From Planctomycetales bacterium (lineage in GTDB: Bacteria > Planctomycetota > Planctomycetia > Isosphaerales > Isosphaeraceae): 40,353 bases of DNA. A program made the translations under genes and the position numbers. Below the pieces are notes generated by a model, which was not told the DNA's origin, ran no database searches, and saw nothing but the letters and a program-made list of their open reading frames with translations. Positions 1 to 40,353 of the stretch are shown piece by piece. The stretch's first letter is position 1, and each line of letters opens with the position of its first letter. The DNA lies in assembly GCA_027449865.1 (NCBI GenBank), contig DAIDKV010000044.1, positions 1 through 40,353 of the forward strand, read 5' to 3'.

Positions 1-776
1 CACCCGAGGGGACTTCCCCTCCCTCGATCCCACCGAGATCCGCCCCACCCGACGATCCGACCAGATCCGTTCCGATCGCGATGACCACCCCATCCGACGT
101 TCCGACGCCCCGCCCGGTCGCCGGTGCTGGAATGGCGAGAGACGTGGTCGTCCCGCTCACCGACTCAATACCGCCTCGTTGGATGCGTGAATGCAATCTG
201 AGCTGCGAGCGGGAGGGAGCCGACGGCGAAGGCGGCGAGTCCGATGGGCGTGGCCGGGGAGCGAGGATCCATCCGGTCGAGGTCAATGATGCGAAGGGCG
301 GTGGTCCGACGTCGACGGGAAGCAGGACTCGGGCGGAGCGATCGCATGGGCGCGTACCTCACGTGGGTCACGGGATCGAGGCGCCGTGTTTGGAAGTGGA
401 GCATCGGGTTGTGAAATCGAACGAGGCCCAGGATCGAGAGAGGTGCGACCCGAGGTCTTTCGATGAGATCGGGACTTTTGGTTTCGTATGGCCTATTGAT
501 GCGCGAGCGACATCAGGGATGTCAAGAGATCATCGGCCCATTTTTTTGGCTGGAGTCGCGGACGGCATGTGCCTTCCTGGATCTGGAGACCTGGGGCGAG
601 GCTCGCGCAACCGATTCACCCGGCCGCCGGACGTTGACACGGAGGCCGCATTCGCCATGATCGTTCCCAACGGCGAGAACGGGGGAGTCGACGGGCTTGC
701 AAACCGGGCCCGAATCGTCCACAATAACTGAACGGGCGAACATAATGATGGAGACGAGGGAAAGGACGGGCGGCCG
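1..776. other. 5' region without a supported gene
   Basis: Open frames exist on both strands here, but none gives a protein with recognisable domains, hydrophobic segments or a credible composition. The plus-strand frame from 81 to 731 is rich in Arg, Gly and Asp and looks like a GC-driven frame. The minus-strand frames continue into the antisense of ruvA. A promoter for ruvA may lie near 700-760, where the sequence becomes less GC-rich, but I cannot define -35/-10 boxes. ruvC, often next to ruvAB in other bacteria, is not visible here. Confidence 0.5.
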
Positions 777-1430
777 ATGCTGACGAAGGTGCGGGGGATC
801 GTCGCGGCGGTCGGCGAGGAGACGGCGACGCTTCGGGTCGAGCCGTTCGAGCTGGAGGTGCTGATCCCGGAGCATACTCGCCGGGCCATTCAGGCGAAGA
901 TCGGCGAGCCGATGGAGCTGCACACGCTCTTTTATATCGAGGGCGGGACGATGGGCGCCCGGATGGTTCCTCGGCTGATCGGCTTCCTCACGCCGATCGA
1001 CCGTGAGTTCTTCGAAATCTTTTGCTCGGTCGATGGCGTCGGCGTGAAGAAGGCGCTTCGGGCGATGGTTCGTCCCGTCCGCGAGCTCGCCCGAATGATT
1101 CAGGACCAGGACGTCAAGCTGCTGGCGACGTTCCCGGGGATCGGCGAGGCGACCGCCGAGCGGATTGTCGCCAAGCTCCGGAGGAAGGTCGGCAAATATG
1201 CCCTGATTGTCGGGCAGGAGGGCGCGTTGGGATCCGGTCCGGCACCTGGGGCGAACGGGGCGCCCGAGAACGCCGAGGCCGACGTGATCCGAGACACCTT
1301 CGCCGCGCTCCTCTCGGTCGGCCACACCGAGGCCCAGGCCCGGCAGGCGATCGATCGGGTCCTTTCTGGCAAGAAGAAGTTCAAGTCTGTCGCCGACATG
1401 ATCGAAGCCATCTACCAGCAGAGTCGATGA
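777..1430 (+). CDS. ruvA: Holliday junction branch migration complex subunit RuvA
   Basis: RuvA binds four-way DNA junctions as a tetramer and loads the RuvB motor during recombination and fork repair in the cytoplasm. The 217-residue product has the family's usual size and plan. Residues 1-70 fit the OB-fold domain. Two helix-hairpin-helix motifs follow, at 85-94 ([10 protein letters not shown]) and 119-131 (around [12 protein letters not shown]). A charged linker around 150-165 leads to a C-terminal helical domain that should touch RuvB. The ATG is preceded by AAAGGA about 10 bases upstream. ruvB follows 49 bases downstream in the same direction, so the two are probably co-transcribed. The acidic-pin region is more divergent than in proteobacterial RuvA, as expected for a distant lineage. 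Identification is firm from motif order and from the ruvB neighbour. Confidence 0.93.
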
Positions 1431-1479
1431 GCCCCGAGGGATCGGACCGGGCCGCGCGTACCGCGATGAGGAGCGACCG

Positions 1480-2583
1480 ATGCGAGAGGCAATCATTCGA
1501 GGCAATCCCGACCTAGGCGATGAGGAGCCCCGACGCCGCCCCGTTTCAGCGGCGACCGATCCTGAGGACAAGCCGGTCGACCCCGACGAAAAGCTCCGCC
1601 CGCAACGATTGTCGGAGATCGTCGGCCAGCGCAAGGTCGCCGATCGGCTTGCGATCAGCCTGCAAGCCGCCCAGAAGCGCGGAGAGCCCCTGCCGCATAT
1701 CCTTTTTGACGGCCCGCCGGGACTGGGCAAGACCACATTTGCCACCGTTCTGCACAACGAACTGGGCGTCGAGCTGAACATCACCAGCGGCGCAGCGCTC
1801 GACAAGAAGATGGACGTCATGCCCTACCTGACCAACGCCGCCGAGGGGTCCATCCTTTTCATTGACGAGATCCACCGGCTGCCGAGTGCCGTCGAGGAGT
1901 TCATTTACCCGGTCATGGAGGACTTCCGGGTCGACGTGGTGCTGGGCGAGGGGATGTCGGCCCGGACGATCAATCTCCCGCTGAAGAAGTTCACGATCAT
2001 CGGCGCCACGACGCGAAGTGGGATGCTCTCGGCACCCCTTCGCGAGCGGTTTGGCATCCACGAGCACCTGGAATTCTACGAGATCGAGGAACTCGCCCGG
2101 ATTCTCACCATCAACGCGGCGAAGCTCAAGTCGACGATCGAGGACGCGGCGGCCTGGGAGCTCGCGGCGCGGAGCCGGGGTACGCCCCGAATCGCGAACG
2201 CCCGGCTTCGATGGGTTCGCGACTACTCGCTGGCAAGGGCCGACGGACACATCAGCCTCTCCGTCGCCCGCGACGCGCTGGAGATGCAGGAAGTGGACCC
2301 CGAGGGACTCGATCGCCAGGATCGCCGCTACCTTGACACCCTGATCCGAGTTTTCAACGGCGGCCCGACCGGAGTCGCCGCGATCTCGGCGACCATGAGC
2401 GTCTCGGTCGATACCCTGGAGGACGAGGTCGAGCCGTACCTGCTCCGTCGCGAGTACGTCGTCCGAACCCCGCGCGGCCGGGTGGCGACACCGGCCGCGT
2501 ACTTTCACCTGGGCCTTCCCGAGCCGCCGCCTCGCGAAGCCGAGTTTCCGCTACTGGACCCCCAGCGCCGGCTCTTCGAATGA
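1480..2583 (+). CDS. ruvB: Holliday junction branch migration ATPase RuvB
   Basis: RuvB is the hexameric AAA+ motor that drives branch migration with RuvA. The 367-residue protein shows Walker A at 78-85 (GPPGLGKT), Walker B at about 125-132 (ILFIDEIH), sensor 1 GATTR at 175-179, and the PLRERFG segment at 186-192 that carries the arginine finger region. A C-terminal winged-helix domain follows (about 280-345, with the YLRRxYVxRTPRGRxAT-type pattern). The N-terminal tail of about 35 residues before the conserved LRPQRLSEIVGQ segment is somewhat longer than in Escherichia coli. The ATG at 1480 is supported by AGGAG six bases upstream. The gene ends 55 bases before a palindromic repeat cluster that separates it from the convergent sua5-like gene. 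Confidence 0.96.
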   Translation: MREAIIRGNPDLGDEEPRRRPVSAATDPEDKPVDPDEKLRPQRLSEIVGQRKVADRLAISLQAAQKRGEPLPHILFDGPPGLGKTTFATVLHNELGVELNITSGAALDKKMDVMPYLTNAAEGSILFIDEIHRLPSAVEEFIYPVMEDFRVDVVLGEGMSARTINLPLKKFTIIGATTRSGMLSAPLRERFGIHEHLEFYEIEELARILTINAAKLKSTIEDAAAWELAARSRGTPRIANARLRWVRDYSLARADGHISLSVARDALEMQEVDPEGLDRQDRRYLDTLIRVFNGGPTGVAAISATMSVSVDTLEDEVEPYLLRREYVVRTPRGRVATPAAYFHLGLPEPPPREAEFPLLDPQRRLFE

Positions 2584-2637
2584 GACTCCGTCCGGCGATC
2601 GTCTGAGTGAGAGGAGTGCCGACCACCTGGTCTTCAT

Positions 2638-2849
2638 GAAGGAGCCGGCTCCAGCCGGCGATCGGCGCAACACGGTTGGCTTCGAGCGGGTCCATCTTGT
2701 GTAGGAGCCGGCTCCAGCCGGCGATCGACGCAACACGGTTGGCTTCGAGCGGGTCGGGAGCTGGAGCTCCCTCCTACATGGGCGGTTGTTCCGGTCCAAC
2801 GCATAAGGCGGGTTGATCGCGTCAGGTAGGAGCCGGCTCCAGCCGGCGA
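2638..2849. repeat. GTAG-type REP/BIME cluster 1
   Basis: Four 24-bp palindromic units lie here. Type A has head GTAGGAG, stem CCGGCT / AGCCGG with loop CC, and tail CGA. It occurs forward at 2638-2661 (head varied to GAAGGAG), 2701-2724 and 2826-2849. Type B has the same head and tail but stem GGAGCT / AGCTCC, and occurs inverted at 2754-2777. The stretch 2638-2692 is repeated almost exactly at 2701-2755 (period 63). A 5' GTAG head followed by a short hairpin is the known form of REP elements mobilised by RAYT (REP-associated tyrosine) transposases, and paired inverted REPs form BIMEs. The cluster sits between the convergent ends of ruvB and the sua5-like gene, where such hairpins could stabilise or end transcripts. 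Confidence 0.85.
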
Positions 2850-2864
2850 TCGTCACGGCACCTA

Positions 2865-3884
2865 TCAGGGCCGAGGCCGCTCGGCGATCGGACGGGTCGC
2901 CCGCAGCAATCGATCCCGGACCGCCAGCCATTCAGGTCGATCGGGCGGCAGGATCACCACGATCCCGGGCGGCTGACGGCCGTCGAGGTCGTGCAGAATA
3001 TCGTAGAGCCGAAGCGCTGCCTCGTCGGGAGATTCCAGGCGAATTCCCAGGTCGGGCTCGATCGGTCCCGGGCCGATTCGGAGGATGACCCACCCCGCGA
3101 GGTCGGGCCGATCGCGCAATTCCTCTTCCGATTCGACGCGATACGCGGGGGTCCGTGGCGCGTAATGGATCGGCAACTGGCCGGGGCTCGAAGGCCGGTC
3201 GGTCGTCGAACCGGCCGAGGAGAGGACCAGGGCGCGACCGCCAATCGCCTCGCTCAGTTCCTCCGGCGTGATCGGGCCTGGCCGGAGCAGGCGAGGCGGG
3301 TCGGTCGAGAGGTCGAGCACGGTCGACTCCAGCCCGACGGATGTCGGACCGCTGTCGAGGATCAGGTCGATCCGCCCATCAAGGTCGGCGAGGACGTGCT
3401 CGGCGCGGGTGGGCGAGAGGCGGTTGGAGCGGTTGGCACTTGGGGCGGCGAGCGGTCGTCCGCATCGGGCGATCAGGTCGCGTGCAACCCGGACGGCCGG
3501 GCATCGGACCCCGACCGTTGGCATTCCGGCTGTCACGATGTCGGGGATCACCGCGGAACGAGGCAGGACCATCGTTAGCGGACCGGGCCAGAACTGGGCC
3601 GCCAGTTGGTCGGCGAGCGCTGGCCATTCCGAAACGCAGTCGCGGGCTCGATCGACGTCCTCCACGTGGACGATCAGGGGATTGATCGAGGGCCGCCCCT
3701 TGGCGGCGAAGATCCGGGCGACGGCCTCGGGGTCGGTCGCGACCGCGCCCAGGCCGTAGACGGTCTCGGTCGCGAACGCGACCAGTCCGCCGCCGAAAAG
3801 CACCCGAGCTGCCTCGTCGATCGCGGCGGGATCGGGTGCCTCGGCGTTGACGGAGATCACGCGGGTCAGGCGCGGTTCGGACAT
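2865..3884 (-). CDS. L-threonylcarbamoyladenylate synthase (Sua5/TsaC type)
   Basis: This enzyme makes threonylcarbamoyl-AMP from threonine, bicarbonate and ATP, the first step of t6A modification at position 37 of ANN-decoding tRNAs. The 339-residue length and two-part plan match Sua5 rather than the shorter TsaC. The YrdC domain covers roughly 10-215, with FATETVYGLG (37-46), KGRPSINPLIVH (62-73), WPGPLT (99-104) and PSANRS (148-153). A linker and a Sua5-specific C-terminal domain (about 235-335) follow. The start ATG has GAGG seven bases upstream. It lies 19 bases after the stop of the deoxyhypusine-synthase-family gene and is probably the last gene of that minus-strand run. Its 3' end is only 15 bases from a REP unit. 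Confidence 0.93.
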   Translation of the reverse strand: MSEPRLTRVISVNAEAPDPAAIDEAARVLFGGGLVAFATETVYGLGAVATDPEAVARIFAAKGRPSINPLIVHVEDVDRARDCVSEWPALADQLAAQFWPGPLTMVLPRSAVIPDIVTAGMPTVGVRCPAVRVARDLIARCGRPLAAPSANRSNRLSPTRAEHVLADLDGRIDLILDSGPTSVGLESTVLDLSTDPPRLLRPGPITPEELSEAIGGRALVLSSAGSTTDRPSSPGQLPIHYAPRTPAYRVESEEELRDRPDLAGWVILRIGPGPIEPDLGIRLESPDEAALRLYDILHDLDGRQPPGIVVILPPDRPEWLAVRDRLLRATRPIAERPRP

Positions 3885-3903
3885 GGATCGGCCTCGCCGC
3901 CGG

Positions 3904-5040
3904 TCAGGACGGCTTCTTCCGCTCCGACGGATGCTCGGCGCCCGCGGAGAGCCGCTCCTCGTAGGCCGACCGGAGCGCCTCGTAGTCCCGTTCGCGACTC
4001 TTGTAGAGCCGGCGGAGCGGGCGCGGTTCGTGCCGCGCCAGGGCGTAGGCGACCAGCATCGGCAGAGCGATTGTCGAGTCGGTGTAGCAGGTCACCGAGT
4101 CGGGAAGCTTCTCGGGATCGACCTTGCCCCAGGTCATCGCCTCGCTTGCCGTCGCACCCGAGAGGCCGCCGGTATCGGGCCTCGCGTCGGTGATCTGGAG
4201 GAAGTAGTCGTGCCCGCTCTCGGCCAGGCCAAGAACCTCCTGAATCTGCGGCTCGGTCTGGAGGATGAAGTTCTTGGGGCTTCCTCCGCCGAGGATCAGG
4301 ACGCCGGACTTGCCGGCGCGCTTGGCGGCGTAGACAATCGCGGCCGTCTCGTTCACGTCGCGAAGGGTATCGATCTGGAGCAAGCCGCCCTGAAGGCTCA
4401 TCGCCGCGAGGTTCATCCCGATCGAACTGTCGGCCGGGCTCGACGTGAAGATCGGGACATCCGCCTCGAACGCCGCGGCCAGCAGGCTCGAAGAGGTCCG
4501 GCCGATCGCCTGGGCGCGGCCGTGGAGGTATCGACCGACCTCATGGTGGAACTCCGCCGTTCCCATGGGCCGAGCGAATGCCTCGTCGCGGATCAGTTCG
4601 CGATAGAAGGCGTCGGTGTCGAGCAGGGTCTTGTAGTCGAAAACGATGTCGTAGATTCGGATGACGTCGTGCTGCCTCAGCTCGAAATCATCGAGGTTCG
4701 GCCGGCTCTGGTGGAGCGGAAGGTCGAGCGCGTAGTGGGTGTCGTGATAGAGGTTCGCCCCGGTGGAGACGATCCAGTCGACGAAGCCGGCCTGGATCAT
4801 CGGGATCAGGCAACTGATTCCCAGTCCGGCCGGGGTGAGCGCCCCGGAGAGCGTTAGCCCGACCGTACAATCGGGCTGGAGGAGTTTTTGGGTGAAGACG
4901 CGGCAGACCTCGCGGAGCCGGCCGGCGTTGTAGCTGGAGAAGGCGCGGTCGATCAACTCGGCCGCCGTCTCGGTCCCGGAGACCGGCGGCGGCGCGATTC
5001 GATGTTGACTGATCGACTGCAAGAAGCCGTCGTTGCTCAT
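3904..5040 (-). CDS. Deoxyhypusine synthase-family protein (possible homospermidine synthase)
   Basis: The 378-residue product belongs to the NAD-dependent deoxyhypusine synthase family. In eukaryotes and archaea this family transfers the aminobutyl group of spermidine to eIF5A/aIF5A. Bacteria lack eIF5A, and some bacterial members (SpeY-like) make homospermidine. The glycine-rich nucleotide-binding stretch is seen near 247-257 ([12 protein letters not shown]). The segment [11 protein letters not shown] puts a lysine at K306 in the place of the catalytic lysine of human [16 protein letters not shown] (62-74) is also typical. I chose the ATG at 5040 because the family similarity begins there, while the open frame upstream is antisense to the arginine decarboxylase gene. 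No strong ribosome site is visible. The gene starts 40 bases after the arginine decarboxylase, which supports a polyamine role. Substrate is not decided by the sequence. Confidence 0.88.
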
Positions 5041-5080
5041 AAAAAGATTTTGACCGGGTCGTCGGCCCGGGCTCTCGTCG

Positions 5081-5626
5081 TCAGGGGATGAGGATGGCGG
5101 CGGCGACGACGGTGGTCCAGAGGCCGTCCTTGTGGCCGACGGCGGTCTGGGTGATCTCCTTGGTCTTGTAGAAGACGTCGGCGATCTTCCAGATCTCGCG
5201 TTTTTCGTCCCAGGAGCTGTTGGGGTTGAACTCGACGCCGAGGATGGTGGCGAGCATCTCGGCGGCGAGATCCTCGGCATAGTCGGCGGCGGTCTTGGCG
5301 GTCTGGCCGTAGGCGTGGTGCTCGGAGAGGTAGCCGAAGAGGCTCCGATCGCGCGGAATCGCGACGCCGACGCTCGCGGCCACGAGCCGGTTGGGCTCGG
5401 CGGTGGCGCTCTCGCTCATCACCACGTGGACGATCTGGCCGGGCTGGAGTTGCTTGAGCCCCTCGTCGACCGAGATTTCCTTGCAATTCGGCGGGAAAAT
5501 ACTCGAGACGCGGACGAGGTTATAGCAGGCAATTCGGGCGTCTCGGAGGGCAAGCTCGAAGCTGGTGAGCTTCTCGCGGTGTGTTCCGACGCCCTTGGTG
5601 AAGAACAGTTTTGTGGGTACGTACAT
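5081..5626 (-). CDS. Pyruvoyl-dependent arginine decarboxylase
   Basis: This enzyme decarboxylates arginine to agmatine, the entry to polyamine synthesis. It uses a pyruvoyl group made by self-cleavage instead of pyridoxal phosphate. The 181-residue protein has the family start ([14 protein letters not shown]), the conserved sFELAL segment (about 22-27) and the cleavage motif RVSSIFPP, placing the processing site at Ser41-Ser42 (beta chain 1-41, alpha chain from the pyruvoyl residue). [21 protein letters not shown] is also typical. I prefer the ATG at 5626, where homology begins; GGAGGT lies 12 bases upstream. The frame could extend 24 residues further, but that extension has no family character. 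The gene precedes the deoxyhypusine-synthase-family gene on the same strand. Confidence 0.9.
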
Positions 5627-5808
5627 CTTGTGGCTGACACCTCCGTGGCCGGCCGACGTCGCAGGTCGGTCCGGGCTGGTTCCCGCCGGGTCTGGCATGC
5701 ATCGCCCCGGCGCGCGGCCCGGGTGCAGACAAAATTATTATGGGATCACCCCGCGGCTTCAAGTCCAGCCGGGGATGAAGTTTCGAGGCCGACGCGGCGG
5801 TGGGTCTT

Positions 5809-6957
5809 TCAGGCGACCAGGATGGTCAGGCAGGGGACCTCGACGTTCCCGGATTGTGGGTTCGGGCGAGGCTCGGGCTGGGCAAAATCATTCAGGTCGA
5901 CGGTCCGGACCCGGACCTCGTAGGCGCCTGGCTTCAATCCCTCGATCCGGAGCGTCCAGGGGACCCAGCTATATGGCAGCGGCCAGACCTTCGGCCGGCC
6001 GGTGGCGGGATCGACGTCGACGACGCCCTCGGGAAGCCGGCCCCCGGCGAGGTTGGCGGTCCAGTCGTCGGGCGGGCCGGGGGGAAGTGGGAGCTCCTTC
6101 CAGTTGGCGGTGGCCCAGGCCGGATCATCGGGGTCGAGCTGTCCGTGAGTTCCCTGGTCGGGCCGCACCCAGTATTCCACCCGCTTCAAACCCGAGAGCC
6201 CGACGATCGCCACGCCCCGGATCTCGACCGCCTCGCCGCGCCGGTAGGCCGAGGGCGAATAGACGTCGAACCGGGCCGCGGTCTTCATCAATGTCTGAGG
6301 GTCGTTGTTCTGGAGGAGGGCATAGGTGTCGTTGGCCCGGAAGTCGTTCGTGAGAACGATCCGGTTGAGCCATTTGATCGACTTGTATCCGTAGGTCCAG
6401 GGAACCAGCATTCGGACCGGTCCCCCGCGCTCGATTGGGAGCGGCTCGCCGTTGAGCCGGAAGGCGAGGAACGCGGGGACCTGACCGGGCGGCGTTTCCA
6501 TCGCCTCGCTCATCGAGAGCGAGCTGACGAATCGACCGACCGGGTTACTGTAGTATCCCGTGTAGTACAGCCGACGTGCATTCCGGATTCGGCCGAGCCT
6601 CGTGAGGACGTCGCGGAGGGCCACGCCTTCCCAGAGGCCGTTGCTACAAAGGCCGCTCCGGGGCGCGTTCATCAGGCAGACCATCGCCCTGACGCACCGC
6701 ACCGGCCGGTCTCGGAAGATGGCTTCGAGATCGTGGAGCGTCAGCGCGGTGCCGTCGTCCTTGCGGAGAGAGCGTTCGAGGGTCGGCCGGAACGGCGACT
6801 CCTCCGGAAGAACCTCCAGCCGCCAGGAGCTGGGCGTGACGCCGGCCTTCTCGCGGGCCTCGGGCCCGAGTTGATAGGGACGGCTTCGGGCCAGCTCAAA
6901 GAATGAGCCGGCCGGCGTGAAGAAATGGTCCATGTATCCGGCCCTGGCCCTCGCCAT
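5809..6957 (-). CDS. Sulfite oxidase-family molybdopterin-binding oxidoreductase
   Basis: The 382-residue product resembles the molybdopterin-binding plus dimerisation domain arrangement of sulfite oxidase/YedY-type enzymes. Residues about 45-255 carry the cofactor domain, including RCVRAMVCLMNAP with C94 as the likely molybdenum ligand, SNGLWEGVALRDVL, and GGPVRMLVPWTYGYKSIKWL. The C-terminal part (about 275-380) has the immunoglobulin-like pattern with VEIRGVAIVGLSGLKRVEYW and PWTLRIEGLKPGAYEVRVRTVD. The start at 6957 is well supported by AAGGAGG eight bases upstream. No Tat (twin-arginine) or Sec signal is visible at the N-terminus, so either the protein is cytoplasmic or its partner carries the signal. 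Substrate cannot be read from sequence. It is the first gene of the minus-strand run that continues into the arginine decarboxylase, 182 bases away. Confidence 0.85.
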   Translation of the reverse strand: MARARAGYMDHFFTPAGSFFELARSRPYQLGPEAREKAGVTPSSWRLEVLPEESPFRPTLERSLRKDDGTALTLHDLEAIFRDRPVRCVRAMVCLMNAPRSGLCSNGLWEGVALRDVLTRLGRIRNARRLYYTGYYSNPVGRFVSSLSMSEAMETPPGQVPAFLAFRLNGEPLPIERGGPVRMLVPWTYGYKSIKWLNRIVLTNDFRANDTYALLQNNDPQTLMKTAARFDVYSPSAYRRGEAVEIRGVAIVGLSGLKRVEYWVRPDQGTHGQLDPDDPAWATANWKELPLPPGPPDDWTANLAGGRLPEGVVDVDPATGRPKVWPLPYSWVPWTLRIEGLKPGAYEVRVRTVDLNDFAQPEPRPNPQSGNVEVPCLTILVA

Positions 6958-7286
6958 CCTTCGTTCCTCCTTTCGTCTCGTCTGTTGAAGGTCGCACCCG
7001 AGTGCGGACGCCTTGCGAGACCATCGGATGTCCGCGTGCCGACGACTTTCCTGGTCCTTCTCGCACCCCTCGTACCGGCGATCCGACGTGCCATCCATGC
7101 GGCCGTCCCCGATGCGGTCTGGTGTCATGAGGGCGGCACCGGACTTGCAACAATCTGGTTTATCAGCATTCTCCAACGAGATGCGGCCCGGGGGCAACCC
7201 CCTGGAGTGGGCTTCAGGGTGACCTCGGAGTTCGCGAGATATCGAGTCGGGGTCGATCGCCGGCCCTGTTAGAGATGGGTTTCGCC
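6958..7286. other. Divergent intergenic region
   Basis: This 329-base gap separates the divergently transcribed oxidoreductase gene (minus) and the secreted-protein gene (plus). It must hold promoters for both, but I see no clear -10/-35 pair, strong palindrome or repeat. The oxidoreductase ribosome binding site lies at its left edge. Confidence 0.4.
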
Positions 7287-8162
7287 ATGAGAACCAATCA
7301 CCCGAGATCGCGGGGAATGGTCGCGCTCGGTCTCTGCGCGGCCTTTGCCCTGATGACCGTCGCTGTCGTTCCAAACGCCGAGCAGGCGCCGACGCGCCTC
7401 CCGGTCGCTGACTCGTATTTCATGGTCATCTATTCCGCCGAGAAGGCAAACACGCCGACGCGGTCGCATTGTTTCGCGACCTTCGCCCGGGTAAGCCAGC
7501 CTGACGGATCGTCGGATCCACCGAAGATCGAGCTCCACCACATCAACTGGTTCAGTGTTCGAGGCCACCGATGCGGGGCGACGTTCGGGCTGGTCGAGGG
7601 GAACGGCCGTCCGACGAGGGCCGAGCCAGGGGCCAACCTCACCACCCGCGACGCGCTGGAACTGGTTCTCGACGGTAATCATCGGGTCAGCCGATGGGGG
7701 CCGTATGAGATCGAGCGGGGCCTTTACGAGCAGGCTCTCCGTCAGATCGACCTGCTTGATGGGCGAGTGCCGGGGCGGAAGATTCTCTACAAGGCGATTG
7801 ATCTCGGATATCGCGAGGGGGCTGAGATCCAGGCGCTGAACTGCATTCACGCGGTTAGCGATATTGTCCGCAAACCCTCGCCGCTCCGGACCTGGACGGC
7901 CTACGGCGACGAGGCGGCGCGTCGGGTGGTCCGCCACTTGCGGCCCTGGATCAAGGCTCCGGTCCGGGATCGAGCGGACGTCTGGCCGGCGATCTGGTCG
8001 GCCATCTGGGATGGAGCGCCAACGCGAGATGACCGGGCGATCGCCCGGGCCGAGCTCGAGCCGGGGCCCCACCCTGGCGCACCGCTCCCGGGAACGCGGA
8101 TGGCGGACGTCGATCCCGAGGCGGGCGCCAGCGGCGTCGCGGCGGCGGCCAGCGGTGGTTGA
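7287..8162 (+). CDS. Secreted protein of unknown function
   Basis: I do not recognise this 291-residue protein. The N-terminus MRTNHPRSRG followed by the hydrophobic run VALGLCAAFALMTVAVV is a clear Sec signal peptide, with likely cleavage near residues 28-33 (PNAEQA). The mature part is mixed alpha/beta in character (YFMVIYSAEK, IELHHINWFSV) and then helical (around LYEQALRQIDLLDGRVPGRK). It ends in an Ala/Gly-rich tail. A residue pattern centred on SHCFATFARV may be structural. An upstream in-frame ATG at 7275 would add four residues; 7287 gives the better signal peptide. Asparagine synthase begins 61 bases downstream on the same strand. An equally long minus-strand frame overlaps but lacks any signal or domain, so I favour the plus strand. 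Confidence 0.68.
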   Translation: MRTNHPRSRGMVALGLCAAFALMTVAVVPNAEQAPTRLPVADSYFMVIYSAEKANTPTRSHCFATFARVSQPDGSSDPPKIELHHINWFSVRGHRCGATFGLVEGNGRPTRAEPGANLTTRDALELVLDGNHRVSRWGPYEIERGLYEQALRQIDLLDGRVPGRKILYKAIDLGYREGAEIQALNCIHAVSDIVRKPSPLRTWTAYGDEAARRVVRHLRPWIKAPVRDRADVWPAIWSAIWDGAPTRDDRAIARAELEPGPHPGAPLPGTRMADVDPEAGASGVAAAASGG

Positions 8163-8223
8163 ACGGCGATGATCCTCTCCTATCATCAGTGCTATTATAA
8201 ATCAAAATTGGAGCGAAAACATC

Positions 8224-10218
8224 ATGTGCGGAATTGCGGGTGCGTTTGATCTGGTTGGAGAGCGAACCTTTCCCGCGGGGCGGCTTCGGGCAATGACCGG
8301 GGCGATCGCACATCGAGGGCCGGATGACGAGCAGATCCACATCGAGCCTGGTGTGGCGATGGGAGTTCGCCGACTCTCGATTGTGGACCTTGAAGGGGGG
8401 CGCCAGCCGATTTCCAACGAGGATGGAACCATCTGGGTCGCCTACAACGGCGAGCTCTTCAACTATCATGATCTGCGTCCCGACCTGCTCGCCCGCGGCC
8501 ACCATCTGGCGACCCGATGCGACACCGAGGCCTGGGTTCACCTCTATGAGGACCACGGTGAAGACCTTTTCGAGCGGGTGAACGGCCAGTTCGCTCTTTC
8601 GCTCTGGGACCGTCGGAACCGCATCCTCCTCCTCCCGCGCGACCGGATGGGCGTCTGTCCCCTGTATTACGCCGAGGCCGACGGCTGGCTGCTCTGGGCC
8701 TCGGAGGTGAAGTCGCTGTTTGCCTCGGGAATGGTGGCGTCTCGGCCGGATCCGAAGGGGGTCGATTACTTCTTCCACTTCATCTCCGCCGGGACGAGCC
8801 GGACGTTCTTCGAGGGAATTCGGTCGCTCCCGCCAGGGCATTTCCTTCGGGTCACGCCGGGGCAGGTTGACCTTCGAAAATACTGGGATCTAGACTTCCC
8901 CGACGCCGGCCAGGAGCGGCGGATGGAAGATCCCGCGCCGCTCATCGACGAGCTTCAGGAACGGCTCACGCGGGCGGTTGAGCGTCGATTGATGGCCGAT
9001 GTTCCGGTGGTGAGCTACATCAGCGGCGGGCTCGATTCGACGACGGTCCTTGGGCTCACGAAGGCTGTTCGGGGCGAGGCGGTGCCGTCGTTCACGATCG
9101 GTCTGGATCGCGCCGGTCCTGATGAGCGTTCGAAGTCTGTCGAGTCGGCCCGGGTGCTTGGTTCGAAATTGACGACCGTGACCATGACCCGGGCCGACAT
9201 CGCGCGGGCCTATCCCGAGTTGATTGTCGCGGCCGAGGGGCCGGTGCTGGATACCTCGTGCGCCTGTCTGCTCCGGCTCGCGCAGGCGGTCCGCGCGAGC
9301 GGGTACAGGGTCGCGCTGACCGGCGAGGGCTCCGACGAGGGTCTTGCCGGTTACCTCTGGTTCAAGACGCAGAAGGTCCGGAACGCGCTCTTCGGTCGAT
9401 CGCCGAGGGCGGCCGAGGTCGCGCGTCGGGTCCTGCGGTCGATCTCCGGAAGCCGGGCGGCGACCGGGCGCGTTCTCCCCGAAATCCCGCGCAGGGCCGT
9501 CGGCGGGGTCCGACCGGCCCAGCAAGACATGTTCGAGCTGACCGCGCAAACCCGGCCGATGTTCTATTCCGAGGCGATGTGGGACCGCCTCGACGGTCAC
9601 GACGCCTTTTCCGACCTCGACATCACGAACGATCGAATCGGGCGCTGGGACCCGCTCAATCAGTCGATTTATGTGGCGTTCCGGGTGATGTTCGCCGGGC
9701 TCCTGATGATCGGCAAGGGTGACCGCGTGGCGCGGGCCGCCTCGATCGAGACCCGCTATCCCTTCCTCGATCACGACGTGATCACGTTCTGTTCGCAGAT
9801 TGCCCCCGAGTACAAGTTACATGGGATGACCGACAAGTGGATTCTTCGCCAGGTGGCCGCGCGCACTCTCCCGCCCCGGATTGCCGGCCGACGCAAGACG
9901 ATGTTCCGCGCCAACATGTCGGGAACGTTCCTCGGCTCCGACCGGCCCGCCTGGGTTGACCAGCTTCTGAGTCCTGAGTCGATTCGGGCGTCGGGCTACT
10001 TCGACCCGGCCGCCGTGGAATCCGAGCGTCGGGCGATGGAGCGTTCGTTCCGGTTCTCACCTCGCCGGTTCCTGGTCGACGTCGGGCTGATGAGCGTGAT
10101 TTCCACCCAGCTCTGGCACCACACCTACTGCGGCGGCGGTCTTTGCGATCTGCCGACCTGGTCGCCTCCCCGAAGCCCCGCAACGCGTGAGGCCGAACCG
10201 GCGGGCGTGCTGGTGTGA
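8224..10218 (+). CDS. asnB: Asparagine synthase (glutamine-hydrolysing)
   Basis: The enzyme transfers ammonia from glutamine to aspartate, or to another carboxylate in specialised relatives, using ATP. The 664-residue protein begins MCGIAGAF, so Cys2 becomes the N-terminal nucleophile of the Ntn amidotransferase domain (1-200), with IAHRGPDDE (28-36) and YNGELFN (74-80) also present. The synthetase domain follows, with pyrophosphate loop SGGLDST at 267-273 and the conserved TGEGSDEGLAGY segment near 365-376. The family normally has 550-650 residues. A weak GGAG lies 11 bases upstream of the ATG, and an AT-rich stretch around 8180-8215 (TATTATAAAT) could be a promoter. The next gene on the strand is an AurF-like oxygenase after a 200-base gap. 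Primary metabolism and secondary metabolite amidation are both possible. Confidence 0.92.
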   Translation: MCGIAGAFDLVGERTFPAGRLRAMTGAIAHRGPDDEQIHIEPGVAMGVRRLSIVDLEGGRQPISNEDGTIWVAYNGELFNYHDLRPDLLARGHHLATRCDTEAWVHLYEDHGEDLFERVNGQFALSLWDRRNRILLLPRDRMGVCPLYYAEADGWLLWASEVKSLFASGMVASRPDPKGVDYFFHFISAGTSRTFFEGIRSLPPGHFLRVTPGQVDLRKYWDLDFPDAGQERRMEDPAPLIDELQERLTRAVERRLMADVPVVSYISGGLDSTTVLGLTKAVRGEAVPSFTIGLDRAGPDERSKSVESARVLGSKLTTVTMTRADIARAYPELIVAAEGPVLDTSCACLLRLAQAVRASGYRVALTGEGSDEGLAGYLWFKTQKVRNALFGRSPRAAEVARRVLRSISGSRAATGRVLPEIPRRAVGGVRPAQQDMFELTAQTRPMFYSEAMWDRLDGHDAFSDLDITNDRIGRWDPLNQSIYVAFRVMFAGLLMIGKGDRVARAASIETRYPFLDHDVITFCSQIAPEYKLHGMTDKWILRQVAARTLPPRIAGRRKTMFRANMSGTFLGSDRPAWVDQLLSPESIRASGYFDPAAVESERRAMERSFRFSPRRFLVDVGLMSVISTQLWHHTYCGGGLCDLPTWSPPRSPATREAEPAGVLV

Positions 10219-10418
10219 TGGGAAAGCAGGAGGATTGTCATCGTAGATGACAGAGAGCAATCCCAAATAATTCCATGGACGTAAGGGAAACATGAATCTT
10301 CAATTTTGAATCTGGAATTTATCATCTTCAATCCTGCCTCCCCCCACGTCTCCACGAATGGGGCAAGTCAAGGGCCGGTCGGCCCGTCGAGGCATTCCGG
10401 AGAGTGAGAAGGACGACC

Positions 10419-11474
10419 ATGAGCCTGGATCTTAGCGGTGGATTTCTGCTCCATGATCCCACGAACGGCTTTGGCCGGAATACCAGCCTGCCGGCGATGG
10501 GACCATCTCGCACGGGGCCGGTGTCGGGCTCGAACCACCGCCCACCCTTCACGATTGTGAGCAAGCTGACGAACTGGGACGCGAAGGCGTCGGTGCGAGT
10601 CAAGCCGAGGCGGATTTTGATGGATGAGGAGTCCGCGGGCAAGGTCTTCTTCACCCCCGAGCTGGTCCCGGTCGCAAATCACCCGATGGTCCGTCGGCTT
10701 GGTCCCGAGGCGGTCCGGCAGCAGCAGGTCCTGCATCTGTATCGGTACCTGGATTTTACGGCGAGGCTCGAACTGGAAGCGATCAATGTGGTTGCGAGCC
10801 GGATCGCGCTCGGCAAGACAGGGCCGGGTCTGCCCGAGGTGATGCGGGCCGACGCATTCAAGCTGGTCACCGACGAGGCACACCATGCCACTTTCTCCGA
10901 CGACATGCGGCGGCAGGTCGCGGAGGCGACGGGGATCGATGCGGTCGACTCGGGGATCCCCCGCTTCCTCCGACGACTCCGGGCGATCCGCCGAGACCTT
11001 CCGCCTGACCAGAGGCGGCTCGCCATGAGCCTCTTCGCGGTCGTCTCCGAAACACTGATTTCAGGGATACTGGCGCAGGTGCCGAAGGACGATCGGGTCG
11101 TGACCTCGGTCCGCGAGATGATTGCCGACCACGCCGAGGACGAGGGACGTCATAGCGCCTTCTTCTCGCAGTATTTCGCCTACCTTTGGCCCAGGCTCGG
11201 GGACAAGCTGCGATCGGAGTTGGGCCCTCTTTTGCCGGAGTTCATTCGGGCGTTTCTGGAACCAGACCTCAGGGCGATCCGCCGATCGCTGGCCGGCCTG
11301 CCGCTCGGCCCGGACGAGGTCGAGACCATCATGGCCGACTGCTACCCGGCCGAGGTGGTTTCCGCCGCCTCGCGAGAAGCGGCGACCGTCACGTTGCACC
11401 TCTTCCAGCACAACGGCGTGATGGACGACTCCCGGATCGCCGATGCCTTCCGCGCTCACGGCCTGCACGATTGA
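10419..11474 (+). CDS. AurF-like diiron oxygenase
   Basis: This 351-residue protein matches the AurF (p-aminobenzoate N-oxygenase) type of ferritin-like diiron enzyme. AurF itself turns an aryl amine into a nitro group; other members act on other substrates. The metal ligand pattern is visible in order: an E in RLELEAINVVASR (E118 or E120), E153-x-x-H156 in TDEAHHATF, E211 in VSETLISG, and H238-x3-E242-x2-H245 in DHAEDEGRHSAFF. The first 65 residues are variable. I chose the ATG at 10419 because GAAGGA precedes it by five bases; an upstream GTG at 10404 lies within that site. The gene ends 12 bases before the convergent carboxylate-amine ligase. The substrate is unknown. Confidence 0.83.
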   Translation: MSLDLSGGFLLHDPTNGFGRNTSLPAMGPSRTGPVSGSNHRPPFTIVSKLTNWDAKASVRVKPRRILMDEESAGKVFFTPELVPVANHPMVRRLGPEAVRQQQVLHLYRYLDFTARLELEAINVVASRIALGKTGPGLPEVMRADAFKLVTDEAHHATFSDDMRRQVAEATGIDAVDSGIPRFLRRLRAIRRDLPPDQRRLAMSLFAVVSETLISGILAQVPKDDRVVTSVREMIADHAEDEGRHSAFFSQYFAYLWPRLGDKLRSELGPLLPEFIRAFLEPDLRAIRRSLAGLPLGPDEVETIMADCYPAEVVSAASREAATVTLHLFQHNGVMDDSRIADAFRAHGLHD

Positions 11475-11486
11475 GGCGATGGGCAA

Positions 11487-12653
11487 TCAGTCCAGCCCCT
11501 GTGCGGTCTCTTCGATGAGAAGGTCGACGACGTCCTCCATCCGCCCCGATCGGGCGAGAGCGGCGCGCTGGCGCATGGCTCCGTTGCCGCGCTCGATGGT
11601 CCGATGGACGAGCCGGGAGACCTGGTCCCACTCGCCTACCGATTCGAGGGCGGGGCGAAGAAAATCGAGCATCGCGAGGATCATCCGGGCGGCCGGGATC
11701 GATCGCCTCGCCCGGACGTCGATCAGCTCGCCTTCGAGCCCGAACCGAGAGGCCCGGAACTTGGCGGCTCGGAGCAACTCGGGCCGGATCGGGACGATCG
11801 GCTCGTCCTGGAGATGCTGCTGGTGAGAGGTCTGAGCCAGGGCCCGGCAAAGACCGGCGATCATCACGGCCTCGTCGAGTGTGGCGCAGACGTCGGCGAC
11901 CCGAAATTCCAGGGTCTCGAAGTGCGACGAGGGACGGACGTCCCAGTAGATCTTTGAACCGTCGTCGATCACGCCGACATCGGTGAGTGCCTGTACGACA
12001 TCGTCATACTCCGCGCGGGAGTCGAAGGCATGGGGCGTTCCGGTCATTGGGAACCGTGCGAAGAGCTCGGTCCGGTAGCTGGCGAAGCCGGTGTCGAGGC
12101 CGAGCCAGAACGGCGAGTTGGCCGAGAGGGCGAGGATCGCGGGGAGCCAGGGGCGCGATCGGTTCATCACGCCGATGGCGGCATCGCGGTCGGCGATACC
12201 GACGTGGACGTGGCAGCCGAAGATGATTTGCTCGCGGGCAAGCTGGCCGAAGTCGTCGGCGATCCCGAAATAGCGGGCTTTCGGCGTGATCGCCTGCTGG
12301 TCCCAGTGCGAGAACGGGTGAGTTCCGGCCGCGGCGATCCGGCTGTTATCGCGTCCGGCCGCGGCGATCACCGCCTTCCGCAGCCGGACCAGCTCGGCCC
12401 GGACGTCGTCGAGCGTCCGACAGACCGGCGTCCCGACCTCGATTTGCGAAAGATAGAGCTCGTTGGTAACGTCGTCCCCAACCTGGCGACGGGCCTCGGG
12501 CAGGATGCGCTGGGCGCGCTGCCGGAGTTCGCGAGTCTCGGGATGGAGGATCTGATACTCCTCCTCGACGCCGATCGTGAAATCCTCGACGGGTGGCAAG
12601 CGAGCGGCCCTTCGGACGGAAGTGGGTCGGAGAAAAGGCACGCCGGGACCCAA
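11487..12653 (-). CDS. Carboxylate-amine ligase, YbdK/GCS2 family
   Basis: YbdK-type proteins are ATP-dependent ligases related to glutamate-cysteine ligase; members form gamma-glutamyl or other amide bonds, with the true substrate usually unknown. The 388-residue product has FTIGVEEEYQIL (25-36, metal and ATP binding), ELYLSQIEVGTP (65-76), AAGTHPFSHW (108-117), IIFGCHVHVGI (143-153) and the C-terminal KFRASRFGLEGELID segment. The start is uncertain. The longest frame opens at a TTG (12653), and a GTG at 12641 is an alternative. Neither has a good ribosome site, and homology really begins near residue 22. The 5' end abuts a decayed toxin gene, so the original start region may have been altered by that junction. 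Confidence 0.88.
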   Translation of the reverse strand: MGPGVPFLRPTSVRRAARLPPVEDFTIGVEEEYQILHPETRELRQRAQRILPEARRQVGDDVTNELYLSQIEVGTPVCRTLDDVRAELVRLRKAVIAAAGRDNSRIAAAGTHPFSHWDQQAITPKARYFGIADDFGQLAREQIIFGCHVHVGIADRDAAIGVMNRSRPWLPAILALSANSPFWLGLDTGFASYRTELFARFPMTGTPHAFDSRAEYDDVVQALTDVGVIDDGSKIYWDVRPSSHFETLEFRVADVCATLDEAVMIAGLCRALAQTSHQQHLQDEPIVPIRPELLRAAKFRASRFGLEGELIDVRARRSIPAARMILAMLDFLRPALESVGEWDQVSRLVHRTIERGNGAMRQRAALARSGRMEDVVDLLIEETAQGLD

Positions 12654-12700
12654 ATCCCTGAGGCATTTCGCATGCCGGCTCCGAGCGGCGATAAGCGAAC

Positions 12701-13046
12701 GCTGTGGTAGCGTCGGATCGCCTCCTCGATACTCCTCATGTCTTCAGGAGGGGCATGGCCGATCGTCTCCATGATGTCCATGGCATCGAAGGCAACGAAC
12801 CAGCAGCAGACGGCGGCATTCGGCCTGTCCAGACCCGTCCGCACACGTCCCTGGGCGTGCCAGGGGAGCGGTACATCATAACCAGTGGGAGGGTCGGGCG
12901 TTCCGGTGATCGCGACACCGACGAGGGACGTCCCTTTGACCATCTCTTCGTTCGGGGTGACGATAACGACCGGTCGATTTTTTCTCCTTCTCGCGCCGGG
13001 TTACGCGGATGCGCACAATCTGGCCGTAAAAGTGGCCTGCGGACAT
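12701..13046 (-). pseudogene. PemK/MazF-family toxin gene broken by a +1 frameshift at an A6 run
   Basis: PemK/MazF toxins are endoribonucleases that cleave mRNA. Reading from ATG 13046 gives MSAGHFYGQIVRIRVTRREK and then leaves the family pattern, ending at a TGA near 12876 after 56 residues. In the neighbouring frame the pattern continues: NRPVVIVTPNEEMVKGTSL, VGVAITG, VPLPWHAQGRVRTGL, then VCCWFV, DIMETIGH and a C-terminal helix ending near 12701. Removing one A from the six-A run (six T on the plus strand, 12978-12983) joins the two halves as EKEKNRPVVIV, just as in intact family members. AGGAGGA lies nine bases upstream of the ATG, right after the antitoxin stop. The second frame has no stop at the expected end and stays open to 12368 across the ligase gene, so the 3' end also looks damaged. 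Mutation, assembly error and slippage are all possible. Confidence 0.72.
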
Positions 13047-13071
13047 GGCACGGTGTCCTCCTGCGCCACGA

Positions 13072-13323
13072 TCAGTCGTCCAGCCACGAATTAGGCGGCG
13101 GAGAGGTTCGTGCTAGTTCGAGTAAGGTGGACTGATTCGTAGCGGATCGGGAGAGTCGTGCCAACTCGGAGCGTTCCAGAGCCGCTTCTTCCTCGAGGTG
13201 CGCCAGCAGTTCGCGCAGTTGATCGCCTAGCTCGCGCAAGGAGCCGGCCTCGATAGGATCTCCCGGCGTCTCGGCCAGGAAGCGATCGTCTGGTGTTGCG
13301 GTGATGGTGATGGAGAGGATCAC
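13072..13323 (-). CDS. Putative antitoxin upstream of the PemK/MazF-like toxin
   Basis: The 83-residue product starts at a GTG (13323) with GGAG seven bases upstream and ends 25 bases before the toxin ATG, the usual antitoxin-toxin order. It begins with a short beta-like segment (ILSITITATPDDRFLAETPG) followed by a long acidic amphipathic helix (SLRELGDQLRELLAHLEEEA then LERSELARL). I cannot assign it to a named antitoxin family; the start is faintly like the HicB fold. No clear DNA-binding ribbon-helix-helix or AbrB domain is visible. The frame could extend 23 residues upstream of the GTG without family character. Its role is inferred mainly from position. Because the toxin is broken, the antitoxin may now be an orphan. 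Confidence 0.6.
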   Translation of the reverse strand: MILSITITATPDDRFLAETPGDPIEAGSLRELGDQLRELLAHLEEEAALERSELARLSRSATNQSTLLELARTSPPPNSWLDD

Positions 13324-13447
13324 GCAGTGACTCCAGAGGAAGATGCTGGAGCGTTCTCGATCTTTGGATGGGATTTCAGGTCGCCGAGACAATCAGGCGT
13401 CTCAGGCATCCGACCGTGTCGGACGGAGTGGTGAGAGTGGTAATCAG

Positions 13448-13521
13448 CGAGGATGACGGGGCTCGAACCCGCAACCTCCGGCGTGACAGGCCGGTGCTCT
13501 AACCAATTGAGCTACATCCCC
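13448..13521 (-). tRNA. tRNA-Asp (anticodon GTC)
   Basis: The complement folds as a 74-nt cloverleaf. The acceptor GGGGATG pairs with CATCCTC (one G-T pair), the D stem is GCTC/GAGC, the anticodon stem CCGGC/GCCGG closes loop CTGTCAC (anticodon GTC), the variable loop is AGGTT, and the T arm is GCGGG-TTCGAGC-CCCGT. Discriminator G is as expected for tRNA-Asp. The CCA end is not encoded. It lies between the antitoxin gene and the GalU-like gene. Confidence 0.95.
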
Positions 13522-13712
13522 ATTCGGATGATGCCATCCGTCGTGAGGTAGATCCATTATGCCAGGTCCGTGCCGCAAGTCAAGGGTCGGGGTTGCCGGT
13601 TCGCTTCGGCGGGCGTTACGATGCGAGGCCGGCGCTCAAACTGCGCGCGGAGTCCGGATCTGCCCCGCGCCGGCGGGAAATCAGTTTTCGCATCGAGAAG
13701 GGGAACTCACTC

Positions 13713-14672
13713 GTGCAGGTGACCAGGGCGGTGATCACGGCGGCGGGCCGAGGGGCGAGGCAGTATCCGGTCGCCGATACCGTGCAGAAGGCGATGCTCC
13801 CGCTCGTCGACCGCGATGGGCTGACCAAGCCTGTCCTTCAGATCATCGCCGAGGAGGCCATCGAGAGCGGGATCGAGGAAATCTGCGTCGTCTGTGCTCC
13901 GGGTGATGAGGCCGTCTATCGACAGCAGTTCCGCAACCACGCGGCGATGCTTCAAACCTCGAAGCAGTTCGAGTGGGCCGAGGAGCAGGCGCGTCGGTTT
14001 GTTGACCTCGAACAGCGGCTCCACTTTGCTGTCCAGGAGGAGCCGGAAGGTTACGGCCACGCCGTCTGGTGTGCCCGATCGTTTGCCGGCGATCAGCCCT
14101 GCCTGCTTTTGCTCAGCGATCACGTTTATGTTTCGACCGAGGCCCGTCGGTGCGCCCGGCAATTGATCGAACTGGCCGCCGCCGAGGGGTGCGCCGTCTC
14201 CGCCGTGCAGGCGACCCGCGAGCACCTGATCCACCAGTATGGGACCGTCGCCGGCCGCCGGATGCCCGAGCATCCCGAGGTTTACGTCATTGACGAGATC
14301 ATCGAGAAGCCAAACCCGACGCTCGCCGAGTTGCGGCTACAGGTTCCCGGCCTTCGCGCAGGCCATTTCCTCTGCTTCTTCGGGATGCACCTGCTCACTC
14401 CCGCCGTGTTTGAGTTGCTCGACGAGCTGGTTCGCGACGATGTCCGCGAGCTCGGCTCGATCCAGTTGACCACGGCACTCAATCGGCTGGCGGGCCGCGA
14501 GCGTTACCTGGCGCTCGAGACCCGAGGCTCGCGGTTCAACCTCGGCGTGAAATTTGGGATGGTCGAGGCGCAGATCGCCCTGGCCCTCGCCGGCTCCGAC
14601 CGTGACCGCATTCTCGCGCTGCTGCTCGACTCGGTCGTCCGCGTCGAGCAGGGACGGCCTCGTCCGGCCTGA
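13713..14672 (+). CDS. GalU-like UTP-glucose-1-phosphate uridylyltransferase
   Basis: GalU-type enzymes join UTP and glucose 1-phosphate to UDP-glucose for polysaccharide and lipid glycosylation. The 319-residue product has a modified nucleotide loop AAGRGARQYPVADTVQKAMLP near the N-terminus (9-29, K25 matching the loop lysine), KPVLQIIAEEAIESGIEEI (about 38-56), a second part with VYVIDEIIEKP, and SRFNLGVKFGMVEAQIALAL near the end, which matches the GalU C-terminus. The start is a GTG at 13713, eight bases after AAGGGGA; the family similarity begins at VTRAVITAAG. The gene precedes the large kinase-pyrophosphorylase fusion by 74 bases, and the two may act in one sugar nucleotide pathway. The exact sugar is inferred from family and not proved. 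Confidence 0.87.
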   Translation: MQVTRAVITAAGRGARQYPVADTVQKAMLPLVDRDGLTKPVLQIIAEEAIESGIEEICVVCAPGDEAVYRQQFRNHAAMLQTSKQFEWAEEQARRFVDLEQRLHFAVQEEPEGYGHAVWCARSFAGDQPCLLLLSDHVYVSTEARRCARQLIELAAAEGCAVSAVQATREHLIHQYGTVAGRRMPEHPEVYVIDEIIEKPNPTLAELRLQVPGLRAGHFLCFFGMHLLTPAVFELLDELVRDDVRELGSIQLTTALNRLAGRERYLALETRGSRFNLGVKFGMVEAQIALALAGSDRDRILALLLDSVVRVEQGRPRPA

Positions 14673-14746
14673 CCAATCGCGCCGCACCAACACCCGGAAC
14701 CCTGGACACGCTCGACGATCCCCGAACCGAGAAGGCCGACCGGACC

Positions 14747-17700
14747 ATGTCGACCGCCGGACCGATCCTGATCGAGACCATTACCCATCCTGAGGCCGCT
14801 CTCCGCGACCGATCGGCCCGCGAGCTCATCGCGGGCTTCGGCCTCGCCGAGAAGCTCCAGGCCGCCGAGGAGCTGGAGCGATTCCGACGGACCCGCTCGA
14901 ACCTTTACGAGCGCGTTCGCGCCTCCCTGTTTCTCCACGCGCTCCATCGCTTCGAGATCCAGGAGGCACCCGAGATCCCCGAGACCGGATGGGTCCCCTT
15001 CGACGGATTCACGGATCTCATGGAACGCCGATACGAGCAGGCGATTGCCTCGTTCCTCGAAGCGATGCGAAGGGATGGCCCCAACGGGACCATCTGTAGC
15101 GCCCTGGCGACCGCCTATCAGCACGTCGCGTTTCAGGACCTGGCCGACCAGGTCAGGCGGTCGGTTCGGAGCTGCCGGGGGAATCGCTGGATGTTCCGGG
15201 TTGGCGGCGTCGACGAGCATCCGCTCCGGATCCATCCGAAGCTCCTCGCCCGAGACTCCGACGACGCGCTCTTCCCCATCCTGGTCGAGCGGACGCCCGT
15301 CCGGCTCGATCTTTCTCACAGCGGATGGTCCGACATCTTCTTCCTCGGGATGGACTACCCCGAAGGTGCGCGCGTCCTGAACATCTCGGTCGACCTGGGT
15401 GTTCACAATCGCGATGCTACGCCCGTGCCGCCGATCGAGTGTCGGTTGAGGGTCATCCCCGAGCCGATTTTGCGGCTCACAAGCATCGATTTGAAGGCGT
15501 GCAAGGACGTCGACTCGCTCGAAGAGCTGTTCAACTTTGGGAACGATTACCTCGGGCTGGTGAAGGCGGGGATTGTGGCGTCGGGGCTGATCCCGCCCTC
15601 GCTGGAGGGGACGGGCGTCCGCCTGGCCGACCTGCTCGCGCGGATCATCCGGCCGGGGCACGGGCTGGAGGTCGTCAGCAAGGTCAACGACATTCCCAAG
15701 GGCTCCCGGCTGGCCGTCTCGACAAACCTGCTCGCCTCGCTGATCGGGATGTTGATGCGTGCCACCGGCCAGGCGCGGAACCTCACGGGTCCGCTCGACC
15801 TTGAAGAGGCGAAGGTGGTTGTCGCCCGGGCGATCCTCGGCGAATGGCTCGGAGGCTCGGGCGGCGGCTGGCAGGACTCAGGCGGGATCTTCCCCGGGAT
15901 CAAGCGGATTCAGGGCGTCGCGGCGACCGGGACCGATCCCGAGTGGGGCATCAGCCGGGGCCGACTCCTCCCCGAACACACGCTCATCAACCGCGGCGAG
16001 CCGACCGGCGACCCGGCCTCCTTCCCCGAGGCCCTGGCGCGAAGCCTGGTCCTTGTTCACGGTGGGATGGCTCAAAATGTCGGCCCAATCCTGAACATGG
16101 TTACCGAGAAGTACCTGCTCCGCGGCAAGGCCGAGTGGGAGGCCCGCCAGCAGGCATTGGGGATCTTCAACGAGATCGTCGGCTGCGTCGAGCGGTCCGA
16201 CGTCCGCGGACTCGGACAGGCGACGACCCGGAACTGGAACGGCCCGCTCAAGCGAATCATCCCCTGGGTCACCAACGAGTTCACCGAGACGATCATCCGC
16301 GAGGCCCGCGCTGCGATGGGCGAGGATTTCTGGGGCTTCCTGATGCTCGGCGGGATGTCCGGCGGCGGGATGGCCTTCTTCGTCGCACCGCACCGGCACG
16401 ACGAGTTCCAGGACCGGATCGCCGCCATCATGCGGCACGCCAAGGCCGAACTCGACGACGCTCTCCCCTTCGCGATGGAACCGGTCGTCTACGACTTCCG
16501 GATCAACCCCGCCGGCACCGTCGCCACTCTGAAATCCGGCCCCGACGCCATGATGCCCCCCTCGTATTACGCGATCCAGGTTCCCCGAATGATCGGGGCG
16601 CCGGCCGGCTCGCTCTCGGTCCATCGGCGGGCTGACGTCGACCACTTCGCCACTCACTTCCCTGATCAGACCGAGCAGTTAAAACTCTTCCGGACGATGG
16701 TCAACCACCTCTTCCCGGTCACCCGATCCGCGGCCGATACGACCGCCGCCGACTGGGATGCCGAGGCCGACCGCATCCAGCGAGAGAACGGTTTCGACCC
16801 GGTCCAGCACGAGCAGCTTCGCGAGGACCTCCAGCGCGGGCGGATCGGGCTCGCGCGCAACCGCCTCTCGGTCGACCTCGACGTCCGCGACGTGGACGAC
16901 TCGGAGCTGATCGCGGCGGCCGGCTCGTGGTCGCCGTCGGTGGTCCGCAAGGGCGAGGCGGCAATCGGCAACGGCGAGGTCGCGGTGGTCACGCTCGCGG
17001 CGGGAGTCGGCAGTCGATGGACGACCGGCGCGGGGGTCGTGAAGGCGGTCAACCCGTTCGTGCAGATGGCCGGCGCGCACCGGAGCTTCCTCGAAATCCA
17101 CCTGGCGAAGACACGGAAGATGCAGGAGGCGCTCGGTGTCCGGATCCCGCACGTCGTGACGACCAGTTATCTCACCCACGCGGCGATCGACCACCACCTT
17201 CGGGCGACGGGAAACTACGGCCACGATGGGCCGCTGTATCTCTCGCGAGGTCAATCCATCGGCCACCGGTTGATCCCGATGACCCGTGACCTGACCTTCC
17301 TCTGGGAAGAGACCAGCCACGAGACGCTCGACGAGAACAAGCAGAAGGTTCGCGAGGCCGGCCGCAGGGCGATCCTCGAATGGGCAAGAAGCCAGCGCGA
17401 GGGAGCCGACTATACCGATAACGTCCCGATCCAGCGGTTCAACCCGCCGGGCCACTTCTACGAGGTGCCGAACCTGCTCCGCAATGGCGTCCTCGCCCAA
17501 ATCCTCGACGACTTCCCAGGGCTCTCCTGGCTGATGGTCCACAACATCGACACCCTGGGCGCCACGATCGAGCCGGGAATCCTGGGAACGGCCATCGAAT
17601 CCGTGGCCCCACTCAGCTTCGAGGTGATTCCCAGGCGGATCGAGGACCGGGGTGGCGGCCTGGCGAAGGTCGGCGGCCGGCTCCGACTGCTGGAGGGCCT

Positions 17701-18112
17701 GGCCCAGCCTCGCGAGGATACCGAGTTCAAGCTCCGCTATTACAACACCCTGACAACCTGGGTCCACGTCGACGGCCTTCTGCACGCCTTCGGCCTCGTT
17801 CGCGAAGACCTCAGACGCGATCCGGAGAAGGTCGCCGCGGCGGTTCGCAAGATGGCCGCGCGGGTGCCGACCTACGTCACCATCAAGGACGTCAAGCGAC
17901 GGTGGGGCCACGGGCAGGAGGACGTTTACACGGTCGCACAATTCGAAAAACTTTGGGGCGACCTCAGTTCGCTTCCCGACCTGAACTCGGCGTTCCTCGC
18001 CGTCGACCGGCGCCGGGGCCAGCAGCTCAAGGACGCCGCGCAGCTCGACGGCTGGGCCAACGACGGCAGCATGGAATACGTGGAGTCACTCTGCCGGTTC
18101 TCTCGGGATTAA
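14747..18112 (+). CDS. GHMP kinase-like / UDPGP-type pyrophosphorylase fusion protein
   Basis: This 1121-residue protein has three parts. Residues 1-180 are helical and unassigned. Residues about 180-640 look like a GHMP sugar kinase. LDLSHSGWSDIF (188-199) and RVLNISVDLGV (209-219) suit the substrate strand, RLAVSTNLLASLIG (321-334) the helix, GGSGGGWQDSGGIFPGIKRI (369-388) the kinase QDxxGG motif, and GGMSGGGMAFFV (535-546) motif 3. Residues about 742-1110 resemble UDP-sugar pyrophosphorylases: loop VVTLAAGVGSRWTTGAG (747-763), K766, SLNR-like QRFNPPGHFYEVPNL (896-910) and WLMVHNIDTLGATIEP. Such a pair would phosphorylate a free sugar at C1 and then couple it to a nucleotide, as in plant FKGP, which has the opposite domain order. 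Substrate sugar and nucleotide are not decided. It follows the GalU-like gene by 74 bases. Confidence 0.8.
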   Translation: MSTAGPILIETITHPEAALRDRSARELIAGFGLAEKLQAAEELERFRRTRSNLYERVRASLFLHALHRFEIQEAPEIPETGWVPFDGFTDLMERRYEQAIASFLEAMRRDGPNGTICSALATAYQHVAFQDLADQVRRSVRSCRGNRWMFRVGGVDEHPLRIHPKLLARDSDDALFPILVERTPVRLDLSHSGWSDIFFLGMDYPEGARVLNISVDLGVHNRDATPVPPIECRLRVIPEPILRLTSIDLKACKDVDSLEELFNFGNDYLGLVKAGIVASGLIPPSLEGTGVRLADLLARIIRPGHGLEVVSKVNDIPKGSRLAVSTNLLASLIGMLMRATGQARNLTGPLDLEEAKVVVARAILGEWLGGSGGGWQDSGGIFPGIKRIQGVAATGTDPEWGISRGRLLPEHTLINRGEPTGDPASFPEALARSLVLVHGGMAQNVGPILNMVTEKYLLRGKAEWEARQQALGIFNEIVGCVERSDVRGLGQATTRNWNGPLKRIIPWVTNEFTETIIREARAAMGEDFWGFLMLGGMSGGGMAFFVAPHRHDEFQDRIAAIMRHAKAELDDALPFAMEPVVYDFRINPAGTVATLKSGPDAMMPPSYYAIQVPRMIGAPAGSLSVHRRADVDHFATHFPDQTEQLKLFRTMVNHLFPVTRSAADTTAADWDAEADRIQRENGFDPVQHEQLREDLQRGRIGLARNRLSVDLDVRDVDDSELIAAAGSWSPSVVRKGEAAIGNGEVAVVTLAAGVGSRWTTGAGVVKAVNPFVQMAGAHRSFLEIHLAKTRKMQEALGVRIPHVVTTSYLTHAAIDHHLRATGNYGHDGPLYLSRGQSIGHRLIPMTRDLTFLWEETSHETLDENKQKVREAGRRAILEWARSQREGADYTDNVPIQRFNPPGHFYEVPNLLRNGVLAQILDDFPGLSWLMVHNIDTLGATIEPGILGTAIESVAPLSFEVIPRRIEDRGGGLAKVGGRLRLLEGLAQPREDTEFKLRYYNTLTTWVHVDGLLHAFGLVREDLRRDPEKVAAAVRKMAARVPTYVTIKDVKRRWGHGQEDVYTVAQFEKLWGDLSSLPDLNSAFLAVDRRRGQQLKDAAQLDGWANDGSMEYVESLCRFSRD

Positions 18113-18284
18113 CGACCACGCAACCCTTGACGTGCTCTGTCGGGGCGCGCAAGATTGCTTCGGTGGACGACGATTCGGTCCGACGAAGGGCCGAGGAGAA
18201 GCATCGGCGCCCGCGGGACGAAGAGGCCCGCACGGGCGTGGAGTGTACGCGATTCATCGGCTTACCGACGGAGCAAGGTTAGCC

Positions 18285-18491
18285 ATGCGCATGTATTTCT
18301 TTGACGTGACGGTGAAGGTCGCGTTCCGGGGCATTGCCGAGAAGGTGGTCCTTTACAAGGGAGCGCGCGGTTACAACGAACTGGGGGCGCGTCGGGTGCT
18401 TCTGAACCAGCTCATGGCGGCTGGGTTTCAGGTGGTCCGTATCGACCGGGTGCCGGAGCGGTGTCTGCTGCCAGGCGAAAGTCCGAACTGA
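18285..18491 (+). CDS. Small protein of unknown function
   Basis: The 68-residue product (MRMYFFDVTVKVAFRGIAEK at its start) has an alternating beta-strand pattern, then a helix (YNELGARRVLLNQLMAAG) and another strand (FQVVRIDRVPER), a plausible small alpha/beta fold. I know no family for it. The start could be the ATG at 18285 or 18291; the ribosome site is weak. It stands alone 172 bases after the fusion gene and ends 11 bases before the convergent acyl-CoA-dehydrogenase-like gene. The natural composition and start with a beta strand favour a real gene. Confidence 0.55.
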   Translation: MRMYFFDVTVKVAFRGIAEKVVLYKGARGYNELGARRVLLNQLMAAGFQVVRIDRVPERCLLPGESPN

Positions 18492-18502
18492 GCCGATTTC
18501 GA

Positions 18503-19615
18503 TCACAACGTCGAGGGGCAGAGCCCGGCGAGGTCCCGAATCGCCGCGTTAGCGATCGGCGCCGGGCATGACCAGACGAGGAAGAATAGTGCCTGGCGGG
18601 TCCATCGCTGGGCTGGCTCGGAGCGGAGGAATCCGGTTCCCTTTCGGGCGGTCAGATAGGCCTGGGTGGCCCGCAGGACGATCGCGTTGGCCTGCGTCCG
18701 GATCGCGGCCGGCTGGGGCGCGTTGGGCTCGCCCCTCGCCTGGGCCATCAGAGAGGCCCACGTCGCCCGCCACGTTTCGCAGAGCGCTTCGAGCGGCTCG
18801 CCGAGGTCGTCGCGCGAGGGAGAAAGCTCGACCAGCGCCGAGAGCGCCGCGCGAGCCTGTCCGAGCGCCAGGGCGGAGGTTTCGAGTCCGCCCGTACCGA
18901 CCGCTCCCGGATGCGCCAGTACATCGTGGCCAGGTCCGGCCAGGATCTCGGCCTCGGTCACCTCCACCCCATCGAGAGCGATTTCGGAGGTACACGACGC
19001 CTGTAGCGCCGCGAGTGGGAACGGCGGCTGGACGGTGATCCCCGGGGCGTTTGTCGGCAGGGCGATGAGGGCCTGGCGGCCGTCGTCGAGCGATCCGCCA
19101 GTGACGACCAGATCCGCCCGGGGCGCCGCCGTGACCCACGGCATCCGACCATCGAGCCGATACCGTCCGCCGGCGACCTGGCTGATCCGGATCGCCTGTG
19201 CGCCGAGGCGTTTCGAGGTCGTCAGGTGCGAGATGCCGACGGTCGCGACGGCCTGATCCTGGGCGACCGCCTGGAGCCAGTGAGCGGCGATCGGTCGATC
19301 GACGGCCGCCATCAACCGACGGAGTCCAGCCTCGTGCTGCGAGAGGATGAAGGCGGCGGTGAGGCTCCCGGCGGCGAGCCGGGCATGTCGCTGGACCAAC
19401 ACGGGCCGAGGGTCATTCCGGCCGCCGAGGACGACGGGCAACGTCCACCGTGGCGCCCCGATCCGATCGACGATCGCCCAGAGGCGGGCGGGCCACTCGT
19501 CGCGGTCGGCCTCGTCGCCGTCGATAGCGGCGAGCTCGGCGACGGCGGCCTCGATCGCTGGTTCGTCGGGATCGGGCTCGGTCCAGGCCAGTTTCGCCGC
19601 AAGTTCATCATTCAT
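18503..19615 (-). CDS. Acyl-CoA dehydrogenase-like flavoprotein
   Basis: The 370-residue product has the plan of the acyl-CoA dehydrogenase family: a helical N-terminal domain, a central beta domain and a helical C-terminal domain. The central part is the clearest: VATVGISHLTTSKRLGAQAI, then YRLDGRMPWVTAAPRADLVV and ITVQPPFPLAALQASCTSEI, LDGVEV. This matches the FAD-contacting and substrate-discriminating segments. The C-terminal domain has ALALGQARAALSALVELS and a late helix ending FFLVWSCPAPIANAAIRDLAG. The catalytic glutamate position is not obvious, and the protein is a little short (usual 380-400), so it may act on an unusual substrate or be a non-canonical member. The start at 19615 is chosen because family character begins there; the upstream frame is REP-derived. 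No strong ribosome site is seen. Confidence 0.75.
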   Translation of the reverse strand: MNDELAAKLAWTEPDPDEPAIEAAVAELAAIDGDEADRDEWPARLWAIVDRIGAPRWTLPVVLGGRNDPRPVLVQRHARLAAGSLTAAFILSQHEAGLRRLMAAVDRPIAAHWLQAVAQDQAVATVGISHLTTSKRLGAQAIRISQVAGGRYRLDGRMPWVTAAPRADLVVTGGSLDDGRQALIALPTNAPGITVQPPFPLAALQASCTSEIALDGVEVTEAEILAGPGHDVLAHPGAVGTGGLETSALALGQARAALSALVELSPSRDDLGEPLEALCETWRATWASLMAQARGEPNAPQPAAIRTQANAIVLRATQAYLTARKGTGFLRSEPAQRWTRQALFFLVWSCPAPIANAAIRDLAGLCPSTL

Positions 19616-19670
19616 CTTCGGGATTCCGTGTTCGGCGATCCCGATCGTGCCGCCGAAGCTCCGAGAATTT

Positions 19671-19843
19671 GTAGGAGGGAGCTCCAGCTCCCGATCGGGA
19701 TGGCGATCGCTCGTGGTAGGAACGAATCGCTGGCTCCCGATCGGGATGGCGATCGCTCCTGGTACGATCGAATCGCCGGCTTCCGATCGGGATGGCGGTC
19801 GCTCAGGGAGCCGCGAGGATCGCCGGCTGGAGCCGGCTCCTAC
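19671..19843. repeat. GTAG-type REP pair 2 (type B forward, type A inverted)
   Basis: A type B REP (head GTAGGAG, stem GGAGCT / AGCTCC) stands at 19671-19694, and a type A REP (stem CCGGCT / AGCCGG) in inverted orientation at 19820-19843. Together they form a BIME with a 125-base interior made of 46-bp tandem copies. It lies between the ACT-domain gene and the acyl-CoA-dehydrogenase-like gene, both on the minus strand, so it would be carried in a joint transcript. Confidence 0.85.
19688..19805. repeat. 46-bp tandem repeat inside REP pair 2
   Basis: Units start at 19688, 19734 and 19780, exactly 46 bases apart, giving about 2.6 copies. Each begins CTCCCGATCGGGATGGCGAT or a close variant and runs through a CGAATCGC(T/C)GG end. 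The CCCGATCGGG core is itself a perfect palindrome. The first copy overlaps the 3' end of the type B REP, so the tandem array seems to have grown from the REP edge. Confidence 0.85.
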
Positions 19844-19902
19844 ATAGAGGACAGGCCGGTCCGGCCGGCGATCGGATGGCCGAGGCCCGGGAATTCTCGA
19901 AC

Positions 19903-20400
19903 TCACGACGCCAGGTCGGCCTCGCAAAGAATCTCGAAGCCCATGTTGTGCAGCACGACGCTGGACTGCTCCATGTTATCCACGTGGATCGCGACCGCCG
20001 CTCGGTTGTGCGGGTGGACCAGCAGCGGATAGGCGTAGTGGATGTTGATCTCGGCTCGCAACAGCGCCACGCACATGTCGGAGAGCGAATGCGGGCCGGT
20101 CGGCAGCTCGACGACCAGCAGCTCGTTCTCGGCGAAGGCGTGCTTGTTGTTCGAGAGGATCTCGCGCCCCTGCTCCGAGTGGCTCAACAGGAGTCGCAGG
20201 ATCGAGCAATCGGCTGAATCCGAGATGGTCAGCCCGACGATCCGGACCTTCGATCCCTGGAAGGCACGGAACACATCGTGCAACTGTCCGACGCGGTTCT
20301 CGAGGAAGACCGAGAACTGGGTGACCGACGGCCAGCTTCGGCCGTGCATCGTTTCCAGCTCGACCTCGGCGCCGCCGTCATCCTCCTCGCCGTAGCTCAT
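19903..20400 (-). CDS. Two-ACT-domain protein
   Basis: ACT domains bind small ligands, often amino acids, and control enzymes or transport. The 165-residue product has one ACT-like unit near 27-90 (SVTQFSVFLENRVGQLHDVF, then VRIVGLTISDSADCSILRLLLS) and a second near 95-160 (ELLVVELPTGPHSLSDMCVAL, INIHYAYPLLV, AVAIHVDN). No catalytic domain is attached, so it is a stand-alone sensor. The ATG at 20400 is chosen because the acidic N-terminal tail and family similarity begin there. It lies 107 bases after the SDR gene on the same strand. Its target is unknown. Confidence 0.85.
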   Translation of the reverse strand: MSYGEEDDGGAEVELETMHGRSWPSVTQFSVFLENRVGQLHDVFRAFQGSKVRIVGLTISDSADCSILRLLLSHSEQGREILSNNKHAFAENELLVVELPTGPHSLSDMCVALLRAEINIHYAYPLLVHPHNRAAVAIHVDNMEQSSVVLHNMGFEILCEADLAS

Positions 20401-20507
20401 GAATACCCTCGTCGTCCGTCGGGGTTTCCAGGCGTCTGCAATCCCGTCCCTCAAAAGTCTAATTCTCGGGGTGGACGCCGGTCAATGGGCCGGGCAGGGG
20501 CGGACCG

Positions 20508-21323
20508 TCATCGGAGCCGGAGGACGTGGCGATCTCCCTCGGCGATCGCCTCCAACCGGGTCTCGAGCACGGCCGGATTGAGCAGCGCCGGGACGACCCG
20601 CCCGTTTAGCTCGGCGGGGCGCTGGGCGATCAGCCAGGCGATCATCCCGGCGGCGAACGTCGGGTCGACCTCTTTCCCCTCGGCGAATGCCTCGTTGAAC
20701 CTGGGGAGCCATCGGCGGCCTTCTCGGGTGTCGATCAGTCCGCGGACGATGCCCGTCGGCACCAGTCCCGGGTTGATTGCGTAGATGGGAACGCCCTGGG
20801 CCTTGAGTTCCTGGCCCAGCGATTCGACCAGCCGGACGAGCGCCGCCTGGGCGCACCCGTATCCGCTGGCGAAGGGCAGGGGGCCCTCGTGACCGGGTCC
20901 GACCAGCACCGCGATCGACGCCTGGTCCGACTCTCGGAGCCTCGGCAGACTCGATCGAATCGCCTGATGGACGCCCTTCAGCGCGGTCTCGACGTCGTCC
21001 CACCAGTCTCCTGGCTCGCGCACCGCCATCGGCCCGATCCCCCGAAGCTGTCCAGCGGCGCAGACGATCGCGTCGATCCCGCCGAGCCGCTCGGCGAGGC
21101 GTTCGACGGCCGATTCGAGGGCGGCTCCGTCGCGGACGTCGGCCGAGGCGGCGAAGGCGGTCCCGCCGGCGTCGAGGATGGCGTCGGTCGCCTCGCGAAG
21201 GGTCTCGGCGTCGCGGGCGACGAGCCCGACCGAGGCCCCTTCGGCCGCAAGGTGCTCGGCGATCGCCCGGCCAAGGCCGCGGCTCCCTCCGGTGATCAGA
21301 ACGCGCGTCGATCGTTCGGCCAT
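20508..21323 (-). CDS. Short-chain dehydrogenase/reductase-family protein with altered active site
   Basis: The 271-residue product has the Rossmann fold of SDR proteins: TGGSRGLG at 11-18 binds NAD(P), DVRDG at 62-66 and AIVCAAGQ at 85-92 are the usual Asp and NNAG-like elements, and INPGLVPTG follows. The catalytic tetrad is incomplete. The tyrosine is kept (Y155) but the YxxxK lysine is glutamine (Q159, in YGCAQAAL), and the serine position near 141-142 reads VLVGPG. Such proteins may be inactive, bind ligands, or use other residues. The ATG at 21323 has GAGGAGGT seven bases upstream, a strong site. The upstream region carries REP elements. Confidence 0.85.
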   Translation of the reverse strand: MAERSTRVLITGGSRGLGRAIAEHLAAEGASVGLVARDAETLREATDAILDAGGTAFAASADVRDGAALESAVERLAERLGGIDAIVCAAGQLRGIGPMAVREPGDWWDDVETALKGVHQAIRSSLPRLRESDQASIAVLVGPGHEGPLPFASGYGCAQAALVRLVESLGQELKAQGVPIYAINPGLVPTGIVRGLIDTREGRRWLPRFNEAFAEGKEVDPTFAAGMIAWLIAQRPAELNGRVVPALLNPAVLETRLEAIAEGDRHVLRLR

Positions 21324-21607
21324 CGATCGGACCTCCTCGGGCGTCGGGTTGAGGGGTGTGACCGACGATGGACAAATCCACCGCCCAGATCGCGGAACGC
21401 CGCGGAAGAGCGAGCCTCGACCGCGACCACGACCACAGATCCGTTGGAAGTCACACCTGAGCGTAGGGAGTGTGCCGGAAGCGGCTCCCCCTCTCATTTT
21501 AGACGTCCCGCCGTCTCGGCAAGTCGGGACGTGCTCCCGCTTCGCTCGAACATGGTCCAGGTCAGGCGCCTGGTACGGGTGCCCGGGCCGGACTCGCCTG
21601 GTCTTTT

Positions 21608-21757
21608 GTAGGAGCCGGCTCCAGCCGGCGATCTTTGGCGTCACGATAGGCTTCGGGCGGGTCGGGAGCTGGAGCTCCCTCCTACAAGGGTAATTGGTCT
21701 AGTCCTAAGCCATGGGCGGCTTGAGCGCGTCTTGTAGAAACCGGCACCATCCGGCGA
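21608..21757. repeat. GTAG-type REP/BIME cluster 3
   Basis: Type A forward at 21608-21631, type B inverted at 21662-21685, and a decayed type A (four mismatches, head GTAGAAA) at 21734-21757. Order and spacing (30 and 48 bases) match 2701-2849 in cluster 1 (29 and 48), and the spacers themselves are similar. It lies in the 542-base gap between the SDR start and the DUF1559 gene; no gene is supported in the rest of that gap (21324-21607, 21758-21865). Confidence 0.85.
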
Positions 21758-21865
21758 TCTTCGCATCACGATAGGCGTCAGGCCGATCCGCTTGAGATCG
21801 ATATCGGTCGCATCAACGATTTTCCTTGCAAGCGGACCGGCCTGGGCGAATGGTGCCCTCGATGA

Positions 21866-22960
21866 TCAGTAGGAGTCGGCGCTCAGCACCTCATTACCGC
21901 CGATGCTGCTCAGCGCCCACCAGGTGTTCGGACTGACCGAGTTCTTGATGAAGTGGACCGATCCGTCACAGAACGCCGAATTGACGCCCCCGGGATGTCG
22001 GCTGCTGGCGGTGATGGCGTCGTCGTCGCTGTCGCCGTTATCGCTGCCGAAGGCGCAGTTCCAGGTGTTCGGCGGCATCACGTGGTTGTATCGGGTCTGT
22101 CCGGAGCGGCCCCACCACCACGAGGCGCCGATCGGCCAATCTCCGCAGGTGGCGCAGATGACGTTGGCCGGCGTGATTCCGCCGGTGCTCAGGCAGTTCG
22201 TGTAATCCACTTGCGCGCTCGCGGTCTTGCCGCCGGCGCCCGACGCATTGGCCCTGGAATTGGCGAAGGACGACGACGGTTTCATCCCGTCGAAGCCGCC
22301 GGCGTAAGCCCCCGTGCCCCGGACCACCTCGCTGAAGGCGATGGTGTTCGACGTGCCGTCGGTGATCGACGAAATCTTCACGCAGATCGAATACGACGGA
22401 AAGGCCCCGCTGAACGCGTTGAGCGACCCGGTGAGGCCCGTGCTGGCCGTCCCGGTGAGGAAGGCGTAGGCATCAGCCCCGGCGTTCCCCTGGTAGTTGG
22501 TGTTACCGGGATTCACCGTGGCGCCGCGCGGCGTCATGTCGATCCGATCGACGTCGGACGGACAAAGAAACGCGTTGACCTTGCTCGACTGGACCGTCGA
22601 GTTCACCCGATTGAGCGGGAGATAATTCCAGCCGCCAGGTCCGGCGGCTCCTCCTCCGCTGCCGAAGTTGTAGGCGTTGTAAAGGTTCTGCTGTTCCATC
22701 TGGCCGATGATCAGCAGCAGGCAGGAGGGCACGTTGAGCAGGGCCTTCGTGTTGTGGGGGACCTCGCCCCACGGGAACGAGCCGACGGCCGACTCGTAAT
22801 TGAGCAGAGCCAGGCCGAGCTGCTTGAGATTATTGACGCACTGGGTGCGCCGGGCGGCCTCGCGCGCCGCCTGCACCGCGGGAAGAAGCAAGGCGATCAG
22901 CACCGCGATGATCGCGATCACGACCAGCAACTCGATCAGTGTAAAGCCTCGACGACGCAC
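21866..22960 (-). CDS. DUF1559 protein with prepilin-type N-terminus
   Basis: DUF1559 proteins are an expanded family in planctomycetes, resembling type II secretion pseudopilins or type IV pilins, with unknown precise role. The 364-residue product begins [24 protein letters not shown]: the prepilin peptidase should cut after G5 and methylate F6, and E10 is the conserved fifth residue. The hydrophobic helix runs on through [31 protein letters not shown]. Near the C-terminus [12 protein letters not shown] is the family H-X9-DG motif. The start is a GTG at 22960 with GGAGAGG seven bases upstream; the frame upstream is not pilin-like. The product would sit in the inner membrane before assembly or export. 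Confidence 0.93.
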
Positions 22961-23739
22961 GACAGTACCTCTCCGGAATCCCGGACTTTTCCACGGGTGT
23001 GGACTCGAATCGAAGGGATAATGCAGACAGACGCCGATCGACAACCGGGCAAAATGGGCCCGATCGCGATCTGGGTTCCGGCCTCAAACGACCGACGCCC
23101 CCACGAAGGGTTTCAGAAGTGAACGCTCGGACAGGAAGCGACGACGGTTTTGAGGCGACCGGCTGAATTTTAAGTTTCTAGGAATCTCGATCGCAACGCC
23201 GGTCCTGCTACTTTGGCAGGAAATCCCAGAACATTTACAAAAGAGCCGGAAGGATTGGCAGGACGGACATCGGAGACGGCAAAGAGGGGACTGGATGCGA
23301 CGAGTTGAGACTCAAGAGAGGTTACTGGCACTTTTTGCCGGATCTGGGAGACCTCGACCGGGAAAGCGACCCGACCCGACCGTCGCGCCCGACGCTCGCG
23401 ACATCCACCGGCCGCGACATCGAACCCCACCCCGACCGCCCCGATCGGGCCCGTCCGTCCGGAATCGCCCCGGGCGGCCTCGCGGGCCGGAGCCGGGCGG
23501 TTCGGTCCGGGTGGCCTCGGGAATGACCGGAACGAAGCGATGCCCACGTCGGGATGATGGTAGAGAGCTCGGGCTCGCGGGCGGCTTGCGGGAGGGCTTC
23601 GTCCAGGGTGATGTGGGGATCGGCCATACTCGAATAAAACCAGAAATCCGGTCGGGCGCGGACTCCTCGCGACCCCAAAGATCCACGCGTCTCCCTTTCG
23701 TTCCCCCCCCACTGACACCTTCCCCCCGTCCGTCATGAA
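22961..23739. other. Intergenic region without a supported gene
   Basis: This 779-base gap lies between the divergent DUF1559 gene and the low-GC membrane gene pair. Frames exist on both strands, but their products are Arg/Pro/Gly-rich and show no domain. One minus-strand frame from ATG about 23624 begins with a plausible 25 residues (MADPHITLDEALPQAAREPE at its start) and then becomes compositionally unlike a protein. It could be a gene remnant. The left edge holds the DUF1559 ribosome site. Confidence 0.45.
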
Positions 23740-24282
23740 ATGCGAACCATGGGAATTGGTCCAGCCCCTGTATTGTGGTATCTTGCCTTGAGCTACGGAT
23801 GCGTTCAGGCGAGGAGACGTTCGTACGACGGGAGCTTCAGGTCTGGGGACTCACTTCTCAATCGCTTTCGGGAGAGCTATAGTAAAGTGGGTAATATTAC
23901 GAAAAACGAACTAGAGGCGATTCGGATATCTAATCGATATTCGACAATATGGTGGATAGGCGCATTTGCTTCGTTTAGTTTTTGTTTTTGGTGTGCATGT
24001 GATGCATACGTAAAGCTGAATAACGATCCGCCTTGGGTGAAGCTAGTTGTGAATATTGTCGCTCTGTTGGGCTATCTCGCGGGCCCCAGCGTACTCATAT
24101 TTTGGATGGAGCGGCGGCACAAGCGATTCATAAAAGACTACGCGGCTCGGCTTAGCCGCCTTGAAGCCGCGATCGATCCGGGCCGCACCACGAGCGGGTT
24201 GCTGGAGGATGGGACAGATCCTGAGCCTGGTACGGACTCCCAGCCAACCTCTACGAACATGCAGCCAGGAGCCTCACCATGA
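23740..24282 (+). CDS. Membrane protein of unknown function, low-GC gene
   Basis: I do not recognise this protein. The 180-residue product has two strong membrane segments, about 69-90 (STIWWIGAFASFSFCFWCAC at its core) and 100-122 (WVKLVVNIVALLGYLAGPSV at its core). A charged segment follows (MERRHKRFIKDYAARLSRLE), then a polar Thr/Pro-rich tail. By my count only 45 of the 120 bases at 23881-24000 are G or C, far below the surrounding DNA, which points to recent acquisition. The start is uncertain: ATG 23740 or ATG 23749. The stop overlaps the next ATG by four bases (ATGA at 24279), so the two genes are translationally coupled. Confidence 0.68.
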   Translation: MRTMGIGPAPVLWYLALSYGCVQARRRSYDGSFRSGDSLLNRFRESYSKVGNITKNELEAIRISNRYSTIWWIGAFASFSFCFWCACDAYVKLNNDPPWVKLVVNIVALLGYLAGPSVLIFWMERRHKRFIKDYAARLSRLEAAIDPGRTTSGLLEDGTDPEPGTDSQPTSTNMQPGASP

Positions 24283-24812
24283 AACCCGAGTTTGCGTTCA
24301 TCTTGGCATGTATCGGTCTATCACTCACCCTGACGTACATCTGGTGGATGAGGTTGCGCGTCTGGATGTTCCGCGAGGAGCTATTCGCCATCAGAAACGA
24401 GCTATGGGACGCCATGCTCGCAAAGAACGACCTTGAGAATCCCGCGCATCGAGAATTTCGAGCGGGCGCGAATGCATTGATTCGCCTCGCGCCGATGCTC
24501 TCGATTTTCACGGTGCTACGCCTTGTCCTTAACGAAGACGATACGCGGAACCTCCTACCCAGGCAGCAGGCCGTGGTAATCGAAGAGATCGAGAAGAGTC
24601 GGCACAAGCTTGTTCTCCGAGTTGTGCGATTCATCCTTTTTGAATCTCTGTCGGGGCTGTTGATCGTCTTGGCTCTGGCGGTCTTTGGTCTCGCCTTTGC
24701 CTTCAAGAGGACCCTGGAGAAAAGAATTCAAGCACTCCTGGATTCCCATTCCTTCCAGGATCTGGACGAGCATTGGGCGGTCGTCGAAAGCCGGTCGGTC
24801 ACGTCAGTCTGA
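24279..24812 (+). CDS. Membrane protein of unknown function, partner of the preceding gene
   Basis: The 177-residue product has an N-terminal membrane segment (about 4-24, FAFILACIGLSLTLTYIWWM), a charged central region with a moderately hydrophobic helix (65-84), and a C-terminal membrane segment (about 124-142, LSGLLIVLALAVFGLAFAF), followed by a polar tail of about 35 residues. No catalytic motif or known family is visible. The ATG lies inside the ATGA overlap with the upstream gene, so the pair is an operon. GC content is intermediate between the upstream gene and the chromosome. A two-component membrane complex is a reasonable guess, but function is unknown. Confidence 0.7.
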   Translation: MKPEFAFILACIGLSLTLTYIWWMRLRVWMFREELFAIRNELWDAMLAKNDLENPAHREFRAGANALIRLAPMLSIFTVLRLVLNEDDTRNLLPRQQAVVIEEIEKSRHKLVLRVVRFILFESLSGLLIVLALAVFGLAFAFKRTLEKRIQALLDSHSFQDLDEHWAVVESRSVTSV

Positions 24813-24873
24813 AATGGGTGGGTCGGGATAAGCTGCCAGGGCCCGGGGGGCGAGATAAGAGGTCGGGCGAGAC

Positions 24874-24933
24874 AAGGGGTCAAGAACCGTTATTAATCTT
24901 CTGGAGGGAAAGACGGGCTCTCGACCCCTTTTT
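24874..24933 (+). terminator. Possible hairpin terminator after the membrane gene pair
   Basis: AAGGGGTC (24874-24881) is the reverse complement of GACCCCTT (24923-24930), and a run of five T spans 24929-24933. The intervening loop is about 41 bases and could form part of a longer imperfect stem. It lies 60 bases after the stop of the second membrane gene. The long loop makes this weak evidence. Confidence 0.3.
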
Positions 24934-25024
24934 CCTAACTCTCACCCCGTCTGCGTGGCCCCCACGTTCAATCCCACCTGGATCAGCGGGCCGAACGGGC
25001 CGACCTCGATCCGATGGCTGCTCG

Positions 25025-25345
25025 TCATAGCTCCGCACCGCCGACCGAGTCGTACGGCTGCTTCGCCCTGATTCGATGCACCAGCGCTGCCTCGGGCCAG
25101 TAGTGGTCCAGCGCGTATTGCAAGGCCGACTCGCGATCAGGGAGGATCTCGCACTCACGACCCTTGATGATCACGTATTCCCCCTCGTGCTCCACCAGCT
25201 CGGGCAGGCGGTCTCGGTAGGTCGTCAGCTCCTCCGCCAGCGAGGGTAGATCGTCGCTCTTGACCATCGCCGGGTCGAATCGCCGCCAGTCGAACAGGCG
25301 GGACGCCGGCTTCCGACTCGGATTCTTCTTCCGTCGATGATCCAT
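25025..25345 (-). CDS. Small DUF5678-like protein
   Basis: The 106-residue product has a basic N-terminal tail (MDHRRKKNPSRKPASR) and a core of the form ELTTYRDRLPELVEHEGEYV, VIIKGRECEILPDRESALQY, ALDHYWPE. This resembles small proteins grouped under DUF5678 that are frequent in planctomycetes and cyanobacteria and often lie near toxin-antitoxin genes. Function is unknown. The ATG has GGAGGA six bases upstream. It is followed on the same strand only by a non-coding gap, and preceded 218 bases upstream by the YafQ-like toxin. Confidence 0.72.
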   Translation of the reverse strand: MDHRRKKNPSRKPASRLFDWRRFDPAMVKSDDLPSLAEELTTYRDRLPELVEHEGEYVIIKGRECEILPDRESALQYALDHYWPEAALVHRIRAKQPYDSVGGAEL

Positions 25346-25563
25346 GTCCGATCCTCCCGGGCCGCCGATGGGCCTCCAACCATCCTACGCGATCCCTCGC
25401 AGCACCGGGAGGCCATCCATCACACCGGGAACGGCTCCGACGATCCGGACCGTTCCGATCGTTCAATCCCCCGCCCGACGACTCCGAAGGGGACCGAAAG
25501 GACGTCCATCGGGGCGAGAGAAGGCACGGAGCAAGATGGCGAGAACGGTCGTAGGCGTGGACC

Positions 25564-25890
25564 TCACTCGAACAGATCGGCATGCGACCCGCTCCGGGCC
25601 AGTTCTAGCTTTCCCGCTTCTTCCCGGTAGATCAGCAGCCAGTCCGGTTCGATGTGACAGTACCGCCAACCCTCCCATTCGCCGCTCAGGGCGTGATCCC
25701 GGTGCTTTGGCTCCAGCCGCTCGCGGGCGCACAACGACTGGATGACGGCGCGAAGCTTCTCCATATCCTTGCCGCGCTTCTTCAGACGCTCGCGGTCCTT
25801 CCGGAACTTCGCTCCCGGCCGGGGCGTCAACGGTGGCGGTGGAAGGGGCGGCGGCTCCGGCACCCTGGGCCTGGGCTTTCGCCTGGCCAC
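25564..25890 (-). CDS. YafQ/RelE-family mRNA interferase toxin
   Basis: YafQ-type toxins cut mRNA on the ribosome and are neutralised by DinJ-type antitoxins. The 108-residue product carries the family core in its last 80 residues: FRKDRERLKKRGKDMEKLRA, then HRDHALSGEWEGWRYCHIEP, DWLLIYREE and SGSHADLFE. The conserved histidines and the aspartate of HxxxDWLL-type YafQ proteins are present. The first 27 residues form an unusual proline-rich extension (PEPPPLPPPPLTPRP). The GTG at 25890 is one base after the antitoxin stop, so the genes are coupled; a later start would remove part of the extension. Because no other gene intervenes and all core residues are kept, the toxin is probably functional. 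Confidence 0.88.
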   Translation of the reverse strand: MARRKPRPRVPEPPPLPPPPLTPRPGAKFRKDRERLKKRGKDMEKLRAVIQSLCARERLEPKHRDHALSGEWEGWRYCHIEPDWLLIYREEAGKLELARSGSHADLFE

Positions 25891-25891
25891 G

Positions 25892-26215
25892 TCAGAGCCC
25901 CAGATCCTCGAACATCTCGTCCACGTTCGCGTAGTCGGTCATCCCCCGGCCCGCCTCGGCGTCGCGGAGGGCCTTGCGGGTGGTCGCATTGGGGATGCGG
26001 GCCTCGAACGGCAGGCCCTCACGCAGGGTCACCTGCTTGTAGAACATCCGGATGGCCTCGCTGGGATTCAGGCCGATCTCGGCGAGGATGGCCTCGGCGT
26101 GGGCCTTCAATTCGGGACAGATCCGGGCGCGGATCATCCCCGTCCGGGGCGCCCTGGATGGGCGTCCGTCCTTTGGGACGGCCGTTGACTTCGCGGTCGC
26201 GACTTTCCTGGGCAT
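25892..26215 (-). CDS. DinJ/RelB-family antitoxin
   Basis: RelB/DinJ antitoxins bind their toxin with a C-terminal tail and repress their own operon through an N-terminal ribbon-helix-helix. In this 107-residue protein the ribbon-helix-helix is seen at about 26-65 (GMIRARICPELKAHAEAILA, EIGLNPSEAIRMFYKQV). It is followed by the family motif FEARIPNATTRKALRDAE and a toxin-binding tail (MTDYANVDEMFEDLGL). A basic, Lys/Arg/Pro-rich extension of 25 residues precedes the fold. It stops one base before the toxin GTG. Autoregulation is expected from the family; the region just upstream (26216-26240) would hold the operator, but I see no strong palindrome there. Confidence 0.88.
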   Translation of the reverse strand: MPRKVATAKSTAVPKDGRPSRAPRTGMIRARICPELKAHAEAILAEIGLNPSEAIRMFYKQVTLREGLPFEARIPNATTRKALRDAEAGRGMTDYANVDEMFEDLGL

Positions 26216-26713
26216 CGTTCGATCTCCCGAAGGACCGGAAGTATTGTATCCCGTCCGTGCTACAGCGGCAATCCGCCCGAGGACGGTCCGCGCCCCGACG
26301 GCGTCCCCCGTTATCGCCGCTCGCGAAGGCTCACTCAGAAATGGGTATGAGAAAAGCTCACCAACGGTCAGACGCCCCTCCGACCGGCCCGATCCGACGG
26401 GCTGAGCCCAGACCGTCGGACAGGCCCCCGAAGTCCCCGGGACGGAACCGCACGCCCGGCCGGCCCGGCCCGGGAGCCGCGGTCATTCCGATCGCCCGCC
26501 GGTGACATCGGCAGCCCACGGCAACGGGAATGCATCCCTCAATTGTGCTCGTGCGCTTTCTCCAGGATGTGCGCGGCCGTGGGGCGAGGCTCGGTCCGAG
26601 CCGCGTTCTCCGGCTCAACGTGAGATCGGCCCTCCCCGCGCGATCAGACGCCATCCCCGAACCACCGAATCCAGCACGCGTCCACTCCAATCCCGATTAG
26701 CCCCTTGACGGCG
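26216..26713. other. Intergenic region without a supported gene
   Basis: This gap of about 500 bases separates the divergent antitoxin and PadR genes. No frame in it gives a protein with recognisable features. It should contain the antitoxin promoter at its left end and the PadR promoter at its right end, next to the dyad at 26714-26766. No repeat family member was recognised in it. Confidence 0.45.
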
Positions 26714-26766
26714 ATACCTCGATCGTCTATGTATCAGGGAGGGAGATACATCGGAGGTCGAGGTAT
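26714..26766. promoter_or_regulatory. 53-bp nested dyad, probable PadR operator
   Basis: Two perfect inverted repeats share one centre at 26740. The outer arms are ATACCTCGA (26714-26722) and TCGAGGTAT (26758-26766), and the inner arms are ATGTATC (26729-26735) and GATACAT (26745-26751). The right outer arm covers the PadR start codon (ATG 26765), and the ribosome site GGAGGT lies inside the dyad. PadR-family repressors bind ATGT/ACAT-type dyads near their own promoters. This is therefore a strong candidate for autorepression, blocking both transcription and ribosome access. Confidence 0.75.
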
Positions 26767-27106
26767 GGAGTCGCCATTCGTCGGCAGTGCGGTGGAGATG
26801 ATGATCCTGGAGGTCATCGCCCGGGGGCCGAGCTACGGCTACGAGATCACGCAGACGGTCGCCGAGCGATCGGGGGGATACTTCGATCTGAAGGAAGGCT
26901 CGCTGTATCCGGCGCTGCATCGGCTGGAGCGTCGGAAGCTCCTGCGAGCCTTCTGGCGGGAGGCCGACGGGCGGCGTCGGAAGTATTACGAGCTGACCGA
27001 CGCGGGCCGGGCCGAACTCGCCGCGCGGAAGACGTCGTGGCTCGACTTCGCGGCGGGGGTGAATGGGGTCCTCGGGATCGGCCGGGCGCATCTGGCCGGT
27101 TCGTGA
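26765..27106 (+). CDS. PadR-family transcriptional regulator
   Basis: The 113-residue product is a short PadR (winged helix) repressor. Residues 8-90 show the fold: VEMMILEVIARGPSYGYEIT, then DLKEGSLYPALHRLERRKLL and the wing READGRRRKYYELTDAGRAE. The N-terminal ATG at 26765 is preceded by GGAGGT six bases upstream; an earlier frame start at 26705 is less likely because it would translate across the operator dyad. It is followed 16 bases later by a membrane protein with a permease-prefix-like N-terminus, the usual PadR partner in planctomycetes and acidobacteria. The effector is unknown. Confidence 0.93.
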   Translation: MESPFVGSAVEMMILEVIARGPSYGYEITQTVAERSGGYFDLKEGSLYPALHRLERRKLLRAFWREADGRRRKYYELTDAGRAELAARKTSWLDFAAGVNGVLGIGRAHLAGS

Positions 27107-27122
27107 CGCGGAGGCGCGATCG

Positions 27123-28580
27123 ATGGACTTCCGCGAGGCAATCTCGGGAGAGCTGCCCTCACCCCGGGACGACGAGCCCGCCGGGCTCCGCCAGGACATC
27201 CTCGACGAGCTGGCCGATCACCTGGCCTGCTCCTTCAACCGCGAGCTTCTCCGAGGTGCCCAACCCGAGGAAGCCCGAAGGCGTGCGATCGAACGGTTCG
27301 GGAGCCCGGCGGCCGTCGCGCGCCGGCTCTGGCTCGATGCGATGAAGGGGAAGATCATGGCCCAGCGCTTCTGGATCGCGACCAGCCTGATTGTCACGGC
27401 GGCCTGCGTCGGATTGACGGGGCTCGCCTGGAGCCAGTCGAAGCGAATCGCCGCCGAACAGGCCGAGGCCAACCGTCGACTCGCCGAGGCGCTCGACCAG
27501 TCCCGAACCACCAACGAGGCGATCCTCCGGCGGCTCGAGGCCGTCGCGAAGGCCTCGTCAAAATCGTCGGAATGGGTCCCGATCAGGCTCCGGCTGACGC
27601 TGGAAAAGCCCGACGGTCCGCCCGCCGTCGGATACGAGGTGCATCTCGGTCGCGGGATAGGCGGAGCGTTAGGCCCCTCGCAGATGAAACGGATCACCGA
27701 CGACTCGGGCCTCGCCGATTTCGGCGTCGTCCAGCCAGGAGATTGGGAATTCCATGTCCAGGCCTACCCCTGGACCCTCACGCAGAGCGTGAACGTCCTT
27801 CCCGACACACCCATCAATCGGACGATCGCGTGTCCGATGAAGGGGCAAGCACCGGTGAAGGTGCGCGTCGATTGGCCGAAGTCGCTGGTGGAAAAGGATC
27901 TCGTCGCTGTCGCCGAGTTCCGACATCAGGGGGTCAAGGTCGGACCTTTTGCCTGGGATTCGACCTTTCCGGGCCCCACCCAAATCCTTTGCCGCTCGCG
28001 GGACGCGGCGGTGGTCCTTGGGGGCCTGGATCTGATGCCGTACGAAATCTCCCTGCCCCTGCCGAAATCGGCGGACCTCATCGCGGAGGGACGCGTGTTT
28101 GGTTTCGTTGCCTCCGGCCTATCGAAGCCAGGCAACGAGCCTCTGGACTTCGCGGCCGGCCATTATGAGATGGATCGCTTGATGTTGTTACGACCGATCA
28201 ATATCCCCGGGCAGGAGAATTCTCCTTATGCAGGAAGGAATTCTAGCTTTGGAGAGAATGATGTCCTGGCATTGTTGCGTCTCATGGACCGGTCTGGATC
28301 GGAGCAGTTTTTGATGAACTCCCTGAGCATTAGCTTCGGATTTCCTCAGGGAAGAGGTCCCTTCGCCATCCGGGCCGACCGCTTCCCGCCGGATTACGTC
28401 GGCAAGATCGATCGGTTCGATGTCCGCCCCGGTCAGCCCACCGAGTGGGTCATCCCGATCCCGGACGAGATGGCCCGGTCCGCGGGCGAGCGGTCCGAGA
28501 AGTTCGTCCGGCTGCTCGAGGAGCGGATGCGCTCCCAGTCCCCGTCGGTCCCGGCCCCGACCTTGCCAGGGACGAGGTAG
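27123..28580 (+). CDS. PadR-linked membrane protein with permease-prefix-like domain
   Basis: The 485-residue product has four parts. Residues about 20-75 (LRQDILDELADHLACSFNRE, GAQPEEARRRAIERFGSPAA) resemble the cytoplasmic 'permease prefix' domain found with PadR regulators. Residues 84-104 form a single membrane segment (FWIATSLIVTAACVGLTGLAW). Residues about 108-145 form a coiled coil (SKRIAAEQAEANRRLAEALD at its start). The remaining 340 residues are beta-rich and would lie outside the cytoplasm. Unlike the usual partners, no multi-spanning FtsX/MacB-type permease follows. The ATG at 27123 has GGAGG eight bases upstream. The last part carries WVIPIP and an Arg-rich tail. I infer a PadR-controlled envelope protein of unknown role. 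Confidence 0.8.
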   Translation: MDFREAISGELPSPRDDEPAGLRQDILDELADHLACSFNRELLRGAQPEEARRRAIERFGSPAAVARRLWLDAMKGKIMAQRFWIATSLIVTAACVGLTGLAWSQSKRIAAEQAEANRRLAEALDQSRTTNEAILRRLEAVAKASSKSSEWVPIRLRLTLEKPDGPPAVGYEVHLGRGIGGALGPSQMKRITDDSGLADFGVVQPGDWEFHVQAYPWTLTQSVNVLPDTPINRTIACPMKGQAPVKVRVDWPKSLVEKDLVAVAEFRHQGVKVGPFAWDSTFPGPTQILCRSRDAAVVLGGLDLMPYEISLPLPKSADLIAEGRVFGFVASGLSKPGNEPLDFAAGHYEMDRLMLLRPINIPGQENSPYAGRNSSFGENDVLALLRLMDRSGSEQFLMNSLSISFGFPQGRGPFAIRADRFPPDYVGKIDRFDVRPGQPTEWVIPIPDEMARSAGERSEKFVRLLEERMRSQSPSVPAPTLPGTR

Positions 28581-28618
28581 CACCCGCGATCTCGTCAGGC
28601 ACCGACCAGACGGCGGAC

Positions 28619-28888
28619 CTACTCGTCGATTTCCCGGGACGAATCGGGATCGGCGCCCTCGACCTGAACGACCCTGGCACCGACGCCCGCGCTCCGGACG
28701 TCGCGGATCGCTCCGAGGATGGCATCCTTGAGGGTGGGGGCCGTGCGATCGAAATCCATCGCGATCCGGCCGGCTTGCCGCGAGATCGTCGCTTCGTTGC
28801 AACCGGTCTCGTGAAGGGCGTCGACGTCCCCCCGCGTCAGCTCGGGAATCCCGTCGAGGATGAGCGTGAATTCCTGTTCCGCCGGCAT
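28619..28888 (-). CDS. Small conserved-looking protein, possibly C-terminally truncated
   Basis: The 89-residue product (MPAEQEFTLILDGIPELTRG at its start) has the feel of a small alpha/beta family: a strand (FTLILDG), a helix (VDALHETGCNEATISR), a strand (IAMDFDRTAP), a helix (LKDAILGAIRDVRSAG) and a final strand (ARVVQVEG). I recall similar small proteins in which this fold is followed by a helix-turn-helix, which is missing here, so the C-terminus may be shortened. This comparison is from memory and is not certain. AGAGGA stands only two bases from the ATG, an unusually tight ribosome site. The gene converges on the PadR-linked membrane gene. Confidence 0.6.
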   Translation of the reverse strand: MPAEQEFTLILDGIPELTRGDVDALHETGCNEATISRQAGRIAMDFDRTAPTLKDAILGAIRDVRSAGVGARVVQVEGADPDSSREIDE

Positions 28889-28972
28889 CTTCCTCTACGA
28901 CGATTTCGCGTGCTGGACGGCTTTTTCGTTGTGCTTCTTCGAGTGATCCGTGGTCCGAGGGATGCCAGTCAA

Positions 28973-29080
28973 CCGAGAGGGCGAGGCACCTGCCGAGCCG
29001 CGGGTAGCGCGATGGCTCGCTGGGAGGCTCGCCTTCCCCAGTACACCGTAGCGCGGCTCGGGCGGAGTCTCGCTCTCCCG
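28973..29080. repeat. Second dispersed palindromic repeat family, three units
   Basis: Three related units of about 30 bases lie in the gap between two minus-strand genes. Forward at 28973-29003 the core reads GGGCGAGGCACCTGCCGAGC. Inverted units lie at 29009-29038 (complement core GGCGAGCCTCCCAGCGAGCC) and 29050-29080 (complement core AGCGAGACTCCGCCCGAGCC). They share the plan GGGNRGGCGAGnCTCC-n-GCCGAGCC and can pair with each other, so transcripts could fold strongly. They differ from the GTAG-type REPs in sequence and lack the GTAG head. They may serve as a transcript end for the exported PHP gene. Confidence 0.65.
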
Positions 29081-29111
29081 AAGAACCGGACAGCCGTCGC
29101 GGGCCTGTGTA

Positions 29112-32100
29112 TCAGTCCTGACCCTGCGAGAACTGAACCCAGAGCGGGCTTCCCCAGGCGAGCTGGCCGTCGTCTTGCTGGGCTCGGACGTAGTACCAGC
29201 TCAGGCCCGGCCCTCGCTTCTCGTCGTCCGTCCACTCGAACGAGACATCCGCCTTGTTCGGCTCCGTGGTGAAGGCGTAGCGGAAGTCCTTGATGATGTC
29301 CACCTTGGCGATCGGTCGCGTCCCGATCACGTGGACCTTGAGGCGGACCGGTCCGTTCGCCCGGAACTCGTCGCCCATGATGTGCTCGCCCGATCGGACG
29401 TCCAGCACGATGTTGTCGGTCGCGGCGTAGCAATGCCGGCGCCGGAAGGCATCGAGGACCGATTCTCGGGTCGGCTCCTCGGCCAGCGCGATCGCGTAGC
29501 TGATGTGTGTCGAGATGTGGTCGCTCGACGCCTGGAACCCAAACCGATACTGCAACGCCAGCGCGTTCCAGACCATCCCCAGCGGCTTCCATCCGCCGAT
29601 CGCCTCGCCCGGCCGGCGCGCCACCCTCGGGGCGCCCAGGTGCTCATACGAGTTCCGGTGTCCCTGGTAGATCTCGACGAACGGCTCATAGGTTGCGTTC
29701 ACATCGCGCCAGTCGGTCCCCATCCCGGTCGCCGAGGTGTGCGAGGCGGTGATCCCGCCGTGCTCCTTGAGGTAGTCGTAGAGCATCAGCGTGTCGGCAT
29801 CGGTGACCGCCGGCAATTCGCTCTTCTCGACCAGTCGAGGAAGGGTCCGCACGCCTCGCCTGGCGAACATCACGTTGCGGTGGCCGTGCGGGTAGGGATT
29901 GCTCCGCTCGTAGCTGAAGAGAGTGACCAGCTTCGGCGGGTTGTGGTACAGGTCGGTCGTTTTCTGGACGAGCCACCAGGTGTATTCCTTGCCGCCGCCG
30001 TTGTCGTGGTCGGCGTCGCCCATCCAGTCAAAGGCCACGGCGTCGATCGCGTAGCGCCACATGTCTTCAAGGGCACCATCGGAGCCGCCGTCCTGGGAGA
30101 TCTCGGAGTGTCGGTGGAAGTCGCCTCGGACGAACCGATACGACTTGCCGCCCGCCTCGACGCGATACTCTCGCATCCGGCGCACGTCGGCCGCCTCGTC
30201 GGGATGGACGGCCTTCTCATAATCCTCGGAGCCGCGACGCGCCAGCTCGCCGATGACCGGATCAACCGGGCCGGTCGCGGCCGGCGCCACGAGCGCGGCG
30301 GCCTCGATGTCCCAGTTGAACGAGCCGCCTACGTTCCCCGGAGTTCCGGCCTGGGCCCAGTATCGCCGGCGTAGTTCGGGCGTGAACTCAATCTCGCGGC
30401 GGCGTCGGCCGTCGGTTGAATAGAAGACCAGCGGCGGGCCCTCGCCCGGGACGACGATCGACGGGCGGTTGTCGAGCAGGCCGTCGCTCCGGGTCAGCTC
30501 CTGTGGCGGCGTCCACGTCTTGCCCGAAAGCGAGGTGACCTTCTCGGTCCAGTATCCCCCCATCACCATCACGACGTTGTTGCCCCAGACGGCCTCATCA
30601 CGGTGCCGGAACGTCAGCCAGACCCGCCCCGACCGATCGACGGCCAGGCGAGGGAAGCTGTTCCGCTGGTGAAGGTCCGTCGGCATCGCCTCGATCGGGT
30701 CGGCGGGTGCCAGCACCCGGCCGCCGTCGATGCAACGGACCCGGACAGCCGCCGATCGATAGAGGCTCGATCCCTTGCCGTCCACCAGGTTCTCCGCGTC
30801 TTTACCCCAGCTCGCGTCGCGCTCCTCGTAGGCGACCCAGGCCCGCCCGCGCGGGTCGACCGCGACGACCGGACGGGCCTCGTACCTCGGCGAGTCGGCG
30901 ACGACGATTTCCCGTCCTTCCGCCGGCTCGCGACCGAGTCGGACCTCTTGCAAGACCACGTCGTAATTCCCGGCCCGGTAGGTGTCGAAGGCGACCATCG
31001 CCTGGCCCTCGGCCCCGATCGCGAGCGAGGGCGACCACTCATTGGCCGGCGTATTGCTGACGCGGAAGGGCGTGGATTTCTCCTCGACCGCGGCGAGGTA
31101 GATGTCGGCCTGGCCGTCGTGCCAGCCCTGCCAGGCCATCCAGACCCGGCCGTCCGGCGCGGTCGCGAGGGCGACGTCGGCGTCGGTGCCCGGCTCGCTG
31201 GTCATCCGTCGGATTTCTTGCCACTGACGTTTGCCCAGATCATAGGTACGCGCGTAGATGTCGAAATTGCCGTCCTTCTGCTCCGACCAGGCGACGACCA
31301 CTCCTCCGTGTCCGTCGACCGCGACCGAGGGCCGCCAGACGTCGAGCCCTGGGCCGGTGACGTCCATCGGCTGGCCCGGCCGACCGTCGCGGAACTCGAC
31401 CAGTTTGACCTGATCGCCGCCCCCCTTCGGCGCGAAGGCAGAGAGGTCCTTCGGGCGCTCGGTGAACGATTCCAGGACCTCGGGCCCGAGCGGTTCGTGG
31501 ACGACGTAGGCCACCCACGTCGTTGCTTCATCGTGGCCGGCCGTGGCGGCGGGGAAATCCTCGACGCTCGGCCCCTCGGCAAGACCGACCCTCGGCGGGA
31601 CCCGCTGCGCCTCAACCTGGCGATCGAGGTAGCGATGGGGGGCGCCGTCGGCCAGATCGGCGAGCGGGATCTTGAAGTCGCCGCGATCGGTCTCAACCGA
31701 GAGGGTGGCGTCGGCCGGAGCCTTCAAATCCACGATGAGCCCATTCGGAACGATTGGCCGTCCCACCGTGCCTGGTCCCCTGGTGAGCGCCTTCGGCAGG
31801 GCCTTCGAGAACGCCTTCTTCTTGGCAATGGCGCCATTGCGGATCAGGTGGCTTCGGGCCTTCCAGGCGGATCGGCCGTCGAGTCCGTCGCCCTCGCGGA
31901 AGCGGTAGCCGTCGATGGCCACGACCTCGCCCCGATCGACCGAGACCTTCCCATCCCACTTCTGAGCCTTGCTGTCTCCGACCCCGAGCAAAAGACGGAC
32001 GGAGATCGTCCGCGGGTCGAGCGACGGCGGTTGAGCCGGCTCGACCCGGGCCATCACCATGGAGAATCCCACAACTCCAGCGACCGTGAACGCCGTCGCC

Positions 32101-32120
32101 GCGACCCTTCGCATTCGCAT
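29112..32120 (-). CDS. Large exported protein: beta-propeller-like repeats plus PHP/DUF3604-like domain
   Basis: The 1002-residue product starts with a Sec signal peptide (MRMRRVAATAFTVAGVVGFSMVMARVEPA). A 200-residue region of unknown fold follows. From about 265 to 560 there are repeated blade-like units: WRPSVAVDGHGGVVVAWSEQ, VALATAPDGRVWMAWQGWHD and WSPSLAIGAEGQAMVAFDTY. From about 660 a metal-binding PHP/DUF3604-like domain has GDFHRHSE (666-673), GDADHD (701-706), ASHTS and SSDHIS (H868), with histidines and aspartates in metallohydrolase order. The ATG at 32120 has GAGAGGAG eight bases upstream; another ATG at 32114 is possible. It begins 28 bases after the small exported protein and is the last gene of the SPFH run. 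It may be a periplasmic hydrolase; substrate unknown. Confidence 0.82.
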   Translation of the reverse strand: MRMRRVAATAFTVAGVVGFSMVMARVEPAQPPSLDPRTISVRLLLGVGDSKAQKWDGKVSVDRGEVVAIDGYRFREGDGLDGRSAWKARSHLIRNGAIAKKKAFSKALPKALTRGPGTVGRPIVPNGLIVDLKAPADATLSVETDRGDFKIPLADLADGAPHRYLDRQVEAQRVPPRVGLAEGPSVEDFPAATAGHDEATTWVAYVVHEPLGPEVLESFTERPKDLSAFAPKGGGDQVKLVEFRDGRPGQPMDVTGPGLDVWRPSVAVDGHGGVVVAWSEQKDGNFDIYARTYDLGKRQWQEIRRMTSEPGTDADVALATAPDGRVWMAWQGWHDGQADIYLAAVEEKSTPFRVSNTPANEWSPSLAIGAEGQAMVAFDTYRAGNYDVVLQEVRLGREPAEGREIVVADSPRYEARPVVAVDPRGRAWVAYEERDASWGKDAENLVDGKGSSLYRSAAVRVRCIDGGRVLAPADPIEAMPTDLHQRNSFPRLAVDRSGRVWLTFRHRDEAVWGNNVVMVMGGYWTEKVTSLSGKTWTPPQELTRSDGLLDNRPSIVVPGEGPPLVFYSTDGRRRREIEFTPELRRRYWAQAGTPGNVGGSFNWDIEAAALVAPAATGPVDPVIGELARRGSEDYEKAVHPDEAADVRRMREYRVEAGGKSYRFVRGDFHRHSEISQDGGSDGALEDMWRYAIDAVAFDWMGDADHDNGGGKEYTWWLVQKTTDLYHNPPKLVTLFSYERSNPYPHGHRNVMFARRGVRTLPRLVEKSELPAVTDADTLMLYDYLKEHGGITASHTSATGMGTDWRDVNATYEPFVEIYQGHRNSYEHLGAPRVARRPGEAIGGWKPLGMVWNALALQYRFGFQASSDHISTHISYAIALAEEPTRESVLDAFRRRHCYAATDNIVLDVRSGEHIMGDEFRANGPVRLKVHVIGTRPIAKVDIIKDFRYAFTTEPNKADVSFEWTDDEKRGPGLSWYYVRAQQDDGQLAWGSPLWVQFSQGQD

Positions 32121-32148
32121 GACAGTGGCTCCTCTCGTCTCGATCGGA

Positions 32149-32697
32149 TCAGGGACCTGGATTCTCCGACTCGTCGGGTGGCTCCACCCCCTCGACCGGC
32201 ACGCCTTCGGGCTCGCGAAACGAGGCCGGGGCGCCGAAGCGGGCGGCAGGCACCCGTCCGCGGATGGTGTCGACCTCGACAATCCGCCAGCCGTCCGGCC
32301 CGCGCTCCAGGCGGTAGACCTGCCGCTCGTTCCGGTCGGGATAGACCGACTCGACCGCGATTCGGACCGCGTCGGGCCCATCCGGCTCCGGGGCGTGGAT
32401 GGCGTGCCCCTTTCTTGCCGACGAGGCCGCGCGCAGCCTCTCCGCAAAGGTAGCCGGCCCCGCCTCGCCAGCCTCTCGCGCCAGCCGATCTCGTAATGGT
32501 CCAGTAAAAGAATTAAGATATGAGTTGATTTTCCCGTTTGTGGCGTTGGCAATCAACTGGCTGACGACCGCCTCGGGGGGCTCGCCGGTGCGTGAGGAAG
32601 TGCCACTGGGCGCCGGGGAATGCCGCCGGGCGTTGGTGGCGACGATCAGGCCAAGGAGAGCGACGGTGAGGAAACCGGCGAGGATCCGACGGTTCAT
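32149..32697 (-). CDS. Small exported protein of unknown function
   Basis: The 182-residue product has an N-terminal membrane/signal segment (RRILAGFLTVALLGLIVATNA). The mature part is soluble: PEAVVSQLIANATNGKINSY, ERLRAASSARKGHAI and DRNERQVYRLERGPDGWRIV, a helix-then-beta order that recalls NTF2-like or lipocalin-type accessory proteins. No named family can be given. Its ATG overlaps the stop of the HflK-like gene by four bases (ATGA read on the minus strand), so it is translated with the SPFH genes. This tight coupling suggests that it works with the SPFH complex at the membrane. Confidence 0.72.
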   Translation of the reverse strand: MNRRILAGFLTVALLGLIVATNARRHSPAPSGTSSRTGEPPEAVVSQLIANATNGKINSYLNSFTGPLRDRLAREAGEAGPATFAERLRAASSARKGHAIHAPEPDGPDAVRIAVESVYPDRNERQVYRLERGPDGWRIVEVDTIRGRVPAARFGAPASFREPEGVPVEGVEPPDESENPGP

Positions 32698-33638
32698 GGC
32701 CGGGCCTCCCGCGGTTCCCGGCGTCCGGGCTCATCGCCGAAGAGGGTCAGGTCGACCGGCTCGCCGGGCTCGACGACGACCTTCCGGGCGAAGCGAGGCA
32801 TCAGCTCGGCGAGGGCTTCCAGGTAAAGCCGGCGACGGGTTGCGTCGGGGTCGCGAATGGCCTGGGCGAGGACCCGGGTGAAGCGGTCAGCCTCGCCGCG
32901 CGCCGACTGGACCAGGCGATCGCGATGGGCCTCGGCGCGATCGGCGACCTCGACCACGCGGCCCTCGGCGTCGGCCCGGGCTCGATCGCGATACTCCTCG
33001 GCGCCGACGACGGCGCGTCGGCGATCGCTCCGGGCGCGGTCGGCGTCGGCGAACGCGGGGGCGACGGCGTCCGGGGGCGCGACCCGTCCGAGCCGAACCG
33101 CCCGGATCGAGACACCGAGCCCCAGGTGATCGGCCGACTCCTGCAAGGCCCGGCCGACTCGATCGGCGACCTCGGCCCGGCCGGAGGTGAGTACGTTGTC
33201 GATCCCTCGCCCGGCGAGCTCACGCACCAGCGCCGATCCGGCCGCCGAGGAAAGGCTCTCCTCGACCGACCGCGAGCCGAAGAGGAATCGAACTGGGTCG
33301 GCCACGCGATACTGGACGATCGCCTCGACGGTCGCCAGGTTGAGGTCACCGGTCAGGAAGTCGTCGCCGGCCGGGTCGGGGCGGGTCGACATCGGCGCCG
33401 ATGTCTCGCCTCGGGCACCAACGGCGAGCGTCCGCGTCTGGCCTGTTTTCACTCGGTCGACCTGATCGATACCCCAGGGCATTCCCAGATGCAAACCCGG
33501 TCCCCAGGGCTCGGCCATCACGGCGCCAAATCGACGGACGACTCCTGCCTCGTCCTGCGAGACAGCGACCAGTCCCGTCGCCAGATAGCCGAGCAGGGCG
33601 ATCGCGCCCGCGGCCACCACCTTCGCGCGGCGGCTCAT
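32694..33638 (-). CDS. HflK-like SPFH/Band 7 membrane protein
   Basis: HflK and HflC form a large membrane complex that surrounds and controls the FtsH protease. The 314-residue product has an N-terminal anchor (VVAAGAIALLGYLATGLVAV, about 7-26) and then the SPFH domain: VSQDEAGVVRRFGAVMAEPW, GPGLHLGMPWGIDQV, LTGDLNLATVEAIVQYRVAD and PVRFLFG, the last of which is characteristic of HflK. A long Ala/Arg/Glu-rich coiled coil (about 205-265) follows. Conserved NxxLTSGRAEV-type elements precede it. The ATG lies in an ATGA overlap with the HflC-like gene stop. The order is HflC-like then HflK-like, opposite to the Escherichia coli order. Confidence 0.9.
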   Translation of the reverse strand: MSRRAKVVAAGAIALLGYLATGLVAVSQDEAGVVRRFGAVMAEPWGPGLHLGMPWGIDQVDRVKTGQTRTLAVGARGETSAPMSTRPDPAGDDFLTGDLNLATVEAIVQYRVADPVRFLFGSRSVEESLSSAAGSALVRELAGRGIDNVLTSGRAEVADRVGRALQESADHLGLGVSIRAVRLGRVAPPDAVAPAFADADRARSDRRRAVVGAEEYRDRARADAEGRVVEVADRAEAHRDRLVQSARGEADRFTRVLAQAIRDPDATRRRLYLEALAELMPRFARKVVVEPGEPVDLTLFGDEPGRREPREARP

Positions 33639-34609
33639 GGCGACCCTCCCCCAGCCGGAGAGGCCGGGCGGGAACCTGTCTTTTCGAGGCTACGAACGAC
33701 GGCCGGCGACTTTGGCGACGAGGTCGGCGATTCAGGGACACCGCGGGTCAGGAGCTTCAAGAACGGGCTCTCGGAGGAGAGGACGAGCATCGTCTTGGCG
33801 TCGAGGGCCGTGCGATAGGTCTCGATCGTCTTGAGGAACCGGTAGAAGGCCGGATCGACGGCGTGGGCCTCGTTGGCGATCCGGGTGGCCTCGGCCTCGC
33901 CCTCGCCGACGATTCGGGCGGCCTCGGCCTCGGCCTCGGCGATCGCGCGGGAGCGATCGCGATCGGCGGCGCTTCGTATCCTGCGGGCCTGGCTCTCGCC
34001 CTCGGCACGCGTCGCCGCGGCGACTCGACGACGCTCGCTCCGGATCTGCTCAAAGACGGCCGAGCGCACCTCCTCGGGATAGTTGAGCCGGCGGAGTCGG
34101 ACATCGACCACTTCAATCCCGTACTCGCGACGGGCCTGCTCGCCGATCCGCTGGGCGGCTCGGTCGAGCATCGCGCCGATCTCCGTCCCCTTGTCGACCC
34201 GGACCAGATCGCCGAGGTCGCGCCCGCCCAGCTCCGCGGCCAGAACCGACGCCGCCATGTCCTCCAGTCGAGCCGAGGCGTCGGCAATCGTTCGGACCGA
34301 GCGGAGGAAGCGGTCGACGTCGTCGAGCTTCCAGGCGACGTACCACGCGACCTCAAGGTTCTTCTTGTCGCGGGTGAGCATCTCGCGAGGCGGAGGGGCG
34401 TCGAGCTGCAGTCGTCGGTCGAACCCCCGACGGCTCTGATGCGGCCACTTCCAGTGGAGCCCGGGCGCCTCGATCAATCGGACCGGTCGGCCGAACTCGG
34501 TGATGTAGACGACCTCGGCCTGGTCGACGATCACCACCGATCGCACCAGCGCGACAAGGGCCACGATCCCGACGGCCATCACCAAAATCAAGAGCCGCCG
34601 GCCCTTCAT
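33635..34609 (-). CDS. HflC-like SPFH/Band 7 membrane protein
   Basis: The 324-residue product has an N-terminal anchor (LLILVMAVGIVALVALVRSV, about 5-24) and the SPFH pattern of HflC: VVIVDQAEVVYITEFGRPVR, then LIEAPGLHWKWPHQSRRGFD, MLTRDKKNLEVAWYVAWKLD, LRRLNYPEEVRSAVFEQIRS and the arginine/alanine coiled coil AEGESQARRIRSAADRDRSR. The last part has FYRFLKTIETYRTALDAKTM, VLSSESPFLKLL, as in HflC. The ATG at 34609 is chosen because the hydrophobic anchor begins right after it; an upstream in-frame start at 34657 would add 16 charged residues. The ribosome site is modest (AAGGGA, eight bases upstream). It follows the ATPase-SPFH gene after a 221-base gap. Confidence 0.92.
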   Translation of the reverse strand: MKGRRLLILVMAVGIVALVALVRSVVIVDQAEVVYITEFGRPVRLIEAPGLHWKWPHQSRRGFDRRLQLDAPPPREMLTRDKKNLEVAWYVAWKLDDVDRFLRSVRTIADASARLEDMAASVLAAELGGRDLGDLVRVDKGTEIGAMLDRAAQRIGEQARREYGIEVVDVRLRRLNYPEEVRSAVFEQIRSERRRVAAATRAEGESQARRIRSAADRDRSRAIAEAEAEAARIVGEGEAEATRIANEAHAVDPAFYRFLKTIETYRTALDAKTMLVLSSESPFLKLLTRGVPESPTSSPKSPAVVRSLEKTGSRPASPAGGGSP

Positions 34610-34830
34610 GACATCGTCCCTTCGTCTGTGGTCCGAATCATTCTCACGGCGATCCAACGGCGTCGATCCGGGAGGGACCGCGGGCCCTGGACCCGTCTCG
34701 AATCATCTGAATCTGTATCCGAGAAGCCGACCTGGTGCCAGTCCCTATCGACCCACGCCCGCCTCGTCCAGGCTCCTCTCGCACCAGCCCGCGCGGGTAA
34801 CCGGGACGGAACGCTGATACTCTTGATCGC

Positions 34831-37800
34831 TCAATCGTCCGGCTCTCCTTCACGCTCTGGTGGGGCGATTGCTGGGGCGGCGAACTGCCCGGGATCGGCC
34901 ATCCAGAGGTGCCGACGTCCCCCAGCGCGGGGATCGAGGATCAGCTTCGGCCGGCCCGCGAAGGCCGACGCGAACGACTCCCAGAGCAGGCGAAACTCGG
35001 TCAATTCGGGTGCTCCAGCGTGCGCGGCTGACCGTGCCCGGAAGGCCAGGCTCGCCCCGTTCGCCCGGCTCGCGACCTCGTGCGATCGCGTGCGTGCCGA
35101 CTGCCGGATCGCGTCGGCCTCGGCCTGAGAAGCCCATCGCCGGTCATCGGCGTACGCCTCGGCGTCGTTCCGATAGCGCTCGACGTCGGAGACGGCTGCC
35201 GAGGTGTCGCGATAGGCCGGGACCACCTCGCGCGGCGGATGGGCATCGACGACCCGCGCCCGGTCCACTTCCACCGGCAACCCGATCGAGGCGAGTCGCG
35301 ACCGGAGCGACGTTTCGATCTGTTCCTCGAACCCCCGACGGTCCGCGACCAGGATCGATTCGAGCGGTGTCCGTCCGACTGCCTCGCGGAAGACCCCCTC
35401 GGCCGCCGACTGGACCATGGGCTCGACCGCCGAAGCCCCGAACAGCAGCGTCGGCGCACCCGCTTCGGTCAGGCGATACTCGACCACCGCCGCCAGCTCC
35501 ACCAGCCCCTCATCGCCAGTGAGAAACAGTGCGTCGTCGGCACGTCGGGCGCCGTGGGTCGCGTTCCAGGCGATCGGACGCGTGGCCTCGGTGCCTGATG
35601 CGGGCGCCGACAAACCGACCCTCGCCACGCGGACCACGTCCGGCTCCACGAGCGTCACGGTCTCGCACGGCCAGGGCCATCGGACGTGCAGGCCCGGGTG
35701 GAGCAGGGGGGGCGTGTGGCGTCCCCATCGCTGCAAAATGCCGACCTCGCCAGGCTGGATCACCACGACGCCGGAGGTCAGGTAAGACACAAGAAGGATC
35801 GCCGCTGAGCCGGCTGCGATGGTTCGCGGATGCCGCGACGCCCAGCCAACGGCCGCCGAGGGCCGGCATCGTCGGCAGGCCGCCAGGGCTGACCCCGCCA
35901 CCCGAGCGCCCGGCAGCTCGCCCCACCGCTCGAAGCCGAGCAGTCGCATCGCGTTGAGCAGGACCAGAAGCGAGCCGATCTGATGAAAGATCGCCGCGGC
36001 GACCGGTCCCAGGATTCGGAGTCCCGCCAGCAGCACCGCCAGGCCGTTCAACCCAAACGCGAAGATCAGGATGTTCTGGCGGATGATCGTTACCGTCTGA
36101 CGGGCCAGTCGGATCGCGCCGGGCAACGGTTCGAGCGGATCGCCCATCAGGACGATTGAGCCGGCCTCCGCCGCGATGTCCGACCCGACTCCACCGAGCG
36201 CCAGGCCGACGTCCGCGCCGGCGAGCGCCGGCGCGTCGTTGATCCCGTCGCCGATCATCGCGACGACCTTCCCCTCGTCGCGCCGACGACGAACCCACTC
36301 GGCCTTGTCGGCGGGCGTGAGTTCGGCCTCGACCGCCTTGATGTGGACCTTCTTCGCCACTCGCCGCGCCGCCGCGGGACGGTCGCCGGTGAGGATCGTC
36401 AGGTCCTTGAGGCCGAGGTGTTTCAGGTCGTGGACCACATCGTGCGCCTCGGGACGAACCCTGTCCCTCGCGCCGATGGCGCCGATGATCCGCCCGTCGA
36501 CCGCGACGAGAAGGACGGTCTGGCCGTCGTCGTCGAGCGAGGTGAGCGCTGAATCGACTGCGCCGGCCACCTCGATCCCGCGTTCCCGGATCAGCCGAAG
36601 GTTGCCGACGAGCAGGGTCCGCCCGTCGTCGCGGAGCGTCGCCGAGACCCCGACGCCCGGATGGGCGCGGAAGTCAACTACCTCGGGCAACCCGATCCCG
36701 CGCCGATTGGCCTCGGCGACGACGAGCCGGGCGAGCGGATGCTCGCTCCCTCGCTCGGCGGCGGCGGCCAGGCGGAGGACCTCCGACTGATCGCCCTCAA
36801 AGGCGACGATCTCGCCCGGCTCGGGGCAGCCCTCGGTGAGGGTGCCGGTCTTGTCGAACGCGAAGGCATCGGCGCGGGCCAGTCGCTCGATCGCGGCACC
36901 TCCCTTTACCAGCACACCTCGACGCGCCAGGCGGGCGGTCGCGGCGAGGACCGCGGCCGGTGTCGCCAGGACCAGCGCGCACGGGCAGGCGACCACCAGC
37001 ACCGCCAGCGCCGGCATCACATCGATCGAAGGAGCCGGTTCGCCCCGCATCCGCTGCCAGAGGCCCGACGCGTTCGTCAGCACGAAGACAATCGTCGTCG
37101 CGGTGAGGACAGCCGGGAGGAAGAGCCGGGCGTATCGGTCGGCCGCCCGCTCCAGCGGCGACCGCTTTGATTGAGCCTCGGCCAGTAGCTTGATCACGCG
37201 GCCGAGGGTCGTCTCCATCCCGATTCGATCGGCCCGGACCGTCAGCCGGCCGAACTGGTTGAACGTCCCGGTATAAACCGGGTCGCCCGGTCCCTTATCG
37301 ATCGGCATGCTCTCGCCGGTCAGGATGGACTGGTCGACGGCCGACCGTCCCTCGATCACTGGGCCATCGGCCGCGATCCGGTCGCCGGGGCGGACGACCA
37401 GCACATCGCCGACCACGACCGACGCTGCGTCAACCTCGACCTCCTGCCCGTCGCGGAGGAGACGCGCAGTTCTCGGGCGGAGGTCCAGCAGCTTTTGAAT
37501 GGCTCGCTGGGCGCGATCGAAGGTGAGAGCTTCGAGGCACTCGCCGACCATCGCGATGAAGACGACCTCGGCGGCGACGAACCATTCCCCCAGGATCGCG
37601 GCGGCAACGCAGGCGATCGCCAGCGCGATATCGGCGCCGATCCGCCCTTCGAGGATCGCGGCGATCGCCAGGTAAACGACCCGACCGCCGCCGATCAGCG
37701 CGGCCACCTTCGCCGGCGCAATGCCGAACGGCAGTCCGATCGTCGTCCCCGTGGCTGACTGGAAGAGATCCAGGCCGAGGAAGAAGCCGACCACAGCCGT

Positions 37801-37914
37801 CGTCGCGACCAGGACCCTGCGCTCGGCTTCGGGGTCATGATCGTGATGGTGGTGGTCGTGATGGTCGTGATGATGGCCGATCGCCATCTGCGTCGGGTCG
37901 TACTCGCGATGCAA
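34831..37914 (-). CDS. P1B-type metal ATPase fused to an HflK-like SPFH domain
   Basis: This 1027-residue protein is a fusion. Residues 13-27 are His/Asp-rich, a likely metal-binding tail. Residues about 32-665 form a heavy-metal P-type ATPase: TGES (199-202), CPC (310-312) in a membrane helix, phosphorylation motif DKTGT (354-358), HP locus (392-393), GDGIND (555-560) and last membrane helices ending LLNAMRLLGFERW. After a 30-residue linker, a further membrane segment (about 698-712) leads into an SPFH domain (about 713-900, SGVVVIQPGEVGILQRWGRH, LTGDEGLVELAAVVEYRLTE, LLFG) and coiled coil, as in HflK. The start is a TTG (37914) with GAGGAGG nine bases upstream. CPC motifs occur in Cu, Zn, Cd and Co pumps; the metal is not decided. 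It heads a five-gene run with further SPFH genes. Confidence 0.9.
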   Translation of the reverse strand: MHREYDPTQMAIGHHHDHHDHHHHDHDPEAERRVLVATTAVVGFFLGLDLFQSATGTTIGLPFGIAPAKVAALIGGGRVVYLAIAAILEGRIGADIALAIACVAAAILGEWFVAAEVVFIAMVGECLEALTFDRAQRAIQKLLDLRPRTARLLRDGQEVEVDAASVVVGDVLVVRPGDRIAADGPVIEGRSAVDQSILTGESMPIDKGPGDPVYTGTFNQFGRLTVRADRIGMETTLGRVIKLLAEAQSKRSPLERAADRYARLFLPAVLTATTIVFVLTNASGLWQRMRGEPAPSIDVMPALAVLVVACPCALVLATPAAVLAATARLARRGVLVKGGAAIERLARADAFAFDKTGTLTEGCPEPGEIVAFEGDQSEVLRLAAAAERGSEHPLARLVVAEANRRGIGLPEVVDFRAHPGVGVSATLRDDGRTLLVGNLRLIRERGIEVAGAVDSALTSLDDDGQTVLLVAVDGRIIGAIGARDRVRPEAHDVVHDLKHLGLKDLTILTGDRPAAARRVAKKVHIKAVEAELTPADKAEWVRRRRDEGKVVAMIGDGINDAPALAGADVGLALGGVGSDIAAEAGSIVLMGDPLEPLPGAIRLARQTVTIIRQNILIFAFGLNGLAVLLAGLRILGPVAAAIFHQIGSLLVLLNAMRLLGFERWGELPGARVAGSALAACRRCRPSAAVGWASRHPRTIAAGSAAILLVSYLTSGVVVIQPGEVGILQRWGRHTPPLLHPGLHVRWPWPCETVTLVEPDVVRVARVGLSAPASGTEATRPIAWNATHGARRADDALFLTGDEGLVELAAVVEYRLTEAGAPTLLFGASAVEPMVQSAAEGVFREAVGRTPLESILVADRRGFEEQIETSLRSRLASIGLPVEVDRARVVDAHPPREVVPAYRDTSAAVSDVERYRNDAEAYADDRRWASQAEADAIRQSARTRSHEVASRANGASLAFRARSAAHAGAPELTEFRLLWESFASAFAGRPKLILDPRAGGRRHLWMADPGQFAAPAIAPPEREGEPDD

Positions 37915-38084
37915 CGCCGGGTGCCTCCTCGAAAGTTCCGAGGTCGTGCCTGGTTGCCTCGAACATGAACGAGCCGGCAGTCGACGTCAAGGGTCTGGGA
38001 CGGCTGGGCTTGTCGATCCGGGGCGAATCGAGTATTCCTTCCGGCCGGAGTTCGGGGAAGGGATTGCGCTCGGGGAGGAGCCGC

Positions 38085-39860
38085 ATGCGACGGCCGGTGC
38101 CGGCGGTGGGGCTGGCCCTCATCGCCCTGATCTTATCCGGCTGGTTCGTCGGCTGCGCCCGGGTAAAGGTGGTGGAGATCCGCCCCGAGACGGCGGCGCG
38201 GGCCGTCCGCCACGTTCTGGGCGAGCACCCACTGGGCCATCCCCGCGACCTCGGCCCGACCTGGATCTCGGGCGACGATCCACATACCCTCCGCGCGGGA
38301 ATCGATCTGGAAGAGGCACGTCATCGCGAGGTCTTCTCTCGCGACGAGGCGATCCGGCTCTACGCCCAGTCGATGGCGATGGCCTGGCGGTCGATCGAAG
38401 ATCCAGTCTCGTCCGATCGAGGCCGGGCGGTCGCCATTTACAACCGCGCCCTCGACCGATTCCTCCGGCTCGCTGGGGGCCATCGCTTTGGCTTTGGACC
38501 GGCCTGGTTCCACTGGCTGGAAGAGCGGGGTGTCCGCGTCGCGATCCGCCGCGACGCCTCGGTCTGGGACCCGGCCCGGTTCGACGAGCTCCGTTTCCCT
38601 GGCGACTTTGTGTCGTGCGGGATGGGGGATTTCTACGGTGCCAACGGGCTCGGCGTTCCGCTGATCGCCGTCCGGAACACGCCCGAGGACCAGCTCCCGC
38701 GCCGACGTGGCCCCGATCGCTTCGCGCCGTATTTCGAGGTCTACCCGGTCACCGCGATCCTTCGGTTCAGCGGCCCCGGGGCCTCGCCGACAGTTCCCCT
38801 GCTCGAACTGCACGATCCGCTTCGATTCAGCCAGGTCGAGACCGCCGGCGGCCCCTTGACGATGGCGGCCGACCTCACCACGCCGACGGCCTATCACTTC
38901 GCCCGAGGCCGGCTCACGCTCTACGAGCGTCTCTCGCTCTTCACCCCGCAGCGGGTGGGCCGCGAGACGGGCCTGCACATGCTCCACCCCTACGAGCCGG
39001 GGAAGATCCCCGTCGTCCTGATCCACGGCCTGGGATCCAGCCCGCTTGCCTGGGGGCGGGTGGTCAACCAGCTTCGGGGCGATCCCGAGCTGAGGGCGCG
39101 CTATCAGTTCTGGATCTACATGTACCCGACGGGTATCCCGTTCCTCCTCTCGGCGGCCGACCTCCGGCGCGATCTGGTCGAGGCTCGCGCCACGGTCGAC
39201 CCCTCGGGCGCGGATCCGGCCTTCGATCGAATGGTGCTGGTCGGCCACAGTATGGGGGGCCTGCTCTCGAAGCTCCTGATCACCGAGAGTGGCCAGGATC
39301 TCTGGTCGCTCAACAGCCGAGAGCCTTTCGAGCGGATGTCGGCCAGCCCCGAACACCGCGACCTGCTCGCCCGCGTCTTCTTCTTCCAGCCATTGGGATT
39401 TGTCCGCAGGGTGGTCTTCATCGCCACGCCGCATCGAGGGAGCCGGCTGGGGAGCGAGCTGATCGGCCGACTCGGCGACCGCCTGATCCGCATCCCTGGC
39501 CCGCTCGCCGAGGCTCATGCCGCGCTGATCGCCAGCAATCCGCCCGCGTTCTTTACCAGGGAGTTCCTCCAGGGTGTTCCGTCCAGCATCGACGAACTGA
39601 CGTTCGAAAATCCATATCTACTGGCGATTGATCGACTGTCAAGGGCGCCCTGGGTGGTGGCGCACTCGATCATCGGCCGGGTTGGCCGCCGTCCGCTGGA
39701 AGAAAGCTCCGACGGCGTCGTCCCGTACAACAGCTCGCACGTCGACTGGGCCGCCTCCGAAACGATCATCGACCGGATGCACTTCCTTCAGGACGATCCT
39801 CTGACGATCGAGGAGTTGCGGCGAATCCTCCGGCTGCATTTGTTGGAGGCTGGCGGATAA
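38085..39860 (+). CDS. Exported alpha/beta hydrolase (lipase/esterase-like), possible lipoprotein
   Basis: The 591-residue product starts with a signal sequence (MRRPVPAVGLALIALILSGW, then FVGC at 21-24, lipobox-like with C24 as the lipidation site). Residues 30-295 are family-specific and unassigned. The hydrolase core then has VVLIHGLGSSP (310-320, oxyanion segment), nucleophile elbow LVGHSMGG (S389) and late SDGVVP (D543) and H566, a complete Ser-Asp-His set by position. ATP-independent ester or lipid hydrolysis outside the cytoplasm is likely; substrate unknown. The ATG at 38085 is chosen because GGGGAGGAG lies four to five bases upstream and the signal begins there; the frame upstream is proline/arginine-rich. 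It is divergent from the ATPase-SPFH gene across 170 bases. Confidence 0.85.
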   Translation: MRRPVPAVGLALIALILSGWFVGCARVKVVEIRPETAARAVRHVLGEHPLGHPRDLGPTWISGDDPHTLRAGIDLEEARHREVFSRDEAIRLYAQSMAMAWRSIEDPVSSDRGRAVAIYNRALDRFLRLAGGHRFGFGPAWFHWLEERGVRVAIRRDASVWDPARFDELRFPGDFVSCGMGDFYGANGLGVPLIAVRNTPEDQLPRRRGPDRFAPYFEVYPVTAILRFSGPGASPTVPLLELHDPLRFSQVETAGGPLTMAADLTTPTAYHFARGRLTLYERLSLFTPQRVGRETGLHMLHPYEPGKIPVVLIHGLGSSPLAWGRVVNQLRGDPELRARYQFWIYMYPTGIPFLLSAADLRRDLVEARATVDPSGADPAFDRMVLVGHSMGGLLSKLLITESGQDLWSLNSREPFERMSASPEHRDLLARVFFFQPLGFVRRVVFIATPHRGSRLGSELIGRLGDRLIRIPGPLAEAHAALIASNPPAFFTREFLQGVPSSIDELTFENPYLLAIDRLSRAPWVVAHSIIGRVGRRPLEESSDGVVPYNSSHVDWAASETIIDRMHFLQDDPLTIEELRRILRLHLLEAGG

Positions 39861-39932
39861 TCGCGGCCGGGCCGACTCGCTGTTCCGATAAAATCGGGAT
39901 CAGACGGTCGAGCAGGGGTTAGCGCCTGGTGA

Positions 39933-40353
39933 GTCAACTCCAACGACCTCCTCGCCACCGTCCAGCAGCCCGACCCCACCACCGGCGCACCAAGCTCCTC
40001 GCCCACCAACCAGCAGTCCTACACCTACAACCAGCTCGGCGACGTCCTCACCGCCACCGACCCCAACGGCACCACCCATACCTACGCCTACGACGTCCTC
40101 GGCCGCCAGGTCAGCGACGCCATCACCACCCTCGGCGCCGGCGTCGACGGCTCCGTCCTCCGCCACACCACCGCCTACAACGCCCTCGGACTCCCCTATC
40201 TCTTCACCAGCGACAACGCCGCATCCGGCGGCTCGATCGTCAACCAGGTCGAGGACCTCTACAACGGACTCGGCCAGCTCACCGGCGAGTACCAGGAGCA
40301 GAACGGAGCCGTCAACACCTCCACCTCGCCCGAGGTCCGCTACGTCTACACCG
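39933..40353 (+). pseudogene. 5'-truncated RHS/YD-repeat protein fragment
   Basis: The plus-strand frame from 39933 translates as RHS repeats: VNSNDLLATVQQPDPTTG, QQSYTYNQLGDVLTATDPNG, TTHTYAYDVLGRQVSDA, HTTAYNALGLPYLFTS and VEDLYNGLGQLTGEYQEQNG. Repeating YxxNxLGxxxxxxDPNG-type units are the hallmark of RHS/YD-repeat secreted or toxin-delivery proteins. A TGA (39930-39932) stands directly before the frame, and no ATG or GTG start is seen, so the 5' part of the gene is missing. The frame is still open at the window's end. Codons end in C almost without exception, unlike neighbouring genes. A short stretch of unrelated DNA links it to the hydrolase gene. It could be a remnant or a silent cassette. 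Confidence 0.8.

Follow-up and report, generated by a model that had tools for sequence, protein, structure and literature searches.

A P1B-type metal ATPase fused to an HflK-type SPFH domain is conserved in the class of its planctomycete host and accompanied by HflC and HflK partner genes

We detected in a Planctomycetales bacterium a single open reading frame encoding a P1B-type ATPase that continues, through an extra membrane helix, into an SPFH domain of the HflK type. It lies in the window (the whole stretch of 40,353 nucleotides that was analysed) and is directly followed by genes for type-II HflC and HflK, i.e., fusion-associated lineages in the order C then K, distinct from the canonical HflK-HflC. 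We consider it probable that the fusion supplies the pump in an obligate complex of three components, the other two being type-II HflC and HflK, which would form an HflKC-like cage in the periplasm; a contact between the three proteins is suggested by their gene association. The features of the fusion gene are as follows:

34831-37914, minus strand: P1B-type ATPase and HflK-type SPFH fusion, 1027 amino acids, TTG start, single ORF
35935-37914, minus strand: residues 1-660, the P1B-type ATPase with its eight membrane helices
37837-37875, minus strand: N-terminal stretch rich in His, residues 14-26; its conservation does not extend across the class
36979-36987, minus strand: CPC motif, residues 310-312, invariant
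36841-36855, minus strand: DKTGT phosphorylation motif, residues 354-358, invariant
36235-36252, minus strand: GDGIND, residues 555-560
35983-35985, minus strand: invariant His644 of the last ATPase helix, which together with Asn623 gives a set of ligands unlike that of ZntA or CopA
35758-35829, minus strand: ninth (extra) membrane helix, about residues 696-719
35194-35763, minus strand: SPFH (Band_7) domain, HflK type, residues 718-907
35023-35223, minus strand: long helix (coiled coil), residues 898-964, from the predicted model

The preliminary description of this DNA had reported the gene as one unbroken frame, and its coordinates, strand and domain order were right. The TTG start is supported by the MHRE that it yields, since these are also the first residues in most relatives of the fusion. 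The Pfam domains proposed for a search, i.e., E1-E2_ATPase (residues 145-332, 2e-58), Hydrolase (349-568, 4e-27) and Band_7 (718-907, 1e-14), were all found above their cut-offs, and the NCBIfam model for heavy-metal P-type ATPases, TIGR01525, scored 571 bits against a cut-off of 346. Among 18 fusions, the TGE, DKTGT, HP and GDGxND motifs occur in order and are invariant or nearly so, and C310-P311-C312 is invariant in a core membrane helix. The ATPase is complete, as had been claimed. Its sequence matches P1B-type ATPases, and its top fold matches are 7r0g, 4bbj, 4umw and 7qbz. A His-rich N-terminus had also been described; it is present in the window copy, but is largely confined to the host's family within the class. 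A Pfam search found no N-terminal metal-binding domain in the fusion.

The last two core helices of the fusions carry invariant Asn623, His644 and Ser648. ZntA (P1B-2) is recognized by Lys and Asp in its last two membrane helices, and CopA (P1B-1) by YN and MxxSS. Neither subclass was retained for the fusion, which has Asn623 and His644 in place of the ZntA residues, and LN and HxxxS in place of the CopA motifs. The same genome also encodes a ZntA-like paralog (L011) in which K and D are present, and two CopA-like paralogs (L013 and L014) with YN and the Met/Ser motif. As the host holds ZntA-like and CopA-like pumps with their own signatures, the fusion represents a third pump type. Histidine at position 644 is shared with an unfused P1B group that is frequent in Clostridia, and mycobacterial CtpC also has His at the corresponding position. 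We predict that the pump exports a transition metal, for which a divalent ion is more likely than Cu+; a substrate such as zinc or manganese would be a guess of low confidence, since it rests on few residues.

Among the matches listed by a short-peptide scan of named genomes, 80 in number, all were ordinary P1B ATPases and none had an SPFH tail. In 50 of these genomes, from Bacillota, Spirochaetes, Proteobacteria, archaea and others, every strong match ends in or just after the ATPase.

The survey for the same fusion in other genomes, which the preliminary description had proposed, showed that it recurs: when 297 genomes were sampled from the class of the host, a profile of 18 fusions had matches in 134 of them, and the carriers represent 66 out of 154 genera. 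The outcome named there as refuting, absence of the fusion from every other genome, did not arise. In about 128 carriers the match extends beyond the junction and far into the SPFH part, and the other six matches, not all of which were checked, are partial. The host's family has the fusion in 29 of 45 genomes, where one group shows about 65% identity and a second about 50%; the host has one of each. Only one carrier (G448) was found among about 315 genomes of the other classes of the phylum, and it has the same two partners. A DUF1559 protein encoded in a relative also points to a planctomycete as the host.

These counts bear on whether the fusion is an assembly error, or its tail a functionless passenger. 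An assembly error or frameshift was rejected, as each of the 40 fusion loci that were read, among them that of the window, has both domains in one ORF; this version of the artefact reading is already refuted, and a fusion present in 134 of 297 genomes is not an artefact. In favour of a passenger, the tail does change more rapidly than the pump, with the linker the fastest of the three. On the other hand, codon-position differences among fusions show more changes at the third codon position than at the first and second in the pump, the linker and the SPFH part, so that coding constraint acts on all three. Together with the invariant residues in the tail, the 134 carrier genomes and the near-complete co-occurrence with the partner genes described below, this makes an artefact or a passenger tail extremely unlikely.

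The ATPase halves of the fusions form one clade (support 98/96), which makes a single origin likely. In the tail tree, the fusion label needs two changes, and the starred branches leave one origin possible. The fusion is old.

A membrane helix, an SPFH domain with HflK signs and a coiled coil had been reported behind the pump, and this is confirmed. In the tree, all 40 fusion tails fall on the HflK side of the branch that separates HflK from HflC (support 100). In a sequence search against the PDB, E. coli HflK was the only match of the tail (7vhp, 3.5e-17), with an alignment over E. coli HflK 144-349 that contains one two-residue gap. TIGR01933 (hflK) scored 112 bits against a cut-off of 159, i.e., the tail is HflK-like and below the equivalog line. 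When the tail was modelled by itself, an SPFH fold followed by a helix of 67 residues was obtained, and HflK/C chains were the best fold matches, with modest confidence (pLDDT 58); the structure models are good for the pump part and weak for the tail, because few sequences were usable. Four tail residues, W783, H787, H892 and Y901 (window 35212-35568 spans residues 783-901), are present in 85-93% of the fusions and nearly absent in other HflK, and may form either a metal site in the periplasm or an interface of a specialised kind.

The preliminary description placed the fusion gene correctly and missed the two partner SPFH genes that directly follow it (33635-34657 and 32694-33638):

33635-34657, minus strand: type-II HflC gene; TIGR01932 174 bits, cut-off 134; likely start ATG at 34609
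32694-33638, minus strand: type-II HflK gene; TIGR01933 171.6 bits, cut-off 159; 4-bp overlap with the HflC gene
32149-32697, minus strand: gene for a 182-amino-acid protein without family assignment; 4-bp overlap with the HflK gene; counterpart in four other loci

The last of these is a possible member of the operon. An SPFH gene pair stands beside the fusion, on the same strand, in 28 of the 40 loci, mostly downstream and in the order C then K, with 4-bp overlaps at some of the gene joins; in one of these linked loci (L159) the pair is upstream. The genomes of the 12 unlinked loci all have type-II HflC elsewhere, and in 8 of them HflK was seen beside it. Linked or not, the fusion-associated C and K genes group together in the tree, where the type-II HflK clade (97) is apart from that of canonical and E. 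coli HflK (98). The canonical gene order in the loci read is K then C.

Co-occurrence was followed with a type-II HflC profile that gives at least 323 bits for type II, except for one truncated copy at 269, and at most 260 for canonical HflC. In the 297 genomes, fusion and type-II HflC occur together in 129, the fusion alone in 5, HflC alone in 5, and neither in 158 (Fisher p 1e-70, a value that ignores relatedness and is not to be taken literally, as the genomes are related and the counts are not independent events). Of the five genomes with HflC only, four do contain at least a part of the fusion, i.e., two with the fusion or its end adjacent, one with a fusion split by a frameshift and one with a fusion end at a contig edge; in the fifth, the contig edge cuts the sequence off. 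An HflC fragment at a contig edge is present in one of the fusion-only genomes. In 113 genomes compared for linkage, fusion and type-II HflC lie within 6 kb in 72 and not in 41; the pairing holds in these 41 without gene adjacency. At locus L219 (3920-7313, genome G004), the fusion is in two overlapping frames with HflC and HflK adjoining intact, reflecting either a sequencing error or a broken gene.

The association with HflC and HflK raises the question of FtsH. E. coli HflK and HflC assemble around FtsH in the periplasm and hold it (PMC12048511), and their loss destabilises some membrane proteins, e.g., TonB (PMC12005517). The tail could in this way tie the pump to an FtsH-HflKC assembly in which type-II HflK and HflC surround FtsH and the pump level is set by proteolysis or shielding. 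The host has FtsH, and the search of its genome found no HflK or HflC beyond its two fusion operons, its other SPFH proteins looking QmcA-like, slipin-like and flotillin-like by inspection. Yet host FtsH is encoded on a separate contig (C86), unlinked to the fusion operon, and two other genomes each hold two HflKC systems, a canonical K-C pair together with a type-II C-K set (L178 and L179; L145 and L193). The presence of both sets in the same genome suggests a division of labour, and we regard such quality control of the pump as rather unlikely. Of the earlier proposal of a metal pump on an HflK-type scaffold, the pump and scaffold are well supported by the conserved fusion and the co-occurring HflC/HflK pair, while the specific link to FtsH is not, with FtsH on another contig.

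For the complex of fusion, type-II HflC and type-II HflK, the topology can be proposed from hydropathy and the AlphaFold model, both of which predict a ninth helix, at about residues 696-719, behind the eight of the ATPase. P1B pumps have both chain ends in the cytoplasm. As the chain would be cytoplasmic after the eight ATPase helices, the ninth would carry the SPFH domain across to the periplasmic side, where the metal exits; a periplasmic SPFH domain, as in E. coli HflKC (PMC12048511), is thus to be expected. We hypothesize that the P1B-type ATPase acts as a transition-metal exporter covalently tied via the ninth helix to its HflK-type SPFH domain, and that fused HflK-type subunits, free HflK and HflC could assemble into a mixed HflKC-like ring or cage. 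Such a cage would hold several pumps together and bound the space that receives the exported metal, and possible roles of the enclosed exit side would be metal sequestration, handover to periplasmic proteins or pump protection. In its fullest form, a caged ion pump whose three subunit types enclose the periplasmic exit would deliver metal into a compartment bounded by protein, which could serve detoxification or the loading of periplasmic metalloproteins; we put this forward tentatively, as a real possibility that falls short of being probable.

The SPFH parts might instead gather the pumps into a patch of membrane and enclose neither them nor the released metal. SPFH proteins have been proposed as organisers of microdomains. 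Mycobacterial P-ATPase platforms form without an SPFH cage, and even exclude a flotillin-like protein (PMC9374683). Against a purely lateral scaffold, the match between tail and HflK continues through the coiled coil, and the system retains an HflC of its own, as an alternating HflK/HflC ring would need; we consider lateral clustering distinctly improbable.

The proposed cage can be compared with known systems. Like CopA, ZntA and CoaT, the fusion has all catalytic motifs, eight helices and CPC, and it differs from them in Asn623 and His644, in the extra C-terminal helix with the SPFH domain and in lacking a Pfam metal-binding N-terminal domain. With HflK/HflC-FtsH (7vhp, 7wi3, 9cz1) it shares the succession of helix, SPFH domain and long helix and the presence of both K and C types. 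It differs in that a K-type subunit is welded to a pump, the partners follow the order C then K and form separate clades, and FtsH is unlinked. In the FtsH complex, FtsH is held by a ring in which K and C alternate; of the fusion system, both the HflC and the HflK partner are present. In the PacL1-CtpC efflux platforms, a scaffold gathers a P1B pump in mycobacterial membrane foci (PMC9374683). This is likewise a dedicated scaffold for a P1B pump, but PacL1 is a small, separate DUF1490 protein that is neither SPFH nor fused. Stomatin encapsulates AQP1 and UT-B (PMC12407830), thus an SPFH assembly encloses a transporter, as predicted for the fusion; stomatin, unlike the fusion, does so non-covalently, with channels as clients, in human erythrocytes.

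Each half is of a known kind, and it is their covalent union, the conservation of this union and the partners dedicated to it that appear to be undescribed. No paper on an SPFH domain and a P-type ATPase in one protein was found in the open-licence literature, domain-architecture listings being outside this scope, and a term search of a 2009 SPFH survey naming 12 subfamilies gave no mention of ATPase. This agrees with the earlier statement that no characterised protein of such kind is known. The evidence on what SPFH cages contain, and to what purpose, is mostly indirect. Here, the client is fixed covalently, as a metal pump with known partners, and a single operon makes the cage hypothesis directly testable. 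These findings point to a second HflKC-type system that appears to be independent of control by FtsH, and to metal efflux organised in a new form.

The second fusion paralog of the host (G000 C182:44727-47762; L134:10268-13363) is 49% identical to the first and has its own HflC/HflK pair. Upstream of it are one ExbB-like gene and a pair of ExbD genes, which have counterparts at five further loci in its subgroup. This link may have meaning, as E. coli HflKC has been reported to stabilise TonB (PMC12005517). The same locus encodes a 672-amino-acid protein with an E1-E2_ATPase domain and no Pfam Hydrolase match (L134:4099-6117, minus strand), and another host contig (G000 C251; L135:5489-7780) a 763-amino-acid flotillin-like SPFH protein with a long region ahead of its Band_7 match. 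Elsewhere in the window, we observed a bacterial deoxyhypusine synthase family protein (3904-5280, minus strand; PF01916, 7.8e-70) and an 1121-amino-acid protein (14747-18112, plus strand) with a UDPGP match only near its C-terminus (residues 894-1009).
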